A stretch of 34,346 bases of DNA from Chlamydiota bacterium (GTDB taxonomy: Bacteria > Auribacterota > Tritonobacteria > UBA1439), in assembly GCA_012729785.1 (NCBI GenBank), contig JAAYCL010000024.1, forward strand, positions 1 to 34,346. The letters run 5' to 3'. This document shows, in pieces, positions 1 through 34,346 of the stretch. Made by a program: the position numbers and the translations under genes. The notes beneath the pieces were generated by a model. It saw only the letters and a list, made by a program, of their open reading frames with translations. It had not been told where the DNA came from and searched no databases. How positions within the stretch are numbered: position 1 is the stretch's first letter; the number at the start of each line of letters is the position of its first letter.

Positions 1-267
1 GCCTCAACCCCGATGGAACGCTCAAATGGCGGCTCGGGACGGGGGAGGACGTACGATCCTCCCCCGCGCTGGAAAGCGACGGCGCCGTGTACTTCGGTTC
101 CTATGACAACAGGATGTATATGCGCCTGCCTACGGGTTCCTGGTGGTCATACGTGACGGGGGACGACATCTTCTCCTCGCCCGCGCTGGGGATCGACGGC
201 GCCGTGTACTTCGGCTCTCAAGACAACCATCTCTATTGCCTCAACCCCGATGGAACGCTCAAATGGC
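1..267 (+). repeat. 30-bp perfect direct repeat inside the propeller gene
   Basis: Bases 1-30 and 238-267 are identical and both encode LNPDGTLKW in frame. They are 237 bp apart, which is two blades (79 codons). Identity at synonymous positions suggests a recent blade duplication or gene conversion. Confidence 0.85.
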
Positions 268-1091
268 AGTTCGGGTCGGGGGGTAAAATAGCTTCCTCCC
301 CCGCGCTGGGGACCGACGGCGCCGTATACTTCGGTTCTTACTCCGGCTATCTGTACTCGCTCAACGCGTCGAATGGGTCTTTCAGGTGGTCGTTCACATC
401 ATACACTGTCGAATCCCCTCCTGCCCTGGGGAGCAACGGCCTGGTGTATTTCGGATCAACCGATCGCCGGCTCTATGCGGTCACGGTTGAATGCGGACTG
501 GCCTGGAGCTACGAGACCGGAACAAACATCTATTCGTCCCCGGCAGTGGGCGGCGACAGGAGGATATACGTGGCCTCGTATGACTCGAAATTATACTGCA
601 TCGGACAGGAGCCGGCCGCCACCGCGACGCCCACGCCGACGCCGGGCGGTCCGACGCCGACGCCCGGGGGGCCGACGCCGACGCCCGGGGGGCCGACGCC
701 GACGCCGGGCGGGCCGATGCCGATCGTCCTCGCGCCGCAGAAGACGGAGTACGAGACCTCCGACACGATCTCCGTCTACGCGGACGTGTGGCCGTTCTCG
801 ACGCCGTGCTACCCGTTCGTGCGCGTCAACATGGCGGACGGGCGGACACTCTACTACCAGCGCAACGTCGGGTTCTCGGCCTCGCCGGTGCCGTACCTGG
901 GGTTCGAGGCGGGGCCGCTGACGGTGTCGTCACCGATACTCGGGTACTTTGCGATCTTCCAGGCGTTCTCGAACATCCCCACGGGCACGTACGTGCTGGA
1001 GGGCGGGACGGTGGACGCGACGCGGACGACCTCGGCGTCGAACCTGATATACTTCGGCACGGTGGACCGCTGGACGCTGACGGCGCGTTGA
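3..1091 (+). CDS. PQQ-like beta-propeller protein with Thr-Pro linker and C-terminal module (5' partial)
   Basis: The frame is open from the window edge, so the N-terminus and any signal peptide lie outside. The visible part starts with tandem propeller blades of 39-40 residues; the motif DGAVYFGS recurs with its Asp codon at 78, 195 and 315, and later blades are more diverged (GLVYFGSTDRRLYAV). Blades of this kind (PQQ-like/WD-like) usually form an extracellular or periplasmic beta-propeller. Next comes a low-complexity linker built from PTPTPGG units (about 625-715), then a C-terminal module of about 120 residues starting at PIVLAPQKTEYE. That module has counterparts of the motifs YPFVRV, GTYxLEGG and the final IGSVHR-type strand seen in the cysteine protease at 31832-33172. 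The protein is probably exported and surface-associated. No enzymatic residues are recognisable, and quinone binding is not implied. Confidence 0.85.
   Translation, partial: LNPDGTLKWRLGTGEDVRSSPALESDGAVYFGSYDNRMYMRLPTGSWWSYVTGDDIFSSPALGIDGAVYFGSQDNHLYCLNPDGTLKWQFGSGGKIASSPALGTDGAVYFGSYSGYLYSLNASNGSFRWSFTSYTVESPPALGSNGLVYFGSTDRRLYAVTVECGLAWSYETGTNIYSSPAVGGDRRIYVASYDSKLYCIGQEPAATATPTPTPGGPTPTPGGPTPTPGGPTPTPGGPMPIVLAPQKTEYETSDTISVYADVWPFSTPCYPFVRVNMADGRTLYYQRNVGFSASPVPYLGFEAGPLTVSSPILGYFAIFQAFSNIPTGTYVLEGGTVDATRTTSASNLIYFGTVDRWTLTAR
625..716 (+). repeat. in-frame 21-bp minisatellite encoding the PTPTPGG linker
   Basis: About four near-identical 21-bp units give a Thr-Pro-Gly-Gly linker between propeller and C-terminal module. 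It is coding sequence, not a CRISPR array or intergenic repeat. Such linkers are common in multidomain exported proteins. Confidence 0.85.
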
Positions 1092-1206
1092 TTGACACCC
1101 TCCTCGCAGGGCGCACGTACGCGTGCCCTGCGGCGGCCGGACGGCGGACCGGGGGACGCCGGCGGTCAGGCAGGACGATCCCCGGCCTTGGTGCGGCCTT
1201 TTGATC

Positions 1207-1242
1207 TGCGCGGGTATTCTCGCGGGCGAGGATACCCGCGCA
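1207..1242. other. long near-perfect hairpin upstream of ahbC
   Basis: Arms TGCGCGGGTATTCTCG (1207-1222) and CGAGGATACCCGCGCA (1227-1242) pair over 16 positions with a single G-T wobble around a CGGG loop. No T-run follows on either strand, so it is not a canonical intrinsic terminator. It lies 14 bp before the ahbC -35 box, so it could end the upstream transcript, act as an operator, or be a copy of a dispersed palindromic repeat. Confidence 0.75.
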
Positions 1243-1256
1243 TCGCGTTCAGCCGG

Positions 1257-1285
1257 TTGCGGCCGCATGCGACGTCTGCGATAAT
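1257..1285 (+). promoter_or_regulatory. sigma70-type promoter of the ahb genes, probably leaderless
   Basis: TTGCGG (1257-1262), a 17-bp spacer, and GATAAT (1280-1285). The expected start of transcription, 6-8 bp after the -10 box, falls on or next to the ahbC ATG at 1292. There is no Shine-Dalgarno sequence between, so the transcript would be leaderless. Confidence 0.6.
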
Positions 1286-1291
1286 GAAACA

Positions 1292-2446
1292 ATGATCAAC
1301 GTCACGAAGCTCGTCTGCGGCGGCGATTTCGCGGGCGACGCGCTGCGCTACGGTCGCGCCGCCGGCGCCGCGCCCGTGGTCGCGTGGAACTGCACGGAGG
1401 CGTGCAACCTCGCCTGCCTCCACTGCTACAGCGAGGCGAAGGGGCGGCGCGCAGACGACGAGCTCGCGACCGCCGAGGCGCGGGCGATGATCGAGGATCT
1501 CGCGGCGTACGGCGTCCCCGTCCTCCTCTTCTCCGGCGGCGAGCCGCTCCTCAGGCCCGACCTGCGCGCGCTCTCCTCGTTCGCCGTCTCCAAGGGGCTC
1601 AGGACGGTCCTCTCCACGAACGGCACCGCCATCGGGGAGGGGGAGGCCGCGGCCCTGAAGAGGGCCGGCTTCTCGTACGTCGGGATCAGCTTCGACGGCG
1701 TCGGGGAGGCGCACGACGCCTTTCGCGGCGTCAAGGGGGCGTTCGACAGGGCGGCCGCGGGGATGCGCCGCTGCCGGGATGCGGGGCTCAGGACGGGCGT
1801 GAGGTTCACGCTCTCCCGGCGAACGCTCCCGTCGCTCGAGCCGGTCATCGACTTCGCGCGCTCCTCCGGCGCGACCCGCCTCTGCGTCTACCACCTCGTG
1901 CCGTGCGGCCGCGGGGAGGGGATGGGGGAGGAGATCCTCCACCCCGGCGAGGCGCGGGAGGCGATGGACCTCCTCGTCCGGGCGGCGCGCGAGGCGCGCA
2001 GTTTGGATCCGTCGTTCGAGCTTTTGACCGTGGACAACCACGCCGACGGGGTCTACCTGTATCTCCGCCTGCGCGCGGAGGACCCGGCGCGCGCGGAGGC
2101 GGCGCGCGCGCTCCTTCTGCGCGCGGGCGGCAACCGCTCGGGCGTCGGCATCGCCTGCGTCGACGCGGCGGGGAACGTCTTCCCCGACCAGTTCAGCCGG
2201 ACGCTGCGCGCGGGGAACGTGCGGGAGCGGCCGTTTTCCGAGATCTGGCGCGGCGGCGGCGAACTGCTCCGGCAACTGAGGGACCGCGCGGGGCTCCTCG
2301 AGGGGCGGTGCGGGCGCTGCGGGTGGAAGGGGTTCTGCAACGGGAATATGCGCGCCCGCGCGCTCGCCGTGCACGGCCGCCTCTGGGCCGAGGACCCCGC
2401 CTGCTACCTGGCTGAGGAGGAGCTGCACGCGCAAGGGCGTGCCTGA
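1292..2446 (+). CDS. ahbC: radical SAM/SPASM protein, 12,18-didecarboxysiroheme deacetylase (AhbC)
   Basis: Predicted to remove two acetate side chains from 12,18-didecarboxysiroheme, giving Fe-coproporphyrin III, in the siroheme-dependent heme pathway in the cytoplasm. The N-terminal stretch KLVCGGDFAGDALRYGR, immediately before the radical SAM core, resembles what I recall of AhbC and is the reason for AhbC rather than AhbD or NirJ. The SAM cluster cysteines are C38, C42 and C45 (CNLACLHC), followed by FSGGEPLLRPDL. The SPASM-type C-terminus has C289, C340, C343, C349 and C371 for auxiliary iron-sulfur binding. Its length of 384 aa fits the family. The start is fixed by the conserved N-terminus although no ribosome-binding site precedes it. 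The stop overlaps the next ATG (TGATG), indicating translational coupling to ahbD. NirJ (heme d1) is the main alternative, but the neighbours favour heme. Confidence 0.82.
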   Translation: MINVTKLVCGGDFAGDALRYGRAAGAAPVVAWNCTEACNLACLHCYSEAKGRRADDELATAEARAMIEDLAAYGVPVLLFSGGEPLLRPDLRALSSFAVSKGLRTVLSTNGTAIGEGEAAALKRAGFSYVGISFDGVGEAHDAFRGVKGAFDRAAAGMRRCRDAGLRTGVRFTLSRRTLPSLEPVIDFARSSGATRLCVYHLVPCGRGEGMGEEILHPGEAREAMDLLVRAAREARSLDPSFELLTVDNHADGVYLYLRLRAEDPARAEAARALLLRAGGNRSGVGIACVDAAGNVFPDQFSRTLRAGNVRERPFSEIWRGGGELLRQLRDRAGLLEGRCGRCGWKGFCNGNMRARALAVHGRLWAEDPACYLAEEELHAQGRA

Positions 2447-3552
2447 TGCGTCGCGCTCCCCCTCCGAGTCGACGCTCGTCTGCAGGTGAACCGGTCGCGC
2501 GCAACGTTTTGGATGGATTCGGGATGGAAGATCGGCTGAGGGTGCTTTTCTGGGAGACGACGGCGGCGTGCAACCTCGCCTGCCGGCACTGCCGGCGCGG
2601 CGAGGCGCGCCTGTCCGCCGCGCCCGGGGAACTCTCGACCGCGGAAGCGCGGGCGCTCATCGGCGAGGTCGCGTCGTGGGCGCGGCCGCTCCTCGTTTTG
2701 AGCGGCGGCGAGCCGCTGACGCGCCCCGACATCGTCGAACTGGCCGCCTTCGCGTCGGCGCGCGGCCTCCCCGTGGCGCTCGCCACGAACGGCACGATGG
2801 TCGAGCCGGGCGTCGCGGCGGCGCTGAAGAAGGCGGGCGTGAGGCGGGCGAGCGTGAGCCTCGACGGCGCCGGCGCCGAAACGCACGACCGGGTGCGGGG
2901 GGTCGAGGGCGCGTTCGAGGCGGCGCTGCGGGGGCTGCGGACGCTCAAGGCCGCCGGGCTGGGCACGCAGGTGAACATGACGGTCTGCCGCGGGAACCGC
3001 GCGGATATCCCGGGCGTCTTCCGGCTCGCCGCGCACGAGGGGGCCGACGCGGTCCACCTGTTCGTCCTTGTGCCCGTGGGCTGCGGCCTCGAACTCGCGA
3101 GAGACGAGGCGCTCGGCCGCGGCGAGGGGCACGAGCTCTTCAGCTGGTTCCACGCCCGCGCCGGCTCGTACGGTCTCGAGGCGCGGCTCACCTGCGCGCC
3201 GCAATACGCCCGCTTCGCCGCCGAGCGCGGTCCCGCCGGTCCGCCTTCCACAACCGGCGGGAGCGCCGCGGGGAGCGGGTGCCTCTGCGGCCGGAGCGTC
3301 GTCTTCGTGTCGCACACCGGCGAAATCTTCCCCTGCGGCTACCTGCCCGTATCGGCGGGCTCTGTCCGGCTCGCGGGGCTCGGGGAGATCTGGGACAAGT
3401 CAACAGTCCTCCGTTCCCTGCGCGATCCGTCGAGACTCGGGGCGCCCTGCAAGGCGTGCGCGTACCGCGAAATCTGCGGCGGGTGCCGCGCGCGGGCCTA
3501 CGCCGGGAGCGGGGAGATGCTGGCGGGGGAGGCCGGGTGCACGCCGGGGTGA
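2446..3552 (+). CDS. ahbD: radical SAM/SPASM heme synthase (AhbD)
   Basis: Predicted to convert Fe-coproporphyrin III to heme b by oxidative decarboxylation of two propionates, the last step of the siroheme route. The SAM cluster motif CNLACRHC supplies C42, C46 and C49, and LSGGEPLTRPDI follows at about residue 86. The C-terminal half carries the AhbD-like SPASM signature: FPCGYLPV (C297), then CKACAYREICGGCRARAY, and a final segment like the AhbD ending GDYLAEEP. The start at 2446 overlaps the ahbC stop by one base, with AAGGG nine bases upstream. A second in-frame ATG at 2524, just before RLRVLFWE, would remove an Arg/Pro/Ser-rich N-terminus and is possible. The downstream gene encodes the decarboxylase that starts this branch, so the three genes form one pathway. 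Confidence 0.82.
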   Translation: MRRAPPPSRRSSAGEPVARNVLDGFGMEDRLRVLFWETTAACNLACRHCRRGEARLSAAPGELSTAEARALIGEVASWARPLLVLSGGEPLTRPDIVELAAFASARGLPVALATNGTMVEPGVAAALKKAGVRRASVSLDGAGAETHDRVRGVEGAFEAALRGLRTLKAAGLGTQVNMTVCRGNRADIPGVFRLAAHEGADAVHLFVLVPVGCGLELARDEALGRGEGHELFSWFHARAGSYGLEARLTCAPQYARFAAERGPAGPPSTTGGSAAGSGCLCGRSVVFVSHTGEIFPCGYLPVSAGSVRLAGLGEIWDKSTVLRSLRDPSRLGAPCKACAYREICGGCRARAYAGSGEMLAGEAGCTPG

Positions 3553-3635
3553 GGGGGCGGGGCGGGGCGGCGCCGCGAACCGCGCGGCGGAGGCCCGTGT
3601 CCATCGTTCCCGCGAGACAACGGAGGAAGATGCGG

Positions 3636-4649
3636 ATGCGCGCAAGGGGGAGGGCGGGGATGCGGCTGGACGCGACCGACCGCCGCGTCCTGGCCGCCTT
3701 GCAGGACAGCTTCCCGGTCTGCAGGCGCCCGTACGCCGAGGTCGCGCGGCGGGCGCGCATTTCCGAAAAACGGCTGCTTCACCGCATCGCCGGGTACAAG
3801 GCGCAGGGGATCGTCCGGCGCATCGGGCCGCGCTGGGACGCGCGGGCGTGCGGCCTCGACACCGTTCTCGTCGCCGTCTCCGTCCCGCGCCTGAAAGTCC
3901 GCGCGGCCGCCGCCCGCATCGGGGCGCTCGCGGGCGTCACGCACAACTACCTCCGGCGCCATCCGCTCAACGTCTGGTTTACGCTCGCGAGCGCGTCGCC
4001 GGCGGAGCGGCGCCGGCGGCTGGGGGAGCTGCGGCGCCTGATCCGTCCGCGGCGGATGCTCGTGCTTCCCGCGACGCGCCTCTTCAAGCTCGGCGTGGTT
4101 TTCGATCTCGGCGTCCGCGGAGGAAAAGGCGGGGAAATCTCCCGCGGGCCTATCCCGGCGCCGCGCCCGGCCGGCGGGGCGCGCCCCCGCGCGGCGCTTG
4201 GGAGGATCCCGAACGACCTGCCGCTCGTTTCGGCGCCGTTCCCGCCGGGGACGGTCGGGGCGGTCCGCGCGTGCCTCGCCTCCGGCCGGATGCGACGGTT
4301 CGGCGCCGTGCTCGACGGGCGCGCGCTCGGCCTGGGCTACCACGCGCTCGTCGCCTGGAAGGTGCCGCGGGAGAGGGTGGGGGAGGCGGGGCGGGCCCTG
4401 GCCTCGTTCGAGGCCGTGAGCCACTGCTACGCGCGGCGGACCGCCCCGTCCTGGCCGTACGCGCTCTACACGATGGTCCATGCGCGGGACCGGCGGCAGG
4501 CGTCGCGCGTCCTGCGGGAGATGTCCGCGGCGGCGAAGGATTCCGGGCGCGCGATACTCGAAACCGTCCGGACGCTGAAGCGCCTCCCGCTCGTCCCGTC
4601 GGCGTTCCCCGCCGATCCCGGGCGAGGGGGCCCCTCCGGCCGGCCGTAA
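3636..4649 (+). CDS. ahbAB: fused siroheme decarboxylase (AhbA-AhbB)
   Basis: Siroheme decarboxylase removes CO2 from the C12 and C18 acetates of siroheme and normally consists of two Lrp/AsnC-like subunits, AhbA and AhbB. Here both halves are in one 337-aa chain. The first half (about residues 9-155) has the winged helix (LDATDRRVLAALQDSFPV) and the AhbA-type motif THNYLRRHPLNVWFTL (102-117). A Gly/Pro/Arg linker (160-190) leads to the second half, which has a shortened helix-turn-helix and the AhbB-type motif VSHCYARRTAPSWPYALYTM (261-280). Conserved histidines H103, H109, H263 and H282 are candidates for substrate handling. GGAGG lies nine bases before the ATG at 3636; starts at 3630 and 3660 are also possible. 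An 83-bp gap from ahbD suggests one transcript. NirDL-type (heme d1) decarboxylases are the alternative. Confidence 0.82.
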   Translation: MRARGRAGMRLDATDRRVLAALQDSFPVCRRPYAEVARRARISEKRLLHRIAGYKAQGIVRRIGPRWDARACGLDTVLVAVSVPRLKVRAAAARIGALAGVTHNYLRRHPLNVWFTLASASPAERRRRLGELRRLIRPRRMLVLPATRLFKLGVVFDLGVRGGKGGEISRGPIPAPRPAGGARPRAALGRIPNDLPLVSAPFPPGTVGAVRACLASGRMRRFGAVLDGRALGLGYHALVAWKVPRERVGEAGRALASFEAVSHCYARRTAPSWPYALYTMVHARDRRQASRVLREMSAAAKDSGRAILETVRTLKRLPLVPSAFPADPGRGGPSGRP

Positions 4650-4683
4650 CGTCTTTTATGCCGTCACCCGGGCCGGTCTGTGG

Positions 4684-4689
4684 TATAGT
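4684..4689 (+). promoter_or_regulatory. -10 element upstream of the carD-family gene
   Basis: TATAGT, preceded by GTGG, about 55 bp before the ATG at 4745. No convincing -35 box is visible, so this is a weak assignment. The GG-TATA context recurs at other candidate promoters in the window. Confidence 0.35.
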
Positions 4690-4744
4690 GTCCCCCTATT
4701 CCAGACGACGCGTTTCGTTGTGCGCATACCCGCGGGAGGAGACC

Positions 4745-5233
4745 ATGTTCAGCATCGGCGATACGATAGTCTACAAGGGGCACGGGCTCGTGAAGGTCGT
4801 CGGCGTGCCGCGACAGGGGAGCGCGGACGGGGCGGGGCCCGAGACCTACTTCGTGCTCCACTCCGCCCGGACCCCCCTCGCCGCCACCAAGCTGATGGTG
4901 AGGGCGCAGGGCGCCGAGAGGGTGCTGCGTTTCCCGGTCTCCCCCGACGAGGCGCGGCGGATGCTGGAGATCGCCTCCGAGGAGTCCGCCGAGCTCCCCG
5001 AGGACCACAAGGAGCGGATGCGGATCATCGACGCGGTCGTCTCGAGGAACGATTCCAACGAGCTGGCGGCGCTCGTGCGGGACTACCGCGAGAGCAAGCT
5101 CCTCACCCTGGAGCGGGACGAGGTCAAGCGGATCAAGGCGGTCGCGCGCAACCTGGCCGAGGAGATCTGCCACGTCCTGAAGACGAGCCGTCCCGCCCTG
5201 CACGGGAAATTCACGGTGCGGTCGGTGGTGTGA
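4745..5233 (+). CDS. CarD-family transcriptional regulator
   Basis: CarD proteins bind the RNA polymerase beta subunit through an N-terminal Tudor-like domain (shared with TRCF/Mfd) and stabilise open promoter complexes. The N-terminus MFSIGDTIVYKGHGLVKVVG is the typical opening strand pattern, and the beta-rich domain covers about residues 1-65. The rest (70-163) is charged and helical, including LPEDHKERMRIID and RDYRESKLLTLERDEVKRIK, as in the CarD DNA-binding helical domain. The length of 163 aa is normal. GGGAGGAG lies just upstream of the ATG. The 3' end overlaps the convergent lipoprotein gene by 23 bp. Confidence 0.88.
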   Translation: MFSIGDTIVYKGHGLVKVVGVPRQGSADGAGPETYFVLHSARTPLAATKLMVRAQGAERVLRFPVSPDEARRMLEIASEESAELPEDHKERMRIIDAVVSRNDSNELAALVRDYRESKLLTLERDEVKRIKAVARNLAEEICHVLKTSRPALHGKFTVRSVV

Positions 5234-5864
5234 GGGGAGCCGTGGGCGGCACGGATGCCGCGCGCAGCGCATCCTTCGCCAGTTTCCGGAGTTCGGCGGA
5301 TTCCGCCATGTCGCCGACCGCCTCGGCGAGCGTTTTCGCCACCGCCTCGCTCATCGCCTCGGCGAACCCGCCCCTCCTCTCCTGCGGGACCCGGACGCGC
5401 AGCTCCTTCGACCAGACCGCGTTCCCCTTCTCCCGCTGCACCAGCTCCATCGCGAGCGCGCACTCCGCGTACTCGCCGTCCTTCTCCCGCACCTGGTCGA
5501 AGGCGAGGATCGTGCACTGGAGGACGAGGTCCGGGTTCCAGGCGCCGTTGGACGGATCCGCCTTCTCGAAGAGGCCCGACTGCCGGAGGGCGTGGCACAA
5601 CGCCCGCTGCACCATCTCGGCCGGCGGCTCCATCCAGCGGCTGTACTCGTAGAACCCCGCCCGCAACCCCGGGGCGCGGTAGTTCATCTGGTCGAGGTAG
5701 CGGGACGGGGCGCGGACGTTGTTGACGGCGACGGTCAGCGGGAGGCGTTCCGCCGCCCTCGGCGGCGACGGCTCCGTGTCGATCAGGTAGTAGTCGGTGC
5801 GGATGCGGGAGGCGCACGACGCCGCCCCGAGCGCGATCAGCGCAGCCAGCACTGTTCTCTTCAT
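5211..5864 (-). CDS. ABC-transport auxiliary lipoprotein (PqiC/DUF330-like)
   Basis: A 217-aa lipoprotein: the signal MKRTVLAALIALGAAS ends at lipobox Cys17. The following sequence (TDYYLIDTEPSPP, then LTVAVNNVRAPSRYLDQMNY and YSRWMEPPAEMVQRAL) follows the pattern of the outer-membrane auxiliary lipoproteins that accompany MCE transporters (PqiC/YmbA type). It is the last gene of the mla-like operon, 84 bp after the MCE gene, and would supply the outer-membrane end of the lipid path. The start at 5864 gives a clean lipoprotein signal and has a G-rich ribosome-binding site. The C-terminal tail, rich in Pro, Thr and Ala, is encoded in the segment that overlaps the carD gene. Confidence 0.78.
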   Translation of the reverse strand: MKRTVLAALIALGAASCASRIRTDYYLIDTEPSPPRAAERLPLTVAVNNVRAPSRYLDQMNYRAPGLRAGFYEYSRWMEPPAEMVQRALCHALRQSGLFEKADPSNGAWNPDLVLQCTILAFDQVREKDGEYAECALAMELVQREKGNAVWSKELRVRVPQERRGGFAEAMSEAVAKTLAEAVGDMAESAELRKLAKDALRAASVPPTAPLTPPTAP

Positions 5865-5948
5865 TCCATCCCCCCGTTTCTCGGTGTCGATCCGCGCGCG
5901 GGCGCGCCGGCGCGCGGGGCCCTGTCGTTCAGGCCGCATCCGCCCCCT

Positions 5949-6692
5949 TCATTTGGCGTGCGGCTCGTGCGGCTCCCGGCGCCCCCAGAAGACCGACGAC
6001 GGCTCCTCGCTCAGGCGCGAGAAGGCGCGGGTCGCCTGCGCGATCGCCTCGTTCAGGTTCCGCATCGTCCTGGTGATCTCGTATTCGGTGTTCAGGATCG
6101 TCCCCCGGGTGGTCTTGAGGAATGCGGTGATCTCCTCAAGCGTCGTGTTGGCGGTCACGATCGCCTCGTCGGCGTTCCGCAGCAGCGATCCGATCCGGTC
6201 GGTGTTGACCTCCCCGATCGAGCGGTCGAGCTTGACGAGGATGGTCTGGATGTTCTCCAGTATCTTGGGCAGATCCTGGGTCACGTTCTCCATGATCGAG
6301 GTCTTGGAGGGGATGGTCGAGCCGGGCTCGATCGGAGGGGCGCCGGGGTCCCCGCCGCTCAGCTCGACCTGCATCCCGCCCATCAGGTTGCTCATCGCGA
6401 GCGTGGCGACGGTTCCCTGGCGGAGGGTGACCCGCCGGGTGGCGATCCCCACGCTCGCGATCACCTCGTTCTGGTCGGAGACCCGGACCTCCCGGACCGT
6501 CCCGACCGGGACGCCGCGGTACAGGACCGCGCAGTCCTTCCCGAGTCCGCTCACGCTCTCGGTGAAGAGGATATAGTACGTGTCCATCGGCTCGCGGTTC
6601 TTGATCGTCACCATCAGGAAGATGGCGACGATCAGCGCGAGGCCCAAGACCATGAAGACGCCCACCTTGACCTTCTGGTTTTTCGTTGCCAT
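5949..6692 (-). CDS. mlaD: MCE (MlaD-type) substrate-binding protein
   Basis: Membrane-anchored periplasmic subunit of an Mla-type phospholipid ABC transporter; MCE domains form hexameric rings that shuttle lipids. The single N-terminal helix is VGVFMVLGLALIVAIFLMVTI (residues 10-30), followed by an MCE domain at about 35-125 with the hallmark VLYRGVPVGTVREVRV and a closing VELSGGDPG. The remainder (about 140-235) is helical with heptad-like character, containing repeated short helices such as LPKILENIQTILVKLDRSI, and probably extends the channel or contacts other subunits. It has 247 aa and is encoded 35 bp downstream of the ATPase gene. The symbol is by family; the order E-F-D matches the usual mla/ttg2 operon. 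Confidence 0.88.
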   Translation of the reverse strand: MATKNQKVKVGVFMVLGLALIVAIFLMVTIKNREPMDTYYILFTESVSGLGKDCAVLYRGVPVGTVREVRVSDQNEVIASVGIATRRVTLRQGTVATLAMSNLMGGMQVELSGGDPGAPPIEPGSTIPSKTSIMENVTQDLPKILENIQTILVKLDRSIGEVNTDRIGSLLRNADEAIVTANTTLEEITAFLKTTRGTILNTEYEITRTMRNLNEAIAQATRAFSRLSEEPSSVFWGRREPHEPHAK

Positions 6693-6727
6693 CGGCTCAC
6701 CCCGTTCCGCCCCTTTTCCGTTACGCC

Positions 6728-7504
6728 TTACACCGTAGCGACGCCCCGCGCCTCGATCGTCTTGTCCGGCTGCCGGTCGAAGAACTGCCTGACCCGCGCG
6801 ACGCCGGTCTTCTCCACGTCGGAGACGGTCCCGGTGAAGATGACCCTGCCCCGGTCCAGCATCACGATCCGGTCGGCGATCAGGCGTATCGAGCCGAGGT
6901 CGTGCGTGACCACGAACACGGTGATCCCGAGGAGGCGCCGCATCTCGAGGATGAGCTTGTCCAGGCCCGCCGCGATGATCGGGTCGAGGCTGGTCGACGG
7001 CTCGTCGAAGAAGACGATCCGGGGATCCATCGCGATCGCGCGGGCGAAGCCGACGCGCTTCTTCATCCCCCCGGAAAGCTCGTCCGGCATCAGGTCGCCG
7101 GTGCCCGACAGCCCGACCAGGTCGAGTTTGATGCCGACCAGGATCTCCCTGAGCTCCTGGTCCATATCCCCGTACTCCTCCATCGGCAGGGAGATGTTCT
7201 CGCCCACGGTCATCGAGTTGAAGAGGGCGCCGGACTGGAACGCGATCCCCAGCTTCCGGAGGAGCTCGGCGAGCTCCTCCTCGTCCATCGCGGTGATCTC
7301 CCTCCCCCAGTAGCGGATCGAGCCCGAGACCGGCCGCAAGAGACCGACCATGTTCTTCAGGAGGGTGGATTTCCCGCAGCCGGACCCGCCGATCACCGCG
7401 ATGATCTCCCCTTCGTACACGTCCATGGAGACGCGGTCGAGGACGAGGTAGTCCCCGTAGCCCGCCACGAGGTCGCGCACCTCCACGATCGGTTTCCGTT
7501 CCAC
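6728..7504 (-). CDS. mlaF: lipid ABC transporter ATP-binding protein (MlaF-type)
   Basis: Cytoplasmic ATPase that powers lipid transfer with the MlaE permease and MCE protein. All nucleotide-binding motifs are intact: Walker A GGSGCGKST (39-47), Q-loop at Q90, ABC signature LSGGM (143-147), Walker B IVFFDEP (163-169) and H-loop H201. The signature LSGGMKKR, with Met-Lys-Lys in place of the usual Gln-Gln-Arg, is typical of MlaF. Its 258 aa is the normal length. The start codon is 9 bp from the permease stop, so the two are co-translated. Confidence 0.9.
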   Translation of the reverse strand: MERKPIVEVRDLVAGYGDYLVLDRVSMDVYEGEIIAVIGGSGCGKSTLLKNMVGLLRPVSGSIRYWGREITAMDEEELAELLRKLGIAFQSGALFNSMTVGENISLPMEEYGDMDQELREILVGIKLDLVGLSGTGDLMPDELSGGMKKRVGFARAIAMDPRIVFFDEPSTSLDPIIAAGLDKLILEMRRLLGITVFVVTHDLGSIRLIADRIVMLDRGRVIFTGTVSDVEKTGVARVRQFFDRQPDKTIEARGVATV

Positions 7505-7513
7505 CGCGCCCCC

Positions 7514-8623
7514 CTAGAGGAAGTAGTAGAAGATCGTCGTGAACAGCAGGTCCGCGACCACGATCAAGAAGACGTCCATCACGACCGCCCGCGTGGTCGC
7601 CATCCCCACCCCCCGCACACCCCCGGTGACGCGGAGGCCGTTATGGCAGCCGACCATCACGATGATGACGGCGAAGCTGAACGCCTTGACCCCCCCCTGC
7701 ACCAGGTCGCGGACGGTGGAGGCCTGGATCGTCTGTTCCCACCATCGGTCGAAGGTGAAGTCGAGGGATATGGCGTTCAAAAAGAACCCCCCCGCGACGC
7801 CGGTCACGAACCCTATGGCGGTGAGGATCGGCACCGCGACGAGGGTCGCGAGCACCTTCGGGGCGATGAGGAACTTCGACACGCTCAACCCCATCCCCTT
7901 CAGGGCGTCGATCTCCTCGTAGACCTTCATCGTGGCGAGCTCCGCGGCGATCGCCGAGCCGGTGCGGGCGGAGACCACGATCCCGGTCATGATCGGGGCG
8001 AGTTCCCGGGCGAACCCCATCACCACGAGGCTCGCGACGTAGATCTGAACCCCGAAGGTGGATGCCTGGGCGGCCGAGAGCATCGCGATGACGAGGCCGA
8101 GAAGGAAGTTGAGGAGGGAGACGATGCCGATGGCGCGGATGCCGATATCCTCGATCTCGGTGACGAGCCCCTTCCACCGCAGTCCCCTTCCCTCGAACGG
8201 CGCGATGAACGACCAGTAGACGGCGTCCACGGCGAGACGCCACGCGTCCAGGAGCTCCTCCCGGGCGCGGAACGCCTTGTTCCCCAGCGATTCAAGGAAA
8301 CCGGCCGAGGCGGGCGGGCGCGGCCGGTCCTCGGCGAAGCTTTTCGAGAGGAGCTCGATGACCTCGGCGGCCTCCCCGCATTCCCCGCGGAGCCCGACCT
8401 GCGCGCCGCGGCGCCGCGCGGCCCGCACGGCGCGGATGAGCCAGGCGCATCCCCGGCTGTCCAGACGCTCCAGTTCCGAGAGATCGAGCGCGATGCGGGA
8501 CGCCCCCCCGCCGGCGGCGCGCACGATCTCCTCGAGCAGCCGGCGCCCCTCCCGGTCGGAGAGCGGGCCGGGGACGAGGATGACGGTTTCCGGCGCCTCG
8601 GCGGCGCCCGGTGCCTGTTGCAT
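7514..8623 (-). CDS. mlaE: STAS domain-MlaE lipid ABC permease fusion
   Basis: Inner-membrane permease of the Mla-type transporter. From the Met at 8623 it has 369 aa: a STAS domain (about 10-95, with ALDLSELERLDSRGCAWLI), a linker, then the MlaE permease with several hydrophobic helices (IGIVSLLNFLLGLVIAM, ELAPIMTGIVVSARTGSAIA, VLATLVAVPILTAIGFVTG and a hydrophobic C-terminus ending FYYFL). The E-L-A-P-I-M...A-R-x-G-S-A-I-A-A-E-L motif is characteristic. The STAS domain corresponds to the separate MlaB of Enterobacteria. An upstream in-frame ATG at 8722 would overlap the preceding lipoprotein gene by 50 bp and has no ribosome-binding site; a TTG start at 8635 is another possibility. Confidence 0.88.
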   Translation of the reverse strand: MQQAPGAAEAPETVILVPGPLSDREGRRLLEEIVRAAGGGASRIALDLSELERLDSRGCAWLIRAVRAARRRGAQVGLRGECGEAAEVIELLSKSFAEDRPRPPASAGFLESLGNKAFRAREELLDAWRLAVDAVYWSFIAPFEGRGLRWKGLVTEIEDIGIRAIGIVSLLNFLLGLVIAMLSAAQASTFGVQIYVASLVVMGFARELAPIMTGIVVSARTGSAIAAELATMKVYEEIDALKGMGLSVSKFLIAPKVLATLVAVPILTAIGFVTGVAGGFFLNAISLDFTFDRWWEQTIQASTVRDLVQGGVKAFSFAVIIVMVGCHNGLRVTGGVRGVGMATTRAVVMDVFLIVVADLLFTTIFYYFL

Positions 8624-8672
8624 GGCCTGAATCAAACCGCCTTTCCCGGGGAAGACGGGCGGGGCCGCGGGC

Positions 8673-9827
8673 CTAGCGGCGGCGCCTTTGCTGGTACCAG
8701 ACCCCCGACTCCCTGAGTTCATGCCGCGGGATCGAGTATTTCTCCACGAGCGCGGAGACCTCGTTCAGGCGCTCCGCCTGCATCCGTTCCCGGACGGCGT
8801 CGAGGGAGCCCGTCTCGAGCTCCCGTATGCGCCGGGTGAACCGTTCCTGCCGTTCCGGGCCTGCCGCCGCCGCGCGCTCCCGGATGTCGCTGAGCATCGC
8901 GTTGCGCCGCGCGACGACCTCCTCGTCGGAGGGCCTGGCGGAGAGCGCGGCCACGCACGCCGCGCTGTCGCGGCGAAACTGCTCGCGCATCCCTGAGGGG
9001 ATGAACGCTTCGTACTGCTCCGCAAAGGAACGCAGGTTGACCGCGACCTCGCGCGCCTCGGGTTGCCAGCTGCTCCTCGGCGGCGGCTCGATCCCCGCGG
9101 CGGCGAGCTCCTCGCGGGGGATCTCGTATTCGTCGAGGAGCCGGTTCATGGTCTGGATGCCGTCGAGGCGGTGGTAGTAGTCGAGCACCCCCGGAAGGTC
9201 CTCGGCGCTCGCCCCTTCGATCATCGAGATCCGTTCCCTGAGCTGGAGGCGCTCGCGCTCGCTCGTTGCGGCCTCGGCCCGGGCGCGGAGGTCCCGAAGG
9301 GCGGCGTCCTTTCTCTGCGAGGCCGGGAGGGCGTGCGTGTCGTCCCTGAGGAGGGCGAGGTAGGCGGAGAAGTCGCTGCGGAACCGCGCCCGCCTCCCCT
9401 CGTCGATGAGCCCCTCGTAGTCCTGGATGAACGCCTCGACGAGGGAGGCGACGGTCTCCTCCTCCTCGGCGGCGGGATCGACCGGCTCGGCGAGGGCGGC
9501 GAGGGCCTGCGCCGGGGAGGCCGAATCCTGCGCCTGCGGGGAGGCCCGGGGCGGGATGCCGGGGGCGTCCGCGCCGGCGGGGAACTGCCGGGCGGCGGCC
9601 AGCTCGGCGCGGAGCCGCCGCAACTCCGCCTCGTAGCCGATGAGGCGCTGCTCGTAGCGGGCTCGGTCGGCGCGCCGCGCCGCGTCGAGGTCGGCGATCT
9701 TCCGCCGGGTCTCCTCGCGCAACGAGAAGTAACGCGGGCGGTAGTCGTCGGGCTTCCCGCACCCGGCGGCGAGCAGCGCCGCCGCGAGGGCGAGGAGCGC
9801 CGCGGCGGGGGTGGTGCGCGTCCTCAT
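8673..9827 (-). CDS. coiled-coil lipoprotein with a tandem internal duplication, first gene of the mla-like operon
   Basis: No family recognised. It is a 384-aa protein with a lipoprotein signal (hydrophobic residues 8-21, lipobox AAGC with Cys23). Residues 36-81 form a strongly charged predicted coiled coil (REETRRKIADLDAARRADRA onward), followed by a Pro/Ala-rich linker (82-124). Residues 125-246 and 262-376 are two diverged copies of one helical unit: both contain a F-x-x-x-Y-E-x-x-I...R-x-x-F-R-x-D block, a later R-x-x-x-x-L-x-D-(L/I)-R-x-R-A block, and end with Y-x-I-P-R-x-E-L. It stops 49 bp before the STAS-MlaE start and is presumably co-transcribed, so it may be an accessory envelope component of lipid transport. 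An ATG at 9839 is an alternative start. Confidence 0.75.
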   Translation of the reverse strand: MRTRTTPAAALLALAAALLAAGCGKPDDYRPRYFSLREETRRKIADLDAARRADRARYEQRLIGYEAELRRLRAELAAARQFPAGADAPGIPPRASPQAQDSASPAQALAALAEPVDPAAEEEETVASLVEAFIQDYEGLIDEGRRARFRSDFSAYLALLRDDTHALPASQRKDAALRDLRARAEAATSERERLQLRERISMIEGASAEDLPGVLDYYHRLDGIQTMNRLLDEYEIPREELAAAGIEPPPRSSWQPEAREVAVNLRSFAEQYEAFIPSGMREQFRRDSAACVAALSARPSDEEVVARRNAMLSDIRERAAAAGPERQERFTRRIRELETGSLDAVRERMQAERLNEVSALVEKYSIPRHELRESGVWYQQRRRR

Positions 9828-9887
9828 CACGGATAGCATTCTAGCACGGCGAGGCGGGCTTGGGAACGTCGAAAGGAGGTGCGGTGT

Positions 9888-9916
9888 TTGACCGGGAAGG
9901 CTGTCCGTGCTACCAT
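9888..9916 (+). promoter_or_regulatory. sigma70-type promoter for the exported protein at 9966
   Basis: TTGACC (9888-9893), a 17-bp spacer, and TACCAT (9911-9916). It excludes upstream in-frame ATGs at 9879 and 9915 as start codons and leaves a leader of about 43 nt before the ATG at 9966. It lies in the divergent gap shared with the lipoprotein gene on the minus strand. Confidence 0.6.
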
Positions 9917-9965
9917 GCTCCCTGCCGCCGTCGCGAAGGCGGTCCTGTCCGGGGGGAAGCGCGCG

Positions 9966-11336
9966 ATGCGAACGAAAACGTCTTCGGGGCGCCTCCCGCG
10001 GTTCGTCGCGGCGATCGCCGTCCTCTCCGCCCTCTCCGCCCCCCGCGTCGCGTCTGCCCAGGGAGCCCCGGGCGGCGCCGCGAGACGGATCAACGACGTC
10101 GTGATCCTCCGCGGGCGCCAGGTCTCGGGGATGCTCGGCGCCCGTTACGAGCGAATCGGGGCGTTCGCCGTGAAGAACGGGCGCCTCGATCCCGCCCCGT
10201 TCCAGATAGACGAGCGGGACAGGGACGGCGCGCTGATCTACACGACCTACGGCGGGGGGACGACCGGGAAGAGGCGCGGCGCGCTCGGCCCGGCGGACGA
10301 GATCCTCTTCCTGTACCGGGACGCGGGGGAGAAGAGGGGAGGGGAGCCCCTTCCCGCGGGGGCGGTCGAAGGGGCGGAGATCACCGTCTCGGATCCGCTG
10401 GGCGGGCCCGAACGCCGGCTCTACCTCTTTGCCTTCGAGAAGACGGCGCCGCGGTCGGAGACCGACTACGTAACCTACGACCCGCGGAGGGACTGGGTGA
10501 CGAGCCCCTACTACGTCCTCGGCTTCCCGTACCGAAAGGCGATACAGGTCCCGTCGTTCTTCGCCCTGACGGAGGCGGCGGGGGGTGACGGCCGCAACAT
10601 CTACGACCTGTACAAGCTCCGCCTGACGCTCGACCTGAAGCTGCTCGGGGAGGCGACCTGGACGCAGGACGACTTCTCCTGCACGCCGGTCGGATACGTG
10701 GACGGCCCCGTGCGGGTCTCGCGGCGGGTCAAGAGCGCCCTGAGACTGGCCGGCCCCTTCCACAGCGCGACGATCGACAGCGACAGCGCCTACTACCCGT
10801 ACCATTGCGAGTTCCCGTCGCTCCTCCAGATCCCGTTCCCCCTGAGCGCCATCGCCCGCAGCGTCACGATGCGGATCACCGACGACCTCTCCCCGGAGGC
10901 GAAGGGGATGACCTGGTGCAACGAGCGGAACAGGAGCGGCATCGCGATCACCGGGAAGCCGGGGGGAGAGGCGGCGCTCGATTCGGGGCCGTACCGGTGG
11001 AAGCTCGCGCACGGCCCGCAGGGGACGATCATGACGCTCACGATCTTCGACCCGGGGATGGCGATGATCGGGAAGAAGCTCTTCTACTCCGACGACGAGG
11101 CGACGCCGGACGAACCGTGCCAATTCAAGGGCCAGATCGCCAACTCGGGCTACACGCTCACCAGCATCGAGTCGATGCCCAAGGGGAACTACACCTTCAC
11201 CGTCTACGTCTTCTGTCCCGTGCGCTACGTGCCCGGCGGGGAGCAGGCGTACCTCGACTCCGTCCTGCACCCGCTCGCCGTCTCGGTCGCCGTGGTCCCG
11301 GCGGCCGAGGCGGGGGCCGCATCCCCGCGCCCCTGA
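9966..11336 (+). CDS. exported protein of unknown function
   Basis: Not recognised. A 456-aa protein with a signal peptide (MRTKTSSGRLPRF, then hydrophobic VAAIAVLSALSAP, predicted cleavage after ASA near residue 32). The mature part is mostly beta-like and rich in aromatic residues; no membrane segments follow the signal. Early features are VVILRGRQVSGM and PAPFQIDERDRDG. The middle has YVTYDPRRDWVTSPYYVLGF, and the end YTFTVYVFCPVRYVPGGEQ, which could be a final strand of a jelly roll. Cysteines are few. The start is chosen because it follows GGGGGAAG and the promoter at 9888-9916. The next gene is a membrane-anchored hydrolase 121 bp downstream with its own possible -10 box. A polysaccharide-binding or polysaccharide-degrading role is possible but unsupported. 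Confidence 0.8.
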   Translation: MRTKTSSGRLPRFVAAIAVLSALSAPRVASAQGAPGGAARRINDVVILRGRQVSGMLGARYERIGAFAVKNGRLDPAPFQIDERDRDGALIYTTYGGGTTGKRRGALGPADEILFLYRDAGEKRGGEPLPAGAVEGAEITVSDPLGGPERRLYLFAFEKTAPRSETDYVTYDPRRDWVTSPYYVLGFPYRKAIQVPSFFALTEAAGGDGRNIYDLYKLRLTLDLKLLGEATWTQDDFSCTPVGYVDGPVRVSRRVKSALRLAGPFHSATIDSDSAYYPYHCEFPSLLQIPFPLSAIARSVTMRITDDLSPEAKGMTWCNERNRSGIAITGKPGGEAALDSGPYRWKLAHGPQGTIMTLTIFDPGMAMIGKKLFYSDDEATPDEPCQFKGQIANSGYTLTSIESMPKGNYTFTVYVFCPVRYVPGGEQAYLDSVLHPLAVSVAVVPAAEAGAASPRP

Positions 11337-11415
11337 CCTTCCCTCCCGCCCTCCCCAACGCGTGCGTTTTCGTGACAGGCGCCGATTCCCCGTGCCTTTC
11401 CCCCCCCGCGTCGGG

Positions 11416-11421
11416 TATACT
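11416..11421 (+). promoter_or_regulatory. -10 element before the alpha/beta hydrolase gene
   Basis: TATACT preceded by CGGG, 36 bp before the ATG at 11458. No good -35 box is visible, so the hydrolase may alternatively be read from the upstream promoter. Confidence 0.35.
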
Positions 11422-11457
11422 TTCCCCCCTCCCCTCGCCCTATTCGGAGCATGCCGC

Positions 11458-12405
11458 ATGCCCAGCAGAATCGTCGCCATCGCCCGGTCGCGCGCGGCGC
11501 TCGCCGCGGTCTTCCTCGTCGCGGGGCTCGTCGCCGGCCCGCGCGTCGAGCGGTTCCTCTCGAACCTGCGCGTCCGCGTCGTCAAGGTGTCGTTCGAGGG
11601 GCCGGCGAACAAGGCCCTCGCCGGGAAGGTCTACTACCCGGCCTCCTTGCTCCGGCGGCCCCGGCACGGCGTCCTCTTCTGTCACGGGACGCTCCCCGAC
11701 GGCAAGGACACCGCGTTCTACCGCGCCCTGATGAAGGGGCTCGCGCGCCGCGGCTACCTCGTCTTCGGTTTCGACCTGCGCGGGTTCGGGAAGTCGCCCT
11801 CGATCTCCAATATCGGCCGCCCGGTGGGGCTCGATTTCACGGCGGACGCGAAGGCGGCGATAGCCTACATGACGGAGCAGCTCCCCGTCAGGCGCGACAC
11901 GCTCACCATCATGGGGCACTCGCTGGGGGCGGCGATCGCGTTCGCGACCGGGGCGACGGACGAGCGGGTTGCGAACATCATCGCCATCTCCGCGGGCAAC
12001 TTCCCTTCCCCGGGGAAGTACCGCGAGATCGACAAGAGGGATTACCTCGCCAAGATCAAGCGCGCCACCGGTCTGGATATCCCCCCCAGGGAGTGGGACC
12101 GGATGGCGGGCCCGCTGGCGCTCTTCCAGCACCTCCCGCTCCCGGCCCGCAAGAAGGTGCTGATCGTGCTCGCGGACTGCGATTCGAAGGCGGTCATCGA
12201 CTACAACCGGCGGCTCTACGACGAGCTGAACGTGCAGAAGGACATGCTGATCATCCCGGACAGCAACCACAACTTCGGCTACGAGGATTTCCCGGGCAAC
12301 GAGAGGATCTCCGAACCGCCGCTCAGGATGCTGACGCAGGGGATAGAGAACTGGCTCGACTCAATCTGCGCCGATCCCGCGGATGCGCCGCCGCCTGCCG
12401 GCTGA
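11458..12405 (+). CDS. membrane-anchored alpha/beta hydrolase
   Basis: A 315-aa serine hydrolase, probably an esterase or lipase-like enzyme facing the periplasm. An N-terminal hydrophobic segment (about residues 10-28, ALAAVFLVAGLVAG) acts as signal anchor. The fold markers are the oxyanion motif FCHGTLPDG, the cap-proximal strand GYLVFGFDLRGFGKS, the nucleophile elbow GHSLG with Ser155, an acidic residue after strand 7 (D240 or D242 in LADCDSKAV), and His271 in DSNHNFG. The triad is therefore complete. Start chosen by GGAG eight bases upstream; the ATG at 11451 is out of frame. It follows the exported protein at 9966 and converges with the 5'-nucleotidase gene. The substrate cannot be told from sequence. 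Confidence 0.85.
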   Translation: MPSRIVAIARSRAALAAVFLVAGLVAGPRVERFLSNLRVRVVKVSFEGPANKALAGKVYYPASLLRRPRHGVLFCHGTLPDGKDTAFYRALMKGLARRGYLVFGFDLRGFGKSPSISNIGRPVGLDFTADAKAAIAYMTEQLPVRRDTLTIMGHSLGAAIAFATGATDERVANIIAISAGNFPSPGKYREIDKRDYLAKIKRATGLDIPPREWDRMAGPLALFQHLPLPARKKVLIVLADCDSKAVIDYNRRLYDELNVQKDMLIIPDSNHNFGYEDFPGNERISEPPLRMLTQGIENWLDSICADPADAPPPAG

Positions 12406-12493
12406 GGTCCCCGCGTGCGCGGCGCGCCTCCTCGTCACCCGTTCTCCCCGGGCCGCCTGCGAGGACGGGGCTTTCGCGGCGGCGCCCCCCCCG

Positions 12494-14143
12494 TCAGTTC
12501 CGGCCGGGGACGTTCAGCGCGCCCTCGCGACCGTCCTGCCGGGGCGGCTGATGATCGTCCGCGCGTCGGCCGGCGCCCCGCGCGGCAGCCCCGCGAGGCC
12601 CGCCGCCCGCCGTGCGCTCGACCGCGACGAGACGCCGCGCGGCGAACCGTTTCGCGGAGACCGGGCTGTGCGCGCGGATATGGTCGCGCAGCATATCGCG
12701 CGCGATGATGCCGGTGTCGGTGAGGGCGCTCCCTTCCGCGACCAGGTCCCGGATGAATCCCCACTTCACGAGGTAGGTGTTGAGCGCCACGAGGTAGACC
12801 TCCTCGTCGTCCAGGGGCGTTTCGCCGCAGGCGGCCGCAGATAGCCGCGCGTTGCGGGGGGCGGACGGGTCGTAGTCGACCGTGAGACCCGAGAACCTGA
12901 GGTTGTCGGGCCGGCGGAATGAGAGGACCCTCTCCAGTATCCCCCGGACCTGCTTCCCGGTGAGGCGGACGGTCCAGAGCGTGTCGTCGAACGGGATGAT
13001 CGCGTAGACGTCGCGGTACCTGATCTCCCCCTCGAGCAGGGGGCCGCGGATGCCGTGCCGCTGGTTGAAGGCGATCTGCGCCCCGGTCGCCTCCCGCATC
13101 CCGTCGGCGATCATCTCGCCGAGCATCGCGACCCCCTCCCGATTCTTCAGGAAATCGGACTCAGACCAGCCGACGATCTCGTCGAAGCGATTCCCCGCCC
13201 TCGCACGCCACCTGTCCACGCGCGCCTCCATCGCGGCGTCGGGGGCGCACCGATTCTCCGTGAGGGGGATGAGCGCGTAGTCGTACCGTGCCACCCGCTT
13301 CGACCGAGGATCCAGCGTCAGATCGAGCTTCCCGAGGTATCTGCCGTAGCTTCCCGGTTGGAGGATGAGCGTGCCGTGCTCGGGCGAGCGGAACGGCTCA
13401 CGCAGCGCCAGGTGCGAATGACCGCCGAGGATCAGGTCGACGCCTTCGACCTTTCGGGCTAACCGCTTGTCCCCGTTCAGCCCGAGATGGCTCAGGACGA
13501 TTACGAGGCCGGCGCGGTCGCGCCGCAGCGCGTCGACGGAGTTCCCGAGCTGTTCCTCCGGCTCCAGGCAGACGATGCTCGCGGCCGTCCCGGGTATCGG
13601 CATCGGCGTCGAATCCTCCAGCGTGACCCCCGCCACGCCCACCCGCACGGCGCCGCAGTCCTTGACGATGTGCGGCCGGAGAAAGGCGGGCGTCTGCCCC
13701 GTCTCCCGCACGATCACATTTGCCCCGAGGAACGGGAACGCGGCCCGCTCCGCGAGCCCGCGCAGGCGCGCAACGCCCCCGTCCCAGTCGTGGTTTCCGA
13801 CGGCGAGGGCGTCGTAGCCCAGCGCGTTCATCACCTCGACGAGGGCCTGTCCCCCCGAGGAGTCCCCCTCCGGCGTCCCCATGTAGAAGTCCCCCGCGTC
13901 GAGGAGGAGGGTGGGGATTCCCCTGCGGGCGTTCTCCTCCCTGATCTTCTTCACGCAGCCGGCTAAAACCGCCGCTCCGCCGATCCGATGCCTCTCGCCG
14001 GCGACCCTCTGGGGGAGGATGTGGCCGTGGATGTCGCTTGTGTGGAGGATGCAGAGGGACGGAGGCGGGGCGGGCTCGACGAGGCGGCAGCCGGCGCAGA
14101 GGGCTATCGCGAAGAGAAGCAGGAGGCGAACGGGCCGTTTCAT
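12494..14143 (-). CDS. 5'-nucleotidase/2',3'-cyclic phosphodiesterase family lipoprotein (UshA-like)
   Basis: A 549-aa metallophosphoesterase anchored by a lipobox (signal MKRPVRLLLLFAIALCAG, Cys19). The metal ligands are complete: D37 and H39 (DIHGH), D85 (GDFYMGTPEG), N117-H118 (GNHDW), H219 (SHLGLNGD) and H242/H244 (GGHSH). The second half (from about residue 325) is the 5'-nucleotidase C-terminal substrate-binding domain, with FNQRHGIRGPLLEGEIRY and IIPFDDTLWTVRLTGKQV. Such enzymes hydrolyse extracytoplasmic nucleotides or UDP-sugars for phosphate and nucleoside salvage. The last ~30 residues are Gly/Ala/Arg-rich and probably disordered. It is convergent with the hydrolase gene (88-bp gap). 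A GC-rich inverted repeat overlaps its stop codon but lacks a T-run. Confidence 0.88.
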   Translation of the reverse strand: MKRPVRLLLLFAIALCAGCRLVEPAPPPSLCILHTSDIHGHILPQRVAGERHRIGGAAVLAGCVKKIREENARRGIPTLLLDAGDFYMGTPEGDSSGGQALVEVMNALGYDALAVGNHDWDGGVARLRGLAERAAFPFLGANVIVRETGQTPAFLRPHIVKDCGAVRVGVAGVTLEDSTPMPIPGTAASIVCLEPEEQLGNSVDALRRDRAGLVIVLSHLGLNGDKRLARKVEGVDLILGGHSHLALREPFRSPEHGTLILQPGSYGRYLGKLDLTLDPRSKRVARYDYALIPLTENRCAPDAAMEARVDRWRARAGNRFDEIVGWSESDFLKNREGVAMLGEMIADGMREATGAQIAFNQRHGIRGPLLEGEIRYRDVYAIIPFDDTLWTVRLTGKQVRGILERVLSFRRPDNLRFSGLTVDYDPSAPRNARLSAAACGETPLDDEEVYLVALNTYLVKWGFIRDLVAEGSALTDTGIIARDMLRDHIRAHSPVSAKRFAARRLVAVERTAGGGPRGAAARGAGRRADDHQPPRQDGREGALNVPGRN

Positions 14144-14206
14144 ATCGCGTCGATCTCCGTCGGCACAATGAGTTCCCCGGCGCGGGGGAGCGGGGGCCGA
14201 TCCCGG

Positions 14207-17125
14207 CTATCGGCGGGGATCCCGCTTCGTTTGGCGCCTGACCGCATTTCCGTTTTCGGCCTCCGACAACGCCTCCGCCTTCCGCCGGTACGCGAACGAC
14301 CCGCCGTAGTCGCGCTCGTGCAGGGAGAGCTTCGACATCAGCCGGTAGATCCGCGCGGCGTCCCGTCCCGCGAGCTCTGCGCACCGCGCCATTCGCTCCA
14401 GCGTCTCGGCGGCGAGGCGGGGCGCGAGGAACGAGCGGAGCATCAGGTACCTTTTCAGCAAAAGGCCGGCGGCGACCTCCAGCGTTCGGATGTCCCGGTC
14501 GCCTCCGCGGATGCGCTCCTCGATTTCGCAGAGCCGGGCGTGGAGCGGGGCCAGGTCCGAGGCGAGCCAGGAGAGGAACAGCTCCCGGTCCCCCGGCGCC
14601 TCCCGGCGTAGCGTATCGAGGACCGGGAGGGAGAGGTAGGCGAAGTATCCGCCCTTCGCCTTCTTCAGGAAGCCGAGCAGGTTCCTCAGGGCGTCGGCGG
14701 GGACGGGGCCGGTTTCGAGGTACGGCTTCAGCAGGAGGTCGTGTTTCGCGGCGGCGTACGGGCGCTCGTCGAGGTGCTGGAGGTAGGTCCTGACGTACGA
14801 TCCGGTATAGAGGGCGCGCGGGGCGCGGTACTCGAGGAGGGGGGAGTAGACGCTCTGCACGACCGGCTCGCTCCGCACCGAGCCGCGAAGGCCGGCGTCG
14901 GAGGCGATCTGGAGGCAGAGGAGCGTGAACAGGTCCTTCAGGCCGATGGGCTGCAGTTGCTCCTGCAGGCGCGGCGAGGCGAGGCGCCTCGCGGACGCCT
15001 CCAGATCCGGCTCCAGGCGGCCGCGCGATCCGATGAGGAGCGTGTTGTTCCCGTCGATCTCCCAGAGCGACGCGTGCGGGAAGACGGAGAGGAACGTCTT
15101 GACGACGATCTTGAACGTGTCGTCGTCCAACTCGTACGTCTGGACCCACTGCGCCATCACCCCCCGTTCCTTCAGGATGCCGAGACAGTCCCTGAAATGC
15201 TCGGCGGAGAACAGGTCGCCGACGCCGCTCATCCAGGGGTTGGACGGTTCCGAGATGATCAGGTCGTACGCCGCGCCGGTCCGCTGCACGTAGGTCCGGG
15301 CGTCCTCGAGGAAGAGGCGCAGGCGCGGCTCCTCGAGCACGCGATCGTTCACCTCGGAGAAGAACGCGGACGCCTCGGCGACCTCCGCGGAGAGCTCGAC
15401 GACGTCCAGGGTCTTGATCGGATGGCGCGCGGCCGCCCCCGCCGTGACCCCCGCGCCGAGCCCGATGACCAGCACGTCCTCTGCACACGGCAGGAGCGTC
15501 AGCGGGAGGTGCGCCAGGAGGAGCTGCGTGGACATATCCCCCCCCGTGGAGGCGTCCACCTTTCCGTTCACCAACAGGGCCCGGTACTCGTCGCCTCCGT
15601 CGATCACGGCCACGGTCGCGTTCGCCCCGTCCCGGTAGTAGAGGAGGTTCCGTCCCGCCTCGATCGCGCTCGGGGAGGGGTACACGGGGGTGTCCTCCGG
15701 CCTGAACACCTGCAGGGTGAAGTGGGCGTTGTTCCAGGCCGGCACGAGCGCCCGATAGCCGGCGAACGCCGCGACGAGGAGAAGGCAGAAGGCGGTTTTT
15801 CGCGCGGCGGACGGAACGCGGTCCACAGCTACGATGAGGATGCCGAGCCCCAGGTTGGCCGCGATGCCGAGCTCCATCGTCGTCTTCAGGCCGAGGGCGG
15901 GGATGAGGGCGAGCCCCGTTCCGAGAGCCCCCGCGATGTTCCCCGCCGTGTTGGCGGCGAAGACGCCGCCGACGCCCCGCCCGAGCCGCGCCTGCCCGTG
16001 GGGCACCACGATGCCCGCGAGCGGGAGGGTCATGCCGAGGAAGACGGTCGGCGGCAGGATCACGAGAAACGAGACGAGCAGCTTCAGCCCCTCGTAGAGC
16101 GGAAAGGAGGCGGGGCTCTTCGAGAGCAGGTCCGAGAGGCGCATGAACAGGTACGGGAGCCGCTCGTAGAACGGGATGGAGAGGATGAGGAGGAGCCCGG
16201 CGCAGGCCTCGCACAGGCCGAGCGCGCGGAACGCGGCGTTCTCTCGCGGCGGGCGCCGCGAGACGATGAAGGCGCCGATCGTGATGCCGGAGATGAACGT
16301 GGCCAGGACCGCCGAGAACGAGTACGTCGAGGAGCCCAACACGAGCGAGAGCAGCCGGATCCAGACCAGCTCGTACAGCATCGCCGCCGCTCCCGAGACG
16401 AAGAGCGCGGCGAGGGCGATCGCGGCGAGGAGAGGCGGATACGGGCGGGGCGCAGCCCCGGCCGCCGCCCCTTCGCCCGGCAAGGGCGCCGTCCGGCGCC
16501 CCGAGACGAGCCGGATGCCCAGCACGGCGCCGCCGACCGCCAGGTTGACCGCCGCCGCGGCCAGGAGCGTGAAGCCGAGGCCGAGGCGGTGGACAAGGTA
16601 GTAGCCGCAGGCGAGCGTCCCCAGCACGGCGCCGAAACTGTTGAGGTAGTAGAGGCGCGCCACCGTTCTCCCGCGCGCGGAGAAGGAGGAGGTGAGGGCG
16701 GCGCTCAGGACCGGGATGGTTCCGCCCATCAGGATGGTCGGCGGGAGCATGATCGCCGCGCCGATGGCGCAGAGCAGGGCGGTGAGCTGCCACGACTGCG
16801 GGGGCCATGTCCGGACCGCCGCGAGGTAGAGGGTCCTCGAGAAGGCGACGAGGCGGGGCGTCCAGACGCAGAAGAGGGCGATGCCGATCTCCGCGAGGGC
16901 GTAGAGGAGGAGTTTCTCGCGCATCCGGTCGGCCAGCCGCCCGAGGGAGAAGGCGCCCAGCGCGAGCCCCCCCATGAACGTCGCCAGCACGACGGTGTAG
17001 GCGTGGGTCGTGTTGCCGAACAGGATGGCGAGGTACCTGGCCCAGAGCACCTCGTAGACGAGCCCGGCGGCCCCCGAGAGGAGGACGCAGACCCACAAAA
17101 GCGCGGAGATCGGGCGTCGGTTCAT
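14207..17125 (-). CDS. MFS-like membrane domain fused to a spermidine-synthase-like methyltransferase fold
   Basis: A 972-aa protein. The N-terminal ~470 residues carry many hydrophobic helices in two sets, each beginning with a similar motif (SGAAGLVYEVLWARYL, and SGAAAMLYELVWIRLL), as in fused MFS/spermidine synthases. The cytoplasmic Rossmann domain (about 480-740) has the SAM-type loop VIGLGAGVTAGAA near residue 550, an acidic residue after strand 2 (DVVELSAEV), EDARTYVQ near 608 and ISEPSNPWMSGVG near 625. True aminopropyltransferases have Asp residues in the D-x-x-D-P loop; here it reads S-E-P-S-N-P, so spermidine synthesis is unlikely. The last ~230 residues are helical and unassigned. 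It begins 19 bp after the enolase stop on the same strand, so it is probably co-transcribed. The true reaction is unknown. Confidence 0.82.
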   Translation of the reverse strand: MNRRPISALLWVCVLLSGAAGLVYEVLWARYLAILFGNTTHAYTVVLATFMGGLALGAFSLGRLADRMREKLLLYALAEIGIALFCVWTPRLVAFSRTLYLAAVRTWPPQSWQLTALLCAIGAAIMLPPTILMGGTIPVLSAALTSSFSARGRTVARLYYLNSFGAVLGTLACGYYLVHRLGLGFTLLAAAAVNLAVGGAVLGIRLVSGRRTAPLPGEGAAAGAAPRPYPPLLAAIALAALFVSGAAAMLYELVWIRLLSLVLGSSTYSFSAVLATFISGITIGAFIVSRRPPRENAAFRALGLCEACAGLLLILSIPFYERLPYLFMRLSDLLSKSPASFPLYEGLKLLVSFLVILPPTVFLGMTLPLAGIVVPHGQARLGRGVGGVFAANTAGNIAGALGTGLALIPALGLKTTMELGIAANLGLGILIVAVDRVPSAARKTAFCLLLVAAFAGYRALVPAWNNAHFTLQVFRPEDTPVYPSPSAIEAGRNLLYYRDGANATVAVIDGGDEYRALLVNGKVDASTGGDMSTQLLLAHLPLTLLPCAEDVLVIGLGAGVTAGAAARHPIKTLDVVELSAEVAEASAFFSEVNDRVLEEPRLRLFLEDARTYVQRTGAAYDLIISEPSNPWMSGVGDLFSAEHFRDCLGILKERGVMAQWVQTYELDDDTFKIVVKTFLSVFPHASLWEIDGNNTLLIGSRGRLEPDLEASARRLASPRLQEQLQPIGLKDLFTLLCLQIASDAGLRGSVRSEPVVQSVYSPLLEYRAPRALYTGSYVRTYLQHLDERPYAAAKHDLLLKPYLETGPVPADALRNLLGFLKKAKGGYFAYLSLPVLDTLRREAPGDRELFLSWLASDLAPLHARLCEIEERIRGGDRDIRTLEVAAGLLLKRYLMLRSFLAPRLAAETLERMARCAELAGRDAARIYRLMSKLSLHERDYGGSFAYRRKAEALSEAENGNAVRRQTKRDPRR

Positions 17126-17144
17126 CCGGTGCGGCCGGCGCCGG

Positions 17145-18425
17145 TCATCGGCCGCCGGGGAACGGGTTCGAGAAGACCGCCGCGCGTCCCGCCTCCGCCT
17201 CGATCTCGATCAGGCGGTTGTACTTGGCGGTCCGCTCGCTGCGGCAGGCGGAGCCGGTCTTGATCTGGCCGCCGCCCATCGCCACGGCGAAGTCGGCCAT
17301 GAACGTGTCCTCGGTCTCTCCCGAGCGGTGGGAGATCACGTAGTTCCAGCCCGCCTCGCGGCACATCCGTATCGCCTCGATCGTCTCGGTGACGGTGCCG
17401 ATCTGGTTCAGCTTGATGAGCACCGCGTTGGACGCCTTCTCCCTGATCCCGCGCTCGATGAAGCGGGTGTTGGTGACGTACAGGTCGTCGCCGACGATCT
17501 GGATCCTGCCGCCGAGCCGCGCCGTCTGTTCGCGGAACCCGTCCCAGTCGTTCTCGGCGAGCCCGTCCTCGATGGAGACGATCGGGTAGTCGGTGATCCA
17601 GCGCTCGTAGAGGGCGGTCATCTCCGCGCTGGATTTCGGCCCCTGCCCCGACTTGGCGAGAAGGTAGCTCCCCCCCTCGAAGAAGGAACTCGCGGCGGGA
17701 TCGAGGGCGATCGCGACGTCCTTGCCGGGCTCGTACCCCGCCGCCTGTATCGCCTCGACGATCAGCTCGCACGCCTCGGCGTCGCTCCTGAGGTCGGGGG
17801 CGAAGCCGCCCTCGTCGCCCACGCTCGTCGCGTACCCCTTCTTGGAGAGGATCTTCTTGAGCGCGTGGAACGTCTCGGCGCCGTAGCGAAGCGCCTCGGC
17901 GAAGGTGGGCGCGCCGACCGGCATCACCATGAACTCCTGGAAGTCCACGCTGTTGTCGGCGTGCTTGCCGCCGTTGAGGATGTTCATCATCGGCACGGGG
18001 AGGCGCACCGCGTCTCCATCGCCCAGGTAGGCGTAGAGCGGCCGGCCCGCCGCCTCCGCCGCCGCCTTCGACGCCGCCATCGACACGCCGAGGATGGCGT
18101 TGGCGCCCAGCACGCCCTTGTTCGGCGTCCCGTCCAGCTCGATCATCAGGCGGTCCAGCTCGGCCTGGCGCGACGGGTCCTTCCCTTTCAGGGCCGGGGC
18201 GATGACCCGGTTGACGTTCTCGACGGCGCGGAGTACCCCCTTGCCGCCGTAACGTTTTCCGTCTCCGTCGCGGAGTTCCACCGCCTCGTTCTCGCCGGTG
18301 GAGGCCCCGGACGGCACCGACGCGACGAAAACACGCCCGTCGTCGAGGCGAAGGAAGACCCGGATTGTCGGATTTCCCCGGGAATCGAGGATCTCCAGTG
18401 CATGGATGCGATCGATGGCGGCCAT
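17145..18425 (-). CDS. eno: enolase
   Basis: Glycolytic enzyme interconverting 2-phosphoglycerate and phosphoenolpyruvate in the cytoplasm. The 426-aa product is full length. Recognisable sites are [11 protein letters not shown] and the mobile loop [17 protein letters not shown] at the N-terminus, the catalytic Glu in [11 protein letters not shown], metal ligands in [23 protein letters not shown] and [10 protein letters not shown], the catalytic Lys in [10 protein letters not shown], and [11 protein letters not shown] near the C-terminus. The start is fixed by the strong GAAAGGAGGG ribosome-binding site seven bases upstream and by the conserved N-terminus. A TATAAG -10 element lies about 55 bp upstream. 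The downstream membrane fusion protein appears to share the transcript. Confidence 0.97.
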
Positions 18426-18761
18426 TCGAACCCTCCTTTCAAAGACGAGGAAACAGGCGCCGTGCCGCGCGCACGGATGCTTATACCACAGCGCGCCGCC
18501 GATGGCACGGTAAAACGCCCCGCGCGTGCGGAACGGGCGAGGGGGGGAGAGGCGGCGATCTCGTCGCGCCGCCCGATCGAGGCGGGCGAGATCCCCGCCG
18601 AAGGCGGTAAGGGCGACCGGGGCCTTTCCGCACCCTTCGACCGCGTCGTCGTCGAGGAGTCTGGCGTCAGGCATCCCGATGTGCTACCGTGCACTGTCGC
18701 CGGTAGCGGCACGGCTTCGTGCACGGTTCGATCCGGGGCCGCCGGCCGCGCGGGAGATCCG
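18426..18761. other. 336-bp divergent intergenic region between eno and the GNAT-led cluster
   Basis: On the minus strand, TATAAG at 18480-18485 is a plausible eno -10 box, without a clear -35. On the plus strand, TACCGT at 18685-18690 sits in the context GTGCTACC, the same as at the 9911 promoter, and may drive the cluster from 18762. An inverted repeat, CCGTGCAC (18687-18694) and GTGCACGG (18719-18726), overlaps that -10 box and could be an operator. No credible gene is seen here. Confidence 0.45.
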
Positions 18762-19577
18762 ATGCGCGTTCGCGAGATCGAGGAGCGGGACATCGAGCGT
18801 CTCTGCTGGGTGGAATCCATCGCCTGGCGGAACGGCGTCCAGTTCGACCGCGGCCATTTCATCTCGCAGCGCGCGATCTTTCCGGAGGGGCAGCTCTGTT
18901 TCGAGGACGCGCAGGGCGAGATCTGGGGGCATGTCAATCTGATGAAGCTCCGCTTCGACCCCCGCAGGCCCCTCGCCGCCTCGTGGAGCGAGATCACCGC
19001 GGACGGTTACATCACCACCCACGATCCCCGGGGTAACTGGCTGTTCGGCGTGAATCTGGCGGTGCACCCGCACGGCTACTTCATCGGGGCCGCGGAGGCG
19101 CTGATCGACGCCGCGGCGCGCAGGTGCGCCTGCCTGCGCCTTCGGGGGATCGCCCTCGTCGGCCGGATGCCCGGCTACGCCCGGTGGCTCCGCGACCGGA
19201 CCCGGGCCGGGAACCGGCCCGACGGCGCGGATCCGCGCACGGCGCGCGAGTATATGGAGATGCGCGTACGGGGGAGCGACGGCACCCCGCGGCGGCTGGA
19301 TCCCGAGCTCGGCCTGTACGAGAGCTTCGGCCTGCGCCTCCTCGCCCCGGTCCCCCGCTACATCACCGACAGGAAGAGTCTCGATTTCGGCATCGCGATG
19401 GTCTGGTCGAATTTTCTCTACCTCCCGTTTCTGCTCTGCCCGTCGCGGCGCGTCAGGGAACAACTCGTCTTCGGGGCGGCGGGTCGGGCGCTGGGGCGGT
19501 GGTACCTCCGCAGGGTGGGCGGCGGGCGGGGAGTCGGGGAGCGGGCGCGGAGCTTCAGCCCGGCGTCCGCCCCGTGA
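18762..19577 (+). CDS. GNAT-family N-acetyltransferase
   Basis: A 271-aa protein. Residues 1-150 follow the GNAT fold: opening strand MRVREIEERDIERLCWVE, a central sheet strand GNWLFGVNLAVHPHGYFIGA, where the acyl-CoA pyrophosphate loop of GNAT enzymes lies, and a helix ALIDAAARRC. The later region (RMPGYARW, then REYMEMRV, then LDPELGLYESFGLRLLAPVP) matches, as I recall it, the layout of the acetyltransferase half of GNAT-nitrilase fusion proteins, but no nitrilase domain is attached here. A GGGAG site precedes the ATG. The radical SAM gene begins 18 bp after its stop, so it heads the cluster reaching to 24878. The acceptor (amine of a small molecule, lipid or protein) is unknown. Confidence 0.75.
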   Translation: MRVREIEERDIERLCWVESIAWRNGVQFDRGHFISQRAIFPEGQLCFEDAQGEIWGHVNLMKLRFDPRRPLAASWSEITADGYITTHDPRGNWLFGVNLAVHPHGYFIGAAEALIDAAARRCACLRLRGIALVGRMPGYARWLRDRTRAGNRPDGADPRTAREYMEMRVRGSDGTPRRLDPELGLYESFGLRLLAPVPRYITDRKSLDFGIAMVWSNFLYLPFLLCPSRRVREQLVFGAAGRALGRWYLRRVGGGRGVGERARSFSPASAP

Positions 19578-19595
19578 CGGGGTAACGAGGGACCT

Positions 19596-21035
19596 ATGCG
19601 GGTGCTGTTCATCAACCCCCCCGAGTGCGCCGCATCGGGGCTCATGGATCTGGCGGCGTTCGAGCCGCTCGGCCTCGAGCTCCTCGCGGCGAGCCTCGCG
19701 CCGCGTCATGAGACCCGCCTGCTGGACCTCGTCTTCGAGAAGAGGGACGTCGAGTCGGCGATCGCTGACTTCAAGCCGGGGATGGTCTGCATGGGCTGCT
19801 TTACCTCCCAGGTCTACGCCGTCAGGGAGCTTCTCCGGCGGGCCAAACGCTGCGATCCCGGCCTGGTGACGGTGGTGGGGGGATACCACCCCACGTTCAT
19901 GCCCGGCGACTTCGACGAACCGTTCGTGGACGCGGTCGGCATCGGTCCGGGCGTCCCCGCGCTCGCGGAACTCGCGGACACGCTCGAGGCCGGCGGCGAC
20001 CTGCGCCTGGTCCCCGGTTTTTACATCCGCCGCGGCGGGAAGATGGTTCGCACCCCAGCCCGCGCCCTCCCGGAATCGCTCGACGGCGAGCCGTTTCCGG
20101 ACAGGAAGATCTCCGCCGCGTACAGGATGCGTTACCACGTCTTCGGCGTCGGTCCCATCGCCGTGCTCCGCACGAGCGAGGGGTGCCCGTTCCGGTGCAC
20201 CTTCTGCTGCATATGGGACTTCACGGGGGGGAGGTACCGGATGCGGTCCCCGGAGCTCGTCGCCGAGGAGCTGGAGCGGATCGAGGAGCGGTACGTGTAC
20301 ATATTCGACGACAACTTCTTCGTCTCCCGCCCGCGCGTGCAGGCGATCGCGGACGCCGTCGCCAGGCGGGGCATCCGGAAGAACTACTGGTGCTTCGGCA
20401 GGGCGGATTTCATCTGCGCCAACCCCGACCTGGTGGAGCGATGGGCGGGGCTGGGCCTGACCAACGTCTACATCGGCGTGGAGTCGTGCACCGACGAGGG
20501 GCTCGAGTCGTTCAACAAGCGCTCCAGCGTCGCGACGAACAACGAGGCCGTGCGCATACTCCGGCGCAGCGGGATCACGCCGGACCTCGGCTTCATCATG
20601 CGTCCGCAGGCGACGAAGAAGGATTTCAGGACGCTCCTCGCCTACGTCAGGTCCCTCGGCATCCACAAGGAGGGGTACGCCGAGTATATGAGTCTGACCC
20701 CGCTTCCCGGCACGCAGCTCTGGAGCGGGATGCAGGACCAGTTGGTCACCCGCGACTTCCGCTTCTTCGACCTGATCTTCCCGGTCCTCAAGACGGCGCT
20801 TCCGACCCGGACCTATTTCCGCGAACTGACGAGGCTCTACGTGCGGACCTACCTCAACCTCGGCCTCCTGAGGAGAAGATGGAGGGGGAACCCGCTCGGC
20901 CTCAATCCGCTGGGGACGCTCAAGAGCGTGTCCGCCTCGTTCAAATTCTTGTGGCGTTTGGGGAAGGCGTGCCTCCTGGGCGCGCGCGGGTATGTCCCCC
21001 GGAGCTTCGCGAGGAGGGAATCCGATGCCGGCTGA
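19596..21035 (+). CDS. B12-binding radical SAM protein, HpnR-like (hopanoid C-3 methylase family)
   Basis: A 479-aa protein. Residues 1-150 form a cobalamin-binding Rossmann domain (MRVLFINPPE, MVCMGCFTSQVYAV, TVVGGYHPTFMPGDF). The radical SAM core follows, with C197, C201 and C204 in GCPFRCTFC and the strand VYIFDDNFFVSRPR. The segment FNKRSSVATNNEAVRILRRS, then LTPLPGTQLW, and the C-terminal LPTRTYFRELTRLYV resemble what I recall of HpnR, the enzyme that methylates hopanoids at C-3. This suggests methylation of an unactivated carbon, perhaps on a lipid. It lies 18 bp after the GNAT gene and overlaps the next start by 11 bp. No hopanoid synthesis gene is in the window, so the substrate is open; other class B methylases are possible. 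Confidence 0.82.
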   Translation: MRVLFINPPECAASGLMDLAAFEPLGLELLAASLAPRHETRLLDLVFEKRDVESAIADFKPGMVCMGCFTSQVYAVRELLRRAKRCDPGLVTVVGGYHPTFMPGDFDEPFVDAVGIGPGVPALAELADTLEAGGDLRLVPGFYIRRGGKMVRTPARALPESLDGEPFPDRKISAAYRMRYHVFGVGPIAVLRTSEGCPFRCTFCCIWDFTGGRYRMRSPELVAEELERIEERYVYIFDDNFFVSRPRVQAIADAVARRGIRKNYWCFGRADFICANPDLVERWAGLGLTNVYIGVESCTDEGLESFNKRSSVATNNEAVRILRRSGITPDLGFIMRPQATKKDFRTLLAYVRSLGIHKEGYAEYMSLTPLPGTQLWSGMQDQLVTRDFRFFDLIFPVLKTALPTRTYFRELTRLYVRTYLNLGLLRRRWRGNPLGLNPLGTLKSVSASFKFLWRLGKACLLGARGYVPRSFARRESDAG

Positions 21036-21612
21036 GCGGCTGCTGAGGATCGAGGAGATGCCGGCGCGCGAGATGTGGAAGCGCACGCTCGGGCCGTACG
21101 TCTCCCTCTACGGAAAGACGATCGAGCACATCGAGGAGCGCTTCGGGCGCGCGGAGGCGGTCGAGTGGGTGCGGCGGATGGAGCGCGACTACCGCGAGGA
21201 GCACGCCTCCCTGCACCTGCGCGTCGCCAACGTCCTCGAACGCTTCACCCCGGGGAAGGCGCTGCGCGAGAAGATCGGGCTCCTGATCTTGAGGGAGAAG
21301 GTGCTGCGCACCTTCTACGAGTACCAGTTCCTCTACAACAGCACCGGGTACGCGGCGAAGGAGATAGTCGACGACCGGGGGCGCACGATAGGCGGAAAGA
21401 TCGAGTTCCGCGAGTGCCCCTACGTCGCCGCCATGCGGGAGATCCCCGAGAAGGTGCGGCCGCGGAGGGAGACGTTCTGCCGGTACGACTGCCAGGGGCC
21501 GTTCCACGACGAGTTCTCCCGTTTCATAGGGTTCCGCATCCGGATGGAGCCTGACGGCGCCGGGTGCGTCTGGCATGTCGACGCCCCCGCGGAGCTCCTC
21601 GGCGAGGACTGA
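21025..21612 (+). CDS. small Cys-containing protein, possibly ATC-hydrolase-like
   Basis: A 195-aa cytoplasmic protein without a signal or membrane segment. The first two thirds are helical and charged (IEEMPAREMWKRTLGPYVSL, then EHIEERFGRAEAVEWVRRME). The last third has CPYVAAM, FCRYDCQGPFHDEF and a closing GCVWHVDAP. This spacing of CPx, C-x-x-D, then a short strand ending in Gly-Cys resembles the L-2-amino-thiazoline-4-carboxylic-acid-hydrolase-like family (PF14196), whose members often have no known activity; the similarity is by eye and weak. The start at 21025 has GAGGAGGGA just upstream and overlaps the radical SAM stop by 11 bp, implying coupling. Its position between a methylase-like enzyme and an ABC transporter suggests a pathway-specific role. 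Confidence 0.7.
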   Translation: MPAERLLRIEEMPAREMWKRTLGPYVSLYGKTIEHIEERFGRAEAVEWVRRMERDYREEHASLHLRVANVLERFTPGKALREKIGLLILREKVLRTFYEYQFLYNSTGYAAKEIVDDRGRTIGGKIEFRECPYVAAMREIPEKVRPRRETFCRYDCQGPFHDEFSRFIGFRIRMEPDGAGCVWHVDAPAELLGED

Positions 21613-21646
21613 TCCGCCCGTTGCGGCGCGGGCGTGGGAGGAAGCG

Positions 21647-22420
21647 ATGCGCGAACCGGACGCGAAGACGCCCCTCGTTCGCCTGCGCGGCGTCACCAAA
21701 TCCTACGGCACCGGCGCCCTCGCCGCAGAGGTCCTCAAGGGCGTCGACCTCGAACTCGAAAAGGGCGAGTTCATGGTGATCTTCGGCCCCTCGGGGTGCG
21801 GCAAGACCACCCTCCTCAACATCATCGGGGCGCTCGACGCGCCCGACTCCGGATCGGTGCTCGTGAACGGCCTCGAGTTGAGCCGGATGCGCCGTTCGGA
21901 ACTGACCGAATTCCGCAGGGCCGCGGTCGGCTTCGTATTCCAGTCGTACAATCTGCTCCCCACCCTCACGGCGCGGGAGAACGTCGAGGCGGCCCTCGAG
22001 CTGCTTCCCTTTTCGAGCCGGCGGGAGATGCGGGAGCGGGCGCGCGACTACCTCGGGCGGGTCGGCCTCGGCGGGCGCGACGACGCGTTCCCCGATCAGC
22101 TCTCGGGAGGCGAGCAGCAGCGCGTCGCGATCGCCCGGGCCCTTTCAAAACAACCCCTGCTGGTCCTCGCGGATGAGCCCACCGGCAACCTCGACGAGGC
22201 GATGGGCGAACGCATCGTCGATCTGATGCGCGAACTGAACGCCGCCGAGGGCGCGACCTTCGCGATCGTCAGCCACAACCCGCGCGTCGCGGAGAGGGCG
22301 GACAGGATCGTCCAACTCCGCAACGGCACGATCGCCGGCGCGTCCGGCGAAATGGGAGGGGAGGCGGCACCGCATCCCGTGCGGCGCGGGAGCGGCGCCC
22401 CGGCGCCGGATCCGCGCTGA
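21647..22420 (+). CDS. ABC transporter ATP-binding protein (MacB/LolD type)
   Basis: A 257-aa ATPase of the subfamily that works with FtsX/MacB/LolCE permeases. Motifs: Walker A GPSGCGKTT (48-56), Q-loop at Q99 (VFQSYNLLPTLTARENV, typical of LolD/MacB), signature LSGGEQQRV (152-160), Walker B LLVLADEPTGNLD (171-183) and H-loop H210. Residues 229-257 form a Pro/Gly/Arg-rich extension. The ATG at 21647 follows GGGAGGAAG; an upstream ATG at 21575 would overlap the preceding gene. It is 46 bp ahead of its permease. This subfamily usually extracts substrates from the inner membrane or drives mechanical work on periplasmic partners rather than translocating across the bilayer. Confidence 0.9.
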   Translation: MREPDAKTPLVRLRGVTKSYGTGALAAEVLKGVDLELEKGEFMVIFGPSGCGKTTLLNIIGALDAPDSGSVLVNGLELSRMRRSELTEFRRAAVGFVFQSYNLLPTLTARENVEAALELLPFSSRREMRERARDYLGRVGLGGRDDAFPDQLSGGEQQRVAIARALSKQPLLVLADEPTGNLDEAMGERIVDLMRELNAAEGATFAIVSHNPRVAERADRIVQLRNGTIAGASGEMGGEAAPHPVRRGSGAPAPDPR

Positions 22421-22466
22421 ACGGCGGCGCTCGATACGGGGCGATGCGCCCCCGTCGGCGGCCTCA

Positions 22467-24878
22467 ATGAGACTACTGACCCGCAAGGCGTTCCGCGACC
22501 TCGGGGCGATGGGGCTGCGGGGGGTGATGGTGGCGCTCATCATCGCCTGTCAGTCCGCGATCTTCTCCGGGGGGTTCTCCGCCATGCGCACCCTCCGCCG
22601 CTCGGTCGACGGCTACTGCACCGCGCACAATCTCGCCGACCTCCAGGTCTCCTTCGCCCCGACGGGCGCCGGCCGCCTGCCGTCGCTGGAGGGTCTGGAG
22701 GGGATCGAAAAGGCGCTGCCCCGCCTGGTGCTCGGGGGGGCGATCCATCTCCCCGACGAAACGCTGCTCCCCGCGGCGGTCGTCTTCATCCGCGCCGGCG
22801 AAAACCCCGCGGTCAACACGCTCGATGTCGAGGAGGGGGCGTTCCCGGCCGGCGGCGGCGACGGCGTGATGATCGACCGGGGGCTCAGGGGCCGGGGCTA
22901 CGGGGTGGGGGAGTCGATCACCGCCAGCGTGTACGGCGTCCGATCGACGCGGCCGATTGCCGGGATCTCCAGGAGCCCGGAGTTCCTCGCGAGCACGGCC
23001 ACCCCCGAGCTGCTCGTCCCGATCCCCGGTTCGCTGGGCGTGATCTACGTCCCCGTCGAGTCCTGTGGGAGGGAGATCGGGGCGCTCTCCCGCTACGTCG
23101 GCGGCGCCGACCCGGTGAACCAGCTGCTCGTCACCTTCGGCGCCGCGGCGGGAGGGGGCGGACGGCCGTCTCGCGAAATCGAGCGGCGGGTGGTCGACCG
23201 TCTCTCCGCGGCGGGGGTCAAGATCGAGAGCGTCCTCCGGCGGGAGGACCAGTTCGGGATCGCGTTTCTCCGGCAGGACCTCAAGCTGTTCCGCTCCCTG
23301 GCCCTGGCCATCGTCGGGATCTTCAGCGTCGTGACGCTCGCCGCCACGGGGATTACCGTGCACCGGATCGCGGTCTCGCAGTCCCGCGAGATCGGCGCCC
23401 TGATGGCGCTCGGGTATCGGCCGGCGGCGATTGTCCGGTCCTATCTCTTCCTCGGCCTCCTGCTGGGGAGCGGGGGCGGGTTTCTCGGGCTCGCCGCGTC
23501 GCCCGCGGTGACCCGCCTCCTCGCCGGCACCTACGCCTCGGCGATGGACCTGCCGCCGCTCGCCCTCGCCTTCGATCCGGCGGCGATGGCCGCGGGGCTG
23601 CTCATCGGGGTGGGGGTGGCGTCCGTCGCCGGCGTCGCGCCGGTCCTCGGGCTGGCGAGACGTTCACCCGTCCAGGCGATCCGCGGGTCCGGGCGCGCCT
23701 TCGCTCTGCGCCGCTCCCCCTTCGTGGAAGCCGCGATGCGGCGGTGCGGCGCGATGCCGGGGACGCTCCCCCAGCGCGCGGCGGCGCGCAACCTGTTTCG
23801 CAGGCCCGGGCTGACCGCGGCCACCACCCTCCTCCTGGCGCTCGGGCTCGGCGTCACCGCCGGATTCGTCGTCACCCTCTCCTCCGCCATAGAGAGCAGC
23901 GCGTCCCTCTTGCGGCGCTACGGGTGGGACGTGGTCGCGGACTTCACGGGGCCCCGGGCCTGTCGCGAGGGGATCAGGCTGTGCGAGGAGGCGGGCCTCT
24001 CCGCCCCGGAGCCGTTCGTGAGCGGCTACGCGTCGGTGCGCGGCGGGGGAGGGGGCGCGGGCGAGTACCGGCTCGTCGGCGTTCCCGCACGGTCGCGGAT
24101 GAGCCCGTTCCCCCTCGCCGAGGGAGGGGGCTTCTCCGGCGACGACGCGGACGAGATCATATTCAACACCGCCTTCGCGGACGCCCCTCCGCCGGCGCTC
24201 GGCGAGGCGGTGACGGTGAGGGCCGGGGGGCGGGAGCGGACGCTTCGGGTGGCCGGGCTCGTCAGCGTGCTCTCGATCCGGGACTGCTTCGTCCCGATCG
24301 AGACGGCGCGCCGCATCCTCGGCCTGCCGGGGAGATGCTCGGGGGTGATGGCGGAACTTGGCGAAACCGGCCGGGCGGATGCGGTGGCGCGGCTCTACGC
24401 GTCCGGGGAGGTCGGCCGGGTCACCGCAAAGGCGGAGCTCGAGGAGGCGATCGGCGGGCAGCTCGGGAAGGCGGTCGGGCTGATCAGGCTCGCCGTCGTC
24501 ATCGGATCGATCGTCGCGCTCGCCGTCGTGGTCAACACGATGTCGATGCACCTGCTCGAGCGGGAGGTTGAATTCGCCGCGCTCATCGCGCTCGGGTACG
24601 GCCGTTTGCCGATCTCCCGGATGGTGCTAGCGGAGGTGGTCGCGATGGGGTTCGCCGCCCTTCTCATCGCGGTCCCGGTCGCGTTGGGGGTCGCCCGGTG
24701 CCTGAACGCGGCGCTGAGCCGCGTCTGGTTCCGCATCGACACCTTCGTCGGGATGGAGGAGTTCGCGGCGGCGCTCCTGATCCCGTTTCTGCTGCTCCCG
24801 CTCGGGGCGGCGCCCGCGCTGCGGCGCATCTTCGGGCTGGATGTCGCGCAGGCGGTCAGGAGACACGCGATCGAGTAG
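22467..24878 (+). CDS. ABC transporter permease with two FtsX domains
   Basis: An 803-aa inner-membrane protein in two repeats. The first half has TM1 near 19-39 (GVMVALIIACQSAIFSGGFS), a large periplasmic domain (about 45-270), then three helices (ALAIVGIFSVVTLAATGI near 277; SYLFLGLLLGSGGGFLGLAA near 325; AMAAGLLIGVGVASVAGVAP near 375). The second half repeats this with TTLLLALGLGVTAGFVVTL near 452, a periplasmic domain to about 665, and three more helices ending at LLIPFLLLPLGAAPAL. Cytoplasmic coupling motifs EIGALMALGY and EFAALIALGY occur at equivalent places. It pairs with the ATPase at 21647 and ends the cluster 26 bp before a hairpin terminator. No third component (adaptor or lipoprotein carrier) is next to it. 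Confidence 0.9.
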   Translation: MRLLTRKAFRDLGAMGLRGVMVALIIACQSAIFSGGFSAMRTLRRSVDGYCTAHNLADLQVSFAPTGAGRLPSLEGLEGIEKALPRLVLGGAIHLPDETLLPAAVVFIRAGENPAVNTLDVEEGAFPAGGGDGVMIDRGLRGRGYGVGESITASVYGVRSTRPIAGISRSPEFLASTATPELLVPIPGSLGVIYVPVESCGREIGALSRYVGGADPVNQLLVTFGAAAGGGGRPSREIERRVVDRLSAAGVKIESVLRREDQFGIAFLRQDLKLFRSLALAIVGIFSVVTLAATGITVHRIAVSQSREIGALMALGYRPAAIVRSYLFLGLLLGSGGGFLGLAASPAVTRLLAGTYASAMDLPPLALAFDPAAMAAGLLIGVGVASVAGVAPVLGLARRSPVQAIRGSGRAFALRRSPFVEAAMRRCGAMPGTLPQRAAARNLFRRPGLTAATTLLLALGLGVTAGFVVTLSSAIESSASLLRRYGWDVVADFTGPRACREGIRLCEEAGLSAPEPFVSGYASVRGGGGGAGEYRLVGVPARSRMSPFPLAEGGGFSGDDADEIIFNTAFADAPPPALGEAVTVRAGGRERTLRVAGLVSVLSIRDCFVPIETARRILGLPGRCSGVMAELGETGRADAVARLYASGEVGRVTAKAELEEAIGGQLGKAVGLIRLAVVIGSIVALAVVVNTMSMHLLEREVEFAALIALGYGRLPISRMVLAEVVAMGFAALLIAVPVALGVARCLNAALSRVWFRIDTFVGMEEFAAALLIPFLLLPLGAAPALRRIFGLDVAQAVRRHAIE

Positions 24879-24904
24879 CCGCGGCCGGCGCTGCCCGGAC
24901 GAAA

Positions 24905-24934
24905 AGAAGGCCGGGACAGTTCTCCCGGCCTTCT
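24905..24934. terminator. bidirectional hairpin terminator between convergent genes
   Basis: Arms AGAAGGCCGGGA (24905-24916) and TCCCGGCCTTCT (24923-24934) pair perfectly over 12 bp with a CAGTTC loop. On the minus strand the stem is followed by TTTTC, so it should terminate the DUF5666-like gene efficiently; on the plus strand only a weak T-rich tail (TGTT) follows the permease gene. Confidence 0.8.
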
Positions 24935-24954
24935 GTTCCGTATCCGCGTTCCGG

Positions 24955-25494
24955 TCAGCTCTTCCGATCCCCCGCGGGGCATTCCTCCTTCTTCTCCTTC
25001 CAGACCTCGATCGAGTAGCAGGTGAACTCCGCGGGTCCGGTCCAGTCTCCCTCGACCTCCATCTTCCTCCCGACCGGCAGCTTCTCGAGGGTCGTCTCGT
25101 CCCCGTTCTCGTCCTCGAACGTGCAATCCGCGGGGATTTTTACGGTGATGCCGGAGATGGAGAGCGTGCGCGCCCGCACATCCACCGCGTCGACCTTCGC
25201 CTGGATCTCGTAGTGCCGGAAATACTTGGCCACGAGCTGCGTCGCCGTGAACTCGCGAGGGCCGGTGAACGTGCCCGTCGCCTCGACGCCCCAGCCGACC
25301 CTCAGCCGCGACAGGCGGGAGGGGAAGATCAGGTCCCACAGTTTCGCGTCTTTGGTGATCACCGTGACGCCGGATATCTCGAGCGTCCCCTTCTCCGCGT
25401 CGATCGCGGTGATCTTCCCGTCGATCCGCGCGCCCGCGTACGCCGCCGTCGCGAGGAGAAGCATCGCGAGGCAGATGCCGCACCGCTTCGTCAT
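24955..25494 (-). CDS. exported protein with two DUF5666-like domains
   Basis: A 179-aa protein with signal peptide (MTKRCGICLAMLLLATAAYAG, cleavage after AYA). The mature part is two copies of one OB-like beta unit: residues about 22-92 (IDGKITAIDAEKGTLEISGV) and 93-170 (IQAKVDAVDVRARTLSISGI), each followed by a strand with VTV or ITVKI and an acidic segment, then G-x-x-V-E-(A/V)-x-G. This pattern is typical of DUF5666 proteins, which are periplasmic and of unknown function. GGAGGA precedes the start. A hairpin with arms GCGGCG/CGCCGC (25511-25530) sits directly upstream of the ribosome-binding site in the leader. It converges on the permease gene and shares its terminator. Confidence 0.8.
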   Translation of the reverse strand: MTKRCGICLAMLLLATAAYAGARIDGKITAIDAEKGTLEISGVTVITKDAKLWDLIFPSRLSRLRVGWGVEATGTFTGPREFTATQLVAKYFRHYEIQAKVDAVDVRARTLSISGITVKIPADCTFEDENGDETTLEKLPVGRKMEVEGDWTGPAEFTCYSIEVWKEKKEECPAGDRKS

Positions 25495-25986
25495 CGCATC
25501 CTCCTTTTCCGCGGCGATTTCAAACGCCGCTTCTCGCGGCCGCGTTATGCCGGAGGGGCCGCGGGCCCCGTGTATTCCAACGGCGGCGAAACCCCCGCCG
25601 CCGCATACGCAACGCTAGCAAAGCGGCCGGGGGATATGCAAACGCATTCTGCGCGGGGAGGAGCACGCGCCGCGGCTGTCCCTCGCGCATACCCTGCCGG
25701 TCGTCCGCGATTCGACCGGGCGCTTCCCCGTCGGTGAGTTTCGAAACCGACGCCGGTCGCGCGGCAACGCGGCGCGTGCCGTCCGGGCCTCCGAGGCCAT
25801 CGTGCGCCGGCCGGGAGCGCCCCCGCGCAGTAGCATCGGGCCGTCGCCGATCTCCCGGACTCGGGGGAATCTGGTACAATGTAAAAGAAGCGGCTCCGGT
25901 TCAGGCGCACGACAGAGGGCGTGGAGTTCCCATCGCGTGCGGCAACCGCGCGCGTGCCTCGCGTCGGCGGTTGCGGGGAGGAGCGG
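25495..25986. other. 492-bp divergent intergenic region
   Basis: Contains the leader of the DUF5666-like gene, with hairpin 25511-25530, a GC-rich palindrome GGGGCC/GGCCCC (25555-25569), and a plus-strand -10 box at 25875. Open frames here on both strands are Arg/Ala/Pro-rich without protein-like patterns and lack ribosome-binding sites, so I see no gene. Confidence 0.6.
25875..25880 (+). promoter_or_regulatory. -10 element for the small membrane protein gene
   Basis: TACAAT in the context CTGGTACAATG, a good -10 match. The -35 region is GC-rich and poor. It would give a leader of about 100 nt before the ATG at 25987. Confidence 0.4.
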
Positions 25987-26238
25987 ATGCAGAAGATGAA
26001 CGTCAAGGCGGCGGCGATCGCGGCGGGTCTCACGTGGGCGTTCTACATCGTCTGCGCCGGGTGGGCCGCGGCTGCCGGATGGGGCGGCCGGATCGTGGAT
26101 CTGTTCGGCTCCTGCTATATCGGATACGGGCCGACGATCCTGGGCGGCGTGTTCGGGGGGATCTGGGCGTTCTTCGACGGTCTTGTCGCGGGACTGATCT
26201 TCTCCCTGATCTACAACCGGGTGGGCGCCGCTCGCTGA
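25987..26238 (+). CDS. small two-helix membrane protein (holin-annotated type)
   Basis: An 83-aa protein with a short polar N-terminus (MQKMNVK), helix 1 (AAAIAAGLTWAFYIVCAGWAA), a short loop with YIGYGPT, and a second helix region GGVFGGIWAFFDGLVAGLIF ending in YNR. The arrangement N-V-K...Y-x-G-Y...G-x-x-x-G-x-x-W-x-F-x-D-G-x-x-x-G...L-Y-N resembles small archaeal and bacterial membrane proteins often labelled bacteriophage holin by databases; there is no phage context here and lysis is not implied. GGGGAGGAG upstream decides the start. The next gene is a HAD hydrolase 246 bp away; an intervening 41-codon frame at 26301-26426 is doubtful. Confidence 0.75.
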   Translation: MQKMNVKAAAIAAGLTWAFYIVCAGWAAAAGWGGRIVDLFGSCYIGYGPTILGGVFGGIWAFFDGLVAGLIFSLIYNRVGAAR

Positions 26239-26484
26239 GCCGCGGACGTCGCGGGTCCGCCCGCCGTTCGCGATGCGTCAGGCGCTGCGCGGGGCTTCGG
26301 ATGCGGCGCTGTCTCGCGCGGGAGGAGCTGCTCCGATATATCCGGGAGACGTTCCCCGACGCCCTTCCCCGTGCTCGAATCGAGCGGAAGAGGGGCGGCG
26401 GTGCGAGGCGGCCGCCGGCGCGCTGAACGGCGCGGGCGGCGTCGGCTCGTTGGGCGGCAGTGGCGGGAGGGGGTCCGCGGGACG

Positions 26485-27117
26485 ATGCGGCAGAAGAAAA
26501 CGTGCATCTGTTTCGACTTCGATGGGACGATCGCGGACAGCTACCACCTGTTCCTCGAGAAGACCCGGCACGTGGCGCAGGAGCTCGGCTACCGGCCGAT
26601 CTCCGACGCGCAGGCCGAGCATCTCCGGGGCCAGCACGTGCGCGACATCGTCGCGCAGTTCAGGATCCCGTACTACAGGGTGCCGTGGCTGGTGCTGCGC
26701 CTCAGGGCGGAGATGCGCGAGGGGATGGGGCGGGTGGCGCCGGTGGAGGGGATGCCCGGGGTGATCGCCGCGCTCAGGGGGCGGGGGTACATGCTCGGCA
26801 TCGTCTCCTCCAACTGCGAGAGGATCGTGAAGGATTTCCTGGACAGGCACCGGATCCAGGTATTCGACTTCCTGGCCTGCAACTCGAACATCTTCGGCAA
26901 GGTGAGGACGCTGAGGTGGGTGCTCTGGAGGAAGCAGTTGCAGCCGGCGGAGACCGTGTACATCGGCGACGAACTGAGGGATGTCGAGGCGTCCAGGCAT
27001 ATCGGGATCCGTTTCGGCGCCGTCTCGTGGGGGTACAACACGCTCGAGAGCCTGAAACGACACTCCCCCGACTATGTGTTCGAGACGCCCGGGGAGATCC
27101 TCGAAGCCTTTCCCTGA
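26485..27117 (+). CDS. HAD-superfamily hydrolase (phosphoglycolate-phosphatase-like)
   Basis: A 210-aa cytoplasmic phosphatase. HAD motif I is DFDGT with nucleophile D11 and acid/base D13; motif II is S108/S109 in GIVSSN; motif III is K139 (FGKVRTL); motif IV is GDELRD with D162 and D166. The helical cap lies between residues about 18 and 85, giving a C1-cap enzyme like Gph. The start at 26485 is chosen from the beginning of the fold (QKKTCICFDFDGT); the ribosome-binding site is weak, and an upstream in-frame ATG at 26371 would add 38 low-complexity Arg/Gly residues. The substrate is not predictable. It precedes the subtilase gene by 189 bp with a separate promoter between. Confidence 0.88.
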   Translation: MRQKKTCICFDFDGTIADSYHLFLEKTRHVAQELGYRPISDAQAEHLRGQHVRDIVAQFRIPYYRVPWLVLRLRAEMREGMGRVAPVEGMPGVIAALRGRGYMLGIVSSNCERIVKDFLDRHRIQVFDFLACNSNIFGKVRTLRWVLWRKQLQPAETVYIGDELRDVEASRHIGIRFGAVSWGYNTLESLKRHSPDYVFETPGEILEAFP

Positions 27118-27228
27118 ACGGCCCCAGGGTGGCGCCTCGACCGTGCCCCGTTGCTCCCTGCCCGTTGAACGATCCAGCCGCGATGCCCCTCTTCGCACCA
27201 ACGCGCCGCCTGAAATTCGCCTGCCATG

Positions 27229-27257
27229 TGGACAGCGCTATGGATCGGTGATACACT
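27229..27257 (+). promoter_or_regulatory. sigma70-type promoter with extended -10, subtilase gene
   Basis: TGGACA (27229-27234), a 17-bp spacer, and TACACT (27252-27257) preceded by TGA, giving a TGn extended -10. The predicted leader to the ATG at 27307 is about 43 nt and includes AGGAAGGGGG. Confidence 0.6.
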
Positions 27258-27306
27258 CGTCATTTTAATACCTTTTGCCACGTTGCCAGCGCAGAGGAAG
27301 GGGGGA

Positions 27307-30300
27307 ATGATGCGGAGAGCGGCGATCCTGTCGGGCGCGGCGGTTAGTACCTTCCTTCTGGTCTTTGCCTTCGCCTGCGAGGCGCGGGCGGCGGAGGCGG
27401 GAACCAAGGTGCTCGTGCCGGCGGACGGACCCGCCGCCCTGGAAGCGGCGCGCCAGGGGTGGACGTGCATCGCGAGGCGGGGGGCGTACGATGTGTATCT
27501 CGTGCCCCCGGCGCGCCTGAACGCCTTCTCCTCCATCGAGGGCGTCCAGGCGAGGCCCGACTTCGACCAGATCCTCCTGCATCGCGGGCCGATCGACACC
27601 AAGAGCGCGGCGCCCGCCGCCGCATCCCCGCCTTCGGCGGGAGGGCGTTTGATGCTGGTGCAGTTCTCCGCGCCGCCGACCGACGCCGATCTCGAGCTTC
27701 TGGCGGGACAGGGGGCGCGCGTCGTCCAGTACATCCCCGAGAACGCCTACCTGGTCTGGGGAGACGACGCGGCCGGTGTCGCGCTGCGAAACGCGGCGGG
27801 CACCGGAGGCGCGGTCCAGTTCCTCGGCGACTACCATCCGCACTACGCCCTCTCCCCGCGTCTCGACGCGGCGTCGCGGGATGATGCCCCGGTCGCGGTG
27901 ACCGTCCAGTTCTTCAACTACGGCCCGGGCGCCCTCGCCGACGCCGAACGGCTCGCCGCGGCGGCGGCGGAGCTGATCTCGCCGCCCCGCGAGGCCCTCG
28001 GCGGGAGGTACCTCAACGTCCGCCTCGCCGTGCCCGGCGCCCAGCTCCCCGGGATCGCGGGGCTTCCCGGCGTGGTGTGGGTTGAGCCGTACGTCGCCCC
28101 GACCCTCTCGTGCGAGCGCCAGGACCAGATCGTCGCCGGGAACCTCAACGCCGGCCTGACGCAGCCGTCCGCCCCGGGGTACCTCGCGTGGCTCGCCGGC
28201 CTCGGCTTCCCGACCACGCCGTCGTCGTACCCGATCGTGGACATCGTGGACGACGGCTTCGATAACGGCAGCGCCTCGAGCCCCGCGAACAGCGAGTTCA
28301 GGGAGCTGAACAGCGGCGCGCAGCCGTCCCGCGTGCAGTACGCGAATATCGCCTCCGGGGCGAGCGGCATATCTTCGCCCAACGCCGTCGCGGGGCACGG
28401 CAACATCAACTGCTCGATCGTCGGCGGCTACAACGACGGGGCCGGGACGCCCGCGAACGAGGACTCCGCCGGCTACAACTACGGCCTCGGCGTCTCGCCG
28501 TACGGGCGGATCGCCTCGACCAAGATCTTCACCGACGGCGGCGCCTGGGGGTACCCGACCGAGTCGACGATGGTGAACGCCCAGTTCGCCGCGGGGACGA
28601 GGATCAGCAGCAACTCGTGGGGGGCGTCCACCTCCGGGGACTACGACACCGACTGTCAGGCGTACGACGGGTGGACGCGGGACGCGCAAAGCGGCACCGC
28701 CGGACACCAGCAGATGCTCTTCGTCTTCGCCGCGGGGAACGACGGGCCCTCCTCCTCGACCGTCGGGAGTCCCGGCACGGCGAAGAACGTGCTCTGCGTC
28801 GGGGCGAGCGAGAACTACAACGCGATCGGGACGGACGGCTGCGGCGTCACCGACACGTCGGCGAACAGCGCCCAGGACATCGTCGGCTTCTCCAGCCGGG
28901 GGCCCTGCGGCGACAGCAGGGTCAAGCCGGACATCGTCGCGCCCGGCTCGCACATCATGGGGGCGGCGTCGTACGATCCTGCGTACGACGGGACGGGGGT
29001 GTGCACCCAGTACAGCCCCTCGGGGCAGACCAAGTACGCCGAATCGTCCGGCACCAGCCACTCAACCCCCGCCCTCGCCGGGTGCGCCTCGCTCGTCTAC
29101 AATTTCCTCGGGCGCGTCCACTCGATCGGCGCGCCGAGCCCGGCGCTCCTCAAGGGCTACCTGCTGCACGCCGGGCGCCACCTGACCGGCGTCTCCGCCG
29201 GCGACAACCTCCCGAGCAACAGCCAGGGGTACGGGCTCGTCGACCTCGGCCTCGCGTTCAGCGAGGCGGCGCCGCGCGTGATGGTGGACCAGACGGTGGT
29301 GTTCGGCGACCCCGGCCAGACGCATTCGGTGAACGGGACGATCGCCGCGGCCGCCGAACCGTTCCGCGTCGCCCTCGTCTGGACGGACCCCCCCGGCGCG
29401 ACCTCCGGCAACGCCTACGTCAACAACCTCGATCTCCAGGTGACGATCGACGGCGTCCTCTACCGCGGCAACAATTTCAGCCTGGGATCCTCGGTTTCCG
29501 GCGGGAGCGCGGACGTGCGCAACAACGCGGAGTGCGTCTTCCTCCCCGCGGGGACGACGGGGAACGTCACCGTCACGGTCGTGGCGACTGGCCTGGGCGG
29601 AGACGGCGTCCCGGGGAACGCCGACGCCACCGACCAGGATTTCGCCCTCGTGGTCTACAATCTCGCCGTCGGCCCGACGCCCACCCCGACGCACACCCCC
29701 ACCGGCCCCACGCCGACGCCCACGCAAACCCCGACGCCCACGCCCCCCCCGTCGGTCATATGGTACGAGGATTTCAGCGACTCCAACGACGGCGACACGA
29801 GCCGGGCGGGATGGTGGACGGCGAGCGGGTATCCGTGGGGCCACTGGTGCGTGCAGACCGTCTCGGGCAACCGGCACTTCTCGGGCAACCGGCTCGCGAA
29901 CACCTGCCTCTGGACCAGCGCAACGATCGACCTACACCTGTACGCCGATATCTCGATCTCCGTCGACATCGCGGAGACCGGCACGATGATCGGCGACGAT
30001 TACATCGCGGGCTTCTACGAGATCGACGGGGGCTCCCCGACGCTCTTCTTCGTCCAGTACGACGACTGCGGCGCCGCGTGGATCAACCGGTCGATCACGG
30101 GGTTGAACGGCGATACGCTGGTGATCTATCTCCAGGCCCTCACGACGGATGCCGACAAGACGTGGCGGTTCGACAACGTCAGTGTGAGCGGCACCCTGAC
30201 CGGCCCGACGCCCACCCCGACGTCGACCCCCACCGGTTCCACGCCGACGCCCACCCTTACCCCCACGTTTACGCCCACGATCACCCCCACGGCGATGCCG

Positions 30301-31365
30301 ACATGGGCGTACCTGTCGAATCCCAGCTTCGAGGACGACGCGAACCTGCTCCCCTGGACCAAGGTCGGGACGGCCTCCATGATCGTCCGGTCCGCCGCCG
30401 TGGCATGCCACGGCTCGTACTCGTGCAGATTCACTGACCCGACCGGCGTGTACGACGGCCGCGGTATCCGCTCCAATCTTTTTGCCGTCACCGCGGGGAA
30501 ACAGTACAACTTCTCAGGGTCCTTCTACGTCGCCTACGCCGCCGGGGCCATCGGCGACACCAGGATGCGCCTCCGGGTCGAATGGAGGGACGCAGCCCAG
30601 GGGATCATCTCGCTGTACCCGGGGACGACCGGCTGGAGCAACTCGGCGTTCAACGTCTGGGAGACGAAATCGTATGCGTCGGTCACCGCGCCGGAAAACG
30701 CCGCGTACGCCGACCTGCTGATCGACTGCAAGGAGGACGTGAGCAACGCGAACTCCGTCTACGTCGACTGCGTGGCGTTCGACGAGGTGCCGGGGACGCC
30801 GACCCCGACCCCGTCTCCGACCCAAACGGAAACCCCCACGCCGGGCCCCACGCCGTGCGCCGAGGCGCTCACGATCGGAAACATCACGAACCTGGAGATC
30901 GCGACGACGCGGTCGAGCACGGACGGCGGGTGGTTCTTCTACTTCGGCCTGGCGAGTACACCGGGAGTCTATCCTGATTGTTTCGGCATCGTGAATGACA
31001 ACAGCAATGATTTCACGGACGGGGGCATCTACACGCCGCAGCCGGTGGGTCTGTGGGTGGGGCGCGATTCGGAGGACATCGCAATCGAGGCGGGAGACTA
31101 TGTGACGGTGACATATGATGGTGGGCAGACGAAGAACGTATATCTGCCTCAGATAACAGGCGGGGATGATCGGAACCTGTACATCGGGTCGGACGGGTCG
31201 ACGTACTGGGACAGGGATCTGTGCGATCTCGCCCAATCGTCCCCGATCGAGGCGTTGATTCAAATCAACTACCAGCCGGCCGGGGAATCGGTGTCGCCCG
31301 TCTTCCCCTATGTCGACAGCGGCGCCCCGTACAGCGGCCACGGCTGGGCCCACTGGGGCTGGTGA
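27307..31365 (+). CDS. secreted multidomain subtilisin-like serine protease (S8)
   Basis: A 1352-aa exported protease. Signal peptide: MMRRAAILSG then AAVSTFLLVFAFACEARA. An N-terminal prodomain-like region (about 25-270) precedes the S8 domain, with Asp315 (IVDDGFD), His364 (AGHGN) and Ser584 (GTSHSTP). A beta-sandwich follows (about 655-790, VALVWTDPPGA...NNLDLQVTIDG), as in Kp43-type subtilases. Three Thr-Pro linkers (near 29671-29750, 30205-30300 and 30793-30855) separate two jelly-roll modules: WYEDFSDSNDGD onward, and NPSFEDDANLLPWTK onward, the latter CBM4/9-like. The last ~170 residues (from TIGNITNLEIA) are an unrecognised module, with visibly lower GC from about 30960. The start has a strong ribosome-binding site, so the ATG at 27226 is rejected. 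The role is probably extracellular protein degradation. Confidence 0.92.
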   Translation: MMRRAAILSGAAVSTFLLVFAFACEARAAEAGTKVLVPADGPAALEAARQGWTCIARRGAYDVYLVPPARLNAFSSIEGVQARPDFDQILLHRGPIDTKSAAPAAASPPSAGGRLMLVQFSAPPTDADLELLAGQGARVVQYIPENAYLVWGDDAAGVALRNAAGTGGAVQFLGDYHPHYALSPRLDAASRDDAPVAVTVQFFNYGPGALADAERLAAAAAELISPPREALGGRYLNVRLAVPGAQLPGIAGLPGVVWVEPYVAPTLSCERQDQIVAGNLNAGLTQPSAPGYLAWLAGLGFPTTPSSYPIVDIVDDGFDNGSASSPANSEFRELNSGAQPSRVQYANIASGASGISSPNAVAGHGNINCSIVGGYNDGAGTPANEDSAGYNYGLGVSPYGRIASTKIFTDGGAWGYPTESTMVNAQFAAGTRISSNSWGASTSGDYDTDCQAYDGWTRDAQSGTAGHQQMLFVFAAGNDGPSSSTVGSPGTAKNVLCVGASENYNAIGTDGCGVTDTSANSAQDIVGFSSRGPCGDSRVKPDIVAPGSHIMGAASYDPAYDGTGVCTQYSPSGQTKYAESSGTSHSTPALAGCASLVYNFLGRVHSIGAPSPALLKGYLLHAGRHLTGVSAGDNLPSNSQGYGLVDLGLAFSEAAPRVMVDQTVVFGDPGQTHSVNGTIAAAAEPFRVALVWTDPPGATSGNAYVNNLDLQVTIDGVLYRGNNFSLGSSVSGGSADVRNNAECVFLPAGTTGNVTVTVVATGLGGDGVPGNADATDQDFALVVYNLAVGPTPTPTHTPTGPTPTPTQTPTPTPPPSVIWYEDFSDSNDGDTSRAGWWTASGYPWGHWCVQTVSGNRHFSGNRLANTCLWTSATIDLHLYADISISVDIAETGTMIGDDYIAGFYEIDGGSPTLFFVQYDDCGAAWINRSITGLNGDTLVIYLQALTTDADKTWRFDNVSVSGTLTGPTPTPTSTPTGSTPTPTLTPTFTPTITPTAMPTWAYLSNPSFEDDANLLPWTKVGTASMIVRSAAVACHGSYSCRFTDPTGVYDGRGIRSNLFAVTAGKQYNFSGSFYVAYAAGAIGDTRMRLRVEWRDAAQGIISLYPGTTGWSNSAFNVWETKSYASVTAPENAAYADLLIDCKEDVSNANSVYVDCVAFDEVPGTPTPTPSPTQTETPTPGPTPCAEALTIGNITNLEIATTRSSTDGGWFFYFGLASTPGVYPDCFGIVNDNSNDFTDGGIYTPQPVGLWVGRDSEDIAIEAGDYVTVTYDGGQTKNVYLPQITGGDDRNLYIGSDGSTYWDRDLCDLAQSSPIEALIQINYQPAGESVSPVFPYVDSGAPYSGHGWAHWGW

Positions 31366-31429
31366 TAGGCCTCACGGGCGTAGTTGTCTTTACGCTCGCT
31401 TTTCGACTACATGGGCGACCCCGAGTCCG

Positions 31430-31755
31430 TACACATTCTCCCGCCCCGCCGACTTCGATGCCGGGTCGTACGCCAGGCAGGCATTCGGGATCGCCGGTGG
31501 CAGAACGTCTTGAAGATTCGGCTCCTCTTCGAGCCGAAATCGGCCGTTTACATCCCTGAGTGGCAGTGGCACGCGATCCAGAAGTTCCGGACGCGCCGGG
31601 ACTGCCGCGTCGAGATGCGGATAGAGACGACCGGCCGCAAGGAACTGATCCGCTGGGTGCTGTCCTGGATGCCGGACGTAAAAACGCCGGCCCCCAACAT
31701 CCTCCGGGACAGGATCGTGGAGAAGCTCCGAAATGGGCTGCGGGCTCAGGAATAA
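31430..31755 (+). pseudogene. frameshifted C-terminal remnant of a WYL-domain regulator
   Basis: Two frames together encode the end of a YafY/PafBC-like WYL transcription regulator. From 31430 one frame reads YTFSRPADFDAGSYARQAFG and IAGG; the match then moves to another frame near 31500, reading NVLKIRLLFEPKSAVYIPEW, QWHAIQKF, ELIRWVLSWMP and LRDRIVEKLRNGL, ending at a TAA at 31753-31755. This matches the WYL C-terminal extension (F-x-x-P-x-D-F-D, S/A-F-G-I, V-x-L-x-F, W-H-x-x-Q, E-L-x-x-W-(I/V)-L, L-R-x-x-(L/I)). The N-terminal helix-turn-helix and the WYL motif itself are missing: the subtilase stop lies only 65 bp upstream. It is therefore a truncated, frameshifted relic unless the shift is a sequencing error. 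Confidence 0.72.
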
Positions 31756-31778
31756 AAGAACACCCCGCTGAACGCGGG
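31751..31778 (-). terminator. putative terminator of the cysteine protease gene
   Basis: Read on the minus strand: CCCGC, loop GTTCA, GCGGG, then GTGTTCTTTTATT. The stem is short (5 bp) but the T-rich tail is good. It lies 54 bp beyond the stop codon and overlaps the end of the WYL remnant on the other strand. Confidence 0.5.
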
Positions 31779-31831
31779 ACAGCATTTTGTTCCTGCCTCC
31801 CTTGTACGCCGCGCGGCGCGGCAGGACCGGC

Positions 31832-33172
31832 TCAGTTCAGCGTGAACGGGGTCCGGTGGACCGAGCCGATGTAGTTGTACGCGCCCGACGCCGTCACGGG
31901 CTGGGCCGCGTTCACCCCTCCCCCCTCGAGGTAGTACGTCCCCGGCTTCAAGTGCCACCACTGCAAGCCGCCTAGCCTGAGCCCGTCGATGCCGGTCGTG
32001 GTGATCGGGTACCGGGAGTACGGCATCGGCCCAGCGTAGAGCATCGACCACGCGGTGAGATAGTAGGTGCCGTAGTTCGGCGTCACGACCCTGACGAACG
32101 GGTAGAACGACGTCGAGATGGCGTCCGCGTAGCCCCAGATGTACATCGTGTCGTCCTCGGCGGAGAAGCTCGTCTCGTTCGTGCCGAGGCGCACGGGCGG
32201 ACGCGGCGTGGGCGTGGCGCTGCCGAAACTCACGTTCGCCGTCTGCCACAAGTAGTTGTAGTACGGTTCCGGACTGTGGGTGGACCTGCAGTCGTAGTCG
32301 ATGTCCATACTGAGCCGGAAGAGGCCTTTCGGCCGGAGGCCGCTCGCCGTGCCCCAGCTGTTGAGCAATATCCAGTAGCGGTTCCCCGGTTCGTCGTTGT
32401 ACCCGACGCAGAGGACGGCGTGCCCCAGCCGCTTCGAATCATACTTGTTGCAATAGTCGTCGAAAGTCCATACGGCGGACTCGTTGTTGCTGCTCCACCA
32501 CAAGTCGAAGGCGAGCCAGTCGGCCTGGTTGCTCACGAAGAAGGCGAGGAAGACGGCCTTGTTCTGGTTCAGGACGTTCTTGATGTTGCTGATCGCCGTC
32601 TCATTGCCCACGCCGTGCGTTTCAATCCTGGTTTCCTGGATCGAGACGATCTTGTACGAGGGGGAGGTCGAGACGGAGCCGCACGCCGTGTGGCACGTGC
32701 CGTCGCCGTCCTGCCAGTCCGCGTTCGAGTTGGACCAGGGGATCGCCCTCCCGGTCGCGGTGTAGAAATCCGCGAAATCGGACAGAAACCCCACGTCGCA
32801 GCACGTCTTCCCGATCACGGAGGATTGGCACGAGTTGATGTACTGCACGGAGAGTCGCTTGTAGATGCCCTTCTGCACCGCGAGGGCGACCTCCATAATG
32901 CCGGTCCCGGTCCACGCCCAGCAGTTGCTGCACTTTCCCTGATTCCGCTGCGCCGCGTCGTACGTGAGGTAGCCGAGGACGCTATTCGAGCCCCGCTTCG
33001 GCTTGATCGCGGGGTCGATGTACGCCTTCGGAGCCGACTCGAAGCTCTCGACCCACTGGCGCATCGTGGCGTCGTCCATCACCATCGCCGGGTGCTCGCC
33101 CTGCGCCGCGAGCGGCGCGGCGAGCGCGAGGAGCGCCGCGGTCAGCGCGAGCGATGCGAGGGACCTTTTCAT
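31832..33172 (-). CDS. exported papain-like (C1) cysteine protease with C-terminal module
   Basis: A 446-aa secreted protease. Signal peptide: MKRSLASLALTAALLALAAPLAAQ. A short propeptide-like stretch (25-60) leads to the papain fold: oxyanion Gln78 and nucleophile Cys84 in QGKCSNCWAW (family consensus QGxCGSCWAF), His251 in LGHAVLCVGY and Asn271 in LLNSWG, so the active site is complete. Many further Cys (124, 125, 160, 164) suggest disulfides. A short Thr-Pro linker (TPTPRPP, 320-326) leads to a ~120-residue module (327-446, FYPFVRV, GTYYLEGGGV, NYIGSVHR) equivalent to the C-terminus of the propeller protein at 3-1091. GGAGG precedes the start. A 7-bp hairpin (33184-33200) abuts the ribosome-binding site. 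It is convergent with the subtilase/WYL remnant. Confidence 0.9.
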   Translation of the reverse strand: MKRSLASLALTAALLALAAPLAAQGEHPAMVMDDATMRQWVESFESAPKAYIDPAIKPKRGSNSVLGYLTYDAAQRNQGKCSNCWAWTGTGIMEVALAVQKGIYKRLSVQYINSCQSSVIGKTCCDVGFLSDFADFYTATGRAIPWSNSNADWQDGDGTCHTACGSVSTSPSYKIVSIQETRIETHGVGNETAISNIKNVLNQNKAVFLAFFVSNQADWLAFDLWWSSNNESAVWTFDDYCNKYDSKRLGHAVLCVGYNDEPGNRYWILLNSWGTASGLRPKGLFRLSMDIDYDCRSTHSPEPYYNYLWQTANVSFGSATPTPRPPVRLGTNETSFSAEDDTMYIWGYADAISTSFYPFVRVVTPNYGTYYLTAWSMLYAGPMPYSRYPITTTGIDGLRLGGLQWWHLKPGTYYLEGGGVNAAQPVTASGAYNYIGSVHRTPFTLN

Positions 33173-33183
33173 AAAACCTCCTT

Positions 33184-33200
33184 GCCGCTGCGGCAGCGGC
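33184..33200 (-). promoter_or_regulatory. hairpin next to the cysteine protease ribosome-binding site
   Basis: GCCGCTG (33184-33190) and CAGCGGC (33194-33200) form a 7-bp stem with a 3-nt loop in the leader, immediately before AAGGAGG on the minus-strand transcript. It may affect ribosome access. Confidence 0.45.
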
Positions 33201-33208
33201 GGGGGTAG

Positions 33209-33258
33209 TGATAAGAAATATCATTTCCCGATCCCATTGAATTGCATTGATAAGAAAT
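33209..33258. repeat. two 11-bp direct repeats TGATAAGAAAT upstream of the protease gene
   Basis: Exact copies at 33209-33219 and 33248-33258, 39 bp apart (nearly four helical turns). The first copy runs into the inverted repeat GAAAT-ATC-ATTTC. Spacing and position fit regulator binding sites for one or both divergent genes. Confidence 0.55.
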
Positions 33259-33386
33259 CGTTTTTTCCTGATTCCCGTTGGCCGTCCTGCTTATGAGGCA
33301 AAGAAGGTGCTTTTAAACGCATTATCACTCAAACCTGTCCGGGAGGTAAACGGGAAACCATAAAGGAAATCGACATTGATTTATGA

Positions 33387-33415
33387 TTGACACTCAATCA
33401 CGGGAGATTTAGCAT
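33387..33415 (+). promoter_or_regulatory. sigma70-type promoter for the Thr-Pro repeat protein
   Basis: Perfect -35 TTGACA (33387-33392), a 17-bp spacer, and TAGCAT (33410-33415). The predicted transcript begins about 70 nt before the ATG at 33496. Confidence 0.65.
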
Positions 33416-33467
33416 CAAGACCGTAATGATTATGAATAATCAACAGCTATAGTGCCAGTTCATGCGA

Positions 33468-33503
33468 GAGGGCGAATATGAACAGGAGGGCGAATATGAA
33501 CAG
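33468..33503 (+). repeat. perfect 18-bp tandem duplication carrying Shine-Dalgarno and ATG
   Basis: Units 33468-33485 and 33486-33503 are identical. Each contains GAGGG and an ATG five bases later, so the gene has two in-frame starts (33478 and 33496), each with its own ribosome-binding site. Confidence 0.9.
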
Positions 33504-34346
33504 AATGATAATGATACTGATGGTTGCGCTGGTGGCGTTGGGCGGGACATGCTATGCGGATTCGATAGTTCTTTACCCGAATGGAGATCATCAAGCGGAT
33601 CTCTATCCGGTCCCTACCCAGGCGCATTATCTCAACGTGAAGGATTGGAGTGATGACAACTACAATGGTTCTATCTGGGCCGGAGTGATAAAGCGCGACC
33701 TATACACGCTGGATAATCACGCTTCAGCGAGTGGGGTAATCAACAGCGTCACCGTCTGGTATCGGATGCAAACCACCTCTTCGAGCTATGGCCGGCACGT
33801 GCTTTATACGAATGGCACGATTATCGAGGGCGAAGTTGTACAGCCGGAAACGCCCACGACTTTATACAAGACATACAACACAAATCCAGTAACCGGCAAC
33901 CCGTGGACGTGGGCGGAGATAGATTCCCTCATCATCGGCGCGGATTTCTATTTTGGTTCGGGGACCTATCCCGCGATCGGCCTGGAATACGCCTACGTCA
34001 TGTACACTCCATACACGCCGACTCCGACCCAGACCCCCACGCGGACGCCGACTCGAACGCCTACGCAGACTCCGACACCGACGGTCACAGAGACGCCGAC
34101 CGAGACGCCGGCAATAACCGAGACACCTACTGAAACGCCGACGGAAACACCAACTGAGACGCCGACGGTCACAGAGACGCCGACAGAAACGCCGACAGAG
34201 ACGCCGACGATCACAGAGACCCCGACAGAAACGCCGACAGAGACACCGACGGTCACAGAGACGCCGACCGAGACGCCAACTGAGACCCCGACGGTCACAG
34301 AGACGCCGACGGTCACCGAGACGCCGACGGAAACGCCGACAGAGAC
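33496..34346 (+). CDS. exported protein with beta domain and long Thr-Pro/Glu repeat region (3' partial)
   Basis: The frame is open to the window edge, so the C-terminus is missing. Signal peptide: [17 protein letters not shown] then TCYA, cleaved before DSIVLYPNG. Residues about 23-170 form a beta-rich domain ([47 protein letters not shown]) of a jelly-roll kind often seen in exported PT-linked proteins. From about residue 172 (codon 34012) the sequence is repeats of Thr-Pro with Glu, Val and Ile, such as [15 protein letters not shown], continuing beyond the window. A further domain probably lies after the linker, as in its neighbours. GGAGGG lies five bases before 33496; the alternative start at 33478 adds MNRRAN. 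Codon use is less GC-biased than elsewhere. No function can be assigned. Confidence 0.85.
34012..34346 (+). repeat. in-frame minisatellite encoding Thr-Pro-Glu repeats
   Basis: Short units around acGCCGAC and GTCACAGAG combine into approximately 42-bp higher-order copies encoding [14 protein letters not shown], continuing past the window edge. Third-position changes between units show it is ageing but still recognisable at the DNA level. Confidence 0.85.

Follow-up and report, generated by a model that had tools for sequence, protein, structure and literature searches.

The papers found on lineage-specific C-terminal sorting domains deal mainly with the T9SS and with GlyGly-CTERM. The C-terminal domain (CTD) of the T9SS is an Ig-like 3+4 beta-sandwich in which the terminal residues are important (PMC11285876). 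In the PEP-CTERM/exosortase, LPXTG/sortase, and GlyGly-CTERM/rhombosortase systems, too, many exported proteins of a genome have a C-terminal element in common, which is made up of a short motif, a transmembrane helix, and a basic end. For the T2SS, the determinants of secretion are thought to be structural (PMC7949064).

Two genes of the window, which is the whole 34,346 nucleotide stretch of DNA that was analysed, end in related domains, here called tails. The tail is a homologous C-terminal all-beta module carried by dozens of unrelated, apparently Sec-exported proteins, and it has no name in the databases. It resembles the T9SS CTD in its anatomy and putative use and, judged by sequence, is not a member of that family. 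Common to both are an all-beta sandwich at the C-terminus of many Sec-exported proteins that are otherwise unrelated, cysteine proteases among them, strong expansion within a lineage, and terminal residues that are within the last strand. The differences are that the tail is approximately 120 residues, as opposed to the 72 positions of the T9SS profile, that there is no match between the sequences, that the tail has occasional internal copies, and that TIGR04183 is found in none of the genomes of the bacterial family. Unlike the PEP-CTERM, LPXTG, and GlyGly-CTERM tags, the tail is a folded domain of 120 residues without a helix.

The T9SS tail profile TIGR04183 has no match in the 7 genomes searched, while the control was matched in Bacteroides, and membership of the T9SS CTD was rejected on the lack of a sequence profile match to the tail. 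There was also no match to the SprA profile TIGR04189, but this search says little because the control genomes gave no match either. Sortases are absent from all 7 genomes (controls matched in three Gram-positives), and an LPXTG-type signal was rejected for the tail. There is no exosortase in the window's genome, with the control matched, and no hydrophobic helix in the tails, so that PEP-CTERM membership was rejected as well; an exosortase was found in one of six genomes of the family.

The two tailed genes of the window

The window opens within the gene for an exported beta-propeller protein (3..1091, + strand), of which the 3' part is present and which ends in tail 1. The propeller front is of the BamB/PQQ type, matching Pfam PQQ_2 at 4e-19 (69.6 bits, against a cut-off of 27.6). 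In the translation, propeller and tail are joined by a Thr-Pro-Gly linker with PTPTPGG repeats (627..713, +), behind which tail 1 (714..1088, +) is a C-terminal beta-sandwich domain of approximately 124 residues by alignment, profiles, and AlphaFold2. In the model of tail 1 the last strand runs up to the stop codon. The translated tail has, in order, YADVWPFSTPCYPFVRV ... PTGTYVLEGGTVDA ... IYFGTVDRWTLTAR and then the stop, with the end of the protein reading ...TPTPGGPMPIVLAPQ...YPFVRV...GTYVLEGGTVDA...VDRWTLTAR before it.

The propeller gene is cut at the contig start, where there is an 85-base overlap with contig C2 of the same genome, and C2 extends the propeller frame to an N-terminus with the signal peptide MRRVLFIAIAASWALGTAHG. 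The overlap (window 1-85; end of C2, locus L152) falls within the propeller repeats. Just upstream of the start of the propeller gene there is a decayed copy of the tail (C2:24884-25021), and directly behind the gene are two neighbouring radical SAM genes (window 1292-3552), the second of which has a SPASM domain.

The second tailed gene encodes an exported papain-like cysteine protease (31832..33172, - strand; Pfam Peptidase_C1, PF00112, 1.4e-18, which exceeds the cut-off). From its translation the protease appears to be intact, with signal peptide, papain domain, linker, and tail all present. The predicted Sec-type signal peptide MKRSLASLALTAALLALAAPLAA (33104..33172, -) was identified in the translation with a home-made heuristic and is followed by the papain family catalytic domain at residues 76-298 (32279..32947, -; Pfam), with the catalytic Cys, His, and Asn motifs CSNCWAW, GHAVLCVGY, and NSWG. 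A short Thr-Pro linker, TPTPRP(P) (32201..32218, -), then leads to tail 2 (31835..32200, -), which is approximately 122 residues long, ends at the stop codon, and belongs to the same domain family as tail 1 according to alignment, profiles, and AlphaFold2. Here the order is YADAISTSFYPFVRV ... KPGTYYLEGGGVNA ... YNYIGSVHRTPFTLN and then the stop, and the protein ends ...TPTPRPPVRLGTN...YPFVRV...GTYYLEGGGVNA...VHRTPFTLN.

Aligned locally, the two tails score 113, compared with 31.7 +/- 6.2 for shuffled sequences (best shuffle 66; n=2000), or approximately 13 SD over the shuffles, and when the whole propeller protein is compared with the whole protease by BLASTP, the tail region is the sole significant match (33% identity over 130 columns, E 2e-8). 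The shuffle score and the BLASTP result indicate homology of the tails, and a chance likeness is ruled out by these together with the recovery of further copies across the genome. An earlier sequence-only reading of the window had aligned the ends of the products of 3-1091 and 31832-33172 by eye, and all of the motifs that it listed are present in the translations. Its tail coordinates agree to within 1-2 codons with those found here (714/717-1088; 31835-32200), and the Thr-Pro linker that it described ahead of each tail is there, long in the propeller protein and short in the protease. It had regarded the lack of a profile relation as evidence against kinship of the tails; instead, a profile of tail 1 and tail 2 recovers at least 12 more tails from the window's genome, of which eight have E 1e-22 to 1e-44.

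AlphaFold2 models both tails as all-beta sandwiches, with pLDDT 95.3 and pTM 0.88 for tail 1 and pLDDT 97.1 and pTM 0.88 for tail 2. Neither model has a Foldseek match in the PDB at E <= 1e-3, and there is no significant match among predicted viral proteins. The nearest neighbours of tail 1 include alpha2-macroglobulin MG, CARDB, and the Wzt C-terminal domain, while the best eight PDB matches of tail 2 are all crystal forms of RbmA (E 3e-3 to 1e-2). RbmA is a secreted, FnIII-type scaffold of the biofilm matrix of Vibrio cholerae, and the likeness of tail 2 to it is a weak hint. The best neighbours, alpha2-macroglobulin (2p9r), the CARDB domain of PF1109 (3idu), and RbmA (4kkp), are all-beta sandwiches like the tail, but with E > 1e-3, TM-scores of approximately 0.4-0.6, and no Pfam match over threshold for the tail, its sequence family is distinct from CARDB, macroglobulin MG, and FnIII/Ig-like domains, and the predicted likenesses are only leads on the class of fold. 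The T9SS CTD is absent among the 50 Foldseek matches listed for the tail models.

The sequence-only reading did not recognise the tail as a named family, which bears out: when 87 tails were compared with Pfam and NCBIfam, no family matched at a meaningful E. The Pfam matches that occur are weak and scattered over one or two members each, the best relevant ones being MG2 (E 0.28), Big_13 (0.11), and Y_Y_Y (0.15). Known Pfam beta-sandwiches (PPC, CARDB, Big, MG2, Y_Y_Y) were rejected as identities of the tail, with no match over the gathering score. No relative of the tail is present among PDB sequences.

Copies, position, and fronts of the tail

A profile of 15 tail sequences finds 15 strong copies in the window's genome (2.59 Mb). 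The broad profile, from an 87-sequence alignment built from tails of the bacterial family, yields 57 copies there with a cut-off of E <= 1e-3, or 59 with one of E <= 0.01, and 42, 26, 94, 80, and 43 copies in five other genomes of that family; the tail sequences diverge to approximately 10-20% identity. With the same profile, 38 further genomes of the phylum gave one single marginal match (6.9e-4, in one genome), and the class's single other genome contains no tails. Two peptide patterns of the narrow subfamily, in a scan of approximately 85,000 species' genomes that is sensitive to close relatives only, matched just two assemblies, both of the window genome's family, and tblastn of the tail in plasmids gave no match. 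These sequence searches show the tail to be restricted to the bacterial family inside its phylum, and only suggest as much beyond it.

Tailed genes are frequent at contig ends (C31, C4, C13, C32, C38, C20), as if repeats break the assembly. A 149-residue frame on contig C38 (L117, 1637-2083) consists of a tail only, almost identical to that of the propeller gene that comes next, and is probably a partial duplicate.

The position of the tail was counted over 57 distinct domains in fetched loci of the window's genome, with a few near-identical copies merged and a few remnants included. The stop is no more than 30 residues after the domain in 54 of the 55 closed frames and no more than 6 residues after it in 44 of these, with the last strand often of the form [LF]-x-[VI]-x-stop, and no protein with two copies was seen in this genome. 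In the one exception, L121, the domain comes straight after the signal peptide and 133 residues follow it, and in L145, which is open at the contig end, the domain is likewise directly behind the signal peptide. In the relatives, 57 of 66 domains are within 30 residues of the end, the other nine being in six proteins and some of them in internal tandem (internal or tandem copies: L093, L081, L082, L084). A strict C-terminal position is therefore usual, not universal.

By a simple home-made rule, 46 of the 57 tailed proteins of the window's genome have a signal peptide; the other 11 comprise truncated frames, remnants, a single frame-shifted frame, and proteins in which a plausible signal can be read by eye. 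With this heuristic and the reading by eye, almost all tailed proteins apparently start with a Sec-type signal peptide. A 30-residue stretch rich in Pro and Thr (>=40%) precedes the tail in 20 of 51 cases, compared with 1 of 49 control stretches further upstream, and a TP/PT repeat is found ahead of the tail in 25 of 51. Pro/Thr linkers are enriched ahead of tails and are no rule. The sequence-only reading had proposed to test whether matches are always C-terminal, behind Pro/Thr linkers, and on exported proteins, and had regarded mainly internal matches as speaking against a module. The C-terminal position and the exported proteins are supported, and the matches are mainly C-terminal both here and in the relatives; a constant Pro/Thr linker is ruled out, since linkers precede only 40-50% of tails.

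That different front domains share one tail, as had also been proposed, is borne out by Pfam searches with the front parts. The 49 fronts searched include 11 BamB/PQQ propellers, three subtilases, three papain proteases, and two DUF7901 proteins, along with TIG/CarboxypepD_reg/PEGA proteins and single cases of GH64, GDSL esterase, beta-lactamase, metallophosphatase, Kelch, beta-helix, and BKACE-type fronts. The BKACE-type protein starts with an apparent lipoprotein signal.

On a tree of 120 tails there are 29 changes of front group, where the minimum is 14 and the shuffled mean 54, a count that is a guide rather than a measurement, given few columns for the size of the tree and a front group (F0) joined partly via linkers and accessory domains. 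This would mean that a tail is mostly passed on along with its front, but that swaps have happened repeatedly. The papain-type fronts of the window's genome carry tails from at least two strongly separated clades, the tail 2 clade and the one containing L135 and L139, each with an SH-aLRT of 100%, and one tail subfamily occurs on unrelated fronts.

The envelope and the putative role of the tail

Omp85 is encoded in the window's genome, which therefore indicates an outer membrane. There is a T2SS operon on contig C31, with GspD, GspE, and GspG identified by Pfam next to pseudopilin-like genes, and a PilM-PilN-PilO-secretin operon, in which PilO and the secretin were identified by Pfam and PilM and PilN from their sequences and their order. 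Five genomes of the family (L157, L159, L160, L161, L164) encode at least one tailed protein directly after the secretin of the PilMNO operon, several of these having beta-helix, TIG, or CarboxypepD_reg fronts. This adjacency is one inherited arrangement and, with approximately 57 tailed genes, could be coincidence.

There appears to be an even chance that the tail is a shared C-terminal localisation or retention domain of exported proteins, much as the sequence-only reading had suggested with its surface-retention or sorting domain. It would be a mobile C-terminal all-beta domain (Ig/FnIII/macroglobulin-like) that has greatly expanded in one family of an uncultured diderm phylum. The tailed proteins would cross the inner membrane by Sec, as their heuristically assigned signal peptides suggest, and fold in the periplasm, and may then pass the outer membrane via the general T2SS or the PilQ-type secretin, both of which are present. 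Through one common partner bound by the tail, many enzymes and propellers that are unrelated to one another would be kept on the cell surface or within the extracellular matrix. Neither cleavage nor a covalent anchor is proposed, because the window's genome has no sortase, exosortase, or T9SS tail family.

Surface or matrix retention is preferred because the tail looks non-catalytic, is single-copy and terminal, and is common to enzymes and propellers, and because it is missing from other exported proteins of the window and is tolerated internally in relatives. The window's subtilase (27226-31365) and 5'-nucleotidase (12494-14143) are exported without a tail, and therefore the tail is not required for export. 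The internal copies fit a retention domain and do not easily fit an obligatory C-terminal secretion signal, a candidate that is weakened by these copies in the relatives and by the N-terminal copies here. With approximately 55 proteins of a 2.6 Mb genome carrying it, and up to 94 copies in a relative, the tail marks a large part of the secretome of the lineage, so that a common destination of these proteins becomes a testable question and the tail profile a means to list the exported proteins of an uncultured group. If the tail is a sorting tag, it would be a convergent counterpart of the T9SS CTD, and if it does bind the matrix or surface, this would point to a shared extracellular structure.

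The internal, tandem, and signal-adjacent copies do count against a localisation role and are what a general accessory domain would show. The tail may, as a possible if doubtful alternative, be a generic accessory beta-sandwich (like PPC, CARDB, Big, or the macroglobulin type) that is structural or binds ligands differing by subfamily, with no common localisation role. The fold is indeed a common beta-sandwich and the tails have diverged widely, but the C-terminal position in 54 of 55 frames, with a single copy per protein, is unusual for a free binding module, and the presence of one tail subfamily on unrelated fronts also argues against it.

It is unlikely that an undescribed pathway for outer membrane secretion or surface attachment, evolved in this lineage independently of the T9SS, uses the tail as its address tag by reading a folded C-terminal beta-sandwich on dozens of unrelated Sec-exported cargoes.

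The encoded T2SS and PilMNO-secretin operons, the tailed proteins directly behind the secretin in five genomes, and the view that T2SS determinants are structural (PMC7949064) would suit recognition of the folded tail by a secretin system, which would make the tail a T2SS signal of this lineage that is recognisable in sequence. This is decidedly improbable: the adjacency, as a single inherited arrangement, is not very unlikely by chance, the outgroup genome G006 has secretins and zero tails, bacteria with a T2SS generally need no such tail, and internal copies exist. A dedicated outer membrane machine for secretion or attachment that reads the tail, as a functional analogue of the system reading the T9SS CTD, is very improbable, since no such machine was found, TIGR04183 is absent while its control matched, and there are internal tail copies, even though Sec signals and a C-terminal beta-sandwich on diverse cargo, the extreme lineage-specific expansion, and a last strand ending at the stop recall the T9SS CTDs, which are likewise C-terminal Ig-like sandwiches in which terminal residues matter (PMC11285876).

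The subtilase at 27226-31365, which has Thr-Pro linkers, carries another module at its end, NITNLEIATTRSS...STYWDRDLCDLAQ, and in two further proteins of the genome (L136, L137) this module is found ahead of the tail. In the subtilase the module is followed by INYQPAGESVSPVFPYVDSG... and a double stop instead of a tail, which would suggest that this gene is perhaps truncated.
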